33,079 nucleotides of DNA from contig CALXYN010000021.1 in the NCBI GenBank assembly GCA_944392975.1, forward strand, positions 1 to 33,079, read 5' to 3'. The translations under genes were made by a program, and so were the position numbers. This stretch comes from an uncultured Spirochaetaceae bacterium. GTDB taxonomy: Bacteria > Spirochaetota > Spirochaetia > Sphaerochaetales > Sphaerochaetaceae. Shown here in pieces: positions 1 through 33,079 of this stretch; the stretch's first letter is position 1, and every line of letters begins with the position of its first letter. The notes beneath the pieces were generated by a model. That model was not told where the DNA came from. It was given only the letters and a program-made list of their open reading frames with translations, and made no database searches.

Positions 1-76
1 TTTAATTCTCTCTTCCAGTGCGTACATCTATTCATCTTTCCTTTATTTCTAGGTCCAAGGTTTTGTCCGCACCTCC
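1..76. repeat. Terminal direct repeat, left copy (76 bp)
   Basis: Identical base for base to 33004-33079 and in the same orientation. It lies almost entirely within the IS end and stops one base short of the predicted IS terminus. A prefix-suffix identity of this kind arises when a contig closes on itself or when both ends enter the same repeat node. Confidence 0.95.
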
Positions 77-77
77 A
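1..77 (-). mobile_element. Partial IS3-family element (5' end of transposase and right terminal repeat)
   Basis: Bases 1-27 read on the minus strand encode the first nine residues (MYALEERIK) of the same transposase found complete at 31435-33030. Bases 28-77 are its upstream end. The terminus read inward is TGGAGGTGCGGACAAAACCT, starting with the TG typical of IS3 elements, which puts the outer end at 77. The rest of this copy lies to the left of the window. Bases 1-76 are identical to 33004-33079. Confidence 0.85.
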
Positions 78-230
78 GTTGGGGATTTCCTCTTGATAAA
101 ACACACGGATGAGTTAAGTATGGGGACTACAAAGAGGAACTCCTCAGAATTGAATCGGCTGATTTCAGAAGCTGGCCTGAAGGTACTCCTGAGCATATCT
201 TCGGTGATGTGTGACGGGGAGGCGGGGTAG
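78..230 (+). pseudogene. 3' remnant of an unidentified gene, cut by the IS
   Basis: An open frame runs out of the IS and ends at a TAG at 228-230, giving about 50 host-derived residues beginning VGDFLLIKHTDEL. The segment GTTKRNSSELNRLISEAGLK faintly resembles the C-terminal helix-strand of small-molecule methyltransferases (pattern xELxxLLxEAGF), but it is too short to assign. No start codon or ribosome site remains outside the IS. If real, the insertion removed the 5' part. A minus-strand frame across 32-247 is equally open, so even the strand is uncertain. Confidence 0.3.
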
Positions 231-457
231 GTACTCCGCCCTCTCAATCTCCGACAAATTCCATTAATTTCACACTATTTGGCAAAACTCGATACAATTG
301 GGCGAAATTCAGAGAGGGGTGGCTAAAATTTCTGGAGAAATACAGAAATTCCAAAGAGTTGCTTCAAAATCGTCAGTCCAAAAGCTGTTTTGGCATCACG
401 TCGGGCGTTCAATTCGCAACAACTTGTCCTATTAATTCTTTAAAGATAATAAAATAA
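231..457. other. Intergenic stretch, no gene seen
   Basis: No frame with a credible start and ribosome site, no tRNA fold and no clear repeat was found. It lies between the gene remnant and the terminator hairpin. Confidence 0.5.
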
Positions 458-491
458 GGAGCGGCTTCTTGAGATACCGCTCCTCTTTTTG
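458..491. terminator. Bidirectional intrinsic terminator
   Basis: A perfect 7-bp stem GGAGCGG/CCGCTCC (458-464 and 477-483) encloses a 12-nt loop. On the plus strand it is followed by TCTTTTT, which would end the left gene remnant. On the minus strand it is followed by TTATTTTATT, which would end the tRNA-Val transcript. Confidence 0.75.
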
Positions 492-528
492 TAAGAAAAG
501 GCTTTGTATTACCCCTTATGTCTTAAGA

Positions 529-600
529 TGGGCGCGAGCAGGATCGAACTGCTGACCCCTACCGTGTGAAGGTAATGCTCTCCCGCTGAGCTACGCGCCC
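529..600 (-). tRNA. tRNA-Val (anticodon CAC)
   Basis: The minus strand folds into a full 72-nt cloverleaf: acceptor GGGCGCG/CGCGCCC, D-stem GCTC/GAGC with a 7-nt loop, anticodon loop TTCACAC giving CAC (decodes GUG), a 5-nt variable loop, T-arm AGCAG-TTCGATC-CTGCT, and discriminator A at 529. CCA is not encoded and must be added after transcription. A promoter at 626-654 and a terminator at 458-491 make it an independent single-gene unit. Confidence 0.95.
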
Positions 601-625
601 GGATGAAGATTTAATCTTCTAGATT

Positions 626-654
626 CTTATAGATGAATCGTAATTCTTTGTAAA
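626..654 (-). promoter_or_regulatory. Promoter for tRNA-Val
   Basis: On the minus strand TTTACA (649-654) and TATAAG (626-631) are separated by 17 bp, close to the sigma-70 consensus. Transcription would start near 619, about 19 nt before the mature 5' end at 600. Confidence 0.65.
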
Positions 655-847
655 GAAGAAAACGGAAAAAACTACAAAATCTGTATATGTTTCTTATATT
701 TCTGGATAATCAAAACTAAAAGTTGGGTTGTAAATCCCAACTTATCTTTCATAATCAAGACAGATGACTGAGAAAGTTTTCTGCAGTGTTCACATTCTGA
801 TAGTGAATTGTAATGATGAAAATCATTCTTCACATTAGATAATAGAG

Positions 848-871
848 CAGGCCAGACATAAGCCTGGCCTG
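848..871 (-). terminator. Hairpin after the first lipoprotein gene
   Basis: An 8-bp perfect stem CAGGCCAG/CTGGCCTG with an 8-nt loop lies 24 nt past the stop codon. The following T-rich run on the minus strand is weak (CTCTATTATC), so it may be a transcript-end stabiliser rather than a strong terminator. Confidence 0.55.
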
Positions 872-895
872 GAAATACAGATGGTTATATGAGTT

Positions 896-2497
896 TTACT
901 TATTTATTGGATTTCCTTCTTCATCAAGTTCAACAACAGTATAGCCACCATTATTTATGATTTTAATTGAATCGGCTGCGGGATAATTAGATGCTCCCTT
1001 GTCAACAACAATTGCTTCATCGGAAATCAGCATTACACGAGAATCTCCTACAAGTCCGTTTTCTCTTCCATCGATGTGGTTGTTTATAATTCTTCCTCCC
1101 TGCATATCAAGTGAACCACCACGAAGAAGAATTCCAACGCCACCATTGATAATAAAAGTACCATCTGCGATATTTACAACTCCTTTATTAGCCATATAGA
1201 TTCCACATGCAATATATGGTCTTAAAACACCATCAATGGTTCTAAATGAAGAAATATTCCCTGTGAATGTTCCACCATTTATATTGATTGTATAGGATGG
1301 ATATTCAGAATTTACCCAAGCAGCCTCTGGTATTTTTGTTCCGTTTGTTCCAATAACTGCATTGTCTTCTGTTGTAAATGAGCCACCATTTACAGTAAGA
1401 ACTGAACCATGATAAACTCCGAGGCCAAATTCTCTTGCCTCAACAGTTACTCCAGAGTTTATCGTAACTTTTCCTGAGGCCCATGTATTTGTTTCAGGGT
1501 CATAAGTTCCTACATTTATACCATTTCCAACATCAGAAATATATGTACCGCCATTGATAATGGCTTCTGCAGCGTCGGTTATATGTACGACACCGTTTCC
1601 TTTTGTATGTACAGTCCCTGTGCCATTTATTGTCAAGAAAGCGTTGTTGCGTGCATAAATAGAATTTTTTTCAACTGTGGATTCTATATTGTGTCCGTTT
1701 AAATCGAGAGTAAGGGATTTATTATCAATAATTATTTGACTATCTGTAGTGACATCGCTTACAAGTCTGATTTCATTACCGCTAGTTGCATTATTTACTG
1801 CTTCATTGAGTGATTCATAGCCTGTTTTTGTTGTAATGTTCAGAGCAGCATACTTATCAGAGAGTGCTTCATCTCCAATAGAAACATCTGCTCCTGTTTC
1901 AGTTGAGATTTCAATAGCTAGCTTATCTGCATTTGAATTGTTTTCATTTATACGGATCTTAAGATTTGAAACTTCTCCGCTAATGTTTGCTGACGTTGCT
2001 GTTTCTCCAATCTCAATTACGGTTGCACCTCCAGATACTTCAAATCCATTGATTTCAATACGACCATTATTAACCGTTATTATTGAATTGAAATTCGAGG
2101 CGGCATCTGAACTTACTGAAGTTGTTAGATTGTTAATTCTCAGGTTTGCAGAATCAGAAACTTCAAAAAGAGTCTTGGAAGAGTTTGTTCTTGCTGAATT
2201 TATACTCGTGGAAGCTACAGTTGAGGAAGAAAAAGGAAATCTTGATTCTTCTATCTTCAGACTTCCTGAAATCTTCTTTGTTCCTTTGATAGTAATCGGG
2301 AAATAGCTGTCATCTGGATCAACCGTGAGGTTAAGCCTAGCTGAGGCTGTTTCACCTGACTGCATGAACAGTACGAGATCCTCGATATCTGTTATTTCTT
2401 GAGGTCTAAGGCTGTCCCAGTCGAATACGTACTGTGTACATGCTGTTACAGACAGAATGAGAAGTAAGGCTGCAATGGCAAGTAAATGCTTTTTCAT
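896..2497 (-). CDS. Surface lipoprotein with beta-helix-like repeats, paralogue 1
   Basis: Start chosen at 2497 (533 aa) because GGAGGACATCA precedes this ATG and the signal peptide begins here; the frame opens 19 codons further upstream without a ribosome site. Residues 1-20 form a lipoprotein signal ending in the lipobox VTAC, so Cys20 is the predicted lipid anchor. Residues of about 20-190 form a domain shared with the two neighbouring paralogues (motifs DLVLFMQ, NLTVDPDDSYFPITIKG, SIITVNNG). After about residue 240 come short repeating units such as LTLDLNGHN, LTINGTG, VTINSG, YTININGGTF, ILLRGG and LDMQGG, which resemble the rungs of a right-handed parallel beta-helix. No catalytic residues are recognised. 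The function is unknown; an exposed adhesin-like or glycan-contacting role is inference only. Confidence 0.75.
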   Translation of the reverse strand: MKKHLLAIAALLLILSVTACTQYVFDWDSLRPQEITDIEDLVLFMQSGETASARLNLTVDPDDSYFPITIKGTKKISGSLKIEESRFPFSSSTVASTSINSARTNSSKTLFEVSDSANLRINNLTTSVSSDAASNFNSIITVNNGRIEINGFEVSGGATVIEIGETATSANISGEVSNLKIRINENNSNADKLAIEISTETGADVSIGDEALSDKYAALNITTKTGYESLNEAVNNATSGNEIRLVSDVTTDSQIIIDNKSLTLDLNGHNIESTVEKNSIYARNNAFLTINGTGTVHTKGNGVVHITDAAEAIINGGTYISDVGNGINVGTYDPETNTWASGKVTINSGVTVEAREFGLGVYHGSVLTVNGGSFTTEDNAVIGTNGTKIPEAAWVNSEYPSYTININGGTFTGNISSFRTIDGVLRPYIACGIYMANKGVVNIADGTFIINGGVGILLRGGSLDMQGGRIINNHIDGRENGLVGDSRVMLISDEAIVVDKGASNYPAADSIKIINNGGYTVVELDEEGNPINK

Positions 2498-2544
2498 TGA
2501 TGTCCTCCATATTGAACTGTGACAGATTCTACTTAAAGGACTTT

Positions 2545-2578
2545 GATGTTTCAATGCGCATGCAAGGTTATTATTATA
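2545..2578 (-). promoter_or_regulatory. Promoter/leader of lipoprotein 1 with shared 13-bp element
   Basis: The minus strand has a TATAAT at 2573-2578 with no convincing -35 box. Downstream, 2545-2557 reads GCATTGAAACATC, ending 47 nt before the ATG. The same 13 bases occur 46 nt before the ATG of the second lipoprotein gene (4519-4531). Confidence 0.45.
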
Positions 2579-2742
2579 CTAGGAAGTGTTTCTATCTTGT
2601 TAGATTAGGGGTTAAAAATAGGAAAAACAGAAAACTTGAATATATCTTTTGGAAATTATATTAAGTGGTACGTGTTAGAGTGCACACTATGTGTTATTTA
2701 TAATCTAATTATTGTATTTGATAGGTTTTCTTTGTTCATATG
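2579..2742. other. Intergenic between lipoprotein genes 1 and 2
   Basis: AT-rich spacer with no gene. It lies between the terminator of lipoprotein gene 2 and the -10 box of lipoprotein gene 1. Confidence 0.4.
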
Positions 2743-2771
2743 AAAAACAGGCCAAACTTAATAGTCTGGCC
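2743..2771 (-). terminator. Intrinsic terminator of lipoprotein gene 2
   Basis: On the minus strand GGCCAGACT and AGTTTGGCC pair over 9 bp (one G-U) around the loop ATTA, followed by TGTTTTTC. This is a classic terminator, placed 22 nt after the stop codon. Confidence 0.8.
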
Positions 2772-2792
2772 CGTTACTTTACAGTTAATATA

Positions 2793-4472
2793 TTATTTTA
2801 TTGGATTTCCATCTGCATCCGCTGGAAGATTTGTTCCATTAAGATAACAGTTTTTACCGAAGTAAGTTATATTATTTGCATATTCATCTGCAATTGTCAG
2901 CTCTGCTCTATGTGTATCATCTGCTGCAAGATAAACAGGTACTGCATTTTTATAGTTGCAATCTTCGGCTACTGTGATTGAAGTGTTTTCCACTATGCAG
3001 ATTGATTCTGAAGGGTAGCCACCTCCATTTCTATTTCCAACCATGAGTGTCGCATATGGAACACCATTACCTTCATCCCATTGGCCTGCAAGTACATTAT
3101 CAAACATCCAACCATAAGATGTTTTGTTTCCGCCAATTAGTGTACTATTCTTTATTTCTGCTCTTGTTGCTCCTCTGACTATTACAGCTTGAGAACCACC
3201 AATAATAGTGGAATTGTCAATATTCAGTGTTCCAGCTACATTATAGAGAACAGCATTACTGTCAGAATCAGGGGTTGTATTTTTCAGAACACGAGAATCC
3301 ATTGGAATTCCAAGTTCTGATATTTTGTTTCCAACCTCAAGTAAGGAATTTGAAATTGTAATATTTACGCCGTTTGCGCTATTTGAAGCATTTGTTCCTA
3401 TTGCATAATATCCATAGACAAAAATTTCGGAATCCACAATTTTTATAGAAGCTGCGTCGTAGGCTGTCGTAATGCCTGTAACATTTGAATTAAGCGTAAC
3501 ATTATCAAGTGTAAGGTTTGCATATGTGTGTACCGTAATTCCGGAGTTTGTCACATCGGTATTGTTTAAATTGACTAAAAGAGTTCCATCACTGAATGTT
3601 GTACTTTCAGATTCCTGTACAGTATATCCTTTTTCCAGATTGATAACTAACGTGTGTCCATTCAGATTAACAACTGTTGAACCATCTTTTGAGGGAAGAC
3701 TGTAACCAGCTTCTGAAGTATCTGTATTTGTTATTACAATATCGTTGAGAAGTTTTGCCATTCCATATTGAGAAAGTGCTGCTTCAAGTTCTTGCTCTGT
3801 AGTAACATCAAATCCTCCGGAAATATCAGTTTGTGGAATATCTGGATTGTTATTGCTTATATTTTCAAAAATTATACTAGAGTCCACATTGTCCTCATCA
3901 ATATCAATCTTCCCTGGATTCGAGTTCTCTATTCTCACGTTCTCTGATGCAGTTTCTTCTCCGATGTAAAGACCAATAACAGCAGAGTTTTCGCTTATCT
4001 GGATGTTAAGCTTCTCTCCTCTGATTGTTCCGCCGCTAACCTCGATGACTGAATTGAATGATCTATCTGCACTGTCATCGACATTGATTGTGAGCGAATC
4101 GGATTCAAGGATTGCCCCAGTTCCGACAATAAAGAGATTCTTCAGTGAGTTTGCTCTTGTAGAAACGCTACCCGGGGGGGTAGCAGTTGAGGAAAAATAA
4201 ACTGCTCCTCTTGATTCTGCAACCTCTATCCTTCCAGAGATCTTCTTCGTTCCCTTGATCTCAATAGGGTAGCTGCTGGAAGTAGGGTCTATGGTGACGT
4301 TTACTCTTGCTGACTTTGATCCGTTATCAAGAAGGAAGAGCCTGAATTCCTCTTCCGATGTTATTGGCTTTCCTCCTGGAAGGAAGTCTTCCCAGTTGTA
4401 CTGATACTGGGTACAGGCCGTTGCAGCCAGAATAAGAAGGATGACTGCAAGTGCTGAAATGCATTTCTTCAT
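2793..4472 (-). CDS. Surface lipoprotein with beta-helix-like repeats, paralogue 2
   Basis: 559 aa; ATG at 4472 preceded by GGAGGATAATC. The signal peptide ends in ATAC, giving Cys20 as the lipid anchor, followed by TQYQYNWED. The N-terminal 190 residues match the paralogues (NVTIDPTSSSYPIEIKGTKK, FNSVIEVSGG, GLYIGEETAS). The C-terminal part has parallel-helix-like rungs: VVNLNGHTLVI, LTLDNVTLNSN, ITISNSLLEV, LNIDNSTIIGG, AEIKNSTLIGG. A run of seven Cs (on the coding strand) lies at about residue 97-99 (TPPGS) inside the shared domain. A downstream terminator and its own promoter suggest a single-gene transcript. Function unknown. Confidence 0.75.
   Translation of the reverse strand: MKKCISALAVILLILAATACTQYQYNWEDFLPGGKPITSEEEFRLFLLDNGSKSARVNVTIDPTSSSYPIEIKGTKKISGRIEVAESRGAVYFSSTATPPGSVSTRANSLKNLFIVGTGAILESDSLTINVDDSADRSFNSVIEVSGGTIRGEKLNIQISENSAVIGLYIGEETASENVRIENSNPGKIDIDEDNVDSSIIFENISNNNPDIPQTDISGGFDVTTEQELEAALSQYGMAKLLNDIVITNTDTSEAGYSLPSKDGSTVVNLNGHTLVINLEKGYTVQESESTTFSDGTLLVNLNNTDVTNSGITVHTYANLTLDNVTLNSNVTGITTAYDAASIKIVDSEIFVYGYYAIGTNASNSANGVNITISNSLLEVGNKISELGIPMDSRVLKNTTPDSDSNAVLYNVAGTLNIDNSTIIGGSQAVIVRGATRAEIKNSTLIGGNKTSYGWMFDNVLAGQWDEGNGVPYATLMVGNRNGGGYPSESICIVENTSITVAEDCNYKNAVPVYLAADDTHRAELTIADEYANNITYFGKNCYLNGTNLPADADGNPIK
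4167..4184. repeat. Homopolymer tract (G7/C7) inside an inverted repeat
   Basis: Seven Gs on the plus strand (4174-4180) are seven Cs in the coding sequence of lipoprotein 2. The tract is flanked by GCTACC (4167-4172) and GGTAGC (4179-4184). It is in frame here. Gain or loss of one base would truncate the protein shortly after the N-terminal domain. Confidence 0.6.
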
Positions 4473-4518
4473 GATTATCCTCCACGTAATCTACATAAAA
4501 TGATATATGCCGAAAGAA

Positions 4519-4542
4519 GATGTTTCAATGCAATAAAATATA
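4519..4542 (-). promoter_or_regulatory. Promoter/leader of lipoprotein 2
   Basis: The minus strand has TATATT at 4537-4542 as a probable -10, and the 13-bp element GCATTGAAACATC at 4519-4531 near the expected transcription start. It lies immediately beyond the terminator of lipoprotein gene 3, supporting a separate transcript. Confidence 0.45.
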
Positions 4543-4556
4543 CTTTGGTCGTTTTA

Positions 4557-4593
4557 AAAGAAAAAAGGGAATGCCCCTTTTCGAACATTCCCT
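4557..4593 (-). terminator. Intrinsic terminator of lipoprotein gene 3
   Basis: Minus-strand stem AGGGAATG/CATTCCCT (arms at 4586-4593 and 4566-4573, 8 bp) with a 12-nt loop, followed by a run of seven T and then CTTTT. It begins 23 nt after the stop codon. Confidence 0.8.
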
Positions 4594-4615
4594 GTTAAAA
4601 ATTATCGTTCTGATT

Positions 4616-6280
4616 TTAATTAAGTATAGTAATATCATCTACATCAGCGTCGTTTGTTTTTGTGTTGTAGAGATTCTCAACTTCGCAATCATCGCCTCTT
4701 CTTATAGATCCTTCTACAGTTACAGGCTCAGTTGCATTGTTCTGCCAGATATAAATTCCATGATACGATACAGGTGATTCTGCTCTGTTTGTTGAAGGAG
4801 CTTCAATTGTTACATTATCTAGTTTTGCTTTTGTTGAATATGCATAAGATGACCCAGAATTATTGTTTCCAAAAACTATTGCCGCTAGTGGAACTTGATT
4901 CCCCTGACCCCATGTTAAAATAAAATCTCTTGCATCATGGTCATTGCCAGTAGCTTTAAATTTAGAATTTCTTAAATCATAGTTTCCACCCCTTGCTATC
5001 ATAGCCTGTCTGTTTCCTATGATTGTTGAATCTTCAATAGTTACGTTTCCCTTTACATTGAAAAGTATTGTAGTAGAACAGGGGTCAGTTGGATCTCCAC
5101 AATTTTCTGTTGTTATAGTACTTCCGTATATTCCAATGGTAAGATCTTCAGATTCGGGACCGGTAGCATTTGTTCCTATTCCATAAAAACCACCAAAATC
5201 AAAATAGGAATCATAAATATTAACTGTCATTCTGTTATTGCAATTGGAAAGGAATATTCCGACTATATCTGATTTGTAATCAACATCATCAATGATAAGA
5301 GATGTATCTTCTGTTAATTCTATTGATGCTGTTTGAAGGTTCCAGTCCGCATCTTCTGACAATAACTGCATATTCAGATTACCGTTAGAAATCGAAAGTG
5401 TCTTTTCACCTTTTGGAAGATACCAACCGACATATGATGTCAATGTATGTCCATTTAAATCGATATCCAGGGATTTTATGATTTTCCATACATTAAAATG
5501 GAGAGTGCCAGAATTTTGGGTTTCTTTTTCCAGCACAGTTTGCCAATCTTTATATTCTGCTAAATCTTCATAAGTAATAGAAAAATCCTTGGTAAGGATT
5601 ACTTTTTCGTAATAAAAAAGATTGTAAAAGAAGTCCTCAGCATTTTCAGCATCGAATCTTGTTGTGATGTCATCCTGCGGAATGCTCGGGTTGTTTTCCG
5701 TTATATTATCAAGGATTTTATCTGATTCAGCATTTCCTTCATCGATAACAATTCTGATATTTGAATCATTTACGTCGATACTGGAAGCTGTTGCTTTTGG
5801 TCCAATTGAAAGACCTGTAACAGATTTTGAGGAAGTGAATGACTCTGCATTGAATTCACCTCCATTAACATAAATAATTGCGTTGATGCTGTCTGCCGCA
5901 TTGCTTGTAACGGAAGCTTCGAAATTTGTTACGCTTAGAGAGGCGTTGTCTGCAATTTCAAAGAGGTTAGTTGCACCTGCCTTTGTTGCATATGTTGTAA
6001 CAGATGAGAATGGGAACGGGAAAGGTGAATCTTCCTTGATTGTGATTTTTCCAGTAATTGTCTTATTACCATTGATTGTTATCGGTAAATAAGAGTTATC
6101 TGGGTCGATTGTGAGATTGACTTTTGCTGAGTCCTTCTCATGCTTCTGCATGAATTTCACAAGATCCTCAACTGTTGTGATTTCCTTGTCAGTTGGAAAT
6201 TCAAACACATACTGTGTACATGCTGTTACAGCAAAAATAAGAATAAGCGCTGTAACTGCAAGCATATGCTTAATTTTCAT
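4616..6280 (-). CDS. Surface lipoprotein with beta-helix-like repeats, paralogue 3
   Basis: 554 aa; ATG at 6280 chosen because CGGAGGGAGATA precedes it and the signal peptide MKIKHMLAVTALILIFAVTAC starts there. Lipid anchor predicted at the Cys of VTAC. The shared N-terminal domain is clear (EDLVKFMQ, NLTIDPDNSYLPITINGNK, NAIIYVNGGEF, GLSIGPKATAS). The C-terminal half again has repeat-like segments (LDIDLNGHTL, LSISNGNLNM, LIIDDVDYKS, VTIEDSTIIG), but its sequence differs strongly from the other two. The pattern is a conserved anchor domain with a diversifying distal part. It lies just downstream of the Cro/C1-like gene on the same strand. Function unknown. Confidence 0.75.
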   Translation of the reverse strand: MKIKHMLAVTALILIFAVTACTQYVFEFPTDKEITTVEDLVKFMQKHEKDSAKVNLTIDPDNSYLPITINGNKTITGKITIKEDSPFPFPFSSVTTYATKAGATNLFEIADNASLSVTNFEASVTSNAADSINAIIYVNGGEFNAESFTSSKSVTGLSIGPKATASSIDVNDSNIRIVIDEGNAESDKILDNITENNPSIPQDDITTRFDAENAEDFFYNLFYYEKVILTKDFSITYEDLAEYKDWQTVLEKETQNSGTLHFNVWKIIKSLDIDLNGHTLTSYVGWYLPKGEKTLSISNGNLNMQLLSEDADWNLQTASIELTEDTSLIIDDVDYKSDIVGIFLSNCNNRMTVNIYDSYFDFGGFYGIGTNATGPESEDLTIGIYGSTITTENCGDPTDPCSTTILFNVKGNVTIEDSTIIGNRQAMIARGGNYDLRNSKFKATGNDHDARDFILTWGQGNQVPLAAIVFGNNNSGSSYAYSTKAKLDNVTIEAPSTNRAESPVSYHGIYIWQNNATEPVTVEGSIRRGDDCEVENLYNTKTNDADVDDITILN

Positions 6281-6287
6281 TATCTCC

Positions 6288-6332
6288 CTCCGTAATGGAT
6301 AATTCATGAGAATTATACTCCAAATTACGGAG
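6288..6332 (-). promoter_or_regulatory. Nested inverted repeats over the promoter/ribosome site of lipoprotein 3
   Basis: Outer arms CTCCGTAAT (6288-6296) and ATTACGGAG (6324-6332), with an inner pair ATAATTC/GAATTAT (6299-6305, 6310-6316) around ATGA. On the minus strand the inner repeat contains GTATAAT, a probable -10, and the outer arm next to the gene contains CGGAG of the ribosome site. Either a dyad operator or, on a longer transcript, a hairpin masking the ribosome site. Confidence 0.5.
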
Positions 6333-6363
6333 AGTTGATAGTGAATTAAGCGTATCTTCCTGA

Positions 6364-6906
6364 TTATTCTTTCATTGGAGAAGGGCAGGGCAGGAACTTT
6401 ATCATCTCCGGCATGTCGCCATAAAGTTCGTAGTAGCGTTTGAATACATCGGAAACTTTTACACCCGCAGCCCTGCAGTATATTTCCACTAAACGCAGAC
6501 TTATTGTCTTTGCCTTGCTTCTGAAATCATTGGCTACACGTGTCTTGTCCCAGCCAAGAGTCTTGCTCAGCTGAGCTCGGCATTTTTCAGATCCAGTTGT
6601 CTCATGCATGAGCATTTGGATAACTCTCAGCAGAAGTTTACGTTCGTGTTTTATAGGTTTGAAATTCTCCGACGGCTCAAGATTCATCAGGGCATCAGGA
6701 CCTCCTTCCTCAAGTACCCGCAATAAATCATGTATGTTTATTCCCAGAGGATAGATAATGTCTTCGAACATATTCAGATAAACACCCCAGTAATCGACGG
6801 CAACACTTGATATGTACCCATATGAAAAACCAGGTAGTTTGTTCATGTTGTCATAACAGATGAGAATACAAAGCAACGCCTTCCTTGTAAAAATGGAAGA
6901 TTCCAT
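6364..6906 (-). CDS. Cro/C1-like (XRE) DNA-binding protein, putative regulator
   Basis: 180 aa; ATG at 6906 with AAAGGAGGTCGGA upstream, a strong ribosome site. The C-terminal part (about residues 111-156) fits a Cro/C1 helix-turn-helix pattern: AQLSKTLGWDKTRVANDF, then SLRLVEIYCRAAGVKVSDVF, matching the usual 'LAxxLGxSxxxxSxxExG...LxxIAxALGVxxxxLF' layout. Residues 1-100 are not recognised and may carry a sensing or dimerisation role. An A/T run containing TATATATA lies just before the ribosome site and could supply the -10. The closest gene downstream is lipoprotein 3, 83 nt away, which makes it a candidate regulator of the lipoprotein genes; that link is inferred from position only. Confidence 0.6.
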   Translation of the reverse strand: MESSIFTRKALLCILICYDNMNKLPGFSYGYISSVAVDYWGVYLNMFEDIIYPLGINIHDLLRVLEEGGPDALMNLEPSENFKPIKHERKLLLRVIQMLMHETTGSEKCRAQLSKTLGWDKTRVANDFRSKAKTISLRLVEIYCRAAGVKVSDVFKRYYELYGDMPEMIKFLPCPSPMKE

Positions 6907-7277
6907 TCCGACCTCCTTTTATATATATAGAAATGCTCTGATGCTTTATTCATTAAATCAATCAGGAAATCATCTGTTTTCATAAACAACTCCACAATAT
7001 TTGTACTGATTTGAGTCTTTTCGTAGGGCCTGCATCTTTTCCTGAAATAGTCAATGGAAGAATGGATATTTTAATCAGAAAGTCAGCACCATGCTCTTCT
7101 TTTACAGTACAGCATCTCTAGTATTTATCTGATTGTTGTCCTGTGGTAATGAATAGAAAGTATATACATTCTGTTTCACTGCCTTCATTCATTTATGAAT
7201 TCACTGAAAAATGTTCCAATCCTCATTTTTCAGAGGATTTCAGCATATGAAATTATAATTTAAGAGTGTTATGAACT
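6907..7277. other. 371-nt intergenic region with overlapping hairpins
   Basis: No gene. The stretch 7204-7239 contains two mutually exclusive stems: CTGAAAAATG/CATTTTTCAG (7204-7213 with 7224-7233, 10 bp perfect) and AATCCTC/GAGGATT (7218-7224 with 7233-7239). ATTCAT/ATGAAT at 7187-7200 is a further small dyad. The region is the 3' flank of the riboflavin kinase gene and the 5' flank of the Cro/C1-like gene. Confidence 0.45.
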
Positions 7278-7667
7278 TTAAGTTCGTATTTCATCTTTCA
7301 GAAGAAGTATAGCTCTTTCCATGTCTTTCCTGACCTGATTCCTTACTTCTTCCAGGCTATTCATTTTTCTGACAGGGCGCAGGAAATACATCACGCCGAG
7401 TGTCATAGTCTCTCCATAAATATCTTTGTCAAAATCGTGGATGTTCGTCTCTATTGTTTCTGTTCCGCTGTTATCAACGGTGGGTCGATGGCCGATGTTG
7501 GTCACACCTATATACTTCCCGCTTTTCAATGAGACTATGGATGCATAGACTCCCTCCGGTGGTATTTCAGAACCCCGGAGGGAGAGGTTTGCTGTCGGCA
7601 TGCCTACAGTCCTCCCCAGTCCTTTTCCATGTACTATTTTCCCTGTGAGTATGGCTATTTCCGTCAT
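7278..7667 (-). CDS. Stand-alone riboflavin kinase
   Basis: 129 aa. Phosphorylates riboflavin to FMN using ATP. The whole protein is the riboflavin kinase domain: GKIVHGKGLGRTVGMPTANL (residues 9-28, with the PTAN nucleotide/metal motif at 24-27), PPEGVYA, TNIGHRPT, ETNIHDF with the likely catalytic Glu73, and DIYG. Most bacterial homologues are the C-terminal half of bifunctional RibF (about 300 aa); the N-terminal FAD synthetase half is absent and no remnant precedes it. Its start overlaps the stop of the upstream FMN-binding protein by one base (TGATG), so the two are probably translationally coupled. Confidence 0.9.
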   Translation of the reverse strand: MTEIAILTGKIVHGKGLGRTVGMPTANLSLRGSEIPPEGVYASIVSLKSGKYIGVTNIGHRPTVDNSGTETIETNIHDFDKDIYGETMTLGVMYFLRPVRKMNSLEEVRNQVRKDMERAILLLKDEIRT

Positions 7668-8068
7668 CAGAATGTCAGGGATTCATCAGGAGATGTGAAT
7701 GAAGAGAATATAGCCGTAGCGTTCTCAAGTACGAAGACTTCAGTATTTCCATCATCCTCGTCATACATGCTCCTTAGTTCCGGATAGGCATCAAGCATGC
7801 TCTTTCTGGCTTCTCTTCTGTCATCTTCTTTTGTATCTGCAGCGATTCTCAGCCAGCTTCCATCCACGAATGCACATATCTCGATTTTTGGATTATGGTG
7901 GATCTGCATCGAGACGGATTTCTTTTTTCCAGTCTGTATATAGAGTTTTCCTTCAAACTCATTGATGGTTCCGAAAGGCCTTACGCGAGGCTGTCCTCCA
8001 TCATCGGTTGCCAGGTAGTATGTCCCTGCTTTTTTGAGAAATGCAATTACATCGCACTTTGTTTTCAT
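7667..8068 (-). CDS. Pyridoxamine 5'-phosphate oxidase-like FMN-binding split-barrel protein
   Basis: 133 aa; ATG at 8068 follows AGGGAGGCGAAA; the frame is open further upstream but without support and would run into the divergent gene. The sequence FLKKAGTYYLATDDGGQPRV, then VRPFGTINEFEGKLYIQT and ICAFVDGSWLRI, is typical of small FMN-binding split-barrel proteins annotated as pyridoxamine 5'-phosphate oxidase family. The true reaction is unknown; relatives include flavin-dependent reductases and haem or F420 proteins, not necessarily vitamin B6 oxidases. It is coupled to a riboflavin kinase that makes FMN, supporting FMN as the cofactor. Confidence 0.8.
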   Translation of the reverse strand: MKTKCDVIAFLKKAGTYYLATDDGGQPRVRPFGTINEFEGKLYIQTGKKKSVSMQIHHNPKIEICAFVDGSWLRIAADTKEDDRREARKSMLDAYPELRSMYDEDDGNTEVFVLENATAIFSSFTSPDESLTF

Positions 8069-8152
8069 TTTCGCCTCCCTTCTGATGATATCCACATTTT
8101 TGCCTTTTGGGTATGGAACAACTGACGTTCTTTCACCATAATAAGCCAGTCT

Positions 8153-9049
8153 ATGGATAGAAGATTCACACTTGAAGAGCTCAAAGCGGAAAAGCCCTGG
8201 CTTAAAAGAGGCACGCTTGTGTTCATGAGCGATTTCGGTCTTGTGGATGGTGCTGTAAGCGCCATGCACGGTGTTGCAGATGAGGTCTCTCCGTCACTCC
8301 GTCTTGAAGACCTTACCCATGATATCCCGCAGTTTTCAATCTGGGAGGCATCGTACCGCCTTATTCAGGCAATGACATACTGGGCTCCTGGCACAGTGTT
8401 CATTTCCGTTGTTGATCCAGGGGTCGGTTCCGACAGAAAGAGTGTTGCTGTCCTGACAGCATCCGGTCATGTTGTCGTCACTCCGGATAACGGTACTCTC
8501 ACGCATGTCGCAAGAGAAATCGGGATCCTTGAACGCAGAGAGATATCGGAAGCGGTAAACAGGCTTAAGAACAGCCAGAGAAGCTATACGTTCCATGGTC
8601 GCGATGTCTATGCGTATACTGGTGCTCGTATTGCCTCAGGTGCAATTACATTTGAAGAGACTGGCCCTGTTCTGGAAGGCTCTCCTGTAATGCTCCATGT
8701 GGAGGAAGCAAGGATTGAGGGTAACACTCTCATTGGAGCTATCGACATTCTTGATACGCGCTACGGCTCACTCTGGACCAATATTCCTGATACGCTATTC
8801 GCCTCTTTTGGTGCAAAGCATGGCGATATCCTTCATGCGGAAATCCGTCATGATGATATGACCGTATTTGGCTATGACATGAAGTTCTGCAGGAATTTTA
8901 CGGAAGTTGCAAAGGGCGAACCGCTTATTTATATAAACAGTCTTCTCAATGTAGGAGTAGCTATCAATCAGGGCAGCTTCTCAGACCGTTATGGTATCGG
9001 TACGGGAGAAGGCTGGAGAATCGCATTCACAGAATCCCGTAGGGGATGA
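8153..9049 (+). CDS. S-adenosyl-L-methionine hydrolase (adenosine-forming), DUF62 family
   Basis: 298 aa. The family uses activated water to split SAM into adenosine and L-methionine. Visible motifs: MSDFG (25-29), VDPGVGS (87-93), PDNGT (111-115) and FHGRDVYA (147-154). The characterised Asp-Arg-His triad is matched by Asp88, Arg95 and His148, with spacing as in archaeal members, and there is no sign of the chloride/fluoride-transferase specialisation. About 20 residues precede the usual family start. No clear Shine-Dalgarno precedes the ATG. The next gene follows after 10 nt and encodes an ECF transporter S component, so the three genes 8153-12248 form one operon linking SAM breakdown with a vitamin-type importer. 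Confidence 0.88.
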   Translation: MDRRFTLEELKAEKPWLKRGTLVFMSDFGLVDGAVSAMHGVADEVSPSLRLEDLTHDIPQFSIWEASYRLIQAMTYWAPGTVFISVVDPGVGSDRKSVAVLTASGHVVVTPDNGTLTHVAREIGILERREISEAVNRLKNSQRSYTFHGRDVYAYTGARIASGAITFEETGPVLEGSPVMLHVEEARIEGNTLIGAIDILDTRYGSLWTNIPDTLFASFGAKHGDILHAEIRHDDMTVFGYDMKFCRNFTEVAKGEPLIYINSLLNVGVAINQGSFSDRYGIGTGEGWRIAFTESRRG

Positions 9050-9059
9050 GGAGTATAAA

Positions 9060-9620
9060 ATGGCAAAAAAGAATATCAATTTTGTCAAAAGTGTAGTCAT
9101 CATTGCTATCGGTGCTGCACTTTACGGATTCGGAGGACTTCTTTCGATACCGGTTTTCACAAACACCTACCTTAAGCCGGCAATGGCAATCCTTGCTCTG
9201 TTCTCAGCACTCTGGGGACCGGTTGTAGGTGCTCTCGTTGGTTTCATCGGCCACTGCATCACAGACCTTGTCTATGGTCAGATCTGGTTCAGCTGGGCAC
9301 TTGGAAGCGCAATCGTCGGTGCTCTGATGGGTCTTTATCCATATTTCACGAAGAATTCCCTTGAAGAGGGTGTATTCGGTGGAAAGCAGGTCTGCATCTT
9401 CACTGTGATGGCTCTTGTAGCTAACTTCGTCGGTTACATGATTTCCGTACTTCTTGACGTTGTTGCATATGGTGAGCCGTTCTTCAAGTCCCTTGCACAG
9501 CAGCAGATCACAACTGTAAGCAATACAGTCGTCATCGGAATCATCGGCAGTGCCCTGATGCTTCTCGTTGCCAAGAAGTTCTCCTCAGCTATCAGCCTGA
9601 GCGAAGATTCAAACGTCTGA
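9060..9620 (+). CDS. ECF transporter S component (UPF0397-like)
   Basis: 186 aa; ATG at 9060 chosen because GAGGAG lies just upstream. A hydrophobic protein with about five or six membrane segments. The stretch IAIGAALYGFGGLLSIPVF, then PAMAILALFSALWGPVVGAL and GFIGHCITDLVYG, matches the UPF0397 group of substrate-capturing S components. In energy-coupling-factor importers the S component binds a vitamin or other micronutrient and docks on EcfT. The substrate cannot be read from sequence. Its position between SAM hydrolase and the ECF energising protein suggests a SAM-, methionine- or nucleoside-related ligand, but this is inference. Confidence 0.85.
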   Translation: MAKKNINFVKSVVIIAIGAALYGFGGLLSIPVFTNTYLKPAMAILALFSALWGPVVGALVGFIGHCITDLVYGQIWFSWALGSAIVGALMGLYPYFTKNSLEEGVFGGKQVCIFTVMALVANFVGYMISVLLDVVAYGEPFFKSLAQQQITTVSNTVVIGIIGSALMLLVAKKFSSAISLSEDSNV

Positions 9621-9632
9621 CAGGACGATAAG

Positions 9633-12248
9633 ATGATTGAATTCTCAGATTTCTCATTTCAGTATAAAAGCCAGACAAAGCCGACACTCCACAACGTCAG
9701 CCTGAAAATCAGGGATGGGGAGAAGATTCTAATTGCAGGAGCTTCCGGTAGCGGTAAATCGACTATTGGCAACTGCATAAATGGTCTTATTCCTCATTCT
9801 CTTGGCGGTGTGATAAATGGAAGTCTGAGAATCAATGGCATCGAAACCAAGGAAAGCGATATTTATGAAATAAGCCGCGTAGTGGGTACTGTCATGCAGG
9901 ACACAGATGCGCAGTTTGTCGGACTTTCCGTAGGGGAGGATATAGCGTTTTCGCTCGAGAATCAGTGTGTTCCTGTGGATGAAATGCACGAGACAGTGGA
10001 ACGTGTCTCCTCCCTCGTTTCGATGGAATCCTTCCTTTCTTCCAAACCTGAGCAGATATCAGGAGGACAGAAACAGCGTGTTGCACTCTCCGGTGTACTT
10101 GTGGACGATGTTCCTGTGCTCCTCTTCGATGAGCCGCTTGCCGCACTTGATCCTGCAACTGGAGAACTTGCCATAGAGCTTATCGATGACCTTCACCAGA
10201 AAACTGGAAAGACAGTAATCATCATCGAGCACAGGATCGAGGATGTCCTTCATCGTCCTGTAGACCGCATCGTGCTTATTGATGAAGGCCGTGTCGTTGC
10301 CGATGATACTCCTGAAAACATACTCTCTTCTGGAGTGCTTGTTGAGCGTGGCCTTAGAGAGCCTCTCTACATCTCCGCATTCAAGAGCGCTGGTTGTGAT
10401 ATCTCCCATGAGAAGAATATAGCTTCTCTTGAGAATATCGATATAACACCATATAAAGAGCGCTTTCTCTCTTGGTTCTCATCCCGTCGCAGGAAACTCG
10501 AGATTCCAGATACTCCGCTCGCGCTTTCCTTCAAGGAAATTTCATTCAGCTATGATGGCAAACGCAATGCGCTTTCCTCTGTCTCGTTCGATGTCCACAA
10601 AGGAGAAATGGTTTCGATACTCGGTAAAAACGGCGCAGGAAAGAGTACATTAGCCTCTATTCTCACTGGTCTTTATAAGCCTGATGAGGGCTCGATTTTC
10701 ATCGATGGACGTAAGGCCAACGATGACAGTATCGCAGAGCGCAGCAGTAAGATAGGCTTTGTGATGCAGAATCCGAACCATATGATTTCCCATGCCATGA
10801 TTTATGATGAAGTGGCATTCGGACTACGTCTGAAAGGAATGGGAGAGGATGAGATCAGGGAACGGGTGATGGAAACTCTGAAGCTCTGCTCGCTTGCGCA
10901 GTATCATAAATGGCCTATCAGCGCATTAAGCTATGGACAGAAAAAACGTGTTACCATCGCATCCATTCTTGTCATGCAGCCGGAGATTCTGATTCTTGAT
11001 GAGCCGACAGCCGGACAGGATTATAAGCGTTATACAGCGATGATGAGCTTCCTTTCTGAGATCAACAGGAAAACCGGGGTGACGATTCTCTTTGTCACCC
11101 ATGACCTTCATCTGGCGCTTGAATATACCCCACGCTCAATCGTGCTTGCAGATGGTCATCTTCTGGCAGATGCTCCTATCAGCCAGATATTTTCAGATGA
11201 GAAGCTTCTTAAGGATGCAAACCTCAAGATCACAAGTCTCTACAGGCTCAGCCAGAAACTCGGTCTCAGCCACAGCGATTCTGTTGCATTCATCGAGACA
11301 TTCATCGTTGAGGAGCGGAGAAAGAGGGGAGAGGATGAACCTCTTCTCGAAGAGCGTGTGGAAGAAGAGACAAATGTAAGGAACGAGGAGAAAAAAGAGC
11401 CGGCTCCAAAACGCAAGGCACTCAAGTTCAATGTCGAGTATTTCCCTGCTGACAGCTGGGTTCACAGACTGAATGGTGTGACTAAGTTCCTTGCACTGCT
11501 TTCGTTCCTGATGATCTGTCTTGTCACTTTTGATACCAGGATCCTTGCCCTCACGCTCCTCCTCGGTCTTTTTGTGATATCAAGCTGCAAGGTGCCCGTG
11601 AGAGTTTACCGTCCGATACTTATCCTGGTGCTGCTCTCTGTCTTTCTGAATGCCCTGATAATATTCCTCTTCTCGCCGGAGCAGGGGTGCACTTATATAG
11701 GTTCCAGAACAGTACTCTTCGGTCTTCCCGATGTCCGGTATGCACCTACATTAGAGACGCTCTGGTATCTTCTGATAGTCTGTCTGAAATATTTCTCGAT
11801 ATCTCCTGTTGCGATTGCGTTTATTTACTGCACGCAGCCAAGCGAATTCGCATCATCTCTGAACAGGGTGCATGTAAGCTATAAGATCTCTTATGCTATC
11901 AGTCTTGCTTTCCGCTATATCCCAGTGATAATGAGCGATTACGTGAATATCCGCAACAGTCAGGAATGCAGGGGTGTTGAGATGTCTGATAAAGCAAAGC
12001 TCAAGGCACGCATCAACGCAACAGCAAGAACGCTTTCTCCGCTTGTTCTTTCCTCGCTTGATAAGATTGACATCATTACGAACGCGATGCTCCTCAGGGG
12101 CTTCGGAAGAGGCAAGAAGAGAACGTGGTATATGGCAAGGAAACTTAAGGCTGTGGACATTGTTTCAATCCTGGTTCTCTTTATTATCCTTGTTATTGCA
12201 ATTGTCTCCCGCTTTGTCTTTGGCGTCAAATTCTACTATCCGTTCTGA
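9633..12248 (+). CDS. Fused ECF energy module: two ATPase domains plus EcfT
   Basis: 871 aa; ATG at 9633 with AGGA upstream. Domain 1 (about 1-235): Walker A GASGSGKST (36-44), signature SGGQKQR (143-149), Walker B VLLFDEP (162-168). Domain 2 (about 297-525): Walker A GKNGAGKST (331-339), signature LSYGQKKR (432-439), Walker B ILILDEP (452-458). A charged linker (about 556-598) leads to an EcfT/CbiQ-like membrane domain (about 605-871) starting HRLNGVTKF and carrying the two Arg-Gly coupling motifs ECRGVE and LLRGFG. Two-ATPase fusions are known in this ECF subgroup, but EcfT is usually a separate gene. No internal stop or restart is seen, so the fusion looks genuine. Together with the preceding S component it makes a complete two-polypeptide importer. 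Confidence 0.9.
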   Translation: MIEFSDFSFQYKSQTKPTLHNVSLKIRDGEKILIAGASGSGKSTIGNCINGLIPHSLGGVINGSLRINGIETKESDIYEISRVVGTVMQDTDAQFVGLSVGEDIAFSLENQCVPVDEMHETVERVSSLVSMESFLSSKPEQISGGQKQRVALSGVLVDDVPVLLFDEPLAALDPATGELAIELIDDLHQKTGKTVIIIEHRIEDVLHRPVDRIVLIDEGRVVADDTPENILSSGVLVERGLREPLYISAFKSAGCDISHEKNIASLENIDITPYKERFLSWFSSRRRKLEIPDTPLALSFKEISFSYDGKRNALSSVSFDVHKGEMVSILGKNGAGKSTLASILTGLYKPDEGSIFIDGRKANDDSIAERSSKIGFVMQNPNHMISHAMIYDEVAFGLRLKGMGEDEIRERVMETLKLCSLAQYHKWPISALSYGQKKRVTIASILVMQPEILILDEPTAGQDYKRYTAMMSFLSEINRKTGVTILFVTHDLHLALEYTPRSIVLADGHLLADAPISQIFSDEKLLKDANLKITSLYRLSQKLGLSHSDSVAFIETFIVEERRKRGEDEPLLEERVEEETNVRNEEKKEPAPKRKALKFNVEYFPADSWVHRLNGVTKFLALLSFLMICLVTFDTRILALTLLLGLFVISSCKVPVRVYRPILILVLLSVFLNALIIFLFSPEQGCTYIGSRTVLFGLPDVRYAPTLETLWYLLIVCLKYFSISPVAIAFIYCTQPSEFASSLNRVHVSYKISYAISLAFRYIPVIMSDYVNIRNSQECRGVEMSDKAKLKARINATARTLSPLVLSSLDKIDIITNAMLLRGFGRGKKRTWYMARKLKAVDIVSILVLFIILVIAIVSRFVFGVKFYYPF

Positions 12249-12369
12249 TAAGCGCAGAACAGGCAAAAAAACCTGCATTCATGCTTTATTCTTCTTTTTT
12301 CTGATTAAAATCAGTAAAAAATAGCAGTATTTACATGATATTGACATGTGTTTTGTTGCAAAATGTTGC

Positions 12370-12397
12370 TTTACAACGAGTTAACCTTTGTTATACT
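12370..12397 (+). promoter_or_regulatory. Promoter of the nucleoside importer operon
   Basis: TTTACA (12370-12375) and TATACT (12392-12397) with a 16-bp spacer. The start would be near 12404, giving a leader of about 24 nt that holds the ribosome site AAAGGAG. A TTGACA at 12341 has no partner at a suitable distance. Confidence 0.65.
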
Positions 12398-12401
12398 GAA
12401 A

Positions 12402-12415
12402 TTGCATTAATGCAA
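12402..12415. promoter_or_regulatory. 14-bp perfect palindrome at the transcription start (putative operator)
   Basis: TTGCATTAATGCAA is its own reverse complement and covers the predicted start site of the BMP operon. A direct repeat TGTTGC-aaaa-TGTTGC lies just upstream of and into the -35 region (about 12354-12369). The placement fits a repressor site; no cognate regulator is in the window. Confidence 0.5.
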
Positions 12416-12427
12416 AGGAGAATAACC

Positions 12428-13456
12428 ATGAAAAAGCTTCTCGTACTCGCTCTTGTTCTCATCCTCCCGTTTATGATTTTCGCTCAGGGCGGAAGTGAGA
12501 CGGCTGCGGATGATGATACTTTCCGTATTGCCCTTATTGTAGAAAATACCATTGATGACAAGGGCTGGTGCCAGTCGATGCATGATGGTATTACACAGGC
12601 TATCGCTGAGATGGGAGACAAGAATATCGAATATTCATATTCAGAGAAAATGCTCCCCGTAGATGCTGGATCAATTGCCCGTCAGTATGTTGCTCAGGGC
12701 TATGACCTCATCATCGCACATGGCGCTCAGTACAAGAACCTTGTACTTGAGATGGCAGAAGAATATCCTGATGTGTCTTTCGCTTTCGGTACATCTTCGG
12801 AAATCGGACCTGCTAATGTCTTCACATACATGCCGGAATCTGAAGAGACAGGATACATCAACGGTATTATCGCAGGTACTGACACCACTTCCGATATCAT
12901 CGGTCTTGTAGGTCCTGTTGATTCTGGAGACGCTGCCCGCTACAACCGTGGTTTCGTCCTTGGTGTGCAGTCCGTAAATCCGGATGCGAAGATCCTTGTT
13001 GCTCATACAGGTTCCTTCTCTGATTACGTAAAGGCATCTGAAGTCGCTACATCACAGCTTGGAAACGGTGCAGACATGCTTACCGGTTCTTCACAGCAGG
13101 CTATCGGAGCTCTCCGCGCTACTGCAGAATCTCCAACAGCAATGTGGGTAGGACAGGATCTTGCACAGCTTACAACAGAAGAAGGCAAGGCCAAGTGTAT
13201 CGCAGCTTCCGCATACAACTATGCAGCAGTTGTAAAGGAACTTGTCACAAAGATTGAAGCAGGAACACTGGGCGGCGAGTGTATTCCGATGAACTTCGCA
13301 AATGGCGGATTCGTTTTCGATTACAATGCAGATCTCAAGGCAGACTGGGTATCCCCAGAACTCGAGACAATGATCAATGACACAATTGCTTCCTTCCAGG
13401 CTGATCCGGATGGAACACTTGCTAACTGGGCTGATGTGGATTACTCCACTCTCTGA
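12428..13456 (+). CDS. BMP-family periplasmic nucleoside-binding protein
   Basis: 342 aa; ATG at 12428 chosen (AAAGGAGAATAACC upstream); the frame opens 31 codons earlier without support. Signal peptide MKKLLVLALVLILPFMIFAQ; no lipobox Cys, so it is predicted to be a soluble periplasmic protein, unlike the lipoprotein relatives PnrA/TmpC of Treponema. Family marks: ENTIDDKGWCQSMHDGITQA, GYDLIIAHGAQYKNLVLEMA, DVSFAFGTS, GLVGPVDSGDAARYNRGFVLG and WVGQDLAQL. BMP proteins deliver nucleosides to an ABC importer, here encoded by the next three genes. A strong hairpin separates it from the ATPase gene, which would give more binding protein than transporter. Confidence 0.9.
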   Translation: MKKLLVLALVLILPFMIFAQGGSETAADDDTFRIALIVENTIDDKGWCQSMHDGITQAIAEMGDKNIEYSYSEKMLPVDAGSIARQYVAQGYDLIIAHGAQYKNLVLEMAEEYPDVSFAFGTSSEIGPANVFTYMPESEETGYINGIIAGTDTTSDIIGLVGPVDSGDAARYNRGFVLGVQSVNPDAKILVAHTGSFSDYVKASEVATSQLGNGADMLTGSSQQAIGALRATAESPTAMWVGQDLAQLTTEEGKAKCIAASAYNYAAVVKELVTKIEAGTLGGECIPMNFANGGFVFDYNADLKADWVSPELETMINDTIASFQADPDGTLANWADVDYSTL

Positions 13457-13468
13457 TTGATGACTTAT

Positions 13469-13497
13469 AAAGCAGGGCTTTCCGGCCCTGCTTTGCT
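13469..13497 (+). terminator. Intra-operon hairpin (partial terminator) after the BMP gene
   Basis: Perfect 10-bp stem AAAGCAGGGC/GCCCTGCTTT (13469-13478, 13485-13494) with a 6-nt loop, followed by GCTTTAAC. The T-run is broken, so readthrough into the ATPase gene, whose ATG is 10 nt after the stem, is expected. Confidence 0.65.
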
Positions 13498-13504
13498 TTA
13501 ACAT

Positions 13505-15022
13505 ATGGACAGAAGAATTAAATCGCTGAAGATGGAGCACATAACCAAGACTTTCCCTGGTGTGCTTGCAACTGACGACATCTCTATAAGCGTAGGTGAG
13601 GGGGAAGTTCTCGCACTTGTCGGTGAGAACGGTGCTGGAAAGACAACGCTTATGAATATCCTCATGGGACTTTATCAGCCGGACGAGGGACAGATATTCA
13701 TCAATGATGTTCCCGTTCATTTCAAGGGTCCAGAGGATGCCTTCCGTGCAGGACTGGGAATGGTTCACCAGACATATATGCTGGTTGCAAACATGACAGT
13801 AACAGAGAATGTTGCTCTGGGATATAGAAATGCTGGAGAGAAGCATTTTGATCTCAAGACTGTGAGGCGCCGTATTGAGGAAGTCTCTTCCAGATATGGT
13901 CTCATGGTAAACCCGGATGCATATATATGGCAGCTTTCAGTAGGAGAGCAGCAGAAGGTAGAACTTGTCAAAACACTCTGCCTGGGCGCAAGGTTCCTGA
14001 TTCTCGATGAGCCAACATCCGCGCTTACACCACAGGAAGTCGATGAGCTCATAGTACTTCTTCAGAGAATGACGAAAGAACTTTCCATCATCTTCATTTC
14101 CCATAAGCTTCAGGAAGTGAAGGCGCTTTCCAACAAAGTTACGATACTCAGACATGGAAAAGTCGTTTTCTCAGGAAATACGGATGATTATTCCTCTCAG
14201 GAAATAGCTGCCAAGATGACAGGGCATGATATCGTCCTGCCGATGAATGAAGGTGGCAAAAAGCGTGGCGAGACAGTGCTTTCCGTACAGAATGCCGTTG
14301 TCATGTCAGATAGGAAGACTCCGGCTCTTAATAATCTTAATCTGGATATCTCTGCAGGCGAGATTGTAGGGCTTGCAGGTGTTTCTGGAAATGGTCAGAG
14401 AGAGCTTGCGGAGGCGATAAACGGACTGAGAAAGGTCGAAAGCGGCAATATCGTTTTCCTGGGAAAGGATATTACCAATAAAACTCCAAGAGAGATTATC
14501 GATGCAGGAATGGGATACATTCCGGAAGAAAGAAACACTGAAGGTATTGTTCCTCCCTTCTCCATCAAAGAGAATTTCGTGCTCAAGGATGTGTCATCCG
14601 GCTTGTTCTCATCCGCATGCTTCATAAATGGTAAAAAAATTGATGCCACTGCAGAGAAACTTGTGAAGCGTTTCGATGTGCGCTGCCCTGGTATCGATAC
14701 TGCAGCAGGTTCCCTTTCCGGAGGAAACATACAGAAGGTTATTCTTGCAAGGGAAATAGAGCGCCATCCCAAGTTCCTCGTTGCAGTCTATCCGACACGT
14801 GGCCTGGATATGGGTGCTGTTGAATTCATTCACTCAGAGCTTCTGAAAATACGCGAGAGCGGTATCGGCATACTTCTCATCTCTGAAGAGCTTGATGAAA
14901 TCATGAACCTTTCAGACAGAATTGCCGTTATCTACAAAGGTTCAATACAGCGTGTTCTCGATAAGAAAGAAGCGACAAGAGAACGTCTTGGCATATTAAT
15001 GGCGGGGGTGAAAGAAGAATGA
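13505..15022 (+). CDS. Nucleoside ABC importer, duplicated ATP-binding protein
   Basis: 505 aa with two ABC domains. The first has Walker A GENGAGKTT, signature LSVGEQQK and Walker B FLILDEPTSAL. The second has the degenerate Walker A GVSGNGQRE and signature LSGGNIQK, as is normal for the YufO/RbsA-type subunits of BMP-linked importers. MEHITKTFPGVLATDDISI is the family N-terminus, so the ATG at 13505 or the Met at 13532 are the possible starts. Neither has a Shine-Dalgarno, unusual for an internal gene and explained by the hairpin just upstream. Its stop overlaps the next start (ATGA). Confidence 0.9.
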   Translation: MDRRIKSLKMEHITKTFPGVLATDDISISVGEGEVLALVGENGAGKTTLMNILMGLYQPDEGQIFINDVPVHFKGPEDAFRAGLGMVHQTYMLVANMTVTENVALGYRNAGEKHFDLKTVRRRIEEVSSRYGLMVNPDAYIWQLSVGEQQKVELVKTLCLGARFLILDEPTSALTPQEVDELIVLLQRMTKELSIIFISHKLQEVKALSNKVTILRHGKVVFSGNTDDYSSQEIAAKMTGHDIVLPMNEGGKKRGETVLSVQNAVVMSDRKTPALNNLNLDISAGEIVGLAGVSGNGQRELAEAINGLRKVESGNIVFLGKDITNKTPREIIDAGMGYIPEERNTEGIVPPFSIKENFVLKDVSSGLFSSACFINGKKIDATAEKLVKRFDVRCPGIDTAAGSLSGGNIQKVILAREIERHPKFLVAVYPTRGLDMGAVEFIHSELLKIRESGIGILLISEELDEIMNLSDRIAVIYKGSIQRVLDKKEATRERLGILMAGVKEE

Positions 15023-16104
15023 CAAAGAGTTTCCGTATCGCCTTCAAGGCTTCAATCATCATAATTTCCGTAGTTGCAGCGATACTCATGGCTTCCATCA
15101 TCCTCTGGCTGATTGGTGCGGATGTATCCGATACGTTTTTCGCAATCGTATTTGAACCACTGTCAAACATGCTTCATATATCCGAGGTCTTGATCAGGGC
15201 AATCCCGCTTTGCATTATCGCTCTCGGTATTTCCGTGGCATATAGATCCGGTATCATAAACATCGGAGCAGAAGGGCAGATGGCGATGGGGCTCCTCGCC
15301 TTTACAGGTGTGGCTCTTGCTTTTCCAGATGTTCCACGTCCGCTTCTTCTTCCGCTTGCGCTTATCGCGGCTGTAATCGGCGGAGGTCTTTGGGGTTTTA
15401 TCCCCGGCATTCTCAAGGCAAAGCTCAATGTATCTGAGCTTCTTTCAACTGTTATGCTTAACTACATAGCGGCCCAGTTCTATTCCCTCTGTCTTCGCAC
15501 TATCTACCTTGATCCTGCAGAACAGGTTTATGGAACGGGAACACCACAGTCGATGAGGCTGACTGAGAATGTCTGGCTGGGACGCATTACAGGCCGTCTT
15601 CATTACGGCTTGCTGATTGCCATTGTGCTTGCAGTTCTTATCTATGTCTTGATGTGGAAAACAACTGTCGGCTTCAAAATGAGAGCATCCGGATCCGGTG
15701 CAAGAGCTGCCCGTTATGGCGGTATAAGCGTAGGTTTCTATCTTGCCGCATCGATGGCTATTTCAGGCGCTTTTGCAGGACTGGCTGGAGGCGTTGAGCT
15801 TGCCGGAGTTCATCGCAGGGCAATTGAAGGAATTACGAATAACTATGGTTTTTCAGGCGTTGTAGTTGCGCTTTTCGGTGGACTTCATCCTTTTGGAATC
15901 GTACCCGCATCGTTTTTGTTCGGTCTCTTGATATACGGCTCCACGCTTGCCCCTTCGATGGTTGGAGTTCCTGCCAACATCGTACAGGTCATGCAAGGCA
16001 TCATCATTATTGTGATAGTCACCGCGCAGATGGTTCTTTCCAATGCGTATTTCCAGAACAGAGTCTGGAGAAAATACCAGGCATTAATGAAGAAGGAGGG
16101 CTGA
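15019..16104 (+). CDS. Nucleoside ABC importer permease, first subunit (YufP-like)
   Basis: 361 aa, strongly hydrophobic with about nine membrane segments. Family marks: SDTFFAIVFEPLS near the N-terminus, PLCIIALGISVAYRSGIINI, GAEGQMAMG, and LSTVMLNYIA. The start overlaps the ATPase stop by 4 nt (ATGA), and a GGCGGGGGTGAAAGAAG stretch precedes it. It forms the heterodimeric channel with the next gene's product. Confidence 0.88.
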   Translation: MTKSFRIAFKASIIIISVVAAILMASIILWLIGADVSDTFFAIVFEPLSNMLHISEVLIRAIPLCIIALGISVAYRSGIINIGAEGQMAMGLLAFTGVALAFPDVPRPLLLPLALIAAVIGGGLWGFIPGILKAKLNVSELLSTVMLNYIAAQFYSLCLRTIYLDPAEQVYGTGTPQSMRLTENVWLGRITGRLHYGLLIAIVLAVLIYVLMWKTTVGFKMRASGSGARAARYGGISVGFYLAASMAISGAFAGLAGGVELAGVHRRAIEGITNNYGFSGVVVALFGGLHPFGIVPASFLFGLLIYGSTLAPSMVGVPANIVQVMQGIIIIVIVTAQMVLSNAYFQNRVWRKYQALMKKEG

Positions 16105-16105
16105 G

Positions 16106-17053
16106 ATGCTGGATATCATCACAAACATGCTTTCAATGTGCATACCGTTTTCTGTAGCGCTTCTTCTTGCCTCTATTGGCGAAATGTTTAATCAGAGAGC
16201 TGGTGTCTTCAATCTCGGATGTGAAGGCGTGATGGCAATGGGTGCTTTCGTTGGTATGCTGATTCCGTTCCTCGCCGGGCACGGCGGGCCTGTTTCCGAG
16301 TGGTATAATGTCCTCGGTTTTGTGGCCGCAGCCCTTCTCGGTGCGCTTTTTGGACTCTTTTTTGGTTTGATTACAGTCACGTTCAGAGCGCCTCAGGGTA
16401 TTGCCGGTATCGGTCTGCAGATGTTCGGAGTTGGTACTGCCGGAACGCTCTTCCGTCACTTCGTTGGAGGCACGCAGTCCATCCCAGGTATTCCTGATAT
16501 TGAGATACCACTTCTCTCAAAGATACCATTTTTAGGTGATGTATTCTTCTCTCACAATATCATGGCATATCTTGCATACATTCTTGTGCCTGTGGCATGG
16601 TACGTGCTTTTCAAGACTTACTGGGGCCTTAAAGTGAGGGCAGTAGGAACAAATCCAAGAGCTGCTGATTCAATGGGTATAAACGTCAGTCGAACTCGTT
16701 ATGAAGCTCTTATCGTGGGCGGTGCGCTTGCAGGCCTTGCTGGAGCTTATCTCTCAATTGCGCAGGCGAAGATGTTCTCCGACTCTCTCATTTCCGGAAG
16801 AGGATTCATCGCTGTCGCCCTTGTTTATTTCGGACACTGGCATCCTGTGCAGATCATGGGAGGAGCGCTGCTTTTCACGTTTGCGCAGACATTCCAGACC
16901 ATTGTGCAGAGTATGGGCATTTCCTTCCCGTACGAGCTTGCAGTCATGCTCCCGTATGTCCTTGTCATAGTTGTCCTGTCATTCACATCCCGTAATCAGA
17001 TTACGGCACCGACAGCACTTGGAAAACCATTTAATAGGGAAATCAGGACGTGA
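16106..17053 (+). CDS. Nucleoside ABC importer permease, second subunit (YufQ-like)
   Basis: 315 aa, about eight membrane segments. The stretch PFSVALLLASIGEMFNQRAG, then FNLGCEGVMAMGAF, and later KVRAVGTNPRAADSMGINV and GRGFIAVALVYFG, matches the second permease of BMP-linked nucleoside importers. One base separates it from the preceding stop, with GAAGGAGGGCTGAG as ribosome site. Last gene of the importer operon, followed by a strong terminator. Confidence 0.88.
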   Translation: MLDIITNMLSMCIPFSVALLLASIGEMFNQRAGVFNLGCEGVMAMGAFVGMLIPFLAGHGGPVSEWYNVLGFVAAALLGALFGLFFGLITVTFRAPQGIAGIGLQMFGVGTAGTLFRHFVGGTQSIPGIPDIEIPLLSKIPFLGDVFFSHNIMAYLAYILVPVAWYVLFKTYWGLKVRAVGTNPRAADSMGINVSRTRYEALIVGGALAGLAGAYLSIAQAKMFSDSLISGRGFIAVALVYFGHWHPVQIMGGALLFTFAQTFQTIVQSMGISFPYELAVMLPYVLVIVVLSFTSRNQITAPTALGKPFNREIRT

Positions 17054-17057
17054 TTCT

Positions 17058-17090
17058 CAGGCGGGTTGTTCGACCCGCCTGTTGTTCATT
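17058..17090 (+). terminator. Intrinsic terminator of the nucleoside importer operon
   Basis: 9-bp perfect stem CAGGCGGGT/ACCCGCCTG (17058-17066, 17073-17081) with a 6-nt loop, followed by TTGTTCATT. The next gene starts only 20 nt after the stem. Confidence 0.75.
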
Positions 17091-17101
17091 ATTATAAAGC
17101 C

Positions 17102-18268
17102 ATGTCAGAAAAAAGAAGCTGTCCGCACTCCGGCAGATGTGGTGGGTGTGATTATATAAGCATGAAATACTCCGATGAATTATTGGAGAAATACCTCACA
17201 GAGGAGCAGTTCCTGTCAAGATTCTCTACAGTCAGTCCTATTCTTCCTTCTCCTTCAATTACCGGATACAGGTGCAAAATACAGGCAGTATGCGGTATGG
17301 AGAATGGAAAGCTTGTCACAGGTATATACAGAAAGGGATCTCATAAGCTCATTCCAATACGTTCCTGTCCGCTGGAAGATGAGAGAGCTCCGCTGATTCT
17401 TTCTACAATCAGGACACTTGCAAACAGGTTTCATATAAAAGCATATGACGAGGATAAGGGTACAGGACATTTGAGGCATGTGCTTATAAGATGCTCTGAA
17501 TACTATGATGAGGTTCTGGTAGTTCTTGTCACATCGTCCTATGATCTGCCATCTGCTTCCGACCTTGCTGCTGCCATTCACCAAAAGCATCCTGAAGTCA
17601 AGTCCATTTCCATCATCGTCAATACGGAAAAGACTTCAATGGTGATACCTCCCAATGCCAGAGAGAAGGTCATTTATGGCAAAGGATATATCATGGACAG
17701 GCTGCTTGGTCTGGATTTCCGTATCTCCGCACTCTCTTTTTATCAGGTGAATCCGAGACAGGCCAGGAATCTCTATACGATTGCGATGAATATGGCTGAG
17801 CTGAGGGACGATGATGTCGTCATCGATGCATACTCCGGTACAGGTACCATTGCCCTCATTGCTTCCCGTTCTGGAGCGGGGAAGGTAATCGGAGTTGAGG
17901 CAAATGAGGATGCTGTTCTGGATGCTAAGGAAAATGCCCGCATAAACGGCATAGACAATGCAGAGTTTGTTGTTGCAGATGCATCACGCTGGCTGAAAGA
18001 GAAAGCGAAAGAGGGGCTGAGGGCTAGTGTTCTTTTCCTCGATCCTCCTCGTTCAGGTGCCACTGAGGAATTTCTGGCAGCTGCAGGACGCATTGATTTT
18101 GAGAGGATTATCTATGTCTCATGCAATCCGGAGACACTTGGAAGGGATCTGAGGTATATCTACCGCTTCCTGCCATACAGGGCAATAGGCATTCAGCCAG
18201 TAGATCTTTTTCCTGGTTCTTCACATATTGAGACTGTTGTAGTTCTGGAAAGAACAAGACGGCGATGA
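17102..18268 (+). CDS. 23S rRNA (uracil-5-)-methyltransferase, RlmD/RumA-type
   Basis: 388 aa; start at 17102, since the upstream in-frame ATG at 17066 lies inside the preceding terminator. Transfers methyl from SAM to C5 of a uridine in rRNA (U1939 or U747 in E. coli numbering; the exact site is not predictable). An N-terminal iron-sulphur motif CPHSGRCGGC (Cys7, Cys13, Cys16), with Cys89 as the fourth ligand, replaces the usual TRAM-first layout. SAM-binding VVIDAYSGTGTIAL, a LFLDPPRSG motif and the catalytic nucleophile Cys341 in VSCNPETLGRD are present. TATTAT at 17090-17095 would start transcription at the ATG. It converges with the NSS gene, with directly abutting stop codons. Confidence 0.88.
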   Translation: MSEKRSCPHSGRCGGCDYISMKYSDELLEKYLTEEQFLSRFSTVSPILPSPSITGYRCKIQAVCGMENGKLVTGIYRKGSHKLIPIRSCPLEDERAPLILSTIRTLANRFHIKAYDEDKGTGHLRHVLIRCSEYYDEVLVVLVTSSYDLPSASDLAAAIHQKHPEVKSISIIVNTEKTSMVIPPNAREKVIYGKGYIMDRLLGLDFRISALSFYQVNPRQARNLYTIAMNMAELRDDDVVIDAYSGTGTIALIASRSGAGKVIGVEANEDAVLDAKENARINGIDNAEFVVADASRWLKEKAKEGLRASVLFLDPPRSGATEEFLAAAGRIDFERIIYVSCNPETLGRDLRYIYRFLPYRAIGIQPVDLFPGSSHIETVVVLERTRRR

Positions 18269-18279
18269 TTACATCGCCG
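18260..18279. terminator. Hairpin containing both convergent stop codons
   Basis: 8-bp perfect stem CGGCGATG/CATCGCCG with loop ATTA. The TGA of the methyltransferase (18266-18268) and the TAA of the transporter gene (18269-18271 on minus) lie within the stem-loop. On the minus strand it is followed by T-rich TCTTGTTCTTT. A shared terminator with no spare bases. Confidence 0.6.
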
Positions 18280-19645
18280 AGAAAATGTCCTGATAGCCTT
18301 TGATGAAAATGAAAGCGATGATGACTGGTAGTATCCATTTCACATGGACGCGTAGCCAGAGCGGGAATTTGATGCCTTTCCCTTCATCTGCTTCCTTTAT
18401 GAAATTCTTCCATCCCCAGCCGCGTCTGTGGGCACAGAATATGACAAAGAGAAGAGAGCCAAGAGGCATGATGGTTGAGGAGATGAGGAAATCCTCCAGA
18501 TCAAGTATCTGAGTGCCTTCTCCAAGCGGATGGAATGATGAGAGCACATTGTAGCCGAGGATACAGGGCAGGGAAAGAATGATTATCGCAATCATGTTTA
18601 CAAGAGAGGCTTTCTTCCTTGTCCATCCATGGCAATCCATCCAGTATGCGATGATGTTCTCGAATACGGCAATCAGCGTCGTTGCGGCGGCAAATGCCAT
18701 GAAGAGAAAGAAAAGGGCACCCCAGATTCTGCCACCATCCATTTTTGCAAAGACATTCGGCAGTGTCACGAAAAGCAGTCCCGGACCGGAATCAGGGTTC
18801 ACCCCATATGAAAAGCATGCAGGGAAGATGATGAGTCCTGCCATGATGGCCACAGAGGTATCAAGAATGACGATTCTGATGGCTTCTCCAGTCAGCGATT
18901 GCTTCTTTTCGATGTAGGATCCGAAGATCTCCATGCCACCCATACCGATTGAGAGCGTGAAGAATGCCTGACTCATGGCAGCGAAGATAATTTCTGTAAA
19001 TCCTGATTCTCTTGCTCTTTCAAAGTCTGGAATGAGGTAGAACTTGAGGCCTTCTGTTGCACCTGGGAGCATTACTGAGTTCAGCACGAGAATAAGCATG
19101 ATTGCAAAAAGGCCAAGCATCATAATCTTTGAAGCTCTTTCAACACCTTTCTGCAATCCTTTCATACAGATTAGAAACCCTATGATTACGCTTACTGCCA
19201 TGAATGCAGTCTGCATAAGAGGCCGAGCTTGCATTGCTGAAAAAAAGTCAGCTGCGCTTCCTGCTTCGAAGGATTCGAACTTTCCGGAAATGGCAGAGAA
19301 GAAATAGTAGAGAAGCCATCCTGTGATTGTCGTATAGAACATCATCAGAAGATAGTTTCCTGCAATCGCGACTGGACCGTAATAGTGCCATTTCGTTCCT
19401 TCAGGCTCGAGATCTTTCAGCGCGCCTGCGATATTTTTGCCAGATGCTCTTCCGATTGCGAACTCCATCACCATTACAGGAACGCCGATTAGAATGAGGC
19501 AGAGAAGATAGATGAGTACGAATACGGCTCCTCCATACTGCCCCGTGATATAAGGAAAGCGCCAGACATTTCCAAGTCCGATTGCGCACCCTGCAGAGAG
19601 CAGGATGAAGCCAAGTCTGGATGCAAGAGTCTCTCTTTCTGCCAT
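18269..19645 (-). CDS. Sodium-dependent NSS/SNF-family transporter
   Basis: 458 aa from the ATG at 19645 (GAAGGG 11 nt upstream); a GTG at 19657 overlapping the KtrA stop (GTGA) is the alternative. Hydrophobic, about 11 or 12 membrane segments. SRLGFILLSAGCAIGLGNVW followed by RFPY is the unwound first helix of the LeuT fold with the Na+/substrate site; GKNIAGAL and SIGMGGMEIFGSY follow later. NSS members in bacteria import amino acids or related amines with Na+; the substrate is not readable. It is the third gene of a KtrB-KtrA operon, all three concerned with Na+/K+-coupled membrane transport. Confidence 0.88.
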   Translation of the reverse strand: MAERETLASRLGFILLSAGCAIGLGNVWRFPYITGQYGGAVFVLIYLLCLILIGVPVMVMEFAIGRASGKNIAGALKDLEPEGTKWHYYGPVAIAGNYLLMMFYTTITGWLLYYFFSAISGKFESFEAGSAADFFSAMQARPLMQTAFMAVSVIIGFLICMKGLQKGVERASKIMMLGLFAIMLILVLNSVMLPGATEGLKFYLIPDFERARESGFTEIIFAAMSQAFFTLSIGMGGMEIFGSYIEKKQSLTGEAIRIVILDTSVAIMAGLIIFPACFSYGVNPDSGPGLLFVTLPNVFAKMDGGRIWGALFFLFMAFAAATTLIAVFENIIAYWMDCHGWTRKKASLVNMIAIIILSLPCILGYNVLSSFHPLGEGTQILDLEDFLISSTIMPLGSLLFVIFCAHRRGWGWKNFIKEADEGKGIKFPLWLRVHVKWILPVIIAFIFIKGYQDIFSAM

Positions 19646-19653
19646 TTTTCTAT

Positions 19654-20325
19654 TCACCCTTCGATTGAGTCCTGGAATCTTGCAAGATTCTTGTTCGTTC
19701 CGGAGAGAACCAGCAGTTCGTCTTCGTGAAGCATTGTATCAGGACCGATGGAACCATTTGCCTTTCCGTCCTTTACAGTTGCAATAAGCGTGATGCCAAA
19801 ACGTTCACGGATTTTGATGTCCTTTACCATTTCGCCATCGAGCTCTTTCGGAGTTCTGATCTGGATGATGGAGAATTCCTCAGAGAGGGGGAGTACATCC
19901 TCTGCAAGTCTTTCGCAGAGCTTGATTGCCGTACGTCTTCCGATTTCGATTTCAGGGAAGATGACATCTGCTCCGATTTTCTTCAGGATCTTTGCGTGAT
20001 CGTCGCTGATGACCTTGCAGATTACAGTCTTCACCCCAAGCTCAAGGGAATTGAGGGCAGCAAGAATTGAGCTCTCAACATCTTTTCCAATACCGACTAT
20101 GACAGTATCAGCATCCTGGATGCCTGCATCCATAAGCGATTCCTTGGAGATGTCATTAACCACGAAAACCTCTGCATCAGTCTCGTAAAGCGGCTTCAGG
20201 CGCTGTGAGTCCTGATCTATGGCAATGACATACTTTCCTCTGTCAAGAAGCTCTTCTGCAACTGCCAGTCCAAAGCGTCCTGTTCCGATTATTCCAAATA
20301 CCTGATTTCCTTCTTTCCTTTTCAT
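19654..20325 (-). CDS. ktrA: K+ uptake regulatory subunit KtrA (RCK domains)
   Basis: 223 aa cytoplasmic protein. N-terminal Rossmann-type RCK domain: FGIIGTGRFGLAVAEELLDR (nucleotide-binding GxGxxG), acidic D at VIAIDQD and VNDISKE. A C-terminal RCK_C domain begins at about residue 140. The length matches KtrA rather than the double-sized TrkA. Forms a ring that gates KtrB in response to ATP/ADP or NAD(H). Five bases separate the KtrB stop from its ATG; the weak AGGTTAG ribosome site suggests coupling to KtrB. Confidence 0.92.
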   Translation of the reverse strand: MKRKEGNQVFGIIGTGRFGLAVAEELLDRGKYVIAIDQDSQRLKPLYETDAEVFVVNDISKESLMDAGIQDADTVIVGIGKDVESSILAALNSLELGVKTVICKVISDDHAKILKKIGADVIFPEIEIGRRTAIKLCERLAEDVLPLSEEFSIIQIRTPKELDGEMVKDIKIRERFGITLIATVKDGKANGSIGPDTMLHEDELLVLSGTNKNLARFQDSIEG

Positions 20326-20329
20326 TTAA

Positions 20330-21622
20330 CTAACCTATGATTACCTTTTCCTCGATGTACCTTGCGCTTTCGGATCTCTTTCTTGCAAAAGCGGAGATGA
20401 TGGTCATGAATCCGACTCTTCCAAGGAACATCATTAATATGAGGATGATTTTTCCTGCAAAAGATACTGATGGGGTTACTCCCATAGTAAGACCGACTGT
20501 TGCATAAGCGGAGACAACTTCATAAAGAAGCTTGTCCGACGTGAACTGTGGATCCGTAATTGTCAATAACAGTGTTGCCAGTGCCACCAGAAGGACGGAG
20601 ATGATGATGACAAAGAAAGCCTTCATTATCGAATCCGAGCTTATCTCACGCTTGAATGCCTTTGGATTTCTGCCCAGCAGAAGGGAAAACGATGCCTTTA
20701 CCGCTGTGAAAAATGATGTTGTTTTTACACCACCACCGGTAGATCCAGGGGAGGCTCCGATGAACATCAGTATGATTGTGAGTGCAACACCTGCTGGTGT
20801 AAGCATTGTCTGGTCATAGGAAAAATAGCCTGCGGTTCTTGTTGTAACGGACTGGAAGAAAGCATTTTTCCAGTCTATTCCCGGCAGTACGATGCGGAAA
20901 AGCACTGTACCTGCTGCAATCAGGAAGATTGTCGTTGAAAGGACTATTTTTGTATGTACCGTTATTTTCTTCTTGTTCCTGACATGCTCTATGATGTCGT
21001 TATAGAGAATGAAGCCAAGACCTCCCAAAGCTATGAGCAAGGCAATTGTGATAAGAGCGACAGGATTGTCGTTCCACTTCATCATGCTGTCTGAAAAGAG
21101 ATCAAAACCCGCATTGTTGAATGCAGATACCGAATGGAATACCGAAAGGTAGATTGCCCGGCCTAGAGGGTAGTGAGGCGAGAATACGGTGAATAGGCTT
21201 ATTGCGCCTATGAATTCGAAAATACCCGTTATGGAAAGCGCTACTGTGAGTATGCGCTTTGTGCCGACTCTGTGATCTGCTCCCCATGAATCCCTTAGGA
21301 GATTCCCGCTGAATGCATCTATCCTGCCACTTGCAAGTCTTATTATCAGAACTGCGACAACAGCGTAACCAAGTCCTCCGATCTGTATCAGAAGCATCAG
21401 CACCGTGGAACCAAAGACAGAGAGCGTCTGTGATATATCCACAGGTGTCAGACCCGTAACGCAGATAGCCGAAGTTGAGACAAATAACGCATCAATGAAT
21501 TTTACATCCACCCCATCCTGATGCGATATCGGCAAGTACAGAAGTAGCGCTCCTATTGCTATAAGAAGCATAAAACCCAGAGCAAGCTTCAAACCAGGTT
21601 GCAGCTTTTTTCTGTTACTCAT
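20330..21622 (-). CDS. ktrB: K+ transporter membrane subunit KtrB
   Basis: 430 aa with the four membrane-pore-membrane repeats of the Trk/Ktr/HKT superfamily. The four filter segments are STSAICVTGLTPVD, FNNAGFDLFS, TRTAGYFSYD and YATVGLTMGVT, each with the expected central Gly. ASPGSTGGGVKT is the conserved loop near the gate. The length and missing N-terminal extension fit KtrB. The ATG has no Shine-Dalgarno; TTTAAT and TATAGT with 17-bp spacing place the transcript start one base upstream of the ATG. First gene of the operon with KtrA and the NSS transporter. Confidence 0.92.
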   Translation of the reverse strand: MSNRKKLQPGLKLALGFMLLIAIGALLLYLPISHQDGVDVKFIDALFVSTSAICVTGLTPVDISQTLSVFGSTVLMLLIQIGGLGYAVVAVLIIRLASGRIDAFSGNLLRDSWGADHRVGTKRILTVALSITGIFEFIGAISLFTVFSPHYPLGRAIYLSVFHSVSAFNNAGFDLFSDSMMKWNDNPVALITIALLIALGGLGFILYNDIIEHVRNKKKITVHTKIVLSTTIFLIAAGTVLFRIVLPGIDWKNAFFQSVTTRTAGYFSYDQTMLTPAGVALTIILMFIGASPGSTGGGVKTTSFFTAVKASFSLLLGRNPKAFKREISSDSIMKAFFVIIISVLLVALATLLLTITDPQFTSDKLLYEVVSAYATVGLTMGVTPSVSFAGKIILILMMFLGRVGFMTIISAFARKRSESARYIEEKVIIG

Positions 21623-21629
21623 AACCGTG

Positions 21630-21658
21630 ACTATAACAGAATGGCATATATCATTAAA
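21630..21658 (-). promoter_or_regulatory. Promoter of ktrB, predicted leaderless
   Basis: Minus strand TTTAAT (21653-21658), 17-bp spacer, TATAGT (21630-21635). Start expected near 21623, adjacent to the ATG at 21622. Confidence 0.5.
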
Positions 21659-21703
21659 GCCTTAGGCCTGTCTTTGTGATTATTAATCTCAAGCAAAGAT
21701 TCC

Positions 21704-21732
21704 TTGCGTCCTCTCTTCTGTGGCGGTAAAAT
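21704..21732 (+). promoter_or_regulatory. Promoter of the FGGY kinase gene, predicted leaderless
   Basis: TTGCGT (21704-21709), 17-bp spacer, TAAAAT (21727-21732). The expected start is 21739, the A of the ATG. Divergent from the ktrB promoter 45 bp away. Confidence 0.5.
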
Positions 21733-21738
21733 TCATAT

Positions 21739-23073
21739 ATGGTATATCTCTCAATAACTCTTGGCGCAGGGCGCTGTGATATCGTGAAGGGCCATCCTGG
21801 TGCAGGTGGCAGAATCGCTACGGAAAACGTACATACCTTTGAGAACAATCCTATCTGGAAAGACGGTAGATTTGTCTGGGACATAGAAAGAATTTATGGA
21901 GAGATTGTCCTTGGCCTGAAGAAAGCAGGAAAAGCTGATTATCTCTCAATAGTATTCGCAGGAGAGGATTTTGTTCTCCTTGATGAGAATGGAGATATCA
22001 AGGGAAATGTTCTTTCCTTCCTTGATAAGACAACGCCGAAACTTGAGGCACGGCCCGATGAAGCTTACATTTTCAACCGCACCGGAGTGAGAATCAGTGA
22101 GCGGGGTATGGTTTATCAGCTGCTTTCCCTTAAGGAAAAAGACCCTGATGTGTTTGAAGGCGTGGCATATCTTCTTTCATTATCTGATTATCTTGTCTAT
22201 CGCCTGACAGGTGTGATTAAGCATGAATACACCTGGGCTGCCGCAACAGGTCTTGTAAATCCTCTTGCCCATGACTGGGACCATGAAATGATAGATGGCC
22301 TGGCACTGCCTGTACATCTTTTCACAGCACTTTCAGATGCGGGAACGGAGGTTGGAACAGTGAGTGAGGATCTTTCAAGCCGCATAGGTTATGCCCCTGT
22401 TGTCCTTCTCTCCCCATCATATGCTCCAGCTGCAGAGGCTCTGGCGGCTCCTAAGGAAGATGGATGTGTCTTTGTCCTTGCCGATGATGAGATGACAGCA
22501 GGTGTTTCTGACTCAGTTCCTTTCATCAATGACGAAGCTTATACATCCGGTTTGAGCAATGAAGGAAGCGGCAATGGTACGGTACGTCTTGTGAAAAAGA
22601 TGTCAGGACTGAAAATTCTCAGAAAGCTTTCGGATGAAAGCGGCATTTCTCTTTCTTCTCTGATAGAGGCTTCCCGGTCCGTCCGTCTTCTCGGAACTGT
22701 GGATCTTTCGCTTTTAGCAGATGATAAGAGCGTGAAGGATGGACTTTCAGAACTCCTTGGAAAGGATGTTGAGAGTGAGGTGGAGGCCGTTGCTGTCCTT
22801 CTTTTCTCACTTGCAAATTCTCTGAAAGAAGCCGTTTCCGTTCTGGAAAAGGTATCTGGGAAGACATTCTCCAGTATCGCTGTTGCTGGCAGCGGTGTTG
22901 AGTATCCTCTTTTCATGGATATCCTTGCCATGGAGACTGGAAAGCCTGTAATTGCCGGAAGCAGTGCTTCCGCATCTCTTGGAGCTCTTATCAGCCAGCT
23001 GATGAGGGCAGGAGAAATACAGCTTTCCTCTACCACTAGGGCAGAGTTTGTAACCTCTTACAGAAGGCAATAG
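21739..23073 (+). CDS. FGGY-family carbohydrate kinase (rhamnulokinase-like)
   Basis: 444 aa, two actin-fold domains. ETRSGV-type rhamnulokinase features are weak but the order fits: N-terminal phosphate-1 loop (LSITLGAGRCDIV), IFNRTGVRISERGMVYQLLS, LLSLSDYLVYRLTG, EYTWAAATGLVNP, and the C-terminal phosphate-2/adenosine part SSIAVAGSGVEYPLFMDILA then GKPVIAGSSASASLGALI. In the family the first loop normally reads DxGxxS/T; here the Asp is Thr, so catalysis may be altered. The candidate base Asp lies in LADDEMTAG. Substrate unknown; no sugar-pathway genes are beside it. It precedes a cytidylate-kinase-like gene by 57 nt containing a separate promoter. Confidence 0.75.
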   Translation: MVYLSITLGAGRCDIVKGHPGAGGRIATENVHTFENNPIWKDGRFVWDIERIYGEIVLGLKKAGKADYLSIVFAGEDFVLLDENGDIKGNVLSFLDKTTPKLEARPDEAYIFNRTGVRISERGMVYQLLSLKEKDPDVFEGVAYLLSLSDYLVYRLTGVIKHEYTWAAATGLVNPLAHDWDHEMIDGLALPVHLFTALSDAGTEVGTVSEDLSSRIGYAPVVLLSPSYAPAAEALAAPKEDGCVFVLADDEMTAGVSDSVPFINDEAYTSGLSNEGSGNGTVRLVKKMSGLKILRKLSDESGISLSSLIEASRSVRLLGTVDLSLLADDKSVKDGLSELLGKDVESEVEAVAVLLFSLANSLKEAVSVLEKVSGKTFSSIAVAGSGVEYPLFMDILAMETGKPVIAGSSASASLGALISQLMRAGEIQLSSTTRAEFVTSYRRQ

Positions 23074-23078
23074 AAATA

Positions 23079-23108
23079 TTGCTCCGTGCATATTGCACGT
23101 GATATAAT
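23079..23108 (+). promoter_or_regulatory. Promoter with 15-bp dyad in the spacer
   Basis: TTGCTC (23079-23084), 18-bp spacer, TATAAT (23103-23108). The spacer holds CGTGCA-TAT-TGCACG (23085-23099), an inverted repeat well placed for a repressor. It would drive the cytidylate-kinase-like gene and perhaps the flavodiiron gene behind it. Ribosome site AAAGGAGGATGG follows. Confidence 0.5.
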
Positions 23109-23130
23109 TATCAGAAAAGGAGGATGGGAT

Positions 23131-23721
23131 ATGGTAATAACTTTAGGCCGTGAATTCGGAAGCGGGGGACGAGAACTTGGAAGAAGGCTTGCAGATCATC
23201 TGCAGATTGCCTATTACGATAAGGAGATTCTCTCCGAGATTGCAAAGCGCACACAGCTTACCGAAGAGTATGTGCATAATGTTGTAGAGCACCATCCTTA
23301 TCCTCTACTTCCTATTACTATCGGGCACAGCCTGTACCCTGATATGACTTTCCAGATTCAGCAGTCTGTATATGTCGAGCAGAGCAACATCATCAAGGAG
23401 ATGGCAGCTGCTTCTGACTGCATTATTGTAGGACGTTGCGCCGATTACATTCTCAGGGATATCAAGCCATTCAGGATATTTGTCTATGCGGATATGGAAA
23501 GCCGTATCAGCCGCTGTCATCAGAGGGCTCCCGAAGGCGAGCACCTCAGCGATAAGGAAATGAAGCAGATGATACAGAAGGTGGATAAAGGCAGAGCGAA
23601 GTATTATGAGTTCTACACGGGGGAGAAGTGGGGCGATAAATCATCATACGATCTCTGCATCAACACATCGAATGTGGTCATCAAAGAACTGGTGCCACAT
23701 CTGGCAGCTTTCCTTTCATAG
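23131..23721 (+). CDS. Cytidylate kinase-like protein, copy 1
   Basis: 196 aa; ATG at 23131 with AAGGAGGATGGGAT just before it; an earlier ATG at 23086 lies in the promoter. A P-loop-like N-terminus ITLGREFGSGGRELGRRLAD is typical of the 'cytidylate kinase-like' family (Cytidylate_kin2), followed by YYDKEIL, CIIVGRCADYIL and a KVDKGRAKYYEFYTGEKWG segment. True CMP kinase (Cmk) has a different length and lid, so CMP as substrate is unproven. About 35% similar by eye to the protein at 25652-26287, so the window holds a paralogous pair flanking the flavodiiron and MntP genes. Confidence 0.8.
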   Translation: MVITLGREFGSGGRELGRRLADHLQIAYYDKEILSEIAKRTQLTEEYVHNVVEHHPYPLLPITIGHSLYPDMTFQIQQSVYVEQSNIIKEMAAASDCIIVGRCADYILRDIKPFRIFVYADMESRISRCHQRAPEGEHLSDKEMKQMIQKVDKGRAKYYEFYTGEKWGDKSSYDLCINTSNVVIKELVPHLAAFLS

Positions 23722-23732
23722 CTGTTGCCGAT

Positions 23733-23773
23733 AATAACTCCTTCGTATATAGTTTCACGGAGGAGTTATTTTT
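23733..23773 (+). promoter_or_regulatory. Terminator-like hairpin masking the flavodiiron ribosome site
   Basis: Arms AATAACTCCTTCGT (23733-23746) and ACGGAGGAGTTATT (23757-23770) pair over 14 bp with one G-U around a 10-nt loop, followed by TTT and then the ATG at 23774. The 3' arm contains GGAGG, the only ribosome site of the next gene. It could terminate the upstream transcript, block translation, or both. Confidence 0.7.
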
Positions 23774-24979
23774 ATGAACAATGTTCGCAGAATCACAGAT
23801 GATGTGTTCTATGTAGGTGCCAGCGACAGGCGCCTCTCGCTCTTCGAGAATATTTACCCGATTGAGCGCGGTGTGAGTTACAACTCATATCTTGTGCTTG
23901 ATGAGAAAACAGTCCTTCTGGATACGACGGACCATTCGGTTTCCAGAGAATTTCTGGAAAATGTGGAGACTGTGCTTGCAGGACGTCCTCTTGATTACCT
24001 TGTGGTCAATCATATGGAGCCTGACCACTGTGCGACAATTGCAGAGATTGTCCTCCGCTATCCTGATGTGAAGATTGTCGGCAATCAGAAAACATTCCAG
24101 ATGATCCGCCAGTTCTACACATTCGATGTGGATGAACGCGCCCATCTTGTCAAAGACGGAGATACGCTTACTACAGGTAAGCATACTTTTGCTTTTGTCT
24201 TTGCTCCGATGGTTCACTGGCCTGAGGTAATGGTTACTTTCGATACATTCAATGGCATCCTCTTTTCCGCTGATGCATTCGGTACATTCGGCGCTCTTGC
24301 AGGAAATCTCTTTGCAGATGAACTGGACTTTGAAGGGGAGTGGCTCGATGATGCCAGACGCTATTACATCAATATTGTTGGTAAGTATGGTGTACAGGTG
24401 ATGAATACCCTGAAGAAGGCTGCAACACTTCCTATTAAGATGATTCTTCCTCTTCATGGACCGGTATGGAGGGAGAATATTGAATGGTTCATCTCCAAGT
24501 ATCAGACTTGGGCATCATATGTTCCAGAAGAGAAGGGTGTGCTTGTTGTCTACTCTTCAATCTATGGTAATACTGCAAATGCAGTAGACCTTCTTGCTTC
24601 CATGACGGCAGAGAAGGGTGTGAAGAACATCCATGTATACGATGCTTCCAAAACAGATGTCTCCGTGCTTGTTTCTGAGTGTTTCAGATACAGTACCATT
24701 GTCTTCGCATCCCCTACATACAATGCTGAGATCTTCCCGAAAATGGAGATGCTTTTGATCGAACTGAAGGCACATGCCTTCCAGAATAGGGATGCAGTTG
24801 TCATTGAAAATGGTTCATGGGCACTTTCTGCAGGAAGGAAGATGACGGAAATGCTCTCCTCGATGAAGGATATCAGGATTATCGCACCGCTTCTTTCCAT
24901 CAAGTCCTCTCTGAAGGTAGAACAGCTTGAGGATATGGAGAAGATTGCGTCAGCTCTGGCTGAGAGCGTGAGAGAATAA
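23774..24979 (+). CDS. A-type flavoprotein / flavodiiron protein (O2 or NO reductase)
   Basis: 401 aa. N-terminal metallo-beta-lactamase-like domain carries every expected di-iron ligand: His80, Glu82, Asp84, His85 (HMEPDH), His148 (MVHWPE), Asp167 (ADAFG) and His228 (PLHGPVW). The C-terminal flavodoxin domain (about 255-398) opens with VLVVYSSIYGNTANA, the FMN phosphate loop, and has the SPTYN and ENGSWA loops. Flavodiiron proteins reduce O2 to water or NO to N2O with electrons from rubredoxin or similar, protecting anaerobes. No fused rubredoxin or reductase is present, and none is in the window. The hairpin directly upstream suggests conditional expression. Confidence 0.93.
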   Translation: MNNVRRITDDVFYVGASDRRLSLFENIYPIERGVSYNSYLVLDEKTVLLDTTDHSVSREFLENVETVLAGRPLDYLVVNHMEPDHCATIAEIVLRYPDVKIVGNQKTFQMIRQFYTFDVDERAHLVKDGDTLTTGKHTFAFVFAPMVHWPEVMVTFDTFNGILFSADAFGTFGALAGNLFADELDFEGEWLDDARRYYINIVGKYGVQVMNTLKKAATLPIKMILPLHGPVWRENIEWFISKYQTWASYVPEEKGVLVVYSSIYGNTANAVDLLASMTAEKGVKNIHVYDASKTDVSVLVSECFRYSTIVFASPTYNAEIFPKMEMLLIELKAHAFQNRDAVVIENGSWALSAGRKMTEMLSSMKDIRIIAPLLSIKSSLKVEQLEDMEKIASALAESVRE

Positions 24980-24987
24980 AACAGTGA

Positions 24988-25014
24988 AGCGGGGCTCCTG
25001 CCTCGCTTTTTCTT
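24988..25014 (+). terminator. Intrinsic terminator of the flavodiiron gene
   Basis: Stem AGCGGGG/CCTCGCT (7 bp, one G-U) with a 6-nt loop, followed by TTTTTCTTT. It ends just 11 nt before the mntP ATG and directly abuts that gene's GGAGA ribosome site. Confidence 0.75.
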
Positions 25015-25025
25015 TGGAGATTTGA

Positions 25026-25589
25026 ATGGGTATTGGTGAGCTTTTTGTGCTGGCCGTCGGGCTTAGCATGGATGCTTTTGCTGTGGCAATATGTAAAGGT
25101 CTCGCAATTGGAAAGTCGTCGTTTAAGAGTGCAGTGATAGTCGGTCTCTGGTTTGGTTTTTTCCAGGCCTTGATGCCTCTTATCGGTTATTTTGTCGGAT
25201 TGCAGCTTTCAGATTATATAAAGGCATTCGATCATTGGGTCGCATTTGTTCTTCTTGCTGCTATCGGTATATCCATGATAGTCGAATCGCGTTCCAAAAA
25301 GGAGGAGAACGAGAGTCCGTCTCTGAATATCAGGGCAATGTTTCCTCTTGCAGTTGCAACATCAATCGATGCACTCGCCTCGGGTATTGCCCTTGCTGCT
25401 GTCGATGGAAACATCTACTGGGCCGTATCGTTTATCGGAATCATCACGTTCACGCTATCTGCAATCGGCGTGAGGCTGGGGTCTCTGGCAGGTGTACGTT
25501 ACAAATCGAAAGCGGAACTTGCAGGTGGTATTATCCTGATAGCCATTGGCGCGAAAATACTGATTGAACATCTTGTGGAAGGAATGTGA
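25026..25589 (+). CDS. mntP: Manganese efflux pump MntP
   Basis: 187 aa, six membrane segments, full family length. Conserved motifs GLSMDAFAVAICKG (residues 13-26) and the mirrored ATSIDALASGIALA show the internal duplication and the acidic residues of the Mn2+ path. Exports Mn2+ from the cytoplasm. ATG at 25026 has GGAG 7 nt upstream. The 46-nt gap to the preceding stop is filled by a terminator, leaving no room for the yybP-ykoY manganese riboswitch that often controls this gene; expression likely depends on readthrough. Confidence 0.92.
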   Translation: MGIGELFVLAVGLSMDAFAVAICKGLAIGKSSFKSAVIVGLWFGFFQALMPLIGYFVGLQLSDYIKAFDHWVAFVLLAAIGISMIVESRSKKEENESPSLNIRAMFPLAVATSIDALASGIALAAVDGNIYWAVSFIGIITFTLSAIGVRLGSLAGVRYKSKAELAGGIILIAIGAKILIEHLVEGM

Positions 25590-25627
25590 ATTTTTCCATT
25601 TTTGAATGAAATCCGGCTTTTCTGATT

Positions 25628-25633
25628 TATAAT
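25628..25633 (+). promoter_or_regulatory. -10 box for cytidylate kinase-like copy 2
   Basis: Consensus TATAAT with transcription expected near 25640. The best upstream hexamer, TTGAAT at 25602, is 20 bp away, so the -35 is weak. AGGAGG follows 7-12 nt before the ATG. Confidence 0.4.
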
Positions 25634-25651
25634 AGAGTCAGGAGGCATTGA

Positions 25652-26287
25652 ATGGGTGAAAAAACTATCTATACAATCGGACGCCAGTTCGGTTCTGGCG
25701 GACGCATGGTTGGAAAGAAACTGGCTGAAAAGCTGGGTATTCCTTACTATGACAAGGAACTTCTTGTGATGGCAGCAAAGGACAGTGGCTACTCGGAAGA
25801 GCTTTTCAGAAATGCAGATGAAAAACCGGCATCTTCGCTTCTCTATTCGCTTGTGATGGGAAATTACCCGATGTCTTCTGGAACTCTTGGTTTCAATGAA
25901 ATGCCATTGAATGACCAGCTTTTCCTGATTCAGTCGAATACCATCAGGAAGGTAGCCTCAAAAGGTTCTTGCATAATCATTGGACGCTGTGGTGACTATA
26001 TCCTCCGTTCAAATCCTGATCTTATTTCAATCTTCATTCATGCTCCTCTTGAGGCGAGGGTGAAGAGAGCTGTGGAAGTCTATGGTGTTCCTGCTGACAG
26101 GGCAGAGGATGTCTGTCTCAAGAACGACAAGAGCCGTGCTAATTTCTACAACTATTACTCTGATCAGAAGTGGGGAATGAGCCGTACTTATTCGCTGTCC
26201 CTCGATTCTGCGATGCTTGGCATTGATGGATGCGTTGAGGAGATAATCCGCTTTACAGAGCTTCGCGATAAGCACAGGGCCGAATGA
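25652..26287 (+). CDS. Cytidylate kinase-like protein, copy 2
   Basis: 211 aa; ATG at 25652 with AGGAGGCATTGA upstream. Same family as 23131-23721: P-loop-like IGRQFGSGGRMVGKKLAEKL, YYDKELL, CIIIGRCGDYIL, NDKSRANFYNYYSDQKWG. The central region after YSLVMGNYP differs more between copies. Known members are annotated from sequence only; nucleotide phosphorylation is expected but the substrate is unproven. Its stop codon overlaps the start of the next gene (ATGATGA), indicating coupled translation with a YhcH-like protein. Confidence 0.8.
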   Translation: MGEKTIYTIGRQFGSGGRMVGKKLAEKLGIPYYDKELLVMAAKDSGYSEELFRNADEKPASSLLYSLVMGNYPMSSGTLGFNEMPLNDQLFLIQSNTIRKVASKGSCIIIGRCGDYILRSNPDLISIFIHAPLEARVKRAVEVYGVPADRAEDVCLKNDKSRANFYNYYSDQKWGMSRTYSLSLDSAMLGIDGCVEEIIRFTELRDKHRAE

Positions 26288-26664
26288 TGATAGTTTTCGA
26301 TACGCTTTCTGAGCTGGAGAGTTATGAGGGAGTGTTTCCTGCAATCAGAACAATTATTGGTGTTATGGATCGCTCCCTTCCTTATGAACAGGGGGATGGC
26401 CGTTATGATACCCCCGAAAAGAGCGATGTCAGATATATCATTGACAGTTTTCTCACTTCTGATAACGGCTTTGAAGCGGAAAAGCACAGTGGCAAGAATG
26501 TCATGGAGATTGTTCTCGAAGGTGATGAGATTGTCTCAGTGGAAGGTTCTGTGCTGAGAATGATGAACGGAAGATTCCTGATATACTCAGGGGAGGCGGA
26601 GGTAAGAAGAGCGCTTTCCTATGCGCTCCCGGAGCATACTAGAGCTGTCAGATTCATTTTTTGA
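26284..26664 (+). CDS. YhcH/YjgK/YiaL-like (DUF386) small protein
   Basis: 126 aa, soluble. The segment GFEAEKHSGKNVMEIVLEGDEIV matches the family pattern 'FEaHrxyxDIqxvleGeE' of cupin-like proteins linked to sialic acid or other sugar metabolism, but the usual central His pattern is incomplete and the protein is about 25 residues shorter than typical. Overlaps the preceding kinase-like gene by 4 nt. No sialic-acid genes are nearby. Assignment is tentative. Confidence 0.5.
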   Translation: MMIVFDTLSELESYEGVFPAIRTIIGVMDRSLPYEQGDGRYDTPEKSDVRYIIDSFLTSDNGFEAEKHSGKNVMEIVLEGDEIVSVEGSVLRMMNGRFLIYSGEAEVRRALSYALPEHTRAVRFIF

Positions 26665-26670
26665 AAAGAA

Positions 26671-26696
26671 CAGGGGTGCCAGTGATGACACCCCTG
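26671..26696 (-). terminator. Terminator between convergent genes
   Basis: 8-bp perfect stem CAGGGGTG/CACCCCTG with a 10-nt loop. On the minus strand it is followed by TTCTTTTC, suited to end the FKBP gene. The plus-strand tail (AGTTATG) is poor. Confidence 0.65.
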
Positions 26697-26713
26697 AGTT
26701 ATGAAATACCGTC

Positions 26714-28012
26714 TTATACTTCTTCTGATGTTTGCTGGATACTGTCCAACGTGATGTCGAAGATAAGGAGGGAATTGGGCTCGATTGTCTGTGTTCCATT
26801 CACACCATATCCAAGCTCTGGTGGAATGTATGCCCTGATACTGTCGCCTACAGTCATTGCCTTGACAGCCTCTGTAAAACCCGGAATGAGGGACTGAAGT
26901 GAGAATGTGACATTCTCTCCCTGATCCATTACTGTTCCGTCAATGAGCGTGAGAGTGTAATCAAGAGTTACAGTGTCTGTATCAACAGGGGAGGCACCTT
27001 CTGTCGTGTCATCGTATGTGTATTCAATCTGAACACCCGATGGAAGGACTGTCACCTCAGGTCTCTTGGCGTTATCTTCAAGGAATGTCTCTGCTTCGCC
27101 GAGATTTGCCTCTGCAAGTGCATCAAGCCATGCCCTGTAATCATCTGCGAGTTTCTGGATATAGGATTCAATGAAGCCGTTCATTTCCTCCTCAGTAAAT
27201 ACAGGTTCTGCTCCGTAAAGCGCTGTCAGAAGACCTGCTGCAAACTCCGGGGCCTGCACTACAACTCCGCCGTAAAGAAGATTTACGATTGTGAAGTAGC
27301 CATAAGCATAGCCGAACTGATCCTCCAGCGACTCCGGCCTTGCAAGTGCCATGATGCTTTCCTCATCCGCAATTACCTCGCCGTAATCTGTAGAAAGACC
27401 TGCGTTATAGACTTCAGTCATGAACTGATCAAGAACCTGTGACATCTCATCTGTTGTCAGAAGAGGTGTAACTGTTCCGATTTCTGCAGCATCAAGAACG
27501 CCTCTTGCAAAATATCCTCCACGTGGATAGAGATTCTGCGCAATCAGACCCTTCATTGAAAGATAGCCATATGAGTATGAGAATGCTGAATCAAGATTCT
27601 CTCTTTCAACGTTGCCGATGGCAATCTCTACACCAGGAAGGGCAGCAGGTGCTGTCATTTCAAATGGTATAAGTCCCGCATTCACCGCTTCTGTCACATC
27701 CCTGATTGCCGCCGCCGGCATTTGAGGTGGTATGGACATTGTCATTATGCCTGTGTCCTTCACTGCCAGAAATGTCCCATCCTTAATATCTGCAAGCGGC
27801 AGTGCAGACTCTGTTGTCGCTTCTGAAGCGTTGTAAATCACCCTTTCTCCGTCTTGACGGATTGCCTCAATTCTATAATTGCCCTGGTCGTCGACCGTAA
27901 CAAGTGTGACCTTGACAAGTGTCTCATCGCTCTGCAATTCCTGTACTCCCTGGGCAAAGAGCATAGCACCGGAGAAGAGCAGAACTGCAATAGCTGAAAG
28001 TATCCTTCTCAT
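26714..28012 (-). CDS. Exported FKBP-type peptidyl-prolyl isomerase
   Basis: 432 aa; ATG at 28012 with AGAGG upstream. Signal peptide MRRILSAIAVLLFSGAMLFAQG without a lipobox, so periplasmic. Residues of about 140-205 and 230-295 are two similar helical blocks (FSYSYGYLSMKGL and FGYAYGYFTIVNLL, each followed by an acidic helix), resembling duplicated FKBP N-terminal dimerisation domains. The C-terminal FKBP domain has VTLDYTLTLIDGTVMDQ, IPGFTEAVKAMTVGD and PPELGYGVNG. Catalyses proline cis-trans isomerisation and probably assists folding of exported proteins. Single gene, divergent from the deaminase operon. Confidence 0.88.
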   Translation of the reverse strand: MRRILSAIAVLLFSGAMLFAQGVQELQSDETLVKVTLVTVDDQGNYRIEAIRQDGERVIYNASEATTESALPLADIKDGTFLAVKDTGIMTMSIPPQMPAAAIRDVTEAVNAGLIPFEMTAPAALPGVEIAIGNVERENLDSAFSYSYGYLSMKGLIAQNLYPRGGYFARGVLDAAEIGTVTPLLTTDEMSQVLDQFMTEVYNAGLSTDYGEVIADEESIMALARPESLEDQFGYAYGYFTIVNLLYGGVVVQAPEFAAGLLTALYGAEPVFTEEEMNGFIESYIQKLADDYRAWLDALAEANLGEAETFLEDNAKRPEVTVLPSGVQIEYTYDDTTEGASPVDTDTVTLDYTLTLIDGTVMDQGENVTFSLQSLIPGFTEAVKAMTVGDSIRAYIPPELGYGVNGTQTIEPNSLLIFDITLDSIQQTSEEV

Positions 28013-28110
28013 TAGAAACCTCTTCTTTCTGTGTGTTTTTCTTCAAATTTAGCTATATGAGGATGTGTGGTCAACGAAGAGATGTGGAGATTCTGTGGAA
28101 ATGGGTAATG

Positions 28111-28119
28111 TGTTACAAT
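28111..28119 (+). promoter_or_regulatory. Extended -10 promoter of the deaminase operon, predicted leaderless
   Basis: TGTTACAAT is an extended -10 (TGn-TACAAT) with no good -35. The start, 7 nt on, falls at 28126, the first base of the ATG. No Shine-Dalgarno is present. Confidence 0.45.
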
Positions 28120-28125
28120 TGAATC

Positions 28126-28608
28126 ATGACAGATACTGATAAGAGACTTTTGAGAAGGACTGTAGATATTGCGCACCAGGCAATGGAGAAAGGCAATCAT
28201 CCTTTCGGAGCCCTGCTTGCAGATAAAGACGGTAATATCCTGATGGAGCAGGGTAATGAATTCCAGGAAGGTGGAAGTGCTTATCATGCAGAGACGCTGC
28301 TGTTGATGAAAGCGGCAAAGAAGTATTCTCCTGAGGAGCTGAAGAGCTGTACTCTCTATTCAAATTTTGAGCCATGCTGCATGTGTACAGGTGCACTTTA
28401 CTGGACGAATGTAGGACGCCTTGTCTTTGGGGCTACGGAGAAGGAACTTCTTGCCTGTACCGGTGATAACGAGGAGAATCCAACATTCTCCCTTTCTTCA
28501 AGAGAAGTTGTAGAAAGAGGGCAGAAAGACATCATCATAGAAGGCCCTGTCGAAGATGAGGAGCTTCTGGAGGAAATCCTGAAAGATCACATAGGGTTCT
28601 GGAAGTGA
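28126..28608 (+). CDS. Zinc-dependent nucleobase/nucleoside deaminase (CDA fold, GuaD-like)
   Basis: 160 aa. Zinc site: His54 in YHAE with the proton-shuttling Glu56, and Cys84/Cys87 in EPCCMCTGALYW. HPFGALL near residue 25 and the length place it with guanine deaminase-like and tRNA-adenosine-deaminase-like members of the cytidine deaminase superfamily rather than with cytidine deaminase. In operon with an isomerase and a purine nucleoside phosphorylase homologue. It could deaminate guanine released by the phosphorylase, or an adenine nucleoside before phosphorolysis; sequence alone cannot decide. Its TGA overlaps the GTG start of the next gene. Confidence 0.8.
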   Translation: MTDTDKRLLRRTVDIAHQAMEKGNHPFGALLADKDGNILMEQGNEFQEGGSAYHAETLLLMKAAKKYSPEELKSCTLYSNFEPCCMCTGALYWTNVGRLVFGATEKELLACTGDNEENPTFSLSSREVVERGQKDIIIEGPVEDEELLEEILKDHIGFWK

Positions 28609-29549
28609 TAGAGTCTCTTCTTCCTTCAATGCTTCGGCATGAGAATATATCGAGGGTGGAGATGGAAGGTGTTTATATAACGGACCGCCGTGCTCTGCCA
28701 TTTAATCATGAAGAAGTTCTCTGTCGCAATTTCAGCGAAGTTGCATTAGCTATCAAAGAAATGGTCACTCAGGGCGGAGGACCGCTGGAAGCTGCTCTCA
28801 ACGCTCTTCTTTTCACTTATAGGCATGATGAGAGTGAGCTCTCTGAAGCCGTTCTCTCTCTTTCATCTGCAAGACCCACGAACACGACTATGAAGAGAGA
28901 GCTTGAGAGTGTCATGGAACGCTACAGGGCAGGGGAGAATATGGAGGATGTGGTCTCCTCCGTCTTCAGACGTTATGATGAAATCTACGACAGGATATCT
29001 GATATAGGTGAGAGCCTTATTGAAGATGGGGATGGTATACTTACCACCTGCTTTCCGGAGCATACGTTCATGCTTTCGATGAAGAAGGCAGTGCTCGGTG
29101 GCAAGCATATCACTGTCTATGTTCCAGAGACTCGTCCATATCTTCAGGGAGCTCATCTGACGGAGCCATGTCTAAGGGAAATGGGTATAGAGTGCTTTCT
29201 CATTACCGATGGAATGCCCGGCCATTTCATGCGCTGTGGCAAGATAACAAAATACATGAGTGCTGTTGATCTAGCACTTCCTTCACGCCATGTGGTGAAT
29301 AAGACCGGCACGCTTGGAAATGCTATTGTGGCCAAGTACTATGGCATTCCATATTATGCTTTTTCAATTGGCCTTGATGAAAGCATGAATGCAGATGAGA
29401 TTGTGATTGAATACAGGGATGGGGAGAGTCTGAAGCGTATTTCCGGGGTACGTACGGCAGACGAAAAAGCTGCAGCACTCTATCCTTGTTTTGATATAAT
29501 AGACCCGGAACTTGTTACAGGAATAATAACAGAGGGAGGCGTAATTTGA
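28605..29549 (+). CDS. Divergent MtnA-like sugar-1-phosphate isomerase (eIF2B-related)
   Basis: 314 aa; GTG start at 28605, overlapping the deaminase stop (GTGA), GGAA upstream. MtnA isomerises 5-methylthioribose 1-phosphate to the ribulose form. Kept: the catalytic Cys149 (ILTTC) and Asp222 (AVDLAL), ETRPYLQGAHLT (175-186), ARPTNT (89-94) and VNKTGT. Changed: the phosphate-binding RGAPAIG motif of MtnA is QGGGPLE (56-62), and the N-terminus is short. This argues for a separate subfamily with a related but different pentose 1-phosphate substrate, such as ribose or 5-deoxyribose 1-phosphate. It is flanked by the deaminase and phosphorylase that would supply it. Confidence 0.8.
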   Translation: MIESLLPSMLRHENISRVEMEGVYITDRRALPFNHEEVLCRNFSEVALAIKEMVTQGGGPLEAALNALLFTYRHDESELSEAVLSLSSARPTNTTMKRELESVMERYRAGENMEDVVSSVFRRYDEIYDRISDIGESLIEDGDGILTTCFPEHTFMLSMKKAVLGGKHITVYVPETRPYLQGAHLTEPCLREMGIECFLITDGMPGHFMRCGKITKYMSAVDLALPSRHVVNKTGTLGNAIVAKYYGIPYYAFSIGLDESMNADEIVIEYRDGESLKRISGVRTADEKAAALYPCFDIIDPELVTGIITEGGVI

Positions 29550-30250
29550 AGGCTATAATCGGTGGAACCGGTATTGATAAGGACAAGCGTTTTCTTGATG
29601 GAATGGAGCGCCTTGTCACAAAGTATGGGGATTCTTACTATTCTGTGATTGACGGCATTGTATTCATGCCCCGCCATCGTCCAGGGCATTCGCTTCCACC
29701 TCATATGATTAATTATAAAGCCAATGTGCAGACGCTTGTGGATCTCGGTGTTGATGAGGTCATTTCAATATATGCTGTGGGATCAATCACGCGCCGTCTT
29801 GCTCCGGGACGTTTCGGGCTTGTAAGGGATTTCATAGATCTTGCTTATTCCCGTGAGAACACGTTCTATGATGGCAGTACAAGAGAGGTCAGGCATACAC
29901 CTTTTGTGGAGCCTTTTGACAGGAAACTCGGCGCATGTTTTGCAGGCAATGCGGTTCATGCTGGTTATTCTCTGGCGATGGACTCTGTTTACATAACAAC
30001 AAATGGCCCCAGGCTGGAGACACCGGCTGAGATCATGGCGTACAGGAATATGGGAGCAGACGTTGTCGGTATGACGCTGGGAACTGAAGCCGCGCTTTTA
30101 AAAGAAGCGGGAATCAGGAATGCAGCTGTTGCCTTCTCGATAAACTGGGCTGCAGGGCTGGATGCCGAGGGGATATCTTTCCTTGAAGATGAGACTGTGG
30201 ATAAACTTACAGAGGCAATTATAGCGATTGCGGTGAAAACGCTTTCCTGA
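29546..30250 (+). CDS. MTAP-family purine nucleoside phosphorylase, predicted 6-oxopurine specificity
   Basis: 234 aa; TTG start at 29546 with AGGGAGG 6 nt upstream, overlapping the isomerase stop (TTGA). Phosphorolysis of a nucleoside to base plus sugar 1-phosphate. Family motifs: IIGGTGI (4-10), PRHRPGHSLPPHMINYKAN (42-60), AVGSIT, TNGPRLETPAE (152-162) and GMT. Human MTAP recognises adenine through Asp220 and Asp222; the matching segment here is SINWAAG, giving Asn200 and Ala202, like bacterial methylthioinosine phosphorylase. It should therefore prefer inosine/guanosine-type bases over MTA. It passes the sugar phosphate to the MtnA-like isomerase. Confidence 0.85.
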   Translation: MKAIIGGTGIDKDKRFLDGMERLVTKYGDSYYSVIDGIVFMPRHRPGHSLPPHMINYKANVQTLVDLGVDEVISIYAVGSITRRLAPGRFGLVRDFIDLAYSRENTFYDGSTREVRHTPFVEPFDRKLGACFAGNAVHAGYSLAMDSVYITTNGPRLETPAEIMAYRNMGADVVGMTLGTEAALLKEAGIRNAAVAFSINWAAGLDAEGISFLEDETVDKLTEAIIAIAVKTLS

Positions 30251-30289
30251 TGTTGAGTTGATCGTGATATAAACGTAAAATCGAGAATT

Positions 30290-31438
30290 GTGGGAAAGCA
30301 AGATTTGACACCAGCTTTCAGATTCCTGAAGCTGACATATGGGACTTATCTGAAAAGAAAGTATCGGATGATGGGCTACGGCATTGAAAAGGTTCTTCCC
30401 TTCAAGGGGCCTGCTGTTGTCTTTGCCAATCACACTCATACCAATGATCCTTTTTTCATCTCGGCAATGTATCCATATACAATCAGATGGGTTGCGGGAA
30501 GTTATCTCTTTAAGATGAAGGGGGTAGGGTTCCTTCTCCGCAATCTCGTACATGCCATCCCGAAAGTCCAGGGAAGAAGCGATCTCGAGACAATCAGGAA
30601 TATATCGAGAGCTCTGAAAGAGGGGGACATTGTGGGCCTTTTTCCTGAGGGGACAAGGAGCTGGGATGGCGAGATGATGGATATCACAGGAGCAACTGCA
30701 AAGCTTGTGCGCATTTTTAAGGTTCCTGTGGTGTTTGTTCATATCGAAGGTGGTTTCCTGAATAAGCCACGATGGTCGGATACAGTCAGGAAAGGGCCTG
30801 TTTCGGTTCGTGTAGTGAAAGTCCTGACTCCAGAAGAAATCCAGAAGATGAGCCTTGATGAAATCACGGCTTTAACAAAGGAATACCTTTCATTCTCCAC
30901 CGATGAATGGCAAGAGAGGGCGAAGATTCCGTATCTGTCCGGAACTCTTGCTGAAGGTTCTGAGCGTCTTTTCTATCTATGCCCTGAATGTCATTCCTTC
31001 TCCACGATTCATTCTCATGGAGGAACTGCAGAGTGTTCCAGCTGTGGTTTCTCGGTAACTTTCGATGATTACGGAAGAATCAGGACGAATAATGCTGAAA
31101 TAGCATATACAAGGCTTTCTGACTGGCACCACTGGGAGAGAAAAGAGCTTTCAGAAATCTATGCAGGGACTGAAAGCGGGGAAATCTTCTCTGACCACGG
31201 AATACTTTTCCAGATTCCAGGTAAGAAGAAGCTGCAGACAGTTTCTACCTCTTTTGAGATAAGCGGTGAGAAAGAAGGTCTCAGATTTACATTTGAAAAT
31301 GAAATCAGGCACAAAGAAAAGAGTTTCAAGGAGCTTTTCTTCCCGTTTGCTTCTCTTGAATCAATTGTCATAAATGCTAAACAGACTGTGGAATTCTATG
31401 CTGATGGCATGGGGATGCGGACGATTTCTTGGACCTAA
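30290..31438 (+). CDS. PlsC-type acyltransferase with zinc ribbon, C-terminus replaced by IS sequence
   Basis: 382 aa as it stands; GTG start at 30290, without a clear ribosome site, 39 nt after the phosphorylase gene. Transfers an acyl group to lysophosphatidic acid or a similar lipid at the inner membrane. Acyltransferase motif 1 is NHTHTNDPFF (His48-x4-Asp53), motif 3 is FPEGTRS (118-124). Cys231, Cys234, Cys249 and Cys252 form a zinc-ribbon (CPEC...CSSC), followed by a beta-rich domain. The IS3 element begins at 31410, inside codon 374, and supplies the last residues (GMRTISWT) and the TAA. The native C-terminus is lost; both catalytic motifs are intact, so activity may survive. Confidence 0.82.
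   Translation: MGKQDLTPAFRFLKLTYGTYLKRKYRMMGYGIEKVLPFKGPAVVFANHTHTNDPFFISAMYPYTIRWVAGSYLFKMKGVGFLLRNLVHAIPKVQGRSDLETIRNISRALKEGDIVGLFPEGTRSWDGEMMDITGATAKLVRIFKVPVVFVHIEGGFLNKPRWSDTVRKGPVSVRVVKVLTPEEIQKMSLDEITALTKEYLSFSTDEWQERAKIPYLSGTLAEGSERLFYLCPECHSFSTIHSHGGTAECSSCGFSVTFDDYGRIRTNNAEIAYTRLSDWHHWERKELSEIYAGTESGEIFSDHGILFQIPGKKKLQTVSTSFEISGEKEGLRFTFENEIRHKEKSFKELFFPFASLESIVINAKQTVEFYADGMGMRTISWT
31410..31437. repeat. IS left inverted repeat
   Basis: About 28 bp. Matches the reverse complement of the right end (33053-33079 plus one base) with mismatches mainly in the middle. It contains both the TAG of the transposase (minus) and most of the TAA ending the acyltransferase frame (plus). Confidence 0.8.
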
Positions 31439-33030
31439 GCGATAGTTTTATCTTTCATGATCTTCGACCTGAACTCAAGTGGGCTGAGGCCTCCAAGTGA
31501 CATCTTTATTCTTCTTTCATTGTACCAGTGGATGTAGGCATCCACTCTGAGTATAAAATCCTGTATAGAGATGCCTTTCCAGTCCTTCCCATAGAACATC
31601 TCATTTTTCAGTCTTCCGAAAAAACCCTCACAAGCAGAATTGTCGGGAGAACAGCCCTTTTTTGACATGGATCTTGTGAGTCCCGCTTCGGCCATGATGT
31701 CAATCCATTCAGGCCATCTGTAATGGCATCCCCTGTCTGAGTGGATTATCGTCTCATTGCAGTCTTCAAGCTTTGCGATGCCATTGCGGAGCATGCTGTT
31801 TGCAAGTTCCGCATTTGGACTTGTTCCGATGCTCCAGGAGATCACCATTCCATCATAGCAGTCAACGAGAGGAGAGAGGTAAACCTTGCCGGCAGGGATG
31901 CTGAATTCAGTGATGTCGGTAAGCAGCTTCTGCCCTGGTGAATCCGCATGGAAATCCCGGTTGAGAAGATTCGGCACCTCAGGCGAGATCTCTCCTTTAT
32001 ATGAGCTGTAACGCTTCTTCTTGACGAAGGCGATCGCAAGCCCCTCTTCCTTCATCAGGCGCCGTACAACCTTCTCTGAGACGGTTATGCCATCCCTCTG
32101 CAGAAGACAATTGATACGTCTGTATCCATAGCACTCATTGTTCTCTTCGAACAATCTGCGTATCCTGGTTCTCAGATCTGCATGCCTGTCATTCCTTAGC
32201 GCATTGCGGCAATAGCAGTAACTGCTTTTGCTGATTGAGAAGATCGGGAGAAGCTCTTTCAGACGGTAACGTTCTCTTAGGGCATCAATCACAAGAGACT
32301 TCTCCCTGTTTGTCAGCCTTTCCAGACTGATGCCCTGATCTTTTTTTAGCAGTTCGGCTGCCTTCTCCAGACATGCAAGCTCTATCTCAGCATGCCGCCT
32401 TCGCTCCTCAAGCTCCCTGTTCTTCTCTTCCAGTTCTGCTATGCTATTCTCATATCTGGCGATGATCTCCTCTGCTTCCTCAATACTGCTGATTATGATC
32501 GGGACCTGTGTGTCTTCTGTCTTTCTTTTGCTCATGGAGATATTGATATCATGTGCAATCTCTCTTTTCCATGTGTAAAGGGATGATCTGGAAACACCTG
32601 CTCCTTTTGCAGCTTCCTCTGCGCTTCCTGTCCGCGTGGCAAGCTTCATAACGCAGTCTTTCTTCTTCTCCATCGATGGATGCTTGTCTCTTTTCAGATA
32701 TCCCTCATGGATGATTCTTTCCCCAGGCGCAAGCTCATCTATCCATTCCATCAGCTTCTCCCGGCTCGGATATCCTAAGCTCCTGATCGTGTAGCTGATC
32801 TGCTTCCCGTGTCTAAGATAGAAATCGACGGCTTCCTGCTTTTCTTCTTGACTATACCTGCTGTTACCTGCACATCTTTCATGGAGCTTTCCTGTCTCTT
32901 CGTATTCCCTGGCCCATTTGACAAGCATTTTGCGATCAGGATAACCAAGCTCCCTTATAACAGCTGATACTTTCCTGCCATACTTGAAATACATCTCTAC
33001 TGCTTTAATTCTCTCTTCCAGTGCGTACAT
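31435..33030 (-). CDS. IS3-family transposase, single-frame OrfAB
   Basis: 531 aa in one uninterrupted frame, while most IS3 elements make this product by a -1 frameshift between orfA and orfB. The N-terminus has three helix-turn-helix-like units: residues 1-48, 60-100 and 118-160 (VSAVIRELGYPDRK, ISYTIRSLGYPSRE, EEAAKGAGVSRSSLYTWKRE). A leucine-zipper-like coiled coil (about 183-232) follows. The catalytic rve domain has Asp372 (LLTDITEF), Asp432 (IHSDRGCHY) and Glu468 (NSACEGFFGRLKNEMFY), a complete DDE triad. HWYNERRIKMSLGGLSPLEF is the usual end. Appears intact and possibly active. Confidence 0.93.
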   Translation of the reverse strand: MYALEERIKAVEMYFKYGRKVSAVIRELGYPDRKMLVKWAREYEETGKLHERCAGNSRYSQEEKQEAVDFYLRHGKQISYTIRSLGYPSREKLMEWIDELAPGERIIHEGYLKRDKHPSMEKKKDCVMKLATRTGSAEEAAKGAGVSRSSLYTWKREIAHDINISMSKRKTEDTQVPIIISSIEEAEEIIARYENSIAELEEKNRELEERRRHAEIELACLEKAAELLKKDQGISLERLTNREKSLVIDALRERYRLKELLPIFSISKSSYCYCRNALRNDRHADLRTRIRRLFEENNECYGYRRINCLLQRDGITVSEKVVRRLMKEEGLAIAFVKKKRYSSYKGEISPEVPNLLNRDFHADSPGQKLLTDITEFSIPAGKVYLSPLVDCYDGMVISWSIGTSPNAELANSMLRNGIAKLEDCNETIIHSDRGCHYRWPEWIDIMAEAGLTRSMSKKGCSPDNSACEGFFGRLKNEMFYGKDWKGISIQDFILRVDAYIHWYNERRIKMSLGGLSPLEFRSKIMKDKTIA

Positions 33031-33079
33031 CTATTCATCTTTCCTTTATTTCTAGGTCCAAGGTTTTGTCCGCACCTCC
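33004..33079. repeat. Terminal direct repeat, right copy (76 bp)
   Basis: Identical to positions 1-76. Covers the first nine transposase codons and the right end of the IS apart from its final base. Confidence 0.95.

Follow-up and report, generated by a model that had tools for sequence, protein, structure and literature searches.

The locus described here raises the question of why a bacterium would place the gene of an enzyme predicted to destroy SAM at the head of an operon for an ECF importer. SAM is costly, and the physiological role of DUF62 enzymes is described as unsettled, and the purpose of bacterial SAM hydrolysis as open, in the passages cited here (PMC12120602). A sequence-only reading of the window, i.e., the whole stretch of DNA analyzed (33,079 bases; contig 21 of 109 in a genome of 2.07 Mb that is 95.4% complete), had proposed that SAM or a related adenosyl compound is imported and then split, in connection with a nucleoside importer and a salvage trio encoded downstream. 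From comparative analysis, the hydrolase-ECF cassette is widespread in bacteria, with a function in SAM import and splitting suggested by its genomic associations.

Composition of the window operon

The operon consists of three genes on the forward strand. The first (8153..9049) encodes a SAM hydrolase (SAM_HAT/DUF62) with PF01887 and PF20257 above cut-off (SAM_HAT_N, 158.9 bits against 26.3; SAM_HAT_C, 72.6 bits against 25.5) and with Asp, Arg, and His at positions 88, 95, and 148, which we take to be the DUF62 catalytic residues. These results confirmed the complete hydrolase recognized in the sequence-only reading. In the best 80 of at least 585 relatives' loci, the three residues were conserved in 59 of 61 hydrolases linked to ECF genes and in 34 of 35 without such a link. 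The solved sequences nearest to the window hydrolase are DUF62, chlorinase, and fluorinase enzymes, and the protein is predicted to hydrolyze SAM to adenosine and methionine; the NCBIfam (R)-SAM hydrolase equivalogs were not reached (NF058624, 131.7 bits against 350; NF053629, 98 bits against 470).

The second gene (9060..9620), which begins 10 nt after the hydrolase gene, encodes a UPF0397-type ECF S component, predicted to bind SAM (PF07155, 118.4 bits, cut-off 26.7; NF010182, 172 bits, cut-off 99). Its best start is the ATG at 9060, the listed start at 8991 being an in-frame upstream ATG within the hydrolase gene. After a further 12 nt, the third gene (9633..12248) encodes the energizing protein, and both the gene order and the two gaps agreed with what had been read from the open reading frames. 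This protein proved richer than first noted, since a single 871-aa chain unites the two ATPases with the T component and contains two ABC_tran domains, DUF3744, and CbiQ (Pfam), as well as TIGR04520 and TIGR04521 above the NCBIfam cut-offs. The EcfA, DUF3744, EcfA', and EcfT parts of the fusion lie at about 9633-10373, 10332-10547, 10527-11264, and 11454-12119, respectively, so that the operon holds every part of an ECF transporter (S component, two EcfA ATPases, and EcfT). A flavokinase gene lies upstream in divergent orientation (Pfam).

The AlphaFold model of the S component (40 sequences; mean pLDDT 92.2, pTM 0.88) has the ECF S-component fold, with VIA-align Z values of about 11 to 17 against solved S components. 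The values were 17.3 for ThiT, 16.3 for 4hzu (HmpT-type), 15.3 for the folate-type 7nnt, and 15.1 for RibU; as ThiT, HmpT, FolT, PanT, and RibU differ by no more than about 3 Z units, the substrate cannot be read from the fold. TmRibU was the top Foldseek match (E 1.6e-4), and the profile got to Staphylococcus aureus RibU at E 2e-4 only. Moreover, PF07155 spans several types of S component, including PdxU and HmpT according to the passage cited (PMC9997740), and the window protein shares 19-23% identity with three other PF07155 paralogues chosen for comparison. H65, W79, D133, E139, and Q147 are common to UPF0397 proteins and absent from these three paralogues.

Hydrolase and S component genes across genomes

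When a species genome collection was scanned with the hydrolase, at least 585 relatives were confirmed and the best 80 loci were kept. An S gene was found within 6 kb of the hydrolase gene in 45 of these 80 loci, usually adjoining and mostly 700-850 bp away from center to center; one locus in which EcfAA-T adjoins the hydrolase at a contig end (L114) was counted outside the 45. The orders hydrolase-S-AA-T, S-AA-T-hydrolase-hydrolase, and hydrolase-S-AA-T-hydrolase-hydrolase were seen. The nearest named records, among the matches listed, belong to uncultured Spirochaetaceae or Spirochaetales. Adjacency was nevertheless not confined to this lineage, since among the best 80 of at least 585 relatives it was seen in Spirochaetota, Bacilli, Clostridia, an Actinomycetaceae MAG, and Psittacicella, a gammaproteobacterium; Erysipelotrichia are also represented in these records. 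Furthermore, UPF0397 above cut-off was absent genome-wide from all 35 genomes, within the same best 80, whose hydrolase locus is without an S gene.

Among 98 Lactobacillales genomes, UPF0397 was present in 33 and the hydrolase in 36, and in each of the 28 genomes with both, the two genes were at most 6 kb apart (28/28). UPF0397 was found in 14 of 150 Bacillales genomes, with an adjoining hydrolase in 12 of the 14. Lachnospirales had UPF0397 in 17 of 116 genomes and the hydrolase within the S operon in only 4 of these 17, which is a point against SAM import and splitting. In the window's genus and class, PF01887 occurred in 15 of 40 genomes: PF07155 directly adjoined it in nine, lay about 3 kb off in three (G005, G022, and G027, the last with the order S-AA-T-hydrolase-hydrolase), and was not near in two (G032 and G038), while in G013 the hydrolase and PF07155 parts each stop at contig edges. 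The pairing is real, broad, and not due to chance across phyla, and its repeated occurrence indicates a shared function.

On a quick hydrolase tree with long branches, indicative only, the ECF label changed about 10 times, at least five of them forced, and a single clade of ECF-linked hydrolases was rejected on this basis. Two Enterococcus faecium plasmids carry the hydrolase, S, ATPase, and T component as a contiguous set, at most a few kb from a transposase gene, annotated, among others, as 'S-adenosyl-l-methionine hydroxide adenosyltransferase' and 'ECF-type riboflavin transporter substrate-binding protein'. No hydrolase accompanied the S-AA-T genes of a Lactobacillus amylolyticus plasmid or those of Vibrio and Cetobacterium replicons.

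The wider neighborhood of the window operon fared less well. BMP-type ABC genes, which had been taken as a linked nucleoside importer, follow the operon in only three of seven judgeable, directly linked same-genus loci (present in L055, L057, and L061; absent from L049, L052, L058, and L059; L051 ends too early), and in two of these three, opposite-strand genes intervene. The salvage trio begins 15.9 kb downstream, so its proposed link is likewise weak. Neither is a conserved part of the module. Among solved proteins, the downstream BMP genes matched BMP/PnrA-type lipoproteins and other binding proteins; an assignment as riboflavin RfuABCD was rejected, with no solved RfuA at E 1e-3.

Regulatory elements, enzyme replacement, and metK loss

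In the window, Rfam at gathering thresholds recognized one tRNA and no T-box, riboswitch, or other element, and with the methods used no T-box or S-box was found in the window operon or the other spirochaete operons searched. Elements were present on homologous operons elsewhere. Rfam T-boxes lie directly 5' of the operon in seven loci (L086, L089, L099, L133, L108, L132, and L134) and 5' of the S gene in L213. In total, 20 T-boxes adjoin S operons, and the specifier was AUG in 20/20, as read with a pattern script for 16 hydrolase-linked operons and L213 and by eye for L311, L320, and L331; the script is simple, and as a control it read UGG in two T-boxes of L117. The partner enzyme in these operons is the hydrolase in 19 and a homocysteine S-methyltransferase in one. 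SAM riboswitches (S-boxes) stand directly 5' of S in five Lachnospirales loci (L263-L267; Rfam and model R1), none of which (0/5) carries the hydrolase or the methyltransferase. Model R1 found no SAM riboswitch directly 5' of any hydrolase-linked S operon; two further R1 matches, in L314 and L099, are on the opposite strand.

Across 107 S genes (L134, L142, and L123 left out because they duplicate L322, L330, and L337; the table covers loci other than the window and the same-genus or same-class L049-L062), 19 combine a hydrolase with a T-box, one a methyltransferase with a T-box, and five an S-box with no enzyme; no element was found for 67 with a hydrolase and 15 without an enzyme, that is, none was recognized in 67 of 86 hydrolase-linked S operons. 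T-box and S-box operons differed in carrying an enzyme (Fisher, 1.9e-5, relatedness ignored), and within Clostridia an S-box was present in 0/27 S operons with a hydrolase versus 5/13 without one (Fisher, 0.002, relatedness ignored). S components of S-box operons are on average 58% identical to those of T-box, hydrolase-linked operons, so the substrate is probably shared. From this distribution, we infer that operons responding to a demand for methionine carry an enzyme leading from SAM to methionine, whereas those responding to a demand for SAM do not. The window operon would work like its Firmicute relatives.

The hydrolase is also exchanged for another enzyme. In L213, the S-AA-T operon closes with a PF02574 homocysteine S-methyltransferase, and its S component is 51-55% identical to those of L215, L216, and L217, where the hydrolase takes the same place. 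SAM is the substrate that the DUF62 and homocysteine S-methyltransferase families have in common.

The MetK domain was present in 73 of 77 genomes tested and missing in G020, G021, G005, and G256 by domain search, with which a full-length MetK query agreed (completeness 95 and 96%, in 20 contigs, for G020 and G021, and 76% for G005; not given for G256). RsmH, a SAM-dependent methyltransferase, was found in all six genomes tested, including the four without metK. G020 and G021 are sister species in the window's genus, both with the hydrolase-ECF cassette, and of the 12 genomes in this genus that have both the hydrolase and S, three lack metK, versus 0 of 9 hydrolase-free controls tested. In G020, the gene order flanking metK in G014 and G001 is intact within a 304-kb contig, including a homologue of the neighbor of metK in G000 (by its look, a threonine dehydratase), and the slot is without metK; this slot was seen in G020 only, the G021 stretch examined stopping short of it. 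Since the two species are closely related, with 94% nucleotide identity in the region of the operon, their loss of metK counts as one event.

Candidate cargoes of the importer

We give the reading of this operon as a SAM import-and-split module a probability of roughly 0.6. In this scheme, the UPF0397 S component would capture extracellular SAM, the EcfAA'T motor would release it inside the cell, and L-methionine and adenosine would be formed from it by the DUF62 hydrolase, with flux running inward and through the enzyme. The module would serve mainly as a source of methionine (and adenosine), and could also supply SAM itself where metK has been lost. SAM is proposed as the ligand because it is the simplest compound joining the hydrolase, the methyltransferase exchange, SAM or methionine control, and metK loss. 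The sequence-only proposal of import followed by splitting is supported to this extent, with SAM as the predicted ligand; its nucleoside importer and salvage links are weak. If true, DUF62 beside UPF0397 would be a salvage enzyme, giving a purpose to a long-puzzling, apparently wasteful activity; SAM would be a nutrient that bacteria draw from their surroundings; some spirochaetes of the window's genus would be SAM auxotrophs; and many proteins named 'riboflavin transporter' would be misnamed.

Several known systems resemble parts of this module. QrtT-QueK-QueL queuosine salvage likewise encodes an ECF S component with an intracellular enzyme that cleaves an imported nucleoside, as described in the passage cited (PMC11477304), but its substrate is another one. 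StDUF62, PH0463, SalL, and fluorinase relatives have the two Pfam domains and the Asp, Arg, and His residues in common with the window-type enzyme, whereas the latter is paired with an importer. Secondary transporters of another superfamily import SAM in Rickettsia, Chlamydia, and Bacteroidetes, and we know of no hydrolase partner for them. Bacterial SAM import as such is documented for these groups in the passage cited (PMC5381601). The annotation 'methionine-regulated ECF transporter' (MtsA; MtsTUV/MtsABC) is already in print and shares with the window relatives an ECF transporter under methionine regulation. In the passages cited, MtsA adjoins a gene labeled 'RNA polymerase subunit delta' in a Streptococcus suis gene list (PMC9423846) and mtsABC is assigned to the MetJ regulon in Vibrionales (PMC4239095); neither passage states a substrate or a hydrolase pairing. 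We infer that MtsA/MtsT belong to the window's UPF0397 family, and the methionine or SAM control expected of such systems was found in relatives of the window S component (T-box in 20 and S-box in 5 of 107). Around two Vibrio UPF0397 loci, both without the hydrolase, no MetJ-like tandem boxes were found at up to four mismatches. In the literature searched, mostly outside subscription journals, no SAM assignment for UPF0397 and no UPF0397-DUF62 pairing was found.

A non-selective hydrolase would squander the only SAM of a cell without metK, which counts against the import-and-split module, as do the lack of a recognized T-box or S-box in the spirochaete operons searched and of any element in 67 of 86 hydrolase-linked S operons. 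A tentative variant is that the importer takes up both epimers, (S,S)-SAM serving as cofactor and (R,S)-SAM being turned into methionine. With age, environmental SAM would come to contain (R,S) besides (S,S) molecules, and DUF62 or, in L213, the homocysteine S-methyltransferase would convert the unusable epimer; this would also account for the exchange of enzymes, as each of the two families has members that use (R,S)-SAM. If true, the stereoselectivity of DUF62 would gain a role, and metK-less spirochaetes could live on imported SAM yet keep the hydrolase.

It is rather unlikely that the S component instead imports methionine or a non-adenosyl precursor, the hydrolase then belonging independently to the same methionine regulon and recycling damaged (R,S)-SAM formed within the cell. 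T-boxes and S-boxes would suit any methionine importer, and in the passage cited StDUF62 favors (R,S)-SAM (PMC12120602). In addition, stand-alone hydrolases of L078, L087, L093, and L110 have methionine T-boxes in genomes without UPF0397 above cut-off; the enzyme can thus act in methionine metabolism where this importer is absent, a further point against the import-and-split module. In L219, genes upstream of the pair encode an NlpA-type lipoprotein, an M20 peptidase, a NIL-domain ABC ATPase, an ABC permease, and a Trep_Strep membrane protein that may be another S component (Pfam); gene sizes in L228 match this neighborhood in mirror order (sizes only, Pfam being available for L219 alone), and in both loci the pair appears to adjoin MetQ-M20 peptidase-MetN-MetI type genes, which speaks for the import-and-split module as well. 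However, methionine import leaves unexplained both the 28/28 co-location of S and hydrolase genes in Lactobacillales and the missing enzyme of S-box operons, and offers no SAM supply to the metK-less G020 and G021. The 35 stand-alone hydrolase loci share no common neighbor gene; an APC-type permease gene lies upstream of the hydrolase in L081 and L096 (on a Pfam basis in L096 only).

Another sulfonium or adenosyl thioether, i.e., S-methylmethionine, methylthioadenosine, decarboxylated SAM, or a SAM-derived natural product, is a doubtful cargo. The homocysteine S-methyltransferase family, a member of which closes the L213 operon, uses S-methylmethionine, but this compound has no adenosyl group for DUF62, and methylthioadenosine is no methyl donor for the methyltransferase. 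MtaT, whose name presumably stands for methylthioadenosine, is a named ECF component. Only the name is given in the passage cited (PMC3654945).

Finally, import of a vitamin (riboflavin, or B6 as for PdxU and HmpT) beside a chance hydrolase neighbor is very improbable: the riboflavin in the NF010182 and PF07155 names, the TmRibU match, the kinship with PdxU and HmpT, and the divergent flavokinase gene are set against a fold shared among S types and against methionine or SAM elements where no FMN riboswitch was found 5' of S in any Rfam-scanned locus, on which grounds the riboflavin reading was rejected. The sole FMN element seen lies in L227, about 0.7 kb past the end of the EcfT gene.

The RNA polymerase delta label

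A relative of the SAM hydrolase (SAM_HAT) family, PDB chain 7ccg_A, is found under the label 'DNA-directed RNA polymerase subunit delta'. In a Streptococcus suis gene list, MtsA, the published name for the 'methionine-regulated ECF transporter' component, is adjoined by a gene with the same RNA polymerase subunit delta label (PMC9423846). Since that label is shared with 7ccg_A, this listed S. suis neighbor may be a misnamed SAM hydrolase.

Transporter neighbors and altered hydrolase copies

At locus L277 (genome G251), the S component and the EcfA-EcfA'-EcfT part are followed by four tandem SAM_HAT genes. In the first of these, Q/S/F stands where Asp/Arg/His would be, a loss of all three residues; the last is short. 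The catalytic His is replaced by Tyr in the hydrolases of L050, L053, and L060 (G005, G013, and G022), which are convergent to the ECF genes and outside their operon. Furthermore, a SAM_HAT frame adjoining S (G114:C1:720051-720497) is interrupted by one in-frame TAA, possibly denoting a decaying hydrolase beside a retained importer.

Regarding other transporter types, two tandem SAM_HAT genes lie directly 3' of an MFS_2-type transporter at a second site in G015 (L056). In two Bacteroidota (L081 and L096), an amino-acid permease type gene directly precedes SAM_HAT, perhaps constituting another importer-hydrolase pair.

Other genes of the window

Upstream of and divergent from the window hydrolase (7278-8269, minus strand) are a PNPOx-like gene and a stand-alone flavokinase domain gene (129 aa, without the FAD synthetase part); both adjoin the hydrolase again in four same-genus loci (L051, L052, L057, and L061), and likewise in L069. 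Three consecutive lipoprotein-like genes of similar size (552, 559, and 563 aa; 896-6307, minus strand) had no Pfam or NCBIfam matches. Deaminase, IF-2B/MtnA-like, and phosphorylase-superfamily genes form a tight row (28126-30250, plus strand), in which MtnA and MTAP models scored under their curated cut-offs.
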